Part shown: positions 1 to 39,410 of the stretch, piece after piece
Numbering within the stretch: the stretch's first letter is position 1
How the letters are laid out: the number at the start of each line of letters is the position of its first letter
Assembly: GCA_017472065.1 (NCBI GenBank)
Contig: JAFURB010000001.1
Coordinates: 1 to 39,410, forward strand
Direction of reading: 5' to 3'
Origin: Alphaproteobacteria bacterium
Lineage (GTDB): Bacteria > Pseudomonadota > Alphaproteobacteria > Rs-D84
Length of the DNA: 39,410 nucleotides
Position numbers and translations under genes: made by a program
Notes under the pieces: model-generated
The model's database searches: none
What the model saw: only the letters and a program-made list of their open reading frames with translations
What the model was told of the DNA's origin: nothing

Positions 1-1
1 G

Positions 2-3000
2 GACAAACCTGTCTACAATGTAAAAGAATGCATGCTGCGTAATATGACATATTCCAGCAAGCTGAAATTGAAGCTGAGATTGATTTTATGGGATGTCGCA
101 GAAGATGGTAAAAAGACACTGCGTGACATCAAGGAACAAGAAATATTTATGGGCGAAGTGCCGTTAATGACCGAACGCGGCAGCTTTATCGCATCGGGTG
201 TTGAACGTGTTATCGTTTCCCAGATGCACCGTGCCCAGGGTGTTGTGTTTGCAACAACCAAAGAAGCCAAGGTTGCCGGTAATCCAATTACATATACCGC
301 GCGTATCATCCCAGAACATGGTTCTTGGATTGATTTCGAAGAATCCAAAGGCGTAATCTATGTTCGTATCGACCGTCGTCGCAAGGTTCCTGCAACTGTT
401 CTGTTGCGCTGTTTGCCAGCCGCCGAAGATGAAAAGAAATGGTTGGCAGAACCACGCAAAACATCAATTCGCGGTATGAGTGACACAGAAATCCTGGGGG
501 CTTTCTATAACCGCATTGGGTTGAAATTTGACGGTAAATTGTGGACTGGTGATGTTGCGTCATTCGAAGGTTTGGATAAATACCGCTTGAATTATGATTT
601 GATTAATCCAAAAGATAAAAAAGTCTTGGCATCCAAGGGCGATCGCTTGACCGCGAAACGTTTGAAAAAGATTATGGATGCGTCCAAGACATTTGGTATT
701 TTACCAGAATCTTTGGTTGGTGAATATCTGTTTGATCCAATTATGTCTGGCGACGAAGTTGTAATGCCAGCCGGCACAGAAATCACCGAAGAAGTCCTGA
801 ACGATTTGGATAAAATGAACATCAAAGAAATCAGCCTGATTTCTATTGATAACACAACAATCACGGCACACATGCGTAATACTTTGTTGGCTGACAAGAC
901 AACAAACCGTGAAGAAGCCTTGATTGAAATCTATAACATTATCCGTCCAGGCGAACGTCCAACATTGGAAGCTGCAATTAACCTGTTTATGCGCCAGGGC
1001 TTTGAACCTGCATACTATGATTTGTCGGCGGTTGGTCGTTTCAAGATGAACAAGCGTTTGAAAATCGATTCTGGCAAAAAACCAGAAGACGAACGTCTGT
1101 TGACCAAGGGCGACTTCTTGGCGGTATTGAAAACATTAACAAATATTATTGACCGCAAAGATACAGTTGATGATATTGACAACCTGTCAAATCGTCGTGT
1201 TCGCACAGTTGGCGAATTGTTGGAACAAAACTTCCGCACTGGTATGATTCGTATTGAACGTCTGGTTCGCGAAGCACTGTCCAGCCCGAACATTGCCAAC
1301 ATGCAACCACAAGATGTTATCAATGTAAAACCATTGATGTCATTGGTATCAGAATTCTTGGGTACATCACAATTGTCCCAGTTTATGGATGCATATAATC
1401 CATTGTCAGAACTGGAACACAAACGTTTGATTTCGGCATTGGGGCCTGGTGGCTTGAACCGTGACCGTGCGGGCATCGATGTTCGTGACGTTCACCCGAC
1501 ACACTATGGTCGTCTGTGTCCAATTCACACCCCCGAAGGTGCAAACATTGGTTTGATTAACCACTTGTCATCTTATGCGCGTGTAAACCCATATGGATTT
1601 ATTGAAACACCATATTATGTGGTTGAAAACGGTCGTGTTACAGACAAGATGGTATATTTGACCGCGGACGAAGAATTGGGTCACAAAATTGCCCAGGGTA
1701 ACACCCCAACAACCAAAGACGGTGTCTTGGCCGATGATACAGTAACGGCACGTGTTGATGGTGAATTTACCATGGTTCCAAAAGACGAAGTTGACTTAAT
1801 CGACGTTGAACCACGCCAGGTGGTATCAATTGCAACAGGTTTGATTCCGTTCGTTGAAAACGACGACGCGAACCGTGCGTTGATGGGTTCCAACATGCAG
1901 CGCCAGGGCGTTCCATTATTGCGCGTCCAGGCCCCATTGGTTGGTACCGGCATCGAACGCGAGGTTGCACGTGATTCCCGCACAGGTAAGGTTGCAAAAC
2001 GCAGTGGTGTTGTTGAATCTGTGGATGCAAACCGTATCGTGGTTAAATGTATGAACAGTCGCAATGTCGTAACTGGTGTTGACATTTACAACCTGGAAAA
2101 ATTCGAACGCAGCAACAGTGAAACATTGGTTCACCAGAAACCATTGGTCAAGGTTGGCGATCGTATTTCTGCGGGCGACATCATTGCTGACGGTTCATCA
2201 ATGAACTATGGTGAATTGGCATTGGGCCGCAATGTATTGGTTGCGTTTATGCCATGGCGTGGTTATAACTACGAAGACTCAATCGTTATCTCGGAAAAGA
2301 TTTCACGCGACGACGTGTTTACATCTGTAAAAATCGTTGAAAAAGAATTCAAGGTCCGTGATACCCAGTTGGGCCCAGAAAGTTTCACACGCGACATTCC
2401 AAACGTCAGCGAAGAAGCATTAAAGAATCTGGACGAATCCGGTATCATCTATGTTGGCGCACGCGTAAAACAGGGCGACATCTTGGTTGGTCGTGTTTCA
2501 CCAAAATCTGAAACATTATTGACCCCAGAAGAAGCACTGTTGCGTAACATCTTTGGTGAAAAGGCCTTAAATGTAAAAGATACATCACTGCGCGTTGGTC
2601 CAAACGAAGAAGGTACAGTTATCGGTGTTAATGTCTTGACCCGTCACGGTGTTAAGAAAGACGAACGCACCCAGATGATTGAACTGCAGAAAATTGAAAA
2701 GATTAACAAAGACCGCGAAGAAGAAACAAACATCATCGAAAAGGGCTTTGCTGACCAAATCTTCCAAATTGCAGAGGGTATGGTTATCGAATCCGGCACC
2801 GGCAGCTTGAAACCATTTATTGGCAAAAAACTGACCGCCGAAGTATTCGAAGGTATCCGCCCATCTGATGTGAAAAAATTGGTCGTTAAAAACAAAGAAG
2901 CACAGGCGAAAATTGATGAACTGCGTGAACAGCATGTTTTGAAATTGAAACAGTTGAACGAAGAAGCCGATGCCGAAGTTGCCAAAGCAACCGAAAGCAA

Positions 3001-3913
3001 TTCTTTGAACGCCGGTGTCTTGAAAGAGGTCAAAGTTTACATCGCACACAAGATGAAATTGCAGCCGGGTGACAAAATGGCGGGTCGTCACGGAAACAAG
3101 GGTATTGTTTCCAAGGTTGTACCTGTCGAAGATATGCCACACTTGGCCGACGGGACCCCTGTTGACATCGTTCTGAATCCATTGGGCGTACCATCGCGTA
3201 TGAACATTGGCCAGATTTTGGAAACCCACCTTGGTATGGCGGCGCGCACATTGGGCGCACAAATCGGTGCGGTTCTGGACGAAGTAAAGGCAAAACGCGC
3301 GGTTACCGACGATTTGCGTACAATCATGGGCAAGGTTTATGGCAAAGATGTTGCCGACAAACTGGAAAAAATGACGGACACAGATGTCCGCGCCCAGGCG
3401 GCCTTGCTGCGTGACGGTGTTCCAATGGCGACACCAACATTTGACGGTGCAACCCCCGAAGATATTCGCGCAATGTTGAAATTGGCTGGTCTGCCAGAAA
3501 CGGGTCAGTTTGACTTGTACGACGGTATGACGGGTGAAAAGTTTGCACGTCCGGTAACAGTTGGTGTTATGTACATGCTGAAACTGCATCACTTTGTTGA
3601 TGAAAAGATTCACGCGCGTTCAATTGGTAACTATTCATTGGTAACGCAACAGCCATTGTCTGGTAAAGCCCACATGGGTGGCCAGCGTTTGGGTGAAATG
3701 GAGGTGTGGGCACTGGAAGCCCACGGTGCCGCCCACCTGTTGCGCGAAATGTTAACGGTTAAATCTGACGATATCACTGGCCGAAACAAGATGTATGAAT
3801 CCATCATTTCCGGCAGCAACGATATCCAGACCGGAACCCCAGAAGCATTCAACGTATTCGTTCGCGAATTGCGTGGATTGGGTCTGGCAATGACACCAAA
3901 GAAAGTAGATTAG
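2..3913 (+). CDS. rpoB: RNA polymerase beta subunit, 5' end cut by window edge
   Basis: Beta subunit of RNA polymerase, which forms half of the active-site cleft and the rifampicin pocket. The reading frame is open from base 2 and enters the window at DKPVYNVKEC, matching the conserved segment near residue 80 of E. coli RpoB, so about 80 N-terminal residues lie upstream; the ATG at 32 is internal and not the start. Seen in order: DIKEQE and GEVPLMT, the rifampicin cluster (SQLSQFMDAYNPLSELEHKR, about 1366-1426), HPTHYGRLCPIHTPEG, the switch/active-site block GDKMAGRHGNKG (about 3070) and the C-terminal clamp block (KAHMGGQRLGEMEVWALEAHGA). The rifampicin cluster carries HKRLIS where most bacteria have HKRRIS or HKRRLS, that is Leu at E. 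coli position 529. The gene is followed by rpoC after 89 bases, as in the standard rpoBC operon. Stop is TAG, rare in this window. Confidence 0.98.
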   Translation, partial: DKPVYNVKECMLRNMTYSSKLKLKLRLILWDVAEDGKKTLRDIKEQEIFMGEVPLMTERGSFIASGVERVIVSQMHRAQGVVFATTKEAKVAGNPITYTARIIPEHGSWIDFEESKGVIYVRIDRRRKVPATVLLRCLPAAEDEKKWLAEPRKTSIRGMSDTEILGAFYNRIGLKFDGKLWTGDVASFEGLDKYRLNYDLINPKDKKVLASKGDRLTAKRLKKIMDASKTFGILPESLVGEYLFDPIMSGDEVVMPAGTEITEEVLNDLDKMNIKEISLISIDNTTITAHMRNTLLADKTTNREEALIEIYNIIRPGERPTLEAAINLFMRQGFEPAYYDLSAVGRFKMNKRLKIDSGKKPEDERLLTKGDFLAVLKTLTNIIDRKDTVDDIDNLSNRRVRTVGELLEQNFRTGMIRIERLVREALSSPNIANMQPQDVINVKPLMSLVSEFLGTSQLSQFMDAYNPLSELEHKRLISALGPGGLNRDRAGIDVRDVHPTHYGRLCPIHTPEGANIGLINHLSSYARVNPYGFIETPYYVVENGRVTDKMVYLTADEELGHKIAQGNTPTTKDGVLADDTVTARVDGEFTMVPKDEVDLIDVEPRQVVSIATGLIPFVENDDANRALMGSNMQRQGVPLLRVQAPLVGTGIEREVARDSRTGKVAKRSGVVESVDANRIVVKCMNSRNVVTGVDIYNLEKFERSNSETLVHQKPLVKVGDRISAGDIIADGSSMNYGELALGRNVLVAFMPWRGYNYEDSIVISEKISRDDVFTSVKIVEKEFKVRDTQLGPESFTRDIPNVSEEALKNLDESGIIYVGARVKQGDILVGRVSPKSETLLTPEEALLRNIFGEKALNVKDTSLRVGPNEEGTVIGVNVLTRHGVKKDERTQMIELQKIEKINKDREEETNIIEKGFADQIFQIAEGMVIESGTGSLKPFIGKKLTAEVFEGIRPSDVKKLVVKNKEAQAKIDELREQHVLKLKQLNEEADAEVAKATESNSLNAGVLKEVKVYIAHKMKLQPGDKMAGRHGNKGIVSKVVPVEDMPHLADGTPVDIVLNPLGVPSRMNIGQILETHLGMAARTLGAQIGAVLDEVKAKRAVTDDLRTIMGKVYGKDVADKLEKMTDTDVRAQAALLRDGVPMATPTFDGATPEDIRAMLKLAGLPETGQFDLYDGMTGEKFARPVTVGVMYMLKLHHFVDEKIHARSIGNYSLVTQQPLSGKAHMGGQRLGEMEVWALEAHGAAHLLREMLTVKSDDITGRNKMYESIISGSNDIQTGTPEAFNVFVRELRGLGLAMTPKKVD

Positions 3914-3974
3914 TTGTTAGCATTGGTGTGGGGCATCATCCCCCCACACCCTAACCACTAGCCACTAACAACTA
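3911..3974 (+). promoter_or_regulatory. Nested stem-loop between rpoB and rpoC
   Basis: The rpoB stop codon begins a perfect 10-base arm (TAGTTGTTAG, 3911-3920) that pairs with CTAACAACTA at 3965-3974. Inside lies a perfect 9-base-pair hairpin, GGTGTGGGG (3925-3933) with CCCCACACC (3942-3950). There is no T-tract, so it is not an ordinary terminator. It may be an mRNA processing or stability element that sets the rpoB/rpoC ratio (inference). Confidence 0.55.
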
Positions 3975-4002
3975 AAAACTATTTTATAAGGAGCAAAATA
4001 TA

Positions 4003-7000
4003 ATGAGCAATATGTTGCAAAAGATATTTGGACAAATCGAAACCAAGGAACAGTTTGATGCATTGCGTATTACAATTGCATCACCCGAAGAAATTCTGTC
4101 TTGGTCTTTTGGCGAAGTGAAAAAGCCTGAAACAATCAACTATCACTCGCTGAAACCAGAGGCCGAAGGGCTGTTCTGTCAGCAGATTTTTGGTCCGGTC
4201 AAAGATTATGAATGTGCGTGTGGTAAATATAAACGCATCAAATTCCGTGGCGTTGTTTGTGAACGTTGTGGGGTCGAAGTTGGCCCATCCGCTGTTCGTC
4301 GCGAACGCATGGGGCATATCAAATTGGCAATGCCGGTTGCACACACATGGTTCCTGCGCGAAGGCAAAATAGCAACCCTGTTAAACAACCTGCCACAAAA
4401 GAAATTAGAACAGGTTATTTCATATGATGCATACATTGTTATTGAACCAGGTTTAACAAACCTGAAACTGTACGATGTAATCAGCGAAGACGAATACCAG
4501 GCCGCCGTCGAAGAATTTGGCGCGGACGCGTTCCGCGTTGGTATCGGTGCCGAAGGTGTTCGTTCAATCATCGAAAACCTGGATATGGGCGATGAACGCA
4601 CACGTCTGCGCGCAGAATTGGCAGATACAAAATCTGAAACCAAGCGCAAATCTATTATTAAACAGTTAAAATTGGTCGAAGCATTCTTGGATTCTAAAAC
4701 AAATCCAGCATGGATGATGCCAGATATCATCCCTGTTATCCCACCAGATATGCGCCCATTGGTAACATTGGATGCGGGGCATGTTGCGGCATCTGACCTG
4801 AACGATTTGTATCGTCGCGTTATCATCCGTAACAATCGTTTGAAACGTTTCGTAGAAATGCATGCACCAGACATCATTGTTCGCAATGAAAAACGCATGT
4901 TACAAGAAGCGGTTGATTCCCTGTTTGATAACGGCCACAAGGCCCGTCCAATGGTTTCCCAGAACCGTCGCCCATTGAAATCATTATCTGATTCATTGCG
5001 CGGTAAATCTGGTCGTTTCCGTATGAACATGTTGGGTAAACGTGTTGACTATTCTGGCCGTTCGGTTATCGTATCTGGTCCAACATTGAAATTGCACCAG
5101 GTTGGCTTGCCAAAAACAATGGCATTAGAATTGTTCAAACCATTTGTTTATGCACGCCTGTTGGCGGGGGATTATGCAAACACATTGAAAACCGCCCGTA
5201 AAATGGTTGAAAACGGCGAAGATGTCGTATGGGAAATCCTGGAAAAAGTTATTTATGAACATCCAGTTCTGTTGAACCGTGCGCCAACATTGCACCGTTT
5301 GTCATTGCTGGCATTTGAACCAGTGTTGATTGAAGGCAAGGCAATCCGTCTGCATCCATTGGTATGTTCTGGATTTAATGCTGACTTTGACGGTGACCAG
5401 ATGTCTGTTCACGTTCCAATTTCATTAGAAGCACAATTAGAAGCACGCACATTGATGTTGTCTTCGAACAATGTATTGTCGCCTGCGAACGGTGCGCCAA
5501 TGATTGTTCCATCCCAAGACATGGTATTGGGTGTGTACTATATCTCGCTGATTAATGGCGAACACACCGATAAATCACCACGTTTTGCAAACATGGACGA
5601 AGTAAAATTGGCCTTGGAAAACAAGACAATTACATTACACACACCAATTGTTGCGCGTATCAATGGCAAAACATATAAAACAACGGCTGGCCGTATGATT
5701 TTGGGTGAATTGTTGCCAAAATCTGACAATATGCCATTTGATTTGGTGAACAAGGTTATGCCACGCAGTGCGATTAAATCATTATTGGCCACAACATATG
5801 AACGTTGCGGCGACAAGGCGATGATTTTATTGGCAGACGCGTTGAAAGATACTGGCTTTGAACAGGCGGCGCGCAGTGGTATTTCCATTGGTTATGACGA
5901 CATCGTTATTCCAGAAGAAAAGAAGGCGATGATTGCAGAATCAGAAAAAATTGCCGAAGAAATCGAAGAACAATATCAAAACGGTTTGTTGTCTGGCGGT
6001 GAACGTTACAACAAACTGGTCGATATGTGGCAGAAAACAACTGACAAATTGGGTGATATGGCGTATGCTGCGCTGGGTAAAACAACCGGTGACAACTGGA
6101 ATTCTATCCACATGATGGCATTGTCCGAAGCCCGTGGTTCCAAACGCCAGATTCAGCAGTTGGCTGGTATGCGTGGTATGATGCAGAAACCAGACGGCTC
6201 TATTATTGAAGTTCCAATTATTTCGAACTTTAAGGAAGGTTTGACCATGTCTGAATACTTTACATCCACCCACGGTGCGCGTAAAGGTATGTCGGACACG
6301 GCGTTGAAGACTGCTGACGCAGGTTACTTGACCCGTCGCTTGGTTGAATTGGCACAAAATACAGTTATTACAGAACACGACTGTGGCACAACAGAATTCA
6401 TTACTGCTAAACCGGTATACCAGGGTTCTACATTGTCTGTTCCATTGGGTGATGTTGTATTGGGGCGCACGGCGGCACACGACATTGTTCATCCTTTGAC
6501 CAAGGAAGTCATTGTCCCAGCCGGCGAATTAATCACCAAGGCTGCATCCAAGGCAATCAATGAATCAGGTCTGCCATCTGTTGATGTTCGCAGTGTTCTG
6601 ACATGCTGCAGTGATGGTCTGTGTGCGAAATGTTATGGTATGGACTTGTCACGCAACGCATTGGTACATGTCGGCGAAGCCGTCGGTGTTATCGCAGGTC
6701 AGTCCATTGGTGAACCAGGTACCCAGTTGACATTGCGTACCTTCCACATTGGTGGTATTGCGGCCGGTGGCACAGACAGTCACTTTATCGAAGTCCCAGT
6801 TGCAGGTCGCATCAAATTGATTGGTGTTAACACAATTAAGAACAGTGCAGGTCGTGTTGTTGTCTTGTCACGCAACGGTAAAATTGCCATTGTTGATGAC
6901 GCAGACAAAGAACTGTTCAGCTGTGCATTACCATACGCATCAATGTTAATTGTTAACGACGGCGACAGTGTTGAAAAAGGTGCCAAGGTTGCAGAATGGG

Positions 7001-8112
7001 ATCCATATTCCAACACAATCATCGCCGAAGCTGATGGTACTGTAAACTATAATGACCTGGTTGAAAACGTATCGTTCCAAGAAGAAGTTGATTCTATGAC
7101 TGGTATCGTTTCACGCAAGGTTATTAACTGGAAAACAAACACCAAAAAGGCATTGAAACCTGCGGTTACATTGGTTGACGCATCGGGTAATGTTATTAAC
7201 TTGGGCGGTAAAAAGATAGCAGAATATCTGTTACCAATCTATTCTATCCTGAACGTTGCGAACGGCGACACGGTTCGCGCAGGTGATATCTTGGCGCGTA
7301 TCCCAGTCCAGACAAAACGTACAGGCGACATTACAGGCGGTCTGCCACGTGTTAATGAATTATTGGAAGTTCGTCGTCCAACAAACCCAGCATTGCTGGC
7401 GGAAATCGATGGTACAGTTGATTTGGAAGATGCAAAATCAAAAATCATCATCCGTATTGAACCGACCGATGGCACCGCACCTGTTGAATATGCGGTTCCA
7501 AAGGGTACAAACCTGTTGGTTCGCAGTGGTGATATGGTTAAAAAGGCTGACAAACTGGTTGACGGTGATCCTGTACCACAAGATATCTTGCGTATCTTGG
7601 GCCAGAAAGCCTTGGCAACATTTATGGTTGACCAGATTCAGCAGGTTTATCGCCTTCAGGGTGTGACGATTAATGACAAACACATCGAAATTCTGATACG
7701 TGAAATGACACGCCGTGTTGAAATCACGAATCCAGGCGACACAGGCTTCTTGATGGGCCAGGTTGTTGACCGTGTTGATTTCGAAGAAGAAAATGCCCGT
7801 GTTGCCCGTGACGGTGGCCGTCTGGCCGAAGCATCCCAGGTCTTGGTTGGCTTGACACGTGCGTCCCTGACATCACGTTCGTTCATTTCGAACGCATCGT
7901 TCCAACAGACAACCAAGGTATTGGTAGATGCTGCGATTTCCGGTTCAACCGACAAATTGGTTGGTATCAACGAAAACTTGATTGTTGGTCGTTTGATTCC
8001 AATTGGAACCGGTGCATATGTCCGTCGCGTACGCGAAATTGCCAAAGAAGAAGAAAAGGCAGAACGCTTGGCACGCGAAGGCAATGCCCAGCAGCAATTG
8101 TTGGATATCTAA
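4003..8112 (+). CDS. rpoC: RNA polymerase beta-prime subunit
   Basis: Catalytic largest subunit of RNA polymerase; 1369 residues, close to the usual proteobacterial length (about 1400). The start ATG is preceded by AAGGAG at 3988-3993. Visible motifs: N-terminal zinc ribbon with Cys71, Cys73, Cys86 and Cys89 (CACGKYKRIKFRGVVCERC); the catalytic loop NADFDGDQM at residues 459-467, whose three Asp bind the essential Mg2+; the bridge-helix/trigger-loop region (ARGSKRQIQQLAGMRGMM, GEPGTQLTLRTFHIGG); and the second zinc site formed by the Cys of EHDCGT plus CCSDGLCAKC at residues 868-877. That second site reads C-x5-C-x2-C, where E. coli has C-x6-C-x2-C. It is co-transcribed with rpoB. Confidence 0.98.
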   Translation: MSNMLQKIFGQIETKEQFDALRITIASPEEILSWSFGEVKKPETINYHSLKPEAEGLFCQQIFGPVKDYECACGKYKRIKFRGVVCERCGVEVGPSAVRRERMGHIKLAMPVAHTWFLREGKIATLLNNLPQKKLEQVISYDAYIVIEPGLTNLKLYDVISEDEYQAAVEEFGADAFRVGIGAEGVRSIIENLDMGDERTRLRAELADTKSETKRKSIIKQLKLVEAFLDSKTNPAWMMPDIIPVIPPDMRPLVTLDAGHVAASDLNDLYRRVIIRNNRLKRFVEMHAPDIIVRNEKRMLQEAVDSLFDNGHKARPMVSQNRRPLKSLSDSLRGKSGRFRMNMLGKRVDYSGRSVIVSGPTLKLHQVGLPKTMALELFKPFVYARLLAGDYANTLKTARKMVENGEDVVWEILEKVIYEHPVLLNRAPTLHRLSLLAFEPVLIEGKAIRLHPLVCSGFNADFDGDQMSVHVPISLEAQLEARTLMLSSNNVLSPANGAPMIVPSQDMVLGVYYISLINGEHTDKSPRFANMDEVKLALENKTITLHTPIVARINGKTYKTTAGRMILGELLPKSDNMPFDLVNKVMPRSAIKSLLATTYERCGDKAMILLADALKDTGFEQAARSGISIGYDDIVIPEEKKAMIAESEKIAEEIEEQYQNGLLSGGERYNKLVDMWQKTTDKLGDMAYAALGKTTGDNWNSIHMMALSEARGSKRQIQQLAGMRGMMQKPDGSIIEVPIISNFKEGLTMSEYFTSTHGARKGMSDTALKTADAGYLTRRLVELAQNTVITEHDCGTTEFITAKPVYQGSTLSVPLGDVVLGRTAAHDIVHPLTKEVIVPAGELITKAASKAINESGLPSVDVRSVLTCCSDGLCAKCYGMDLSRNALVHVGEAVGVIAGQSIGEPGTQLTLRTFHIGGIAAGGTDSHFIEVPVAGRIKLIGVNTIKNSAGRVVVLSRNGKIAIVDDADKELFSCALPYASMLIVNDGDSVEKGAKVAEWDPYSNTIIAEADGTVNYNDLVENVSFQEEVDSMTGIVSRKVINWKTNTKKALKPAVTLVDASGNVINLGGKKIAEYLLPIYSILNVANGDTVRAGDILARIPVQTKRTGDITGGLPRVNELLEVRRPTNPALLAEIDGTVDLEDAKSKIIIRIEPTDGTAPVEYAVPKGTNLLVRSGDMVKKADKLVDGDPVPQDILRILGQKALATFMVDQIQQVYRLQGVTINDKHIEILIREMTRRVEITNPGDTGFLMGQVVDRVDFEEENARVARDGGRLAEASQVLVGLTRASLTSRSFISNASFQQTTKVLVDAAISGSTDKLVGINENLIVGRLIPIGTGAYVRRVREIAKEEEKAERLAREGNAQQQLLDI

Positions 8113-8121
8113 TGAATCCAT

Positions 8122-8160
8122 CACATCCCTGGGGGTAAAACCTGGGGATGTGTAAACTTT
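8122..8160 (+). terminator. Probable terminator after rpoC
   Basis: CACATCCC (8122-8129) pairs with GGGATGTG (8145-8152), followed by a weak T stretch (TAAACTTTT). The position directly after the rpoC stop fits the end of the rpoBC operon; the poor T-tract makes it uncertain. Confidence 0.5.
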
Positions 8161-8163
8161 TGC

Positions 8164-8191
8164 TTGCAAATCAGGAATATTTGAATAGAAT
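8164..8191 (+). promoter_or_regulatory. Predicted promoter of rpmF
   Basis: TTGCAA (8164-8169), 16-base spacer, TAGAAT (8186-8191). The expected start of transcription, near 8198, leaves a leader of about 25 bases with AAAGGA before the rpmF ATG. Confidence 0.5.
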
Positions 8192-8222
8192 AGTCTTTCG
8201 GAAAATATAAAAGGATAATAAA

Positions 8223-8372
8223 ATGGCAACGCCAAGAAGTAAAACAAGTAAATCACGCAGCGCCCAGCGCCAGTCACACGATGCATTGTCTGTTATGCCA
8301 TGCAGCGTATGCAAGGTTTGCGGCGAAAAGAAACGCCCACATCACGTTTGTGCGGCATGTGGTGCGAAATAA
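8223..8372 (+). CDS. rpmF: 50S ribosomal protein L32
   Basis: A 49-residue protein beginning MATPRSKTSKSRSAQRQSHD, which matches the conserved L32 start (KxKTSKSRRxxRRxHD). The C-terminal half holds a four-cysteine zinc ribbon, CKVCGEKKRPHHVCAAC, so this is the zinc-binding (C+) form of L32. L32 sits near the peptidyl-transferase centre side of the large subunit. The ATG follows AAAGGATAATAA, a good ribosome site. As in many bacteria it is the upstream neighbour of plsX, but here a terminator-like hairpin separates the two. The usual third and fourth members of the block, fabH and ihfA, are about 7.5 kb away on the other strand. Confidence 0.96.
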   Translation: MATPRSKTSKSRSAQRQSHDALSVMPCSVCKVCGEKKRPHHVCAACGAK

Positions 8373-8387
8373 TTTAACCAAAATTTC

Positions 8388-8432
8388 GGGGCAGATATGA
8401 CCGCGCGTGCTGTGGTCTGTCTGCCGTTTTTT
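8388..8432 (+). terminator. Terminator-like hairpin between rpmF and plsX
   Basis: GGCAGA (8390-8395) pairs with TCTGCC (8420-8425) and GACC (8399-8402) with GGTC (8414-8417), followed by G and six T (8427-8432). The T-run ends eight bases before the plsX ATG. It could terminate rpmF mRNA, or act as an attenuator that adjusts read-through into plsX. Confidence 0.6.
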
Positions 8433-8440
8433 ATATTGCT

Positions 8441-9508
8441 ATGTCAGAACAAAAGAAAATTATTGCTGTTGATGCTATGAGTGGGGACAAAGGCCCATCG
8501 GCCGTCCTGGGGGGTATCAACCAGTTTTTATATCAAAATGGCGAAGACAAGGTCACATTTCGTCTGTTCGGTGATGAAAAGCGTCTGCGTCGCATGCTGA
8601 CCAAATATCCACGTGTCGGCCGCAATGTAGAGGTTGTACATGCCCCAAATGTTATCAAGGGTACAGACAAAATCATGGATGTTTTGCGCCATGCCCAAGA
8701 TACATCTATGTATATGGCGATTAAGGACGTTCGCGAAGGAAATTCCACCGCGGTTGTCAGTGCGGGTAATACCGGTGTTTTGATGTCTTTGTCAAAATTG
8801 GCATTAAAGACGGTTGAAGGTATTGCGCGTCCTGCGATTACAACGATGTTACCATCGGGCGCCGGGGACAGCCGTGTGGTTGTTTTAGACCTGGGGGCAA
8901 ATGTTCAATGTGACGAAACAATTTTATTTGACTTTGCCGTCCTGGGCAGTGTCTATGCCGAGGTTATGGGAAAAATGCCAAAACCAAAATTAGGTGTTTT
9001 GAACATTGGTTCCGAAGAAACCAAGGGTAACGAAACATTGGTGCATTTGAATCACGTGCTGACCGAACACAAAGATGAATTGCCATATGAATACCTGGGG
9101 TTTGTTGAGGCAAATGATATCAGCGCAGGCAAGGTCCAGGTTGTTGTTACCGATGGATTTACAGGCAATATCGTATTAAAAACGGTCGAAGGTACCGCCA
9201 AATTGATTAAACGCGTTATTGTTGAAAATTTCAAGAAATCAATCCTGGCGATGATTGGTGCATTTTTCTTGGTTCATGTATTCAAACGGTTAAAGCATAA
9301 AATTGACCCGCGTTCATATGCCGGTGCGGTGTTCCTGGGGCTAAAGGGGTTTGCGGTTAAAACCCACGGCAACAGTGATGCATTGGCATTTGCCAATTCG
9401 TTAAAGTATGCATCAGATTTGATTCATGCAAATCTTAATGGCTTGATTGCGGAACGTGCAAAATCTGTTGAATCGATACGCAGCCAGTTACAGCAAGAAA
9501 AACAATAA
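8441..9508 (+). CDS. plsX: Phosphate acyltransferase PlsX
   Basis: PlsX converts acyl-ACP and phosphate to acyl-phosphate, the acyl donor for PlsY in the first step of phospholipid synthesis; it is a peripheral membrane enzyme. The 355-residue product starts IIAVDAMSGDKGPSAVL, the family N-terminal motif (VDAMGGDxGP, here with Ser for the first Gly), and contains SAGNTGVLM, VLDLGANVQC, LLNIGSEETKGN-type (here LNIGSEETKGN) and VVTDGFTGNIVLKT, all diagnostic for PlsX. No Shine-Dalgarno sequence is visible before the ATG; the preceding bases are the T-run of a hairpin. The start is nevertheless fixed by the conserved N-terminus. It probably depends on read-through from rpmF, since no clear promoter lies in the 68-base gap. 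Confidence 0.95.
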   Translation: MSEQKKIIAVDAMSGDKGPSAVLGGINQFLYQNGEDKVTFRLFGDEKRLRRMLTKYPRVGRNVEVVHAPNVIKGTDKIMDVLRHAQDTSMYMAIKDVREGNSTAVVSAGNTGVLMSLSKLALKTVEGIARPAITTMLPSGAGDSRVVVLDLGANVQCDETILFDFAVLGSVYAEVMGKMPKPKLGVLNIGSEETKGNETLVHLNHVLTEHKDELPYEYLGFVEANDISAGKVQVVVTDGFTGNIVLKTVEGTAKLIKRVIVENFKKSILAMIGAFFLVHVFKRLKHKIDPRSYAGAVFLGLKGFAVKTHGNSDALAFANSLKYASDLIHANLNGLIAERAKSVESIRSQLQQEKQ

Positions 9509-9534
9509 AAATCCCGGCGATGCCGGGATTTTTA
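9507..9534. terminator. Bidirectional terminator, plsX / XRE gene
   Basis: ATCCCGGC (9511-9518), loop GAT, GCCGGGAT (9522-9529), flanked by A-tract and T-tract. It works for plsX on the plus strand and the convergent regulator gene, whose stop codon lies within it. Confidence 0.85.
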
Positions 9535-9750
9535 TTTCCACCTTTTGCACAAAATCATGGACATACCATTGATTATCAGTTTGTTTAGTATTTTTTCAGG
9601 TATTAAAACCCGGCCATGTTCGATATTTTTTAACTCTCTGGGTGATATGCCAAGAATTTTTGCATACTCGGTTCGATGAATTTTTAATTGATGTCGTGCA
9701 TGTACCAGAAATTGTCCGTAATATTTTGCATCGACTAATATTATGCTCAT
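9532..9750 (-). CDS. Small XRE-like helix-turn-helix protein
   Basis: A 72-residue protein, MSIILVDAKYYGQFLVHARH... The centre (YAKILGISPRELKNIEHGRVLIP) reads as an XRE/Cro-type helix-turn-helix: recognition helix in GISPRELKNIE, followed by the short G-R-x-x-I-P turn. The longer reading frame starts five codons upstream, but those codons (ATG GAG GAT) contain the ribosome site GGAGGA, so the ATG at 9750 is the better start. A terminator in the same orientation lies 28 bases upstream, so the gene needs read-through from the sRNA-like unit or an unseen promoter. A clear paralogue, cut by the window edge, occurs at 39277-39410; the two share GIS-RELxxIExGxVLxPExIxNK. Target and role are unknown; autoregulation is usual for such small proteins. 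Confidence 0.75.
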   Translation of the reverse strand: MSIILVDAKYYGQFLVHARHQLKIHRTEYAKILGISPRELKNIEHGRVLIPEKILNKLIINGMSMILCKRWK

Positions 9751-9777
9751 TGTTTTATCCTCCATCTTTTGTTAAAC

Positions 9778-9800
9778 AAAAAACCGCACACAAGGCGGTT
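9778..9800 (-). terminator. Minus-strand terminator upstream of the XRE gene
   Basis: On the minus strand AACCGC, loop CTTGTGT, GCGGTT, then a T6 run (9783-9778). It ends the transcript that starts near 9940 and could also act as an attenuator for the XRE gene downstream. Confidence 0.75.
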
Positions 9801-9940
9801 GGAGGTTAGAAACTATTCGAATAGATAGTGCTGTTTATTTATATATATCACAGCCCCCCAACCAATGTTGGAGATGTTTTTTTGTGTCATTTCTGACAAT
9901 TCGAACGGGTTTCTACACCCCACACCAGTTACCCAATGCC
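9778..9940 (-). ncRNA. Candidate small RNA of about 160 nt
   Basis: A good promoter (TTGAAT-17-TATAAT, 9974-9946) and a good terminator (9800-9778) bracket about 160 bases of the minus strand. The interval can fold into a hairpin TGTCA-GAAA-TGACA with a GNRA tetraloop, a GCTGT/ACAGC stem, and contains a perfect palindrome CTATTCGAATAG (9813-9824). A minus-strand reading frame ending at 9813 crosses the region (44 codons from an ATG that overlaps the -10 box), but it has no ribosome site. I do not recognise the RNA; it lacks the SRP, RNase P and 6S signatures. An mRNA for a short peptide is the alternative. Confidence 0.35.
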
Positions 9941-9945
9941 CACAC

Positions 9946-9974
9946 ATTATACCGCATAAAAAATACGGATTCAA
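9946..9974 (-). promoter_or_regulatory. Predicted promoter of the candidate sRNA
   Basis: Minus strand: TTGAAT (9974-9969), 17-base spacer, TATAAT (9951-9946). Near-consensus, with no convincing coding start at the expected distance. Confidence 0.6.
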
Positions 9975-10014
9975 TACTAATATAAATAAAAGTTTATCTA
10001 AGAAACTCTTAAAG

Positions 10015-10218
10015 CCGTCACCCCGGCGTTCGGGTCCTGCAAAATTGAAAATTTTGTGGGTGATGCTAGGCCGGGGTCCATTGTATTCCACCCAGTTTCG
10101 AAATTAAGAAGAACGCAATGGATACCGGCCTTCGCCGGTATGACGATAGTGTTTAATTTTTCCACATTTGAACTTTGCACCATGCACTTTGAACTTTTAT
10201 ATAAACTTTTATTTATCA
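10015..10218. repeat. Mosaic intergenic repeat, copy A
   Basis: Contains two inverted repeats. The first is CCCCGGC (10021-10027) with GCCGGGG (10070-10076), enclosing the small hairpin CAAAATT-GAA-AATTTTG (10040-10056). The second is ATACCGGC-CTTC-GCCGGTAT (10122-10141). It is followed by TGAC-N3-AGTGTTTAATTTTT, GCACTTTGAACTTT and AACTTTTATTTATC. Copy B at 12661-12949 has the same modules with the last two in the opposite order. Part of the non-coding stretch 9801-10382; the reading frames crossing it are not considered genes. Confidence 0.75.
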
Positions 10219-10244
10219 AAACAATCATTCAAACAAAAAACACC

Positions 10245-10273
10245 TTGCCTAAAATGGCGCAATGCTGTATAAT
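10245..10273 (+). promoter_or_regulatory. Predicted promoter of the Cys-rich secreted protein gene
   Basis: TTGCCT (10245-10250), 17-base spacer, perfect TATAAT (10268-10273). It predicts a leader of about 100 bases before the GTG at 10383. Nothing else coding lies between. Confidence 0.65.
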
Positions 10274-10382
10274 ACAAGGCGTAGAGAATAAAAAATACTG
10301 CCGAATCCAATGGGACGATTTTCTTAGGCATAAATTCAATTAATTTTTTCCCGATTTTCTGCATGTTTTTACCCTCGTTTTT

Positions 10383-11294
10383 GTGCCGAATCTAATCGTC
10401 GGTTTAGTTGCGGTGGGGGTAATGTTGATAAATCTTGTGTTTACTAATACATCTTTTGCTTTGGCGAAGTTTTGTCCCGCTGCTGCATGTCCTGCTGGTG
10501 CCACTATAATGGACGCTGTTAGCAATTTGGATACAAGTTGCAGTGTGACCGATACAACGGCATGGGGGTCAGAATGTTTGCGCTATTGTTATACATGTAA
10601 GTCGGGTTATACTAAAACCGCTGTAACTTATACTAATACAGAGTGTTCTAATTCCACCACAGTATATAAGTGTGTCAGTAATTCTTCTGGTGGCGATGAT
10701 GACGACGATGACACAGGTGGCGGTTCGCATGTATTTACATGTTCAGCAAGTCCTTATGCATCAGGAATGTGTGGAACTTCGTTTGTAAATACTATTTCAA
10801 ATTGTTCTTCGTCAACATCTTATTGCTTTGGTGCGGGGGCCGTAAAAACATGTGATACATGTATGTCAGGCTACAGCAAGTCCACCAAAACCGTAAGTGT
10901 AACCGGCTGCAGTAATAAATTTTCATATAACACCTGTGTTAAAGAGACTACTAGTTGTACAACCGATGCAGATTGCGGTACATCCACGGATTGGTCTTCT
11001 GGAATTGGTGGCAGACAGTCAAAAACAACATACACGTGTGGGGTGCTTAAAACCTGTCAGACAAGTACATCATACCGTTGTGCCCCGGGATATTACGATG
11101 AAAATGGTAATGGTGAGTCAACCTCAATTCTTCAATTAGCGTGCACGGCATGTCCGTCCCCCGGCACCAGCGACGGTGGTACAAAAAATATATACAATTG
11201 CTATGTCCCAGCGGGTGTATCAATCACAGACGATACGGGTACATATGAATTTACAGAAGATTGTAGCTATAAAATGGATCTGATTTTGCCATAA
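10383..11294 (+). CDS. Secreted cysteine-rich repeat protein, function unknown
   Basis: A 303-residue protein with an N-terminal hydrophobic segment (LIVGLVAVGVMLINLVF...SFALA) that reads as a Sec signal peptide with cleavage near ALA, then an extracellular Cys-rich chain. Two copies of a module can be seen: YTCKSGYTKT...ECSN...YKCV (about 71-98) and DTCMSGYSKS...GCSN...YNTCV (about 157-188), separated by an acidic Gly/Asp linker (six Asp). Near the C-terminus CAPGYYDENGNGES...CTACPSPGT resembles the GYY-x-C-x2-CPxGT pattern of eukaryote-like Cys-rich (ephrin-receptor/GCC2) repeats. The frame opens with GTG at 10383 without a ribosome site; ATG at 10422, preceded by GGTGGGGGTA, is an alternative but would shorten the signal peptide. 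Codon use is less TTG/CCA-biased than in neighbours. A surface or cell-cell contact role is inference only. Confidence 0.7.
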   Translation: MPNLIVGLVAVGVMLINLVFTNTSFALAKFCPAAACPAGATIMDAVSNLDTSCSVTDTTAWGSECLRYCYTCKSGYTKTAVTYTNTECSNSTTVYKCVSNSSGGDDDDDDTGGGSHVFTCSASPYASGMCGTSFVNTISNCSSSTSYCFGAGAVKTCDTCMSGYSKSTKTVSVTGCSNKFSYNTCVKETTSCTTDADCGTSTDWSSGIGGRQSKTTYTCGVLKTCQTSTSYRCAPGYYDENGNGESTSILQLACTACPSPGTSDGGTKNIYNCYVPAGVSITDDTGTYEFTEDCSYKMDLILP

Positions 11295-11322
11295 AACTGT
11301 ATGTTGGTCGATTTAGTGTTCT

Positions 11323-11349
11323 AAAAAATCCCCCATCTGGGGGATTTTT
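11323..11349. terminator. Bidirectional terminator, Cys-rich gene / mraZ
   Basis: AAAAAATCCCCC, loop ATCT, GGGGGATTTTT between two convergent genes; the mraZ stop codon overlaps its T-tract. Confidence 0.85.
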
Positions 11350-11797
11350 ATAAAGAAATTTTCAGGTTAGGGCGCGTTGTACGCAGATTGCTAAGTGACT
11401 TTTCCTGGGCTGCGCGAAATGCGTCTGGATTCCAGATTTGAAAACTGTTCCCGCGGCCAACGAATACGGCGCGGTCTGTGATGCCGGCATGTGCCAGTAA
11501 TTCCGCTGGGATAACAATGCGACCGGTTACATCAAATGTTAATGGGCGCGCATCTGCGAACAGCATTGCGGTCACATCGTCTGTCTGGCTGTCAAAAATG
11601 CCCATTTGATCGGTTGCAGATGCCATTTGTTCCATACGTGACATGGAAAACCCTTCGATACAGTTGTTTGTAAAAGAACGAAATAAAACAACGCCTGCGA
11701 ATTTTTCATTTGCGACCGAAGCCCGGAAAGATGCCGGCACCGAAATGCGTCCCTTGGTATCCAAACGATTTTCATAAGATGAGAGAAACAATGACAT
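11348..11797 (-). CDS. mraZ: Transcriptional regulator MraZ, orphan copy
   Basis: MraZ is an AbrB/SpoVT-fold DNA-binding protein that in most bacteria is the first gene of the dcw (division and cell wall) cluster and represses it. The 149-residue product has the two typical half-domains: FLSSYENRLDTKGRISVPASFR at the start and FDVTGRIVIPAELLAHAGI about residue 85. The longer frame to 11869 is rejected because the predicted promoter places transcription start near 11853 and because MS-x-FLS is the family N-terminus; ATG at 11815 is a weaker alternative. AAGAAG precedes the chosen ATG. No mraW/rsmH or ftsL follows: the gene ends in a terminator, so here MraZ is separated from the dcw genes and must act in trans. 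Confidence 0.9.
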   Translation of the reverse strand: MSLFLSSYENRLDTKGRISVPASFRASVANEKFAGVVLFRSFTNNCIEGFSMSRMEQMASATDQMGIFDSQTDDVTAMLFADARPLTFDVTGRIVIPAELLAHAGITDRAVFVGRGNSFQIWNPDAFRAAQEKSLSNLRTTRPNLKISL

Positions 11798-11859
11798 TTC
11801 GCTTCTTGTGTTCATTTTGGGGCGCGCCCCAGTGTTAGTCTTTCCGTCTTCGTAATTGA

Positions 11860-11888
11860 AATTTAGCACGGGGATTTATGGTTGTCAA
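11860..11888 (-). promoter_or_regulatory. Predicted mraZ promoter with flanking repeats
   Basis: Minus strand TTGACA (11888-11883), 17-base spacer, TAAATT (11865-11860) with an extended TGC before it. On the plus strand GGGATTTATGG (11871-11881, inside the spacer) recurs as GGGATTTTATGG at 11911-11922, 40 bases upstream. These are candidate binding sites for MraZ or another regulator. The leader also holds the perfect palindrome GGGGCGCGCCCC (11819-11830). Confidence 0.6.
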
Positions 11889-11980
11889 TGACAAAGTGTA
11901 GTTATTTTGTGGGATTTTATGGTCTAGAATACAAAAAATTAAAAAAATGAAAATAAAATTAAAATAAATGTATTTTGTAC

Positions 11981-12010
11981 TTGACCTGCGATTCGTTTTT
12001 GTTCTAAGAT
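11981..12010 (+). promoter_or_regulatory. Predicted promoter of the 111-residue protein gene
   Basis: TTGACC (11981-11986), 18-base spacer, TAAGAT (12005-12010). It gives an unusually long leader of about 170 bases holding a 14-base palindrome AAAATTCGAATTTT (12101-12114) and two direct repeats TGTAAATAC (12114-12122 and 12126-12134). The rest of the 11798-12189 gap is AT-rich and holds no gene. Confidence 0.5.
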
Positions 12011-12189
12011 GTTTGTATAGACAAGGGAAAAAGAAATAAAAGGCCCAGAAAACCGCATAAAAACCGGAATTCTGCAAAAAAACAAAACAAAGGAAAAAAT
12101 AAAATTCGAATTTTGTAAATACTTATGTAAATACACAATTGGAATTAATTTTTGCCACAACCGCATCCCAAGGAAGGAGGGGAACGCAC

Positions 12190-12525
12190 ATGACAAAAAA
12201 TATCAAAGAAATTATGATTGCCTTGAACCAAGTTTTAACAACAACAGTTTGGGTGAACGAAGATCGTCAAATTGTATCATTGGCTGATGAATTAAAGATT
12301 GGCAAAAATAACGCCCCACGTTCTATCGAAGATTTGGCACGTGCATCTTTGGTTGGTGCATATGTGTCACTGCAAATCCGTACAGATAATTTTGATGTTG
12401 CCGCAGAAAGCATGGATACCAAGGCATTGGCACTGCGTGTCAAAGAAATGGTCTTTGCCGAAGCGAAAAAGGTTATGGATGCATCAAATGTATCTGAAAA
12501 CGCACATGTTGCAATGGCGGCATAA
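12190..12525 (+). CDS. Small unknown protein, probably well expressed
   Basis: A 111-residue soluble protein, MTKNIKEIMIALNQVL..., with no signal peptide or membrane segment. I do not recognise a family. The sequence is mainly helical in character: an N-terminal amphipathic helix, a basic turn (KIGKNNAPRS), then helices DLARASLVGAYVSLQIR and TKALALRVKEMVFAEAKKVMD. The start is fixed by the very strong ribosome site AGGAAGGAGG (12171-12180), nine bases before the ATG; the longer frame from 12139 would place this site inside the gene. Codon use is the TTG/CCA-rich style of the housekeeping genes, which together with the ribosome site suggests abundant product. It stands alone, with its own promoter and terminator. 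Confidence 0.8.
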   Translation: MTKNIKEIMIALNQVLTTTVWVNEDRQIVSLADELKIGKNNAPRSIEDLARASLVGAYVSLQIRTDNFDVAAESMDTKALALRVKEMVFAEAKKVMDASNVSENAHVAMAA

Positions 12526-12605
12526 TTCCCCAGTGCAGATATTTCTGGGCAAAATTATGTGCTGTTGACCTGTGTACAGTTTCCGGCTACCGGAAGGAAG
12601 GGAGC

Positions 12606-12646
12606 CACCGTCGGTTCGCGAGTAATCGCCCGGCGGTGATTTTTTT
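12606..12646 (+). terminator. Terminator after the 111-residue protein gene
   Basis: CACCGTCGG (12606-12614) pairs with CCGGCGGTG (12630-12638) with one G-T pair, followed by A and seven T. Upstream, within 12533-12605, further stems are possible: CCCAG/CTGGG and TTCCGG-CTA-CCGGAA followed by the purine run GGAAGGGAGCC. Confidence 0.75.
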
Positions 12647-12660
12647 ATGACAAATAAAAG

Positions 12661-12949
12661 TTTAGCGCAGTAAGTCCCAACAAAATTTTGCAAAAATTTT
12701 GTCATCCCGTGGCGTATCGGGCCCCGAAAAATTCTTTTGAATTTTTTGGGTGATGGTGACCACGGGACCCAGGTCATATTTCCTTTTTTTTATTTGCTTT
12801 CACCTAGATTCCGGGGTCAAGCCCCGGAATGACAAAAGTGTTTAATTTTTTCTATAACTGCGCTCTGAAAACTCAACTAAACTTTTATTTATCTAAGTAT
12901 TAATTAATAGAATCCACAATTGCACTTTGCACTATGCACTTTGAACTTT
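12661..12949. repeat. Mosaic intergenic repeat, copy B
   Basis: Same family as copy A at 10015-10218. Inverted repeats CCCGTGG (12706-12712) with CCACGGG (12760-12766), enclosing AAAAATTC/GAATTTTT, and ATTCCGGGG-TCAAG-CCCCGGAAT (12808-12830), then TGAC-N3-AGTGTTTAATTTTT, AACTTTTATTTATC and GCACTTTGAACTTT. The stems differ in bases from copy A but remain perfectly paired, which points to selection on, or formation by, the palindrome. With the terminators at both ends it fills the 12526-12976 gap. Confidence 0.75.
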
Positions 12950-12950
12950 G

Positions 12951-12978
12951 AAAAAATCCCCCGGGCGGGGGATTTTTT
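12951..12978. terminator. Terminator of the 82-residue membrane protein gene
   Basis: AAAAAATCCCCC, loop GGGC, GGGGGATTTTTT; overlaps the stop codon of the minus-strand gene. Confidence 0.8.
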
Positions 12979-13225
12979 AACGGCGACGGTTATGTCCGCC
13001 GAAATTGCCGTGTTGTGCGCTGTTGCTGGAACGTTTTGATAAATAACGTGCCGCAATCAGTACCAGCCATTCCAGTGACAATACCGCCAGGCCCATGAAT
13101 TTAACATTTAATTCTGTACCGAAATTACCCATGCATGCGATAACCCATACCAATTGGGCAATAAAAGAAATGTATAAAACACCGAATATGCCGGTAAAGA
13201 ATACTTTTTTTATTTTTCCAAACAT
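12977..13225 (-). CDS. Small two-helix membrane protein, unknown
   Basis: An 82-residue protein with two hydrophobic segments: about 8-31 (VFFTGIFGVLYISFIAQLVWVIA) and about 44-60 (GLAVLSLEWLVLIAARY), followed by a basic, Ser/Asn-rich tail ending HNRRR. The basic N-terminus (MFGKIKK) and basic tail suggest both ends lie in the cytoplasm. AAGGACATAAA before the ATG is an acceptable ribosome site. It lies directly downstream of the tmRNA gene on the same strand, and its expression could come from read-through of that terminator, as no separate promoter is obvious. No family recognised. Confidence 0.7.
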   Translation of the reverse strand: MFGKIKKVFFTGIFGVLYISFIAQLVWVIACMGNFGTELNVKFMGLAVLSLEWLVLIAARYLSKRSSNSAQHGNFGGHNRRR

Positions 13226-13262
13226 TTTATGTCCTTATGTTCCGTTTTATATAAATTAAAAT

Positions 13263-13290
13263 GCCGGGTTTCTGGTGCCATGTACCCGGC
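13263..13290 (-). terminator. ssrA terminator
   Basis: Minus strand GCCGGGT (13290-13284), 14-base loop, ACCCGGC (13269-13263), followed by ATTTTAATTTAT. Confidence 0.7.
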
Positions 13291-13351
13291 GAACACCGCA
13301 ATTGCTTAAACGAATACGGTCAACAATCGCCAACCATATCCAACGCCATCA

Positions 13352-13390
13352 TTAGGCAGCCATTGCAAGGCGAACATTGTCGTTCGCAGC
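13352..13390 (-). other. tmRNA tag reading frame (AANDNVRLAMAA)
   Basis: Resume codon GCT or GCG (13390-13385), then AAC GAC AAT GTT CGC CTT GCA ATG GCT GCC and stop TAA at 13354-13352. The AANDN start and the hydrophobic AMAA end fit alphaproteobacterial tags (typically AANDN...ALAA) read by ClpXP; the middle VRL, with an Arg, is unusual. Confidence 0.9.
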
Positions 13391-13607
13391 GATTCTATCG
13401 CCATTCAGTTTTTAGTCGGCTTTTAACGACGCCATGTCGGATTCACCCGATTTGTCTTTCATCACCTGTCGAATCTATGTCAGCCCCATAACTAAATATG
13501 ACCAAAAATCATATCAAGTAATGGTGGAGCTGTGGGGTACCGCCCCCCAGTCCAAAATGACTATTGCACAATGGATTCAGAATCATCATCGCATGCGCGA
13601 CCCCAAG

Positions 13608-13636
13608 ATTATAGTCTTTTAGACTGGAAATTGCAA
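13608..13636 (-). promoter_or_regulatory. ssrA promoter, back to back with obgE
   Basis: Minus strand TTGCAA (13636-13631), 17-base spacer, perfect TATAAT (13613-13608). TTGCAA is its own reverse complement. A plus-strand TATAAT at 13647-13652, probably for obgE, lies 10 bases beyond it, so both polymerases would compete for the same 45 bases. Confidence 0.8.
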
Positions 13637-13668
13637 GTTTTTACATTATAATGATTCAAAAGGTATAA

Positions 13669-15163
<1,495 letters not shown>

Positions 15164-15167
15164 ATTT

Positions 15168-15196
15168 TTGCTTTTGTGTATCTTCTCTGCTAAAAT
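15168..15196 (+). promoter_or_regulatory. Predicted rubrerythrin promoter
   Basis: TTGCTT (15168-15173), 17-base spacer ending in TGC, TAAAAT (15191-15196), about 32 bases before a strong AAAGGAG ribosome site. Confidence 0.65.
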
Positions 15197-15235
15197 TTGG
15201 TTCATAAACACTAAATCACAAAGGAGAAGTACACA

Positions 15236-15859
15236 ATGGTATCATTAAAAGGTACACAGACAGAAAAAAATCTGTTAATTGCATTCGCCGGTGAATCCCA
15301 GGCGCGTAATCGTTATACTTTCTATGCATCTGCCGCAAAAAAAGAAGGTTACCAGGCAATTTCTAAAATCTTTCTGGAAACCGCCGATCAGGAAAAAGAA
15401 CATGCATCGCGTTTGTTCAAATTCTTAGAAGGTGGCGATTTAGAAATCACTGCATCTTTCCCAGCCGGCAAGATTGGCACAACATTGGAAAATTTACAGG
15501 CCGCTGCATATGGTGAACACGAAGAAAACACAGAAATGTATCCAAAGTTTGCACAAATTGCTGCCCAAGAAGGTTTCCCAGCAATCGCAGAAATTCTGAA
15601 AAACATCGGTTTGGCCGAACGTTATCATGAATCGCGTTTCCGCGCATTGGCCGATGCAATCGAAGATGGTACATTGTTCAAACAGGATAACATCGTTATG
15701 TGGCGTTGTACAAACTGTGGCATGTGGCACATTGGTACAGATGCACCATCTGTATGTCCGGCCTGTTTGCATGACCGGGGATACTTTATCAGCGAAGGCA
15801 CAACATCGCGTTGTGACACGAACGAAGGGTTCTGTGAATACACGATTATCGAAGACTAA
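15236..15859 (+). CDS. Rubrerythrin
   Basis: Non-heme diiron peroxidase that reduces hydrogen peroxide in the cytoplasm of anaerobes and microaerophiles. 207 residues. The N-terminal four-helix ferritin-like domain shows the diiron ligand motifs FAGESQARNRY (Glu20), ADQEKEHA (ExxH), YGEHEENTEMYP and AERYHESRFR (Glu and ExxH). The C-terminal rubredoxin-like domain binds one Fe through CTNCG (about 158-162) and CPAC (about 175-178). The domain order is the classical rubrerythrin one. The gene has its own promoter, a strong AAAGGAG ribosome site and a terminator. With Fe-SOD elsewhere in the window it makes a simple oxidative-stress defence: superoxide to peroxide to water. Confidence 0.95.
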   Translation: MVSLKGTQTEKNLLIAFAGESQARNRYTFYASAAKKEGYQAISKIFLETADQEKEHASRLFKFLEGGDLEITASFPAGKIGTTLENLQAAAYGEHEENTEMYPKFAQIAAQEGFPAIAEILKNIGLAERYHESRFRALADAIEDGTLFKQDNIVMWRCTNCGMWHIGTDAPSVCPACLHDRGYFISEGTTSRCDTNEGFCEYTIIED

Positions 15860-15867
15860 TAAATGTC

Positions 15868-15898
15868 AAAAAAAATCCCGCGATTGCGGGATTTTTTT
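15868..15898. terminator. Bidirectional terminator, rubrerythrin / ihfA
   Basis: A8, T, CCCGC-GATT-GCGGG, A, T7 between convergent genes. Confidence 0.88.
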
Positions 15899-16184
15899 AT
15901 TTCTTGGCGACACGATTTCTAAATTCTGTGCTGGGGCGAAATGTTACAACATTGCGTGCTGTGATTACCGCTGGTTCGCCTGTCTTTGGGTTGCGACCCA
16001 TGCGTGCATTTTTTTCCAAAATTTTGAAAGTGCCAAATCCGGCAAATTTAACTTCTTCGCCGTTGACCAATGCTTCGCTGATTTCATCAAATATTACATC
16101 GACTAATTTGTATGCGTCCGCCGATGTTAAACCAAATTTTTCGCGCAGTCTGTCTGCAAAATCACTTCTTGTTATTGTTGCCAT
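15897..16184 (-). CDS. ihfA: Integration host factor alpha subunit (HU/IHF family)
   Basis: DNA-bending nucleoid protein of 95 residues. The N-terminal helices (MATITRSDFADRLREKFGLTSADAYKLVDVIFDEI) and the beta-arm core GFGTFKILEKNARMGRNPKTGEPAVITARNVVTFRPS carry the family signature, with the intercalating Pro in RNPKTGE. The assignment to IHF-alpha rather than HU rests on the genomic position: fabH directly upstream with a 13-base gap, as in many Alphaproteobacteria. GGGTGAAAAA precedes the ATG. IHF works as a heterodimer; the beta partner is not in the window. Confidence 0.85.
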   Translation of the reverse strand: MATITRSDFADRLREKFGLTSADAYKLVDVIFDEISEALVNGEEVKFAGFGTFKILEKNARMGRNPKTGEPAVITARNVVTFRPSTEFRNRVAKK

Positions 16185-16197
16185 TTTTTCACCCTTA

Positions 16198-17136
16198 TTA
16201 CACCCTTATTAATGCCGCACCCCAGGTCAGACCACTGCCGAATGCGGGATATAAAATTAATTGTCCATGCCTAATCATACCAGATTCAAATCCATATGCC
16301 AGTGCTAAAACACCGGATGCACCACTGGTATTTGCATGTTTGTCCACTGTGACCAAAATCTTGTCCAGTGGGAAATCCAGACGCGCCGCGCAACTTTCAA
16401 TTATTCGCAGGTTTGCCTGGTGTGGGATAATCCAATCGACATTGTCGGCGGTTATTCCCGCGTGTTCCATTATATATCGTGCCGCATGTGGCATTGACAT
16501 CACGGCGCGTTTGTATGTTTCTGGGCCGTTCATGATTATTTTGTGGTTTTCTGTGCCATGCAGCATTTCGTACCCATCGCCATCGGCCATAACAACCGTA
16601 TCAATTATGCCAGAATAACTGGATGTAGAATGTTCAAATATCAATGCGCCGGCGCCATCACCGAACAACACGGCCGTACTGCGATCGGTCCAATCAATGA
16701 AACGTGACATTTTTTCTGCACCAATAATCATGATGCGTTTATGTATGCCGGCGGTAAAAAACGCACGCGCCGTATGCAGTGCATAAATATACCCTGTACA
16801 TGCGCCACGAACATCAAATGCAGGCTGACTTTTTGTCGCACCCAATCGACCCAATACCTGGACACCGACCGATGGAAAATCCAGTTCCGGTGTCGTTGTT
16901 GCAACGATAACCATGTCTATGTCATCAATGGTAATGTTTGCGTTTTCTAATGCGCGCTGTGCGGCAATTGTCGCCATATCCACAACCGTTTCATCGTCGC
17001 GTGCAATGTGTCGTTCGCGAATGCCGGTGCGTGTGACAATCCAATCATCGGTCGTGTCCATAATGCGTTCAAAATCCGCATTGGTCATAATGCGTGATGG
17101 TAAATATGCACCGTATCCGACAAGTTTGTTGCCCAT
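16198..17136 (-). CDS. fabH: 3-oxoacyl-ACP synthase III (FabH)
   Basis: Starts fatty acid synthesis by condensing acetyl-CoA (or another short acyl-CoA) with malonyl-ACP. 312 residues, full length for the family (about 320). The catalytic triad is clear: Cys113 in RGACTGYIYAL, His239 in IIPHQANLRI, and Asn269 in KHANTSGAS. The early block DDWIVTRTGIRERHI is also diagnostic. It is the first gene of a two-gene unit with ihfA, transcribed from its own promoter. In many bacteria fabH follows plsX directly; here the two are split by about 7 kb and lie on opposite strands. Confidence 0.97.
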   Translation of the reverse strand: MGNKLVGYGAYLPSRIMTNADFERIMDTTDDWIVTRTGIRERHIARDDETVVDMATIAAQRALENANITIDDIDMVIVATTTPELDFPSVGVQVLGRLGATKSQPAFDVRGACTGYIYALHTARAFFTAGIHKRIMIIGAEKMSRFIDWTDRSTAVLFGDGAGALIFEHSTSSYSGIIDTVVMADGDGYEMLHGTENHKIIMNGPETYKRAVMSMPHAARYIMEHAGITADNVDWIIPHQANLRIIESCAARLDFPLDKILVTVDKHANTSGASGVLALAYGFESGMIRHGQLILYPAFGSGLTWGAALIRV

Positions 17137-17174
17137 TTTTATCTAATTCCTTTCCGGTTAAAAATTGCCCCCGC

Positions 17175-17203
17175 ATTATACATTTGCAAAATCCATCTTG
17201 CAA
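17175..17203 (-). promoter_or_regulatory. fabH promoter
   Basis: Minus strand TTGCAA (17203-17198), 17-base spacer, perfect TATAAT (17180-17175); the same -35 sequence as in the ssrA and rpmF promoters. Confidence 0.75.
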
Positions 17204-17216
17204 TATGATTTTTAGA

Positions 17217-17248
17217 ATAAAAACACCGCAATATGCGGTGTTGTTTTT
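17217..17248 (-). terminator. Terminator of the 623-residue protein gene
   Basis: AACACCGCA-ATA-TGCGGTGTT (17222-17242) with A-tract on one side and T-tract on the other; serves the minus-strand gene ending at 17247. Confidence 0.8.
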
Positions 17249-19118
17249 ATCGTATATCTGAATTAATTTTTTCGATGAAATCAAACAGTTCCTGGTTCTT
17301 TTGTTCGACTTGCTGTTTGGCGGCCTCGATTTTTTTCTTTTCTTCTAATACATGCTGTAACTGTTCTGTTAATTTCAGTAACTCGTCCGTTTCTGATTGG
17401 TTTGACAGTGCGGCTAACAATTCGCGTTGCTGTGATACCAGGATATTGTATCGCGCACTTAATCTGCCGTTCAGATGATACAGCGATGCCCAACGATATG
17501 GTCGTGCTGGGCGGGTTGTTTCTTTTTTTGTTGCGATTTCATTAACCTTTTCAGGTTGCACATCTGGCTGTGGAATTGGGGCCGGTGCATCCTGTCCTTG
17601 GGGGATGATTGGCGCAACATCTTCTGTGCGTGGTTCTATTTTTGGTTCTTCTTTTTTTACTGGTTTTACCATTGGTTCTGCTTTTGGTTCGGCATTTATA
17701 GTGGCGACATCTGGTTCTAGTTCTGGTTTTGGACCAGTTTCCGGTATGATATCTGATTTTTCTGTTGTGCGACCGTCATTGATTTCTTTAATCAAGTCTG
17801 TAACCAACAAATATTCTTTTAGGTCAATCTTAGTTATATCAATATCAATGGTTCTAAGCAATGTGTTATATTCTAACTTTACCTTGCCTTCGTGTGCCGG
17901 ATAGAAGTTTTGACATACAAACACATTACCGCAAATTCCCCATACAATGCGTGGGCGATTGTCCAATGTGCCAAAACCCTGGGCCAGACATCGTCCGTTT
18001 TTGAACCCAACGGTTGGTGATACCTGTACCTGGCCGTCTTTGATAAATACAACCTGGCCAGATGCAGTGTGTGCCAGTGCCGGATTCACATTAATATTTT
18101 CAATGTCCTGTAAAATATCCAACAATGCGTTTGTGTTTTTTCCAACCTTGGATAAAATCTGACCCCACGCAGCCTTGGATATATACTTTTTAATCTTAAC
18201 GCGATGAATTTCGCGATTGCCGATATAGTATTTTTGTGGTTCTGTTTTTGCGGCGGTGGCGCGTTCTGTTTTTACAGACTTTTTCTTTGGCGTGGCTTCT
18301 GGTGCGACTGTGTCATCTTGTGGGATAACGGATTGTGTAATATATTCGACAACACGTGTGATATCATCTTTGTGGATGCATTTGACGACCGTACCGTCGG
18401 CACGTTTCATTTCGCGTGTTTCAACATTTATATTGCTTTTTTTGGTTAAAGCCTGGCGAATATATCTTCGCAAATCTTTATCCATTTTTTGCAGAACATC
18501 ATCCCCCAGCATTTTTTCGCACACAGGCACTAATTCATTTACAGACATCCAATCATCTGTTTGGGATTCTATTTGTGGTGTCACGGGTGTTGTCGTTGCA
18601 ATCTTGGGCTTTGCCACTGCTTGGGTGTTGTTATTTTCCTGGATAATTTCTGCCAATGTTTTTTTGCCGTCCGTCACCGTGATGTCTGGATATGCTTCTA
18701 TAAATTTAATGGCACCTTGATATGCACTGTCATCGGTTGCGTTTTTCTTGATACTATCTTTGACGGCATTAATGATTGCAGGTCTTACAACAACCTTGCG
18801 TACAGAAAGTGGTAATATGCCAACCAACACATCCAGACTGTTGATAGAATGTTTGCAGATTAATGTTGATATTTCTTTTGGCAACACTGTGTCTGCATTA
18901 ATAGTGCATGTTGAACAGTCAAATTCACCATGTATAACAACATCTGTCATATCCGGCAGGGGTTGTCCCTTGCATTTACCCATATCGACCGGCCCAATAA
19001 TTTCCAACGGAAATTCAGGCCCAAACATATCATACGGCAGATCTAACATATCTACAGTTATTATGTCTTTGCCGTCGCCAAGTTCGATGGTTGCTGTGTA
19101 TTTCTGCTTGCTTGCCAC
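17247..19118 (-). CDS. Large soluble modular protein, unknown
   Basis: A 623-residue protein without signal peptide or membrane segment; not recognised. The start is GTG, with AAAGGA eight bases upstream. Parts that can be seen: residues 1-125, beta-rich, with DVVIHGEFDCSTC and TLICKHSINSLDVL resembling one degenerate leucine-rich or BspA-like unit; 188-270, a helical block (MSVNELVPVCEKML...TRVVEYITQ); a Lys-rich linker (277-295); 297-450, a second folded block beginning YYIGNREIHRVKIKKYIS; a Pro/Glu/Lys linker (462-530, repeated EPKxEP); and a C-terminal coiled coil (about 555-620). The two helical blocks may be distant repeats of each other. Possible roles are scaffold or nucleoid-associated protein. 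It has a strong promoter and a terminator of its own. Confidence 0.8.
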   Translation of the reverse strand: MASKQKYTATIELGDGKDIITVDMLDLPYDMFGPEFPLEIIGPVDMGKCKGQPLPDMTDVVIHGEFDCSTCTINADTVLPKEISTLICKHSINSLDVLVGILPLSVRKVVVRPAIINAVKDSIKKNATDDSAYQGAIKFIEAYPDITVTDGKKTLAEIIQENNNTQAVAKPKIATTTPVTPQIESQTDDWMSVNELVPVCEKMLGDDVLQKMDKDLRRYIRQALTKKSNINVETREMKRADGTVVKCIHKDDITRVVEYITQSVIPQDDTVAPEATPKKKSVKTERATAAKTEPQKYYIGNREIHRVKIKKYISKAAWGQILSKVGKNTNALLDILQDIENINVNPALAHTASGQVVFIKDGQVQVSPTVGFKNGRCLAQGFGTLDNRPRIVWGICGNVFVCQNFYPAHEGKVKLEYNTLLRTIDIDITKIDLKEYLLVTDLIKEINDGRTTEKSDIIPETGPKPELEPDVATINAEPKAEPMVKPVKKEEPKIEPRTEDVAPIIPQGQDAPAPIPQPDVQPEKVNEIATKKETTRPARPYRWASLYHLNGRLSARYNILVSQQRELLAALSNQSETDELLKLTEQLQHVLEEKKKIEAAKQQVEQKNQELFDFIEKINSDIR

Positions 19119-19150
19119 TTTTTTAATCCTTTATTAAAATCACCCAGGTA

Positions 19151-19178
19151 TATATAGCACAAATATATAGTTTGTCAA
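19151..19178 (-). promoter_or_regulatory. Promoter of the 623-residue protein gene
   Basis: Minus strand consensus TTGACA (19178-19173), 16-base spacer ending in TGC, TATATA (19156-19151). Confidence 0.7.
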
Positions 19179-19197
19179 TATATGATACATAAAAATA

Positions 19198-19226
19198 TTG
19201 ATAATTTGTTGTGTTTGTTTTAGGAT
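19198..19226 (+). promoter_or_regulatory. Predicted promoter of tRNA-Arg
   Basis: TTGATA (19198-19203), 17-base spacer, TAGGAT (19221-19226), ending 13 bases before the mature 5' end of the tRNA. Confidence 0.5.
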
Positions 19227-19239
19227 TGATGAAAATCAC

Positions 19240-19315
19240 GTCCCCATAGTTCAATTGGATAGAACAAATTCCTCCTAAGAATTAGATACAGGTTCGATTC
19301 CTGTTGGGGATGCCA
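19240..19315 (+). tRNA. tRNA-Arg (anticodon CCT), CCA encoded
   Basis: 76 bases with a complete cloverleaf. Acceptor GTCCCCA pairs with TGGGGAT (one G-T pair at position 1-72); D-arm GTTC/GAAC; anticodon stem AATTC/GAATT with loop CTCCTAA, anticodon CCT, which reads AGG; T-arm ACAGG-TTCGATT-CCTGT; discriminator G; CCA encoded. No terminator is visible before the convergent transferase gene that ends 16 bases further. Confidence 0.97.
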
Positions 19316-19330
19316 GATTGCTTGATTATT

Positions 19331-20239
19331 TTATTTTTGTTTCTGCGTCATAAAAAGTACATTGTCATAACGGCGGCCCCACATCATGGGTTTTACAAAA
19401 CAATTATCCATCTTGTGACCGGTTGCATGTGTTTTAGTATTTTTCTTGGTGGCAAATTCTTGCCATGCATCCCACATGTTATCGCGCGTTGATGAATTAT
19501 TGCCCCACATATATTCTAATATGATTGTCCCGCCATCTGGGCAAAGGTTGTTTTGTGCCAAATCATTTAGTGTGCCATTATAGAACTGATTTAATGCCTG
19601 GTAAGCATCTGGTATTTCACTATGTTGGAAATCAAAAATATTAGACAGCATGATGAAATCGTATTTTCGCGTAAAGTTTGCGGTCAATCCTGTGATGTCC
19701 AGATGTTTGAAACTGATGCACCGGGGCAATTTTTTTGCCAACAGGTTATATTTTTCTTCGTATGAATAATATGTGTTATCGTAATGGGCTGTAATATCCA
19801 GTTGCCCATTATACGCGAACAATTTGCGACCGGCATTACCCATACTGTAATACAGGTCCATAAACATACGCAACGATGGTGAAAACAGTGGCATGATTGG
19901 TTTGATTATTTGTATATCAAAGAATCGGTCCCTGGTAAAAAAGAATTCCAGAAAATCTTCATATGGAATATTTTTAATCATATGATTTTTTAGTTCTATG
20001 ATTGGTTTCTGGCGATAATTGATATCAAATGTATCCACGTGTTTTGCGCCACGTGCATAGCATTCAAATGCATGGTCGCCAGATGCGCCGACCGCTAATA
20101 CTGTTTTACCAGATAAATCAAATTTATCCAGGTATCCTGCAACATTTTCATTTGAAAACAAGAAAACTTCCAGGTCTTTTCTATAACCCTGGCTGGTACA
20201 AACCGTATCTTGATTAAAATCAGGCATATTTTGAAACAT
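19331..20239 (-). CDS. DUF3419/BtaA-like SAM-dependent transferase, paralogue 3 of 3
   Basis: 302 residues, third gene in a tandem array. The Rossmann-like SAM site shows as VLAVGASGDHAFE (47-59) followed by AKHVDTFDINY (65-75), the acidic end of strand 2, then QKPIIELKNHMI and the aromatic stretch FLEFFFTRDRFFD. A later strand holds FIMLSNIFDF, and near the C-terminus comes GGTIILEYMWG. The pattern SGD-N-A, VDxFDxNxxQ, ELK resembles the DUF3419 family, whose known member BtaA moves the aminocarboxypropyl group of SAM to diacylglycerol in betaine-lipid synthesis; that enzyme is longer (about 400 residues). Its ATG lies one base after the stop of the gene before it, so the two are translated together. 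Substrate unknown. Confidence 0.75.
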   Translation of the reverse strand: MFQNMPDFNQDTVCTSQGYRKDLEVFLFSNENVAGYLDKFDLSGKTVLAVGASGDHAFECYARGAKHVDTFDINYRQKPIIELKNHMIKNIPYEDFLEFFFTRDRFFDIQIIKPIMPLFSPSLRMFMDLYYSMGNAGRKLFAYNGQLDITAHYDNTYYSYEEKYNLLAKKLPRCISFKHLDITGLTANFTRKYDFIMLSNIFDFQHSEIPDAYQALNQFYNGTLNDLAQNNLCPDGGTIILEYMWGNNSSTRDNMWDAWQEFATKKNTKTHATGHKMDNCFVKPMMWGRRYDNVLFMTQKQK

Positions 20240-20240
20240 T

Positions 20241-21158
20241 TTATCGCACTTTTTGTGTCAGGGTTGTTATAACATCTGGTCGATCTTTTAATATGGTTGA
20301 TGTCGGTACATCTATCATGTCGATAACATGTTTATGTGTATCAAAATTATCAACGGATTGTGCCATATATCGTTGAATTGCATCAATCATTTCGCGATAT
20401 TTCACATTATCTGTATACCAACGATAATTAAAGCACATGACCCCACCATTTGGATTCAGGTTTTTGTCTGCAATTGGCATCAAAATCTTGTCACGAAATG
20501 TCATGATTCTTTCTGGCACATCCTGTATTTCTGTGAACATATATTCAAATATATTTGACATCAGTATAATGTCATAAACACCATCAAATTTATTTGATAT
20601 GTTTGATATGTCTGTGTGTTTGAAACGGATTTTATCTGGCAAAATTTTCCCAAGGTGTTCATATGCTTTTTCATCGTTAATATATGATATTTTATCAAGA
20701 TTATAGTATGAATCTTGGGACGAGCCGTATACGAACATTACTTGATCTTTTCTTTCGTAGTATTTTTTCAAAAACATCCGTGTTCCCGGGGACAATTTGT
20801 TCCAAATAGGTCGTATGATTTCACGATCAAAAAATTTTTTGTGTGAAAAAAAGAAACGCATAAAATCATGATAACTAAGATTTTTAATCATCTTGGTTTT
20901 TAATTCCATCACATGTTTTTGCAGATAATTTATATCAAAAGTATCCACGTGCTTTGCGCCACATAAAAAAGATTCAAATGCGTGATCGCCACTGGCCGCA
21001 ACGGTCAAAACATCTTTGCCTGATACATTACCCAATTTTTTCAGATAATCTGCAATGTTTTCATTTGTAAATAAAAATACAGGTCCCGCCCAATTAAACG
21101 GTTGGCCTTTAACGCGTTTCTTATTCAGTGCAAAATGTGTTTTAATTATGTCCATCAT
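20241..21158 (-). CDS. DUF3419/BtaA-like SAM-dependent transferase, paralogue 2 of 3
   Basis: 305 residues, middle gene of the array. It shares SGDHAF, GAKHVDTFDINY and ELKTKMIKNL with both neighbours. Differences: a longer basic N-terminus (KTHFALNKKRVKGQP), a basic stretch SHKKFFDREIIRPIWNKL, and MSNIFEYMF in place of LSNIFDF. The C-terminal strand reads GGVMCFNYRWY. Ten bases separate it from the stop of the gene upstream. The first two codons are both ATG (21158 and 21155). Divergence at the C-terminus, with the cofactor half conserved, suggests a shared reaction on different acceptors (inference). Confidence 0.75.
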   Translation of the reverse strand: MMDIIKTHFALNKKRVKGQPFNWAGPVFLFTNENIADYLKKLGNVSGKDVLTVAASGDHAFESFLCGAKHVDTFDINYLQKHVMELKTKMIKNLSYHDFMRFFFSHKKFFDREIIRPIWNKLSPGTRMFLKKYYERKDQVMFVYGSSQDSYYNLDKISYINDEKAYEHLGKILPDKIRFKHTDISNISNKFDGVYDIILMSNIFEYMFTEIQDVPERIMTFRDKILMPIADKNLNPNGGVMCFNYRWYTDNVKYREMIDAIQRYMAQSVDNFDTHKHVIDMIDVPTSTILKDRPDVITTLTQKVR

Positions 21159-21168
21159 TTTTTATTAA

Positions 21169-22080
21169 TTATCTTTGTTTTTCCAGGACCAAAATATGTG
21201 ATTTTACCGCGGATGATGCATTTATAATTTGTGCCGGGATTTCAACTGTACTCATTTTTAATCCAGATTTAGACATCATTTCATTAAATGCAGATTCGAA
21301 TTTTTTCCACTCGCCAAAAAAGTCTGGTCTGTTGCATGCGCGTGTCCCCCACAGGTATTCAAACGCAATCTTGCCCCCAGGATTCAGATTATTTTCTATA
21401 ATTGGAATCAATATATCACCATAAAATTTCATCAGTGCCCCCTGGGTCGATGGCGCATCCAAATACATATAGTCGAATATATTTGACAACACAACCAAGT
21501 CGTATTTGGCGCTTAATTTGCTGGGCAATGTTTCCAAATCGTTATGTATAAAAGATATGTCTTTGGGTAATCTTGATTTGATTAAATCATATTGTTTTTT
21601 GTTGTTTATATATGGAACCCCGGGATTGTTTATCGCGCGGCCATAAACAAACATACGACGGGCATCTGCGACATTGGTGCTGTAAAACACTTCCATATAT
21701 AATTTCAGCGGGTCTGAAAATTTGTTCCAAATTGGCGCGATGATTTTGCGGTTAAAGAAATTATTTTTGCCATAGAAAAATGCTGTAAATTCATAATATG
21801 GCAATTCGCGAATCATCGTGTTTTTTAATTCATAGATTAATTTCTGGGCATAATTCACATCAAATGTATCAACATGTTTTGCGCCCGCCCCATAAAATGT
21901 AAACGCATGGTCGCCGGACGAACAAACACTTAACACGCGCGCACCGGTTAAATCTTGCCCAAGATTGTTTGCGTATCCACATACATTTTCATTTGTAATC
22001 AGAAATGTCTGGCCTACGGTGTTAAATGTATGGCGGCGTGAATCAAGTTCTTTGTTAAAATCAGGTTCTTGGTAAAACAT
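21169..22080 (-). CDS. DUF3419/BtaA-like SAM-dependent transferase, paralogue 1 of 3
   Basis: 303 residues, promoter-proximal gene of the array. The SAM-site strand is VLSVCSSGDHAFTF, followed by GAKHVDTFDVNYAQK, ELKNTMIRELPYYEFTAFF, VLSNIFDYMY and GGKIAFEYLWG. The opening MFYQEPDFN matches paralogue 3 (MFQNMPDFN) better than paralogue 2, so 1 and 3 look like the closer pair. A promoter ends only ten bases before the ATG, giving a leader of three to five bases without a ribosome site. No signal peptide or membrane helix in any of the three, so the enzymes should be cytoplasmic or peripheral to the membrane. Confidence 0.75.
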   Translation of the reverse strand: MFYQEPDFNKELDSRRHTFNTVGQTFLITNENVCGYANNLGQDLTGARVLSVCSSGDHAFTFYGAGAKHVDTFDVNYAQKLIYELKNTMIRELPYYEFTAFFYGKNNFFNRKIIAPIWNKFSDPLKLYMEVFYSTNVADARRMFVYGRAINNPGVPYINNKKQYDLIKSRLPKDISFIHNDLETLPSKLSAKYDLVVLSNIFDYMYLDAPSTQGALMKFYGDILIPIIENNLNPGGKIAFEYLWGTRACNRPDFFGEWKKFESAFNEMMSKSGLKMSTVEIPAQIINASSAVKSHILVLEKQR

Positions 22081-22090
22081 GATGCTAAAT

Positions 22091-22118
22091 ACAATAGCAC
22101 AAAAATCCGAATTGTCAA
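22091..22118 (-). promoter_or_regulatory. Promoter of the transferase array (near-leaderless)
   Basis: Minus strand TTGACA (22118-22113), 16-base spacer ending in TGC, TATTGT (22096-22091). The first ATG is at 22080, so the mRNA leader would be only a few bases. Confidence 0.65.
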
Positions 22119-22145
22119 CAAGGATGTTAATCTTGAACTTTATGA

Positions 22146-22173
22146 TTTACAGTTGTTAAAAAAATATTATAAT
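22146..22173 (+). promoter_or_regulatory. Promoter of the small Cys-rich membrane protein gene
   Basis: TTTACA (22146-22151), 16-base spacer, TATAAT (22168-22173); AAAGGA follows 14 bases before the ATG. Confidence 0.6.
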
Positions 22174-22194
22174 TTCACGCACAAAGGATAATTT

Positions 22195-22521
22195 ATGAAA
22201 AACAAAGCCGTTAAAATTGGGATTATTGCATCAATTGTGCCACATATATTCTGCTGTGGGGTGCCAATTGCGTTGTCTGTTATTGGTTTGATTGCGCCTG
22301 AATCCGCGCACTTTCATCTAATTCCGCATAATTGGGAACCATTTTTGTTTATTGTTTCTGGGGCAATGCTGTTGTTTTCATGGTATTTGGTGGCGCGTGA
22401 TTGCCGTTGTCAATGTGAACACTGTGGTGGCGATAAATCGCATCGCGTCCAGAAAATTATCATGTCGATTATTACATGTATTTTTATATTCAGTGTTATA
22501 TTGCATCTGATTTCACATTGA
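22195..22521 (+). CDS. Small three-helix membrane protein with metal-binding cysteines
   Basis: A 108-residue inner-membrane protein with hydrophobic segments at about 7-33, 49-67 and 88-106. A vicinal cysteine pair, Cys20-Cys21 in PHIFCCGVPIAL, lies in the first segment, and the loop after the second contains Cys70, Cys72, Cys74 and Cys77 (DCRCQCEHCGG), followed by a basic patch. The CC pair followed by G-x-P inside helix one resembles mercury or metal transport proteins of the MerC/MerT type, but it is not a firm match. It is the only complete gene in the window ending in TGA. Its own promoter separates it from the divergent array. A metal or thiol function is likely, the ion unknown. Confidence 0.7.
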   Translation: MKNKAVKIGIIASIVPHIFCCGVPIALSVIGLIAPESAHFHLIPHNWEPFLFIVSGAMLLFSWYLVARDCRCQCEHCGGDKSHRVQKIIMSIITCIFIFSVILHLISH

Positions 22522-22571
22522 TATTAATTTAATCATGTATTTTTTTATTTTGCGTGTTAATATGGCCATGT

Positions 22572-23894
22572 ATGAAATGGCCGTTTCTATTTTTATCAAT
22601 ATTTATGACTTTGCCTGTGGTCGGTGAAACACTGACCATGTCCACAATGGATGCGATGCAATTGGCTGGGAATTTGGTTGAACGTGGTGACTTGTCGCAT
22701 GCAGAACAAATATTAAATAATATGCCGCCGATGGCGGATGTTGCATTGGAAACAGAACGCAGTTTTCTGCGTGGACAAATTGCCATGGCGCGTGGTGATT
22801 ATGATATGGCTGCAAAAATATATCGTGATTTATTAGATGTGTATCCAGATTTGGCCCGTGTTCGTTATGAATTGGCGCGCGTATATATGTACCAGAAAAA
22901 ATGGCATCGCGCCGATTATCATTTGCGCCTGGCAATGGCGGGTCGCGAATTGCCAAACGATGTAAAAAACACAATGTCGTACATGCGGTACCTGGTCCGT
23001 CAAAACAAGAACTGGAACACATGGTTTAATATTGGTGCGGCCCCAGACAACAATATAAACAATGCCACCGGTGGCACAGAATGTGTTGATACGATGTTTG
23101 GTCCAATGTGTCGTGAATTGGCCGATCCAGAATCCGCGGTTGGCATAAATGTTGCGTTGGGTGGCGACTATGAATTCAAAATAGATAAAAATTGGCGGTG
23201 GAAAAATTCTGGAACATTGTACCTGAATAAATACAACCTGCGCGAATATGATGATTTGTATATTGGTGCATCAACCGGACCACGATATGTATATGAACAT
23301 GGTTCTGTGTGGCTGTCTGGTGTGTTTGCGCGCCGATATTATGGATGGGATCCATACATGTATAAATATGGTGTGCGTATTGACACAGACTATGATTTTA
23401 CCCGTCGTCTGTCATTAAATGCATCGATTGAATATGCCAAGAACAAATATGACCAATATTCCAGTGTTATGAATTCAGATGGATATTATGGAAATTTGGC
23501 ATTGATATATTCTATTGATGCATCTAAATACATTATGATGCGTGGTGGCGTGTCCCGTGAAATTGCACATGCGGATGCATATTCATTGTGGCGACCAGGA
23601 TTTGGGATTGGATTTGGTGCCGAATTACCATATGGTTTTAGTTTTTATGCAGAACCTTATTTTTATTGGACTGCATACGATGCCGCGCGATGGGTTGTCT
23701 ATGATGGCAGGTTTTCAAAAATTACAGAACACGATTTCACACATCGATACAGTGTTCGTATATCCAACAATAAATTAGACATATGGGGATTTGTCCCAAC
23801 GATTACATATTCATACACACAACGCGATTCAAATGTGTGGCAACGCGAATTCAAAAAGCACAGTATTGAATTCACAATGATGCAACGGTTTTAA
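22572..23894 (+). CDS. Slam-like outer-membrane protein (TPR plus beta-barrel, DUF560 type)
   Basis: 440 residues from the chosen ATG, which gives a clean signal peptide (MKWPFLFLSIFMTLPVVGE); the frame extends six codons upstream, but the extra residues would spoil it. After the signal come TPR-like helices (about 30-130: AMQLAGNLVERGDLSHAEQIL, ARGDYDMAAKIYRDLLDVYPDLARVRYELARVYMYQ), then WFNIGAAPDNNINNAT, typical of the start of the barrel in surface lipoprotein assembly modulators (Slam), and a barrel with alternating aromatic strands to the C-terminal Phe (IEFTMMQRF). Slam proteins help lipoproteins reach the cell surface. No lipoprotein gene with a lipobox lies next to it, so the client is elsewhere or the role differs. 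Confidence 0.75.
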   Translation: MKWPFLFLSIFMTLPVVGETLTMSTMDAMQLAGNLVERGDLSHAEQILNNMPPMADVALETERSFLRGQIAMARGDYDMAAKIYRDLLDVYPDLARVRYELARVYMYQKKWHRADYHLRLAMAGRELPNDVKNTMSYMRYLVRQNKNWNTWFNIGAAPDNNINNATGGTECVDTMFGPMCRELADPESAVGINVALGGDYEFKIDKNWRWKNSGTLYLNKYNLREYDDLYIGASTGPRYVYEHGSVWLSGVFARRYYGWDPYMYKYGVRIDTDYDFTRRLSLNASIEYAKNKYDQYSSVMNSDGYYGNLALIYSIDASKYIMMRGGVSREIAHADAYSLWRPGFGIGFGAELPYGFSFYAEPYFYWTAYDAARWVVYDGRFSKITEHDFTHRYSVRISNNKLDIWGFVPTITYSYTQRDSNVWQREFKKHSIEFTMMQRF

Positions 23895-23895
23895 T

Positions 23896-23925
23896 AAAAA
23901 TCCCCATACACATGGGGATTTTTTT
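23896..23925. terminator. Bidirectional terminator, Slam-like gene / M13 peptidase
   Basis: AAAAATCCCCAT, loop ACAC, ATGGGGA, T7 between convergent genes. Confidence 0.88.
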
Positions 23926-23926
23926 G

Positions 23927-25915
23927 TTACCACAATTTCACACGCTTGCCGGGGGCGACATACATTTTGTCGTCTGGTTTGATGCCAAATGTGTCATACC
24001 ATGCATCAATATGAACCAGAATCCCGTTAACGCGATTTTTACCCAACGAATGTTCGTCTATTTTTGTCAGGCGCAATTCTTCGTCGGCGCGAATATTTTG
24101 CGCCCACGCACCGGCATATGCGATAAAGAAACGCATGTCTGGTGTTAAGCCGGCGGATTCATTTGATGGCGTGCCAAAGTTTTTATACGCCGTATATGCA
24201 ATCGTAACCCCACCATAATCTGCCAGGTTTTCACCCAATGTAAATTCACCGTTTGCGTTAACTTCGTCATTGATTTTTATGTTATCAAAGAATTCACGCA
24301 TAACCTTTGCACGAACATCAAACCGTGCGGCATCTAGCAACGTCCACCAGTCTTTAAGATTTCCGTCTTTGTCGAATTTACGCCCGGAATCATCGAACCC
24401 ATGGGTCATTTCGTGACCGATAACGGCACCAATCGCGCCATAGTTAAACGCATCGTCCGCCGTCATATCAAAGAACGGATATTGCAAGATTCCTGCCGGG
24501 AAACAAATTTCATTTGTTGATGGGTCGTAATATGCGTTGACTTCGTGTGCGTTCATGTACCAAATGGTTGGATCTTTTTCTGCGCCGATTTTATTCAGCC
24601 AGAACGCATCTTCGAACGCAGAAACATTCACCATGTTTTCCCATAACGATTTATCTGTATCAATATTCATTTTTGAATAGTCGCGCCATTTATCCGGATA
24701 TCCAATTTTTGCCTTGAACGTAGATAATTTTTCCAGTGCTTTTTCCTTGGTCTTATCGGACATCCATGACAAATCTTTTATACGCATTGCATATGCACTT
24801 TGCAGATTTTTTACCAATGTTTCCATGCGATTTTTTGCGGCCGCCGGGAAATATTTTTCAACATACAATTGTGCAATCAGTTCGCCCAACGCATCATCCA
24901 GCATAGATACCGCCCGTTTCCAACGTGGCTTTGGTTCTTTTTGTCCCGCCATTGTGCGGTTATAGAAATCAAATGCAATTTCATATGTTGCATCATCCAA
25001 CAATGATGCCGCCGAACCTGCAACACGATATTTCAGGTATGTTTTGATTAATTCAAAATCAGTATCGTTCATAATCGCGATTGATTCACGAATTGCGTCT
25101 GGTTGGTTTATGTTAATGTCTTTGGCGGCCGATGCCCCACGCGCCACCAGATATGTGTCCCAATTAAATCCGGGAAATTCTTTTTTTACATCTGCCAATG
25201 TCATTTTATGATAGTTTGCATGTGGATCGCGCAGGACTTCTTTGGTATGAAAAGATTTTGCCATGCGTTCTTCTAATGCGTACAGTTTTTCTGCATCCCC
25301 CGCAATGCCAAAATTCTTTAGTTGTTTGGCGATGAATTTTTTGTATTCCTTGCGAATTTGTTTAGATTTGCTGTCATCATCAAAATAATAGTCGCGTGAT
25401 AAACCAATTCCACCCTGGCCAATGTTGTAAAGATAGTGTGTGCTGTCCATTTCGTCCAATGCAACACCATCGCCCCAGAACGCAGATGAAAATGCCTGCA
25501 TTTTCCCAAGGTATTGTGGCAACTGTTCTGGGCCAGACAATGCATCTATTTGCGCCATGTATTCTGCGACTGGTTTTACACCATCGGCATTACGTTTTTC
25601 TGTGTCCATAATAATTTTGTACAGTGTGCCGATTTTTCCATTATCGCTTTCTGCAATTTCGCGTGTGCGTTCCAGGTTTGTATTACGCAGAACCTCAAAC
25701 GCACCAAACCGTGTGTAGTCATCTGGGATTGGGTTCGCATCACACCAACCGCCGTTTGCATATCTGTAAAAATCATCCCCCGCTTTGACGGTTGTGTCCA
25801 TGTTTTCTGTTTTGATTCCTGCACTCATTTTCTTCCCCTTTGATGTTTGATATGCGAATAAAATTGCGATTACAACGGCGATGATGCCAATTATATTCCA
25901 AAAAGTACTTTTCAT
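23927..25915 (-). CDS. M13 family zinc metallopeptidase (neprilysin/PepO-like)
   Basis: 662-residue oligopeptidase. An N-terminal membrane anchor (about 5-21, FWNIIGIIAVVIAILFA) places the catalytic part in the periplasm. The zinc site is complete: His501-Glu502-x-x-His505 in VIGHEMTHGFDDSGRKFD and the third ligand Glu562 in GENLADYGG, with Asp566 as the supporting Asp. The substrate-binding block VNAYYDPSTNEICFPAGILQ precedes it, and the chain ends in VKLW, as usual for M13 proteins. It starts four bases after the hemW stop (TAAGG also serves as ribosome site), so the two genes share an mRNA. Likely job: trimming short peptides in the periplasm. Confidence 0.95.
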   Translation of the reverse strand: MKSTFWNIIGIIAVVIAILFAYQTSKGKKMSAGIKTENMDTTVKAGDDFYRYANGGWCDANPIPDDYTRFGAFEVLRNTNLERTREIAESDNGKIGTLYKIIMDTEKRNADGVKPVAEYMAQIDALSGPEQLPQYLGKMQAFSSAFWGDGVALDEMDSTHYLYNIGQGGIGLSRDYYFDDDSKSKQIRKEYKKFIAKQLKNFGIAGDAEKLYALEERMAKSFHTKEVLRDPHANYHKMTLADVKKEFPGFNWDTYLVARGASAAKDININQPDAIRESIAIMNDTDFELIKTYLKYRVAGSAASLLDDATYEIAFDFYNRTMAGQKEPKPRWKRAVSMLDDALGELIAQLYVEKYFPAAAKNRMETLVKNLQSAYAMRIKDLSWMSDKTKEKALEKLSTFKAKIGYPDKWRDYSKMNIDTDKSLWENMVNVSAFEDAFWLNKIGAEKDPTIWYMNAHEVNAYYDPSTNEICFPAGILQYPFFDMTADDAFNYGAIGAVIGHEMTHGFDDSGRKFDKDGNLKDWWTLLDAARFDVRAKVMREFFDNIKINDEVNANGEFTLGENLADYGGVTIAYTAYKNFGTPSNESAGLTPDMRFFIAYAGAWAQNIRADEELRLTKIDEHSLGKNRVNGILVHIDAWYDTFGIKPDDKMYVAPGKRVKLW

Positions 25916-25919
25916 AACC

Positions 25920-26975
25920 TTATCCTACGATTTTTACCAATATATCGTCCAATACCAACATGCCTGCATCGGTCACAGATATTCTGTTGTTTTTTATCTG
26001 AACCAAATCGGGCATATTTTGTACCGTGTCCATATTTATAACGCGTTTTACATCGTCTGTCAAACGTGTGCCGCGAATTGTTCGCATGCCCATTATAACC
26101 TGTTCGATTGCGCGCGATTGCGTGTCCAAGATATCAAATTTTTCATTTGCGCCCATCTGTTCGTACCACACGCCGTTGTGAAATATGCGCCCCGCGGCCC
26201 CGCGACCAATTCCAATGTATGGCGCGCCGTCCCAGATGTTTTCATTATGTAAACAGTGTTCATCAGTGGTGGCATAATTTGAAACCTCGTACCGGGGCAG
26301 GGCCAGTGTTGTATTAATCGCATTGTACATATCGGCCATTTCGTCGTTTGTCGGCATTTGTGGGTTTTCACGACCAATCGGTGTTGTTGGTTCGATTGTT
26401 AATTCGTACAACGAACAATGCTGCAGCCCCAAAGAATTTATCTGTTGGCATGTTTTAATGACATCGTCAACTGTTTCGCCGGGTAACCCGTATATAAAGT
26501 CCGCCGACACACGCGCCCTTGATTTTTGTGCCAAATCAATCGCGTTGATTGCATCTGCCACATTGTGTTGTCGTCCCAAATATCGCAGTTTTTCATCCGA
26601 CAGACTTTGTACGCCAATGCTGATGCGATTAACGCCGACGCTGATAAAATCGTGTATTTTGTTTTTATCGATTGTACCCGGATTGGATTCCAGTGTTATT
26701 TCTGCATCCGTCGCCAAATCAAATTGTTGCTTGATTTTATTAATTATCTTTTCAAAATGTGTCACCGGCATTAACGACGGGGTTCCGCCACCAAAAAAAA
26801 CAGTTGGAACATGCACCGGTCCAATTTTTTGCGCCCATAAATCGATTTCATCTAAAATACTGTTCGTGTATGTGTCCCAGTCTGGATTTGCACAGGCTCG
26901 TGAAAAGAACGCGCAATATCGACATTTAGACATACAAAACGGCACATGAATATAAATATTATGTTCTGGATTCAT
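25920..26975 (-). CDS. hemW: Radical SAM heme chaperone HemW
   Basis: 351 residues. The radical SAM cluster motif is Cys14-x3-Cys18-x2-Cys21 in PFCMSKCRYCAFF; the fourth Cys of true HemN (CxC) is absent and the N-terminal HemN extension is missing, so this is HemW, which carries heme to membrane proteins, rather than coproporphyrinogen oxidase. Other family blocks are FGGGTPSLM, LESNPGTID, RISIGVQSL, LRYLGRQHN, DFIYGLPGET and the HNExxWxxxPYxGxGxGA-type block (HNENIWDGAPYIGIGRGA). The short C-terminal winged domain (IRGTRLTDDVKR) is present. The promoter overlaps so closely that the ATG is expected at or next to the transcription start. It suggests heme proteins such as a respiratory chain. 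Confidence 0.93.
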   Translation of the reverse strand: MNPEHNIYIHVPFCMSKCRYCAFFSRACANPDWDTYTNSILDEIDLWAQKIGPVHVPTVFFGGGTPSLMPVTHFEKIINKIKQQFDLATDAEITLESNPGTIDKNKIHDFISVGVNRISIGVQSLSDEKLRYLGRQHNVADAINAIDLAQKSRARVSADFIYGLPGETVDDVIKTCQQINSLGLQHCSLYELTIEPTTPIGRENPQMPTNDEMADMYNAINTTLALPRYEVSNYATTDEHCLHNENIWDGAPYIGIGRGAAGRIFHNGVWYEQMGANEKFDILDTQSRAIEQVIMGMRTIRGTRLTDDVKRVINMDTVQNMPDLVQIKNNRISVTDAGMLVLDDILVKIVG

Positions 26976-26982
26976 GTGTGAT

Positions 26983-27010
26983 ATTGTACAACGGCAATTT
27001 CCCCGTGCAA
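26983..27010 (-). promoter_or_regulatory. hemW promoter (leaderless arrangement)
   Basis: Minus strand TTGCAC (27010-27005), 16-base spacer, TACAAT (26988-26983). Only seven bases separate the -10 box from the ATG (26975). Confidence 0.65.
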
Positions 27011-27050
27011 GAAATAAATGAAAACACTTTTTATGACACGATTTTTGTGA

Positions 27051-27056
27051 TATAAT
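27051..27056 (+). promoter_or_regulatory. -10 box of the outer-membrane protein gene
   Basis: Perfect TATAAT 18 bases before the ATG at 27075; no good -35 box at the standard distance. Confidence 0.45.
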
Positions 27057-27074
27057 AAAACATCGAATACAGGA

Positions 27075-28559
27075 ATGAGAAAGGGATTAATTTCATTTTT
27101 ATCGCTGATTTTTGCGCCTTTTGCGGCATTTTCCGCGAACGAAGGGGTGCCGTCATACTATCAAACGGCGCGTGCCACAAATGCGAACCAGGCGGGATAT
27201 AATCAATACGCGGCCCAGGGATATACCAAATATGTTGGAACCTCTGGCAATAAACAAACAATTGGGTCGCGCACATATTCGTACCAGGTTCCGCGCGCCC
27301 CAACATATGTTCCCCAGATGCCGGGTGTAATGACACCAAATGGTATTGCAATGCCAATGGATGCGGAACCGGCGACATCGATTTATGCGGGATATACCCG
27401 TCGGTTTGCAGATTTTCAATTTGAAACCGGTGTAAATTCTATTCTGGAATGGGACGACATGGTTTTGAACGAGATTACAGTCGGCGGTCGTCATAATTTT
27501 AGTTTGCGTAACTTTGATTTATCAGTATATGGTGAATATTCATACGGTGATATATCGCATGGTGGTCTGTCTATGGACTATGACCTGAAACCGTTTGATG
27601 AATCTGATCCGTCGTATGGTATCTTTACCATTTCAATGGGTGATTTGTCTGGACGTTCAAATCATTTCAGATTTGGCTTGTCGGCGCATCATGTATGGGA
27701 TGTTGCGGGATGGAAATTATCGCCAACAATCGGGTATGAAATATTTAAGCATAACCTGGAAATGAGTGATCACTACTATCCAAATCCAGGGATTTATTTG
27801 CCCCTGATGACGGACAAGGGTGACTATGTATTTGGTGACGAAAACGGATATTATTATACATTGCCTGTTGGTACCGCCGCCCCAGACGATTGGTACCAGG
27901 TTTGTATGTCACCCGAAGATATCAAATTGGTCCAGGCATCGGGCAGTGGTTTCTTGGAACTGGGGAATTCATTGACCATGGGTGATTATGATCCGGCAAT
28001 GGGGTATATTCCATGGGGTGTTGATTCTGGCGAATGTGTAATTATTGGTGGTGACGGTCCGATTGTTGTTGGTGGTACGACACACATTTACAATACAACA
28101 TGGTCTGGATTTTATGTTGGTCTGGAAATTGAAAAGCAGATGACCCTAAACGACAAACTGCGTATGTATGTTCAGTTTGGGTTGCCTAAATATTCATCCG
28201 AAGGTATTTGGCCAAATCGTACAGACTGGCAACAAAACCCAAGTTTCCTGGACGAAGGCGACAATGGTGCGTATTCATACCTGGCTGAAATGGAATATAA
28301 TTACAAGGTTTCCGACCGTCTGCAATTGGCGTTGCGTGTTGATACAAACTGTTTCCATGTTGGCCAAATTCCAGGCGAATTATATGTTGCAGAATACACA
28401 CAATTCTTGGTTGATGAAAATGGCCAATATATACTGGACGATAATGGTCTGCCGATACTAGAAACTGTGCCGGCCTATACAGAACATGTCAGCAACTCGT
28501 TAAAGAAAGCCACATGGCAATCGTTTGGGTTGCACATCGGTGTTAAATATTCTTTCTAA
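27075..28559 (+). CDS. Outer-membrane beta-barrel protein, unknown function
   Basis: 494 residues. A clear signal peptide (MRKGLISFLSLIFAPFAAFSA, cleavage before NEG) is followed by a Tyr/Gln/Ala-rich, low-complexity segment (about 24-100) that probably stays periplasmic or plugs the barrel. From TSIYAGYTRRFADFQFETGVNSILEWDD onward the chain alternates polar and aromatic residues in strands and ends in GVKYSF, the C-terminal Phe needed by the BAM machinery. Long loops rich in Gly, Asp, Tyr and Pro lie between strands. Some similarity to omptin-like or adhesin barrels is possible, but no catalytic residues could be identified. The gene precedes mltB by 25 bases and may be in one unit with it. 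Confidence 0.8.
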   Translation: MRKGLISFLSLIFAPFAAFSANEGVPSYYQTARATNANQAGYNQYAAQGYTKYVGTSGNKQTIGSRTYSYQVPRAPTYVPQMPGVMTPNGIAMPMDAEPATSIYAGYTRRFADFQFETGVNSILEWDDMVLNEITVGGRHNFSLRNFDLSVYGEYSYGDISHGGLSMDYDLKPFDESDPSYGIFTISMGDLSGRSNHFRFGLSAHHVWDVAGWKLSPTIGYEIFKHNLEMSDHYYPNPGIYLPLMTDKGDYVFGDENGYYYTLPVGTAAPDDWYQVCMSPEDIKLVQASGSGFLELGNSLTMGDYDPAMGYIPWGVDSGECVIIGGDGPIVVGGTTHIYNTTWSGFYVGLEIEKQMTLNDKLRMYVQFGLPKYSSEGIWPNRTDWQQNPSFLDEGDNGAYSYLAEMEYNYKVSDRLQLALRVDTNCFHVGQIPGELYVAEYTQFLVDENGQYILDDNGLPILETVPAYTEHVSNSLKKATWQSFGLHIGVKYSF

Positions 28560-28584
28560 ATAAAAAAGAAAAAAGGAACCGGTT

Positions 28585-29649
28585 ATGAACCTGCGTTTTG
28601 TTGCCCGCATATGCGGTGTGGTTTTATTAATTGTTATGCCTGTTGTATCAAATGCATCGGAACGTGGCGCATTTGATATGGACCGTTGGTATTCGGTAAT
28701 GAACGATGTGCGAAATCGTGCCAGTGCGGCGGGTGTTTCAGATGATATGATAAAATCGACATTGCGCGCACCTGCGTTTATACCATCAATTGTTCGCAGT
28801 GATAAAAACCAGGCCGAATTTAAATTAACACTTGATGATTATTTGGCGCGCACGGTCAGTGATTCGCGTATCATCAACGGGCGCAAAATGCGTGCAAAAT
28901 ATCCGACAATGTTGTCGCGTGTTGAAAAAAAATATGGTGTTCCGCCACATGTTATTTTAGCGTTCTGGGGTATGGAATCAAACTATGGTGCGGTTAAATC
29001 GCGTCATAAATTAACAGATGCTTTTTTCACACTGATGTACGATGGTCGTCGTGAAACTTTTTTTGGAAATCAGTTAATTGCACTGATGAAAATCGCGGAT
29101 AAAAATAAACTGGATATAAACAATATCCACGGTTCTTGGGCGGGTGCAATGGGGCATTTTCAGTTTATTCCAACAACGCTGTCCCAATATGGTGTTGACG
29201 GTAACGGTGACGGTCGTGTTGATATAATAAACAGTATCGGTGATGCAATGGCCAGTGCTGGAAATTACCTGAATAAACTGGGGTGGAATAAAAATGAACG
29301 CATTGCGCGCCGTGTTGTTTTGCCGGCGGATTTTGACTTGTCGTTACTGGACGGCAAGACCAAGATGTCATTACCCCAATGGGCGGCCATGGGCGTGGTA
29401 AATCCAGACGGCACCCCAATTCCGCAAAATGATATGGTTGCCGGCCTGGTCGCAGATGTTGCATCCATTGAAACTGCACGTGCTGAAATCATTGCGGCAT
29501 CTGCCACGGCGCCAATGGATGCCGATGTTGCGCCAATGCCTGCAATAGAAGCATATTTAACATACCCAAACTTTTATAGAATCAAAAAGTGGAATAATTC
29601 AAATTGGTACGCGATTGCAATTGCAAATTTGTCAGATACGCTAAAATAA
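28585..29649 (+). CDS. mltB: Lytic murein transglycosylase, MltB family (GH103)
   Basis: Cleaves the MurNAc-GlcNAc bond of peptidoglycan in the periplasm. 354 residues with signal peptide (ICGVVLLIVMPVVSNAS). It has no lipobox Cys after the signal, so it is a soluble form. The catalytic Glu131 lies in AFWGMESNYG, the GH103 active-site motif; GSWAGAMGHFQFIPTTLSQYGVDGNGDGR and the following DAMASAGNYL block are equally typical. A short C-terminal region (SLPQWAAMGV and LTYPNFYRIKKWNNSNWYAIAI) completes the usual fold. AAAAAGGAACC precedes the ATG. Confidence 0.95.
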   Translation: MNLRFVARICGVVLLIVMPVVSNASERGAFDMDRWYSVMNDVRNRASAAGVSDDMIKSTLRAPAFIPSIVRSDKNQAEFKLTLDDYLARTVSDSRIINGRKMRAKYPTMLSRVEKKYGVPPHVILAFWGMESNYGAVKSRHKLTDAFFTLMYDGRRETFFGNQLIALMKIADKNKLDINNIHGSWAGAMGHFQFIPTTLSQYGVDGNGDGRVDIINSIGDAMASAGNYLNKLGWNKNERIARRVVLPADFDLSLLDGKTKMSLPQWAAMGVVNPDGTPIPQNDMVAGLVADVASIETARAEIIAASATAPMDADVAPMPAIEAYLTYPNFYRIKKWNNSNWYAIAIANLSDTLK

Positions 29650-29718
29650 ATAAAACAATTGATAATGGCATATTTCTTTGATATTCTTCCCACATGGATA
29701 TATAAAGGATAGATTATT

Positions 29719-30675
29719 ATGGCAATTAAAGTCCGTGATTTTGAGGTGCGTTTAACCCGCAACAAAGAAGAACGCAAACAGGTTCGTCAATTGCGTTACA
29801 AAGTATTCGTCGAAGAAGAAGGTGCCGGTGTCACCGATGAACAGCGCGCCCTGGGCGAAGAATACGATGCGTATGATCGTTTTGCCGAATATATGGCTGT
29901 GTTTCACAATGGTCGCGTTGTTGGCACATACCGTATCATTGACAGAAATGCGGCGGAAAAAATGGGCGGATTTTATACCGAAAACGAATTTAATATTTCC
30001 AAGATAAAAAAATATCGTGGCAACATCGCCGAAATGTCCCGTGCGTGTGTTGACCCAGAATATCGTGAAAATGCATTGACGATGCGTTTGTTATGGGCCG
30101 GCCTTGGTGAATACATTGTCCGTCGCAAGATTGGGGTGCTGTTCGGTGTTGCGTCATGGGTTGGTACCAAACCGGCCAAATCGGCCCAGGCGATTTCATA
30201 TCTGTACTATAACCATTTGACACCGCTGCGTCTGCGTGCGACGGTTGTGCCTGAAAAATTTGCCGATGGTGTAAATCCAAAACTGGCGCGCATGAATATT
30301 TTACCACCCGAATTTGTTGACGAAACAGATGCTAAACGCGAAATGACCCCATTGATTAAGGGGTATTTGCGTCTGGGTGCCACATTTGGCAAGGGTGTAT
30401 TTGTTGATGCACCATTTAATTCATATGATGTTTTTGTAATGATGGAAACCCGCAAAATGGATGCCGCATACCAGAAACATTTCTTGGGTCGTGAAAATGC
30501 CCTGGGCGACATGGGCGAAGACAAAGACGGTATTATCAAGACAATTGGTAAAATTGTTACTTTCCCTGTGACAGGCCCGTTAAAGGTTATGCGTGCATTT
30601 GTTGAATTCCTGCTGCACGAAGATGCCGCCGATGCCGAATATATCGAAGATACAGAAAAAACAGAAGAAGAATAA
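29719..30675 (+). CDS. olsB: L-ornithine N-acyltransferase OlsB-like (GNAT fold)
   Basis: OlsB attaches a 3-hydroxy fatty acid from ACP to the alpha-amino group of ornithine, the first step to ornithine lipid. 318 residues. Family blocks: RQLRYKVFVEEEGA, DxxDxxAEYMAV, GRVVGTYRIID, FYTENEFNISKI, AEMSRACVDPEYR, and the pair VLFGVASWVGTKPAKSAQAISYLYY. The C-terminal tail (about 255-318) is acidic. It is followed after three bases by a PlsC-type acyltransferase, the expected partner OlsA, so the pair should build ornithine lipid or a similar aminoacyl lipid. AAAGGATAGATT lies before the ATG. Confidence 0.85.
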   Translation: MAIKVRDFEVRLTRNKEERKQVRQLRYKVFVEEEGAGVTDEQRALGEEYDAYDRFAEYMAVFHNGRVVGTYRIIDRNAAEKMGGFYTENEFNISKIKKYRGNIAEMSRACVDPEYRENALTMRLLWAGLGEYIVRRKIGVLFGVASWVGTKPAKSAQAISYLYYNHLTPLRLRATVVPEKFADGVNPKLARMNILPPEFVDETDAKREMTPLIKGYLRLGATFGKGVFVDAPFNSYDVFVMMETRKMDAAYQKHFLGRENALGDMGEDKDGIIKTIGKIVTFPVTGPLKVMRAFVEFLLHEDAADAEYIEDTEKTEEE

Positions 30676-30678
30676 GTT

Positions 30679-31503
30679 ATGGCAAAATCTAAATTACGCA
30701 AACAGAATATTTTCAACACAACATCTGCAGCGATAAGGTTTATGTTGTTCTGGGTGATGGTTGTTATCCAGGTTCCAATCATCGCATTTTTGCCACGTCG
30801 TTGGGCGGTTCAATACATGCCGGTATTTATGTGGTTCTTGCTAAAACTGGGTGGGATTAAGATTGTTGTGCATGGAAAATTATCCGATGCGCGTCCATTG
30901 ATGGTTGTGTCTAATCATATATCAGTGTTTGAAATTGCGACATTTCCGTCTGCTTTTCGTGGCAGTTTTATTGCCAAAAAAGAAATGGAAAATTGGCCAC
31001 TGGTTGGTTGGGTTGCAAGAAAGTTTGGTGTGATATTTGTTGATCGTCGTCCATCACATGCGCGTGATGCGTTGTCGGTTGTGCAAAACGCGGTTCAAAA
31101 TGTTAAATATCCAATGATTCTGTTCCCCGAAGGAACCACAACAAACGGTGCATATGTAAAACCGTTCAAAAGTACATTGTTCAGTTTTGTTGAAAATTCA
31201 AATGTGACGGTACAACCGATGGCGATGCATTATCGCTACAAAGATGGTACACCGATTGATGAACAAACCATGGCTGATCACTTTGCGTATTTTGACAACA
31301 AAAAAATAGATATGGGTCCACGCTGCAAACGCGAACGCAGTGCATTTGGCCAGGTATTTCACATCATGATGTTGGGTGGATTTATGGTTGAAATTACATT
31401 ATTGCCACCACCACCCCTGGCGGGGTTAAACAGAAAAGAAATCGCAGAAGTATTACAAAAACAAGTATCTGATAAATACATGGAATTAAAAGACAAGAAA
31501 TAA
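30679..31503 (+). CDS. PlsC-family acyltransferase, probable OlsA
   Basis: 1-acylglycerol-3-phosphate / lyso-ornithine-lipid O-acyltransferase family, 274 residues, inner membrane. One or two hydrophobic segments open the chain (about 13-35, AAIRFMLFWVMVVIQVPIIAFL). Motif I reads SNHISVFEIA: the His is kept, but the usual Asp of HX4D is Glu. Motif II: FIAKKEMENWPLVGWVARKFGVIFVDRR; motif III: LFPEGTTTNGAYVKPFKS. It is translationally linked to olsB (three-base gap), which favours OlsA over a housekeeping PlsC. Some dual-function enzymes serve both pathways, so the exact substrate is open. Confidence 0.8.
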   Translation: MAKSKLRKQNIFNTTSAAIRFMLFWVMVVIQVPIIAFLPRRWAVQYMPVFMWFLLKLGGIKIVVHGKLSDARPLMVVSNHISVFEIATFPSAFRGSFIAKKEMENWPLVGWVARKFGVIFVDRRPSHARDALSVVQNAVQNVKYPMILFPEGTTTNGAYVKPFKSTLFSFVENSNVTVQPMAMHYRYKDGTPIDEQTMADHFAYFDNKKIDMGPRCKRERSAFGQVFHIMMLGGFMVEITLLPPPPLAGLNRKEIAEVLQKQVSDKYMELKDKK

Positions 31504-31527
31504 AAATACAAGATAAAGAGATATAAA

Positions 31528-32964
31528 ATGAAAACAGCAATTACACCAACGCGCGCTGAAAATTTTAGCGAATGGTATCAAAATTTAATCGTTGCCGCAG
31601 ATTTGGCGGAAAATGCGCCTGTGCGGGGATGCATGACAATTAAGCCATATGGTTGGGCGATTTGGGAACTGATGCGTGATGAGATGGATAAACGTATCAA
31701 GGCACATGGTGTTCAAAATGCGAACTTTCCATTATTAATACCAATTGATTTTTTTAATAAAGAGGCCGAACATGTCGCAGGTTTTGCCAAAGAATGTGCG
31801 GTTGTGACACATCATCGTTTGAAAATGATTGATGGCAAGTTGCAACCTGACCCAGAATCAAAATTGACCGAACCGTATATTATTCGCCCGACATCCGAAA
31901 CTATTATTGGCGAGGCAATGTCCCGCTGGGTTCAGTCGTATCGTGATTTGCCAATGAAGTTGAATCAGTGGGTAAATGTGATGCGCTGGGAAATGCGTCC
32001 ACGTATGTTCTTGCGTACATCTGAATTTAACTGGCAAGAAGGACACAATGTATTCGCAACACACGAAGAAGCCAATGCGGATGCACGTAAAATGCATAAA
32101 ATGTATGGCGATTATATGCGTGATGTTTTGGCAATCCCATCTATCATGGGCGAAAAAACACCCGAAGAAAGATTTGCTGGTGCCGATCATACATATACCC
32201 TGGAACACATTATGCAGGACGGTAAAGCATTACAGGCCGGCACATCGCATGACCTGGGACAACATTTCTCAAAATCATTTGGAATTCAGTTCTTGGGGAC
32301 CGATGGTAAATTACAGCATGCATGGACTACATCTTGGGGGACAACAACGCGTATGATGGGGTCTATGTTTATGATTCATTCGGATGACGACGGTTTGGTT
32401 TTACCGCCATTTGTGGCGCCGTATCAAATTGTTATTATTCCAATTACGCGTGAAGATACCGCCGTCGCATTAAATGAATATGCAGAAAAATTGGGCGAAC
32501 AGTTACGCAAAACAGGTATTCGTGTATTGGTTGATACGTCTGATATGCGTGCACCAGACAAAATGTGGAAATGGATTAAACGTGGTGTACCTGTACGTGT
32601 AGAAATCGGCGCGCGTGAAATGGAATCTGGAACGGTCACAATTACACGTCGTGATTTGGGTAAAGAATCCAAGCGTACAATTACAACCGATGAATTGGTT
32701 GCGACGGCCAATGACATCATGAAACAAATCCACAACGATATGGTTGCGCGTGTTGAAAAACGCAATCGTGAAATGATACATGATGTTGCAGACTTGGGGG
32801 TATTGGATAATGCGTTGTCTGGCGGTCAGATTGGATTTTTCCGCATTAAATATGAAATGACGACAAACGAAATGTTTGAATCATTGATGGAAAAACATAA
32901 AATTACACGTCGTTGTTTAGATGATAATGATCCAACATATGTATTTGTTGCAAAATCCTATTAA
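31528..32964 (+). CDS. proS: Prolyl-tRNA synthetase, archaeal/eukaryotic type
   Basis: Charges tRNA-Pro. 478 residues; class II motifs are clear: motif 2 region RWEMRPRMFLRTSEFNWQEGHN and motif 3 near GSMFMIHSDDDGLVLPPFVAP. The opening FSEWYQNLIVAADLAENAPVRGCMTIKPYGWAIWE, together with FAGADHTYTLEHIMQDGKALQAGTSHDLGQHF and the final Tyr, marks the archaeal/eukaryotic-like form (ProRS type 3). The editing INS domain between motifs 2 and 3 of most bacterial enzymes is missing, and it also differs from the short bacterial type usual in Alphaproteobacteria. This suggests acquisition by horizontal transfer. It is the likely sole ProRS, though only the rest of the genome can show that. Confidence 0.95.
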   Translation: MKTAITPTRAENFSEWYQNLIVAADLAENAPVRGCMTIKPYGWAIWELMRDEMDKRIKAHGVQNANFPLLIPIDFFNKEAEHVAGFAKECAVVTHHRLKMIDGKLQPDPESKLTEPYIIRPTSETIIGEAMSRWVQSYRDLPMKLNQWVNVMRWEMRPRMFLRTSEFNWQEGHNVFATHEEANADARKMHKMYGDYMRDVLAIPSIMGEKTPEERFAGADHTYTLEHIMQDGKALQAGTSHDLGQHFSKSFGIQFLGTDGKLQHAWTTSWGTTTRMMGSMFMIHSDDDGLVLPPFVAPYQIVIIPITREDTAVALNEYAEKLGEQLRKTGIRVLVDTSDMRAPDKMWKWIKRGVPVRVEIGAREMESGTVTITRRDLGKESKRTITTDELVATANDIMKQIHNDMVARVEKRNREMIHDVADLGVLDNALSGGQIGFFRIKYEMTTNEMFESLMEKHKITRRCLDDNDPTYVFVAKSY

Positions 32965-32989
32965 AAAATCCCCCAAATGGGGGATTTTT
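32963..32989. terminator. Bidirectional terminator, proS / exported protein gene
   Basis: AAAAAATCCCCC, loop AAAT, GGGGGATTTTT between convergent genes. Confidence 0.88.
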
Positions 32990-33467
32990 ATTTCTTGTTC
33001 ACTTCCATCGTATATCGATTCAGTTTCAGTTGTTTCAGTGTTTCGATATATTTGACCAGATTGTCGGCCATGATATATTCTTCGGAATTTTTGTCTGGTT
33101 TTTTTTGTTCGTATATATAAAACAATTCATACCATGTGTACACATGATCTGGCCGTTCGTCCAGGTCATATTTTTTATTAATTATGCTGGCATCCTGGGC
33201 CAGTTTATCTGCGCGCTGCGTTGAATCGCGAACCAGGTCGGGGATTCGTGCAGATGCTTCTTCGTATGTGGTGCGTTCTGCGCGCCGCTTGTCCATGTAT
33301 GATACAGAATCGTACGCGCGCCAGTCGCACCAATACATCAAAAAGTCTTTGAAATATCTGGTGCGTGTATCGCGTTTTAATGCATCTGCGTCTTGGGATT
33401 GGACCACAACCGGGGTTGCTGCCAACATTAACGCCAGTAAAAGTTTTAATTTATTTTTGTTTTTCAT
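32988..33467 (-). CDS. Exported protein, unknown
   Basis: 159 residues from the ATG at 33467. That start gives a proper signal peptide (MKNKNKLKLLLALMLAATPVVVQS, cleavage before QDADAL); the frame continues 13 codons upstream, but the extra MKFFLFVLKYSVT would double the hydrophobic start. The mature part is charged and helical (RDTRTRYFKDFLMYWCDWRAYDSVSYMDKRRAERTTYEEASARI), with a single Cys in MYWCDW, and ends in a coiled-coil-like helix. No family recognised. A periplasmic location is inferred. Confidence 0.75.
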   Translation of the reverse strand: MKNKNKLKLLLALMLAATPVVVQSQDADALKRDTRTRYFKDFLMYWCDWRAYDSVSYMDKRRAERTTYEEASARIPDLVRDSTQRADKLAQDASIINKKYDLDERPDHVYTWYELFYIYEQKKPDKNSEEYIMADNLVKYIETLKQLKLNRYTMEVNKK

Positions 33468-33566
33468 GGTAACACTATATTTAAGCACGAATAAAAAAAA
33501 CTTCAAGTCCTATGTCAAAAACAATAAATATATGGTATAATTATCCCGATAGGCAAGGGGAGTTCG

Positions 33567-34502
33567 ATGAAAGTATCTATTATTGGTATTGGTTCTGTTG
33601 GTGCCGCCGTTGCAACCGCGGTAAAAAATACAGGATTGGTTCATGAAATCGCGCTTTATGATCGTGATAATGTGCGTTCATATGCCGCCGCCGAAGATTT
33701 GGGTCATGCATCTGCATTTTCATATGATGTTAAAATTACTGCGGTAAATAATTATCGCGGTATTCGTGGTTCTGATATTGTTATTATTGCCGCCGGTGCT
33801 AATCAAAAGCCGGGCGAAACCCGTACAGATTTATTAAATGCAAATGCGGCGGTAATTGCCGACATTGTACCGCGTGTTATGGCAAATGTAGATTCTAAAA
33901 ATGTAACCCTGGTTATTGTGACAAATCCATTGGATGTCATGGTTATGTTGGCGCAAAAGATTTCTAAGTTACCCGCATCCCGTGTAATTGGTACGGGAAC
34001 AATGCTGGATTCTGCGCGTCTGCGCGCGATATTGTCGCGCCAATTATCTGTATCGCCCCAGTCTATAAATGCATATGTCTTGGGCGAACACGGTGACAGC
34101 AGTATGATAAACTGGTCATCGGCATCAATTGGTGCGATTGATTTGACCACATTTTGTCGCCAGGCAAAAATATCATTACCTGCCACAACGCGCAACACAA
34201 TTGAACATCGTGTTCGCAATGCGGCATATGAAATTATCCGCGGTCGTGGTGCAACATGGGACGGTATTGCGGCGGCGGTTGCAGATTTATTGCGATGCAT
34301 CATAAATGACGAATGTCGTATTTTAACGGTCAGTACTGTCAACGGTGCGGGCAAAGATGCCCTTGCGATGTCATTGCCGCGCATTGTTGGCCGACGGGGT
34401 GTGGTTACGACATTGATACCACGCATGACATCGGCGGAAAGTTCAAATTTGCGTCGCAGTGGCAAAATAATTCGAAAAAATTTTGATTCAATTGAAATGT
34501 AA
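33567..34502 (+). CDS. ldh: L-lactate dehydrogenase
   Basis: NAD-dependent reduction of pyruvate to L-lactate, which regenerates NAD+ during fermentation. 311 residues. Rossmann start VSIIGIGSVGAAVATAV; the specificity loop reads AAGANQKPGETRTDLL with Gln80 (lactate dehydrogenases have Gln here, malate dehydrogenases Arg) and the catalytic Arg86; NPLDVMV; Asp148 and Arg151 in MLDSARLR; catalytic His175 in GEHGDSS. Ribosome site AAGGGGAG lies four bases before the ATG, and a TATAAT at 33536-33541 is the likely -10 box. A terminator follows. No allosteric-site analysis was possible. Confidence 0.92.
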   Translation: MKVSIIGIGSVGAAVATAVKNTGLVHEIALYDRDNVRSYAAAEDLGHASAFSYDVKITAVNNYRGIRGSDIVIIAAGANQKPGETRTDLLNANAAVIADIVPRVMANVDSKNVTLVIVTNPLDVMVMLAQKISKLPASRVIGTGTMLDSARLRAILSRQLSVSPQSINAYVLGEHGDSSMINWSSASIGAIDLTTFCRQAKISLPATTRNTIEHRVRNAAYEIIRGRGATWDGIAAAVADLLRCIINDECRILTVSTVNGAGKDALAMSLPRIVGRRGVVTTLIPRMTSAESSNLRRSGKIIRKNFDSIEM

Positions 34503-34508
34503 ACATAT

Positions 34509-34531
34509 GGGGGCAAATTGCCCCTTTTTTT
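34509..34531 (+). terminator. ldh terminator
   Basis: GGGGC, loop AAATT, GCCCC (34510-34524), then T7. Confidence 0.85.
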
Positions 34532-34603
34532 ATTTTTGAATACAGTCATAGTGAAACTAATTCCACCACATGGTATATTTTTTATCAACAACGGGGGGAT
34601 TTT

Positions 34604-34903
34604 ATGGCAGACGATATTCATTACATGCCATCGGTTGATGGTTCTGGATTTGATGCGATATGTCGCGGCAAAATCATCGGCCAGGTAACATTTGTTCGCA
34701 TTGGTATGGATAAACTAATTATTGACTATACAGGGGTGGCAACCCCATATCGTGGCCAAGATATCGGATTAAACCTGGTTCGTCATGTTGCAGATTTGGC
34801 CCGTACCCAGCATCGTCGCATAATAACAATATGTCCATTTGCGCGCGCGATGTTTAACAGATACCCCGAATTTGATGATATTAGATTAATGAACGCGCAT
34901 TAG
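34604..34903 (+). CDS. Small GNAT-fold acetyltransferase (YjdJ-like)
   Basis: 99 residues. The short GNAT core is recognisable: a beta-strand start (ICRGKIIGQVTFVRI), the acetyl-CoA loop VATPYRGQDIGLNLVRHVADLAR (V-x-P-x-x-R-G-Q/x-x-I-G-x-x-L), and the closing ICPFARAMFNRYPEF, the C-P-(F/Y)-x-x-x-x-(x)-x-x-(H/Y)-P block typical of the YjdJ-type N-acetyltransferase-like family. The substrate of this family is not well established. Strong GGGGGA before the ATG. Stop is TAG. The following gene has the same leader sequence GGGGGATTTTAT, which suggests similar translation strength. Confidence 0.82.
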   Translation: MADDIHYMPSVDGSGFDAICRGKIIGQVTFVRIGMDKLIIDYTGVATPYRGQDIGLNLVRHVADLARTQHRRIITICPFARAMFNRYPEFDDIRLMNAH

Positions 34904-34910
34904 TTGTTGA

Positions 34911-34941
34911 TATAATCTGCTGTTTCATCTAATATGAAACA
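34911..34941 (+). promoter_or_regulatory. -10 box and palindrome before the spermidine-synthase-like gene
   Basis: TATAAT (34911-34916) followed by the perfect inverted repeat TGTTTCAT-CTAAT-ATGAAACA (34921-34941), which covers the expected transcription start. Could be an operator or a 5' mRNA hairpin. Confidence 0.5.
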
Positions 34942-34967
34942 ATATTCAGGAAATGGGGGATTTTATC

Positions 34968-36347
34968 ATGTCCAAGAAAATGCGCGCATGGTTACTTGCA
35001 TTAATATTTTTTAATGGTTTTATCAGTTTGTCATTGGAATTGGTAATCTTGCGCCAGTTGTCGTTCTGGGTCGGTTCCAGTCCTGTTATTACCAGTATAA
35101 TAATGGGTGCATTTTTGGGATTTATGTCACTGGGGTATTGGCTGGGGAATTCAGATCGCGTACGCATATCGCGTATTCCACGCATTTTGTGTGCCAGTTT
35201 TCTAATTATTGCGGCCCTGGCACTGTTCGCGGCCAGTTTCCCATTTGTAACAAAATATTTTTCGTTTATGTATCAATCTGGGATAACATCGGGTGTGGTT
35301 CAGACATTTATTTATTCATTTGTATTTTTGTCTGTTGGGCCATTTTTGTTTGGTTTTAATACAACATTACTGTCGCGCCTGTTGCAGACACGAAACACCA
35401 ACAACACTGGTAATATTATGGCGGTTGATACAATCGGTTCGGTTATTGCATCGATGATAACAACATTGATATTTATGCCGTTTTTAGGCGTAAATTATAC
35501 GGTTGGATTAGTGATATTGTTGGCGTGTATATGTGCACTGTCGTCATATCGTCGAATTTGGGTGTGGGTGTCCGTTGGGTTCTTGTTGATTTTTGGCGGA
35601 TATGTAAACAGTGATTATGTTCAGCGCAACCGTTATGGGATATTGGTTAATAATTCCAATTCTACTATTTCTGTCCAGGAATATGGTGATATTCGTGTGC
35701 TGGATATGAACCGGTTGGCCATGTCAATGTATAACAAGCACAACCAAAAAGGTGCCGAATACATAAACTTTATCAATGACAATTTTATTTATAATCTGCC
35801 CACAGATCGGGCGCGAAAAATCTTGGTCCTTGGGGCGGGTGGTTTTACCCTGGGGATTCGTGATACATTTCATGAATACACATTTGTTGATATAGAACCA
35901 ACATTAAAAGATGTGTCTGAAAAATATTTCATTGGGGAAAAGTTATCACCAAACAAAAAATTTATCGTCCAAGATGCATCCCAGTTCTTGAAAAACACCC
36001 CCGAACAGTATGACATAATTTTACTGGATGTTTATTCAAATTCGTTCCAAATCCCCGAAGGGTTAATAACATCAGAATTTATGGCGCGAATCAAATCGCG
36101 TGTTGCGTCAAACGGTGTTGTATTGATGAACATGATTTTCAGTCCGTCTTTTGACGATGCGTACACGCGCGTGTTTGATAATACATTTCATACGGTATTT
36201 GCCCATAACACATCGCGTCAAATTATCGGCCGCATAAACCCATGGTTGCCAGACGATGTTGCAAATATTATCTATATTTACTTTAATGTTGACAATGACG
36301 GCCGTGTTTATACGATAAATAAAACACCTGTGATTTATGACAGATAA
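34968..36347 (+). CDS. Membrane-fused spermidine synthase-like protein
   Basis: 459 residues from the chosen ATG; the upstream ATG at 34954-34957 region is part of the ribosome site GGGGGA and is not used. The N-terminal half (to about 215) has some seven hydrophobic helices, beginning WLLALIFFNGFISLSLELVILRQL, a start common to membrane-bound spermidine-synthase homologues, with a GxWLGN turn after the second helix. The C-terminal half is a Rossmann methyltransferase-like domain: ILVLGAGGFTLGI (cofactor loop), YTFVDIEPTL, QDASQFL, DIILLDVYSNSFQIPEGLITSEF. The last block matches the D-x-x-S-...-IP-x-x-L-T pattern of the fused family. Polyamine synthesis is not proven for such proteins; some bind decarboxylated SAM, and others have unknown roles. 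Confidence 0.82.
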   Translation: MSKKMRAWLLALIFFNGFISLSLELVILRQLSFWVGSSPVITSIIMGAFLGFMSLGYWLGNSDRVRISRIPRILCASFLIIAALALFAASFPFVTKYFSFMYQSGITSGVVQTFIYSFVFLSVGPFLFGFNTTLLSRLLQTRNTNNTGNIMAVDTIGSVIASMITTLIFMPFLGVNYTVGLVILLACICALSSYRRIWVWVSVGFLLIFGGYVNSDYVQRNRYGILVNNSNSTISVQEYGDIRVLDMNRLAMSMYNKHNQKGAEYINFINDNFIYNLPTDRARKILVLGAGGFTLGIRDTFHEYTFVDIEPTLKDVSEKYFIGEKLSPNKKFIVQDASQFLKNTPEQYDIILLDVYSNSFQIPEGLITSEFMARIKSRVASNGVVLMNMIFSPSFDDAYTRVFDNTFHTVFAHNTSRQIIGRINPWLPDDVANIIYIYFNVDNDGRVYTINKTPVIYDR

Positions 36348-36373
36348 AAAAACCACACAAGTGTGGCTTTTTT
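36347..36373. terminator. Bidirectional terminator
   Basis: A-tract, CCACA-CAAG-TGTGG (36353-36366), C, T6; serves the convergent genes on both sides. Confidence 0.8.
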
Positions 36374-36563
36374 AGTCATTTTTTTGTGGAATATTTACAA
36401 TAATTTTTCCGCCCTGACCAGTCTTAATCCATTCCAACGCGGCAATTCGTCCATCAATATGTTTTTTATCTTGTTCATTATCTAGCGTCAGTTCTTTCAT
36501 TAAACGAATTGTATTATCAATAGATGCAATAATTTCCGGGGTTAATACCTTGTTTTTATGCAT
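36372..36563 (-). CDS. Small unknown protein (63 residues)
   Basis: MHKNKVLTPEIIASIDNTIRLMKELTLDNEQ..., soluble, charged, with an amphipathic helix (IIASIDNTIRLMKEL) and a C-terminal beta-like stretch (GGKIIVNIPQKND). No family recognised. The ribosome site AAGGAGG lies six bases before the ATG in the string GGAGGAACAATATG; the gene upstream on the same strand has the related string GGGGAACAATATG. The pair is probably one unit from the promoter at 37142-37115. Confidence 0.7.
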   Translation of the reverse strand: MHKNKVLTPEIIASIDNTIRLMKELTLDNEQDKKHIDGRIAALEWIKTGQGGKIIVNIPQKND

Positions 36564-36583
36564 ATTGTTCCTCCTTAGTTTTT

Positions 36584-37069
36584 TTAATGTATGTGTAATC
36601 GCTGTTGTGCAGACATAATCTTAGCAGGTTGAGTAAATATTATGTGTTGTCCACGTGTATTTTTTTTGTGGTACAATTTCGTATTACAGGTGTGGTTATA
36701 ATGTTTTCTAATTTCTTTTGATTTATATTCAATTTCGTGGTCATCATCTGCATCAATCAAATCTGAAATCGGTATTTCATATGTACTTCCATCAGGAGAT
36801 TCATAAATAACTGTTTCCGCATTAGCAGGAACCTCTATTACTCCACGGTCTTCATGTCCTTTGTCAGGGGTGTTTATGCTGTCGTATGCATCCCAATCAA
36901 TGCTAATTCCAGATTTGTCTTCTTGGTTATCTGTTTTATCGTCATCAGATCCAAAAATGCCTAGCCACCCCATATGGTATTTAATACCATACTGATTCAC
37001 AGAAAGTGCTAGTTGTCTTGATTTTGTTTTGTTTACATAAGGCAGGATAAAATTAGAACTTGTTTTCAT
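36584..37069 (-). CDS. Acidic unknown protein (161 residues)
   Basis: MKTSSNFILPYVNKTKSRQL..., soluble, strongly acidic in the centre (FGSDDDKTDNQEDKSGISIDWDAYDSINTPD and LIDADDDHEIEY), with a basic C-terminus (KTRGQHII, QQRLHIH). A short strand pattern (ETVIYESPDGSTYEIPISDLIDADD) suggests a small beta domain. No family recognised. An internal ATG (MGWLGIFGSDDD) could also start it, but it has no ribosome site, while the first ATG has AGGGGAAC. Codon use is less TTG/CCA-biased than in core genes, which suggests an accessory gene. Confidence 0.65.
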   Translation of the reverse strand: MKTSSNFILPYVNKTKSRQLALSVNQYGIKYHMGWLGIFGSDDDKTDNQEDKSGISIDWDAYDSINTPDKGHEDRGVIEVPANAETVIYESPDGSTYEIPISDLIDADDDHEIEYKSKEIRKHYNHTCNTKLYHKKNTRGQHIIFTQPAKIMSAQQRLHIH

Positions 37070-37114
37070 ATTGTTCCCCTATAGTTTTTGTTACAGAAAA
37101 ACACTTACGATTCA

Positions 37115-37142
37115 ATTGTAGAACAATAACATTTTGTTTCAA
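37115..37142 (-). promoter_or_regulatory. Promoter of the 161/63-residue gene pair
   Basis: Minus strand TTGAAA (37142-37137), 16-base spacer, TACAAT (37120-37115), about 45 bases before the first ATG. Confidence 0.6.
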
Positions 37143-37164
37143 CAAAAAAATTATTTATTTGGTC

Positions 37165-37761
37165 TTAATTTTTCAAATTTTCTGCAACCACATCCCAGTT
37201 AACCAGGTGGTCCAGATAATTATCTACAAATTCGGCGCGTCTGTTCTGGTAATCGACATAGTATGCATGTTCCCACACATCCAGATTTAGTATCGGCACC
37301 ATATTGTGTGCAATTGGTGTGTCTGCATTTGCCATGTTGATAATTTTCAGCGCATCACCATCCCGTACCAGCCATGTATAGCCACTGCCAAACAAACTGG
37401 TTGCGGCCGATTTGAATTGTTCACGAAATTTATCATCGCCACCAAAAGCGTTTGCAATTTCATCAGGGATTTTTCCGCCACAGTCCCGGCACATACCATT
37501 GAAAAAGAAATCATGGTTAAACACCTGGGCGGCATTGTTAAAAATCTTTTGTGCATTTGGGTTTTGCGTGTCTTTTGCAGATGTTTTTATTATTTCGTAC
37601 AATGATACCTGTTCATACGGTGTATTTTGTATTAGTTCGTTCAGATTTTTTATATATGTTGCAACATGTTTCCCGTGGTGCAGTTCCATTGTTTCCCGCG
37701 ACATATATGGCATCAGTCCATCGTATGCATACGGTAATGGGAATTGTGTCAGTGTGAACAT
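37165..37761 (-). CDS. sodB: Iron superoxide dismutase
   Basis: Converts superoxide to hydrogen peroxide and oxygen in the cytoplasm. 198 residues, normal for the family. Metal ligands: His28 (MELHHGKH), His83 (VFNHDFFFNGM), Asp161 and His165 (DVWEHAYYVDYQNRR). Gln79 in NNAAQVFNH, next to the second ligand, is the residue pattern of Fe-type rather than Mn-type enzymes. The usual NHTFYW is here NHDFFF, a small departure. It is transcribed away from the thioredoxin-like gene and towards the small-gene promoter. It forms a peroxide-producing step that rubrerythrin can complete. Confidence 0.95.
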   Translation of the reverse strand: MFTLTQFPLPYAYDGLMPYMSRETMELHHGKHVATYIKNLNELIQNTPYEQVSLYEIIKTSAKDTQNPNAQKIFNNAAQVFNHDFFFNGMCRDCGGKIPDEIANAFGGDDKFREQFKSAATSLFGSGYTWLVRDGDALKIINMANADTPIAHNMVPILNLDVWEHAYYVDYQNRRAEFVDNYLDHLVNWDVVAENLKN

Positions 37762-37843
37762 GGTTTTTCCTTTTTTTCTTTATCTTGAATTTTGTACACA
37801 TAAAAAACAACAGGAAAGAAATAACAAAAAATATAAAAATTAC

Positions 37844-37873
37844 TTGCGCTGGTAAAAAAAACTTTTCTATAAT
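37844..37873 (+). promoter_or_regulatory. Promoter of the thioredoxin-like gene
   Basis: TTGCGC (37844-37849), 18-base spacer, TATAAT (37868-37873), with AAAGGAG before the ATG at 37906. Confidence 0.65.
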
Positions 37874-37905
37874 CAAGTTATCTAAAAAAACATAAAGGAG
37901 AAAAC

Positions 37906-38490
37906 ATGAAAAAATTGTCTGCATTATTTGCGCTGTGTGGTTTGGCGTTTGTTGGGGCTGCATCTGCGGCGAATATAACGATATATTATTCACCATCATG
38001 CCCACACTGTCATCATGCGCGTGACTTTATATCCAATAACCTGGTTTATGAATATCCAACCATCACCGTTACCGAAGTTAACGTTATGGACCAGGCAAAC
38101 CTGTCAAAATTCCAGGAAACATTAAAAAAGTGTGAATATGAATCTGGTGGTGTGCCGGTATTGACGATTGGTGAAAAATGTTTCCAGGGCTATGCAGACT
38201 TTATGCAGGCAGAACTGCGCGAAGCGGTCGAAGCAGACATGTCTGACGCGGACAAGGCCAAGGCTGCTGAAAATAAAAAAGCAATGGAATCGGATGCAGA
38301 AAAATTCAAATCTGAAAACGCAGAAAACAAGGCAACTGTATCTGAATATGTTGCGACCGTTGCAAATGCAGAACAAGATGCAGATGTGCAAAAAAAAAAT
38401 CCTGGCTCGTCTAGTGTTTGGTTCTGGGGCTTGTTAATTGTCTTGGTTGCGGGTTTGGGCATTGTCTTGGTTCGCAAGGACAAGAAATAA
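37906..38490 (+). CDS. Periplasmic thioredoxin/glutaredoxin-like protein with C-terminal anchor
   Basis: 194 residues: signal peptide (MKKLSALFALCGLAFVGAASA, cleavage before ANI); a short glutaredoxin-like fold with active site Cys32-Pro-His-Cys35 in YYSPSCPHCHHARDF and the cis-proline loop SGGVPVLTIGEKCFQGY; a long charged helix (about 105-155, AEADMSDADKAKAAENKK...), and a membrane helix at about 171-189 (VWFWGLLIVLVAGLGIVLV) ending in RKDKK. CPHC is the redox centre of DsbA-type oxidants, but the fold here is the small glutaredoxin one. The chain would be held at the outer face of the inner membrane by its tail. A role in disulfide exchange in the periplasm is inferred. cvpA follows after 41 bases. 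Confidence 0.8.
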   Translation: MKKLSALFALCGLAFVGAASAANITIYYSPSCPHCHHARDFISNNLVYEYPTITVTEVNVMDQANLSKFQETLKKCEYESGGVPVLTIGEKCFQGYADFMQAELREAVEADMSDADKAKAAENKKAMESDAEKFKSENAENKATVSEYVATVANAEQDADVQKKNPGSSSVWFWGLLIVLVAGLGIVLVRKDKK

Positions 38491-38531
38491 ATCCAACAGA
38501 TATCATTAAATAATCAAATACAGGTATTTCT

Positions 38532-39254
38532 ATGTTTGATTTAACATCGCTTGATTATATTTATGTGGGTGTCGTTCTGGCATCCACAATTTGGGCTTTC
38601 TTTCGTGGCGGCGTATATGAAACAGTCGCGACATTATCATGGGTTGTTGCGGCAATTGCGGCGCGTTTTGCATCGCCGTGGCTGGATAAACTGTTACAGT
38701 CTTGGTTTGATTTGTCTGCATCGACGGTCGGCACACTGATTGCATCGTACTTTATCGTATTCTTTGTGATATTAATGCTGGTCGGTTTCTTTAATCAGAA
38801 ATTGCGCGATAAAATCCACGACAGCATGATGAAGGTCACAGATCGTACCCTGGGGATTGTTTTTGGAATTGTTCGCGGTATGGTTGTGATGGGGGTCGTG
38901 TACTGGGTATCGTTGTGGTACTATTCTGATGCACCACGCATGCCACACTGGCTGGACCAGGCACGTACACGTCCAATTATGCTCTATACTGCAGAAAAAT
39001 TGGATGATTGGTTTGTTCCCGGTGCGCCAAATAAATTGCTGGCACGCGACCGTGCGGCATTGGTCGAAGGTATGAAAATTTTTCAGAATTTGATTAACCC
39101 GGCGGTCGCTGAAAAGCCTGCATCCCCAGATGCGCCCGAAACAGGATATAAATCATCGGAACGCACTGCGTTGGAAAATCAGTTGTTGCAAATTGAAACA
39201 GCGGCCCGTGCAGGCGAAGAAGACACGCCCGATGATGCGATTGTTGTTGAATAA
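38532..39254 (+). CDS. cvpA: CvpA family membrane protein
   Basis: 240 residues. The N-terminal 160 hold the CvpA domain: four hydrophobic segments (about 8-24, 30-47, 64-86, 104-126), with FFRGGVYETVATLSWVVAAIAARF and RTLGIVFGIVRGMVVMGVVYW as typical blocks. A soluble tail of about 80 residues, rich in Ala, Pro and Glu, follows. The family is needed for colicin V export and envelope tolerance in E. coli; its molecular action is not settled. In E. coli the gene precedes purF, which is not seen here; instead a terminator ends it. It may share a transcript with the thioredoxin-like gene. Confidence 0.88.
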   Translation: MFDLTSLDYIYVGVVLASTIWAFFRGGVYETVATLSWVVAAIAARFASPWLDKLLQSWFDLSASTVGTLIASYFIVFFVILMLVGFFNQKLRDKIHDSMMKVTDRTLGIVFGIVRGMVVMGVVYWVSLWYYSDAPRMPHWLDQARTRPIMLYTAEKLDDWFVPGAPNKLLARDRAALVEGMKIFQNLINPAVAEKPASPDAPETGYKSSERTALENQLLQIETAARAGEEDTPDDAIVVE

Positions 39255-39279
39255 AAATCCCCCGATTGGGGGATTTTTA
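39253..39279. terminator. Bidirectional terminator, cvpA / XRE paralogue
   Basis: AAAAATCCCCC, loop GATT, GGGGGATTTTT; the stop codon of the convergent regulator overlaps it. Confidence 0.88.
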
Positions 39280-39410
39280 TTTTCGTCTTTTGCACATAAT
39301 CATTGTTAAGCCATTTATCATTATTTTATTCATGATTTCTTCGGGCATTAGCACATGACCTTTTTCTATTTTACGCAATTCACGCACAGATATACCGAAC
39401 ATACCAGAAC
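39277..39410 (-). CDS. XRE-like regulator, second copy, cut by window edge
   Basis: The last 43 codons of a minus-strand gene whose start lies outside the window. They read SGMFGISVRELRKIEKGHVLMPEEIMNKIMINGLTMIMCKRRK. This matches the C-terminal part of the protein at 9532-9750 position by position (GIS-RELxxIExGxVLxPExIxNKxxINGxxMIxCKRxK), without gaps. Both copies lie convergent to a housekeeping gene, and both stops sit in the shared terminator. The helix-turn-helix recognition helix is in this fragment, and changes there (SPRELKNIEHGR against SVRELRKIEKGH) suggest related but not identical targets. Confidence 0.85.
   Translation of the reverse strand, partial: SGMFGISVRELRKIEKGHVLMPEEIMNKIMINGLTMIMCKRRK

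Follow-up and report, generated by a model that had tools for sequence, protein, structure and literature searches.

Three adjacent genes of the window (the whole 39,410-nucleotide stretch of DNA analysed) encode short relatives of BtaA that combine a BtaA-like SAM-binding half with C-terminal halves that differ from one paralogue to the next. The chance is judged about even that these proteins are three cytosolic SAM-dependent transferases with a common donor site and paralogue-specific acceptors, aminocarboxypropyl transfer being the likelier chemistry. Each protein would bind SAM in its conserved half and would transfer a group, more probably 3-amino-3-carboxypropyl than methyl, to an acceptor of its own. 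The acceptor would be held by the divergent C-terminal half and would probably not be diacylglycerol. Tandem duplication and later divergence of the acceptors would account for the triplet and, as separate events, for the gut Bacilli arrays of 21-47 genes.

The gene triplet and its insertion site

The triplet was confirmed as three adjacent open reading frames of 302-305 aa at 19331-22080, all on the minus strand. Gene 3 (21169..22080, minus strand, 303 aa) is transcribed first, followed by gene 2 (20241..21158, minus strand, 305 aa) and gene 1 (19331..20239, minus strand, 302 aa), with 1-10 bp between neighbours. A sigma-70-like promoter close to consensus, TTGACA-16-TATTGT with an extended -10, was located just upstream of gene 3 (22091..22118, minus strand); promoter matches in the triplet region overall were no commoner than in shuffles. 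The short spacing and the good promoter match suggest that genes 3-2-1 probably form a single transcript with a very short leader. The window genome is ∼80% complete with a size under 1 Mb, and the triplet proteins were its only PF11899 matches.

One boundary of the triplet is a tRNA-Arg (CCT) gene (19240..19315, plus strand), the 3′ end of which lies 15 bp from the gene 1 stop. The other is a divergent gene (22195..22521, plus strand) for a small membrane protein of 108 aa (cluster c2) with weak MerC/MerT matches. Beyond the tRNA lie a 623-aa protein of unknown family (cluster c7; 17247..19118, minus strand) and fabH (16198..17136, minus strand; PF08541 and PF08545), and no BtaB-like gene follows the triplet, in agreement with the initial annotation. 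Family genes have the tRNA-Arg(CCT) gene as a neighbour at 19 of the 24 loci in Alphaproteobacteria. Twelve congeners carry an empty site, in which the small membrane protein and tRNA-Arg are followed by fabH and/or HU with no intervening gene; at one further unoccupied congener site a different gene stands in place of the family. From the empty sites, the triplet is a cassette inserted at a tRNA-Arg hotspot.

The 623-aa protein was present at the site only together with transferase genes (11 of 19 occupied vs 0 of 13 unoccupied sites, Fisher p 0.0006, kinship not corrected). fabH and HU were ruled out as functional partners, being ancestral flanks that are present in empty sites too, and the analysis found no conserved functional partner gene or acceptor.

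Two further kinds of gene were recorded near family members. A Slam-type surface lipoprotein assembly modifier (PF04575, 111 bits) adjoins the triplet at 22554-23894, and a gene similar to it lies near the family pair in locus L142. Proteins of cluster c1 (700-1000 aa, cysteine-rich, with a seeming N-terminal signal peptide) were found at loci L078 to L106 and L133, in several copies per genome and often beside transferase genes; the single member scanned had no Pfam match.

Donor half and C-terminal half

The profile PF11899 (DUF3419) has a length of 385 positions and a curated Pfam cut-off of 28.2 bits. The products of genes 1, 2 and 3 scored 34.0, 50.3 and 46.3 bits, respectively. Scores above the cut-off with E-values of 2.4e-8 to 2.6e-13 indicate kinship rather than chance, and the DUF3419/BtaA relationship proposed from the sequence was upheld for all three proteins. 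PF11899 was the top Pfam family of each, in place of the ordinary methyltransferases that might have been the best matches, and when the proteins were scanned one by one, no methyltransferase family reached its Pfam cut-off. Among 115 relatives, 73 matched PF11899 at E ≤ 0.001 and generic methyltransferase models matched at most 8 each. The match of the triplet proteins was restricted to profile positions 13-119 at most, the SAM-binding N-terminal part, and so fell short of full length; true BtaA proteins of other Alphaproteobacteria cover positions from about 7 to 384.

A profile alignment of 52 relatives of the triplet proteins with nine BtaA proteins placed window residues 25-136 against BtaA residues 50-161 (E 6e-9). 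It stops at BtaA residue 161: the BtaA middle segment of ∼140 residues (roughly 165-300) and the conserved BtaA C-terminus are absent from the triplet proteins, the C-terminal half of which has no significant homology to BtaA. In BtaA this segment lies between the SAM half and the last Rossmann strands, and it may serve the diacylglycerol acceptor. The true BtaA proteins fetched were 403-429 aa long, in keeping with the earlier estimate that the triplet proteins are about 100 residues shorter. A sequence search of the PDB returned no BtaA structure. A BtaA model had a mean pLDDT of 62, its alignment holding 57 usable rows nearly all from the short family; in its confident part the order of helices and strands matched that of the triplet proteins, an agreement that is not independent because the alignment included the short family.

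Over their whole length the three paralogues share 36-40% identity. The figure rises to 49-60% for residues 25-136 (the SAM half) and to 60-72% for the core motifs and drops to 28-30% for residues 137-305, which bears out the description of a common cofactor half (SGDHAF, GAKHVDTFDxNY, ELK) joined to a differing C-terminal half. D75, N77, Y195 and N202 were invariant in the 115 relatives, D196 and S201 were nearly invariant, and E33, G57 and D58 were conserved in about 88-94%. Literature naming DUF3419 contained nothing on the short family, judged by titles and abstracts, and no experiments on any of its members were found in the literature.

Distribution, arrays and selection

A profile search of 99 related genomes found the family in 39, all of one genus apart from one weak match. 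The same search of 385 genomes of the class returned that genus only, apart from BtaA proteins and weak matches to methyltransferases. Extended to 85,000 species genomes, the search placed the family in gut Alphaproteobacteria, gut Bacilli and one Clostridia-labelled MAG. The alphaproteobacterial carrier genus is probably Ca. Enterousia; for Rs-D84, candidate genus Enterousia, a gut habitat, dependence on partners and reduced genomes have been described (PMC12306168). A viral or plasmid origin of the family was rejected, as no relatives were found in IMG/VR, phages or plasmids. PHROGs gave nothing specific.

In Bacilli the family forms long arrays of head-to-tail genes. Counts over whole genomes reached 47, 26, 25 and 21 copies, the genomes in question measuring 1.1-1.8 Mb (1.6 Mb for the one with 47). 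Most genomes are metagenome assemblies, in which assembly could affect array copy numbers; four assemblies agree on the array pattern and two share colinear arrays. Carriers of that Bacilli order mostly had 1-4 copies, and 86 of 146 genomes had none. Arrays of about 10-17 family genes were present at loci L162, L172, L173 and L179 of gut Bacilli MAGs. Many Bacilli arrays, with copy numbers of 1 to at least 14, sit between two genes that we take to be cotE and rpsP from reading the sequences.

In the tree, the alphaproteobacterial members split into two subfamilies and the Bacilli members into several clades. The two expansions in Bacilli and the one in Alphaproteobacteria occupied separate clades and look independent. 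Colinear array orthologues of two Bacilli species were mostly 72-96% identical, whereas members inside one Bacilli array were mostly 33-53% identical whatever their distance, so that divergence of the units preceded the species split and the units have been kept since. The gene order 3-2-1 of the window recurs in L135, and in L133 and L142 with one gene missing; gene 2 had reciprocal best matches in all three loci. The gene 3 orthologue L135:8072 was 83% identical with a dN/dS of 0.11, and the gene 1 orthologue L133:9931 was 81% identical with a dN/dS of 0.13. Values of 0.10-0.24 were obtained for 11 of 12 orthologue pairs and 0.30 for the remaining pair, and dN/dS was well under 1 in both protein halves. 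Judged by these comparisons, the triplication predates species divergence and the paralogues are kept by purifying selection.

The retained orthologues and gene order together with the low dN/dS point to distinct fixed functions and argue against antigenic variation. Antigenic or anti-phage diversification by the arrays, as opposed to a fixed metabolism, would suit tandem arrays of varying copy number, a patchy distribution and a cassette at a tRNA site, but it is distinctly unlikely in view of this conservation; in addition, PADLOC gave only a weak methyltransferase-domain match, and a strongly hydrophobic stretch was present in just 7 of 187 members.

Copy number also bears on the lipid role that was initially proposed, in which the triplet would make betaine or other phosphorus-free lipids. 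Kinship to BtaA speaks for it, as did the OlsB-like GNAT and PlsC-like acyltransferase genes 8 kb away, the presence of which was confirmed (29719-31503). The link between these genes and the triplet is nevertheless coincidental, OlsB being found in 57 of 59 congeners with or without transferase genes. The triplet proteins lack the middle segment of BtaA, a search of the whole window genome at its ∼80% completeness gave no BtaB (best match 18 bits, generic), and 21-47 copies per Bacilli genome are hard to reconcile with lipid headgroups. A lipid role is therefore very improbable. The OlsB/PlsC-like pair is kept across a genus that is said to lack lipid biosynthesis (PMC12306168).

The preferred reading of distinct transferases accommodates the idea of one chemistry on several acceptors: the constant SAM half, the divergent remainder, the purifying selection and the larger arrays all agree with it, while aminocarboxypropyl transfer is the part that we infer. 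Genomes of ∼1 Mb have shed most biosynthesis, yet these retain one family of SAM enzymes, which some Bacilli have greatly multiplied; 47 copies in 1.6 Mb are a remarkable outlay. A cassette-borne family in reduced-genome gut bacteria of two phyla, with up to 47 paralogues per genome that each aminocarboxypropylate their own acceptor, would be a multi-target modification system without known counterpart; this wider proposal is tentative and rather unlikely to hold in full. The acceptors would reveal the targets that these little-studied gut bacteria modify, possibly during contact with other cells.

Transferred group and comparison with known enzymes

An AlphaFold model of the gene 2 protein, built with 115 relatives, had a pLDDT of 93.9 and a pTM of 0.93. 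Foldseek and VIA-align assigned the predicted structure to the class I SAM-binding (Rossmann) fold, in which the invariant D75 is the acidic residue ending strand 2. The C-terminal half supplies the generic strands 4-7 of that fold. Methyltransferases and spermine synthase scored alike in searches of solved structures, and because spermine synthase was tied with many methyltransferases the fold does not fix the transferred group. The best viral fold match of the window model was A0A5K0UB36 (BFVD, E 1.1e-7, well ahead of the next), an uncharacterised 632-aa protein of Yasminevirus, a giant virus; it is possibly a BTA1-like giant-virus enzyme, perhaps a fusion.

The triplet proteins could instead be ordinary methyltransferases of small molecules, RNA or protein that share only ancestry with BtaA. 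Most fold neighbours are methyltransferases, the C-terminal motifs YDxIxLSNIxxY and NLxPGGxI resemble generic methyltransferase strands 4-5, and weak matches to methyltransferase models were obtained. The SAM half, however, scores far better against BtaA than against any methyltransferase family, and it carries BtaA-type motifs, the initial helices of the insert seen in BtaA and, in part of the family, the BtaA-type lysine in the helix that follows strand 2. Methyl transfer is accordingly a real, if somewhat doubtful, possibility. Aminocarboxypropyl transfer is modestly favoured over it, because the donor half is that of BtaA and of no methyltransferase family. Such chemistry would extend beyond the few known enzymes, namely BtaA, nicotianamine synthase and the tRNA and rRNA enzymes.

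Of 96 congeners, 84 lacked the MTA/SAH nucleosidase PF01048, which normally clears the by-product MTA. This was set aside as uninformative about which by-product is released, the absence saying as little for SAH as for MTA. In a review of aminocarboxypropyl transferases, BtaA did not appear homologous to nicotianamine synthase, CntL or MccD (PMC10491745).

The class I methyltransferases (UbiG, CheR, Methyltransf_12/31) have in common with the triplet proteins the Rossmann fold, the acidic residue after strand 2 and strands 4-5, and differ in motif I, which is of SGD type in the triplet and not GxGxG. Spermidine/spermine synthase, which transfers aminopropyl from decarboxylated SAM, has the same fold, and 3c6k was among the best VIA-align matches (Z 12.6, rmsd 3.9, 170 aligned); identity was 12%, there was no sequence match and the Z-score was tied with those of methyltransferases. 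BtaA, the S-adenosylmethionine:diacylglycerol 3-amino-3-carboxypropyltransferase, has the SAM motifs WED, SGGCN, VDLN and KLK with the helices that follow them, for which the triplet counterparts are NEN, SGDHAF, FDIN and ELK. Common to both are Y-x-x-[NW]-E-[ND], T-hhh-SG, hD-h-N, a K in the helix that comes next, FF and the beginning of the helical insert that follows strand 2; the position of residue 130, which is W in most Bacilli members, aligns with SRxYW of BtaA. Unlike BtaA, the triplet proteins are ∼110 residues shorter, stand without a BtaB partner and occur as tandem paralogues.
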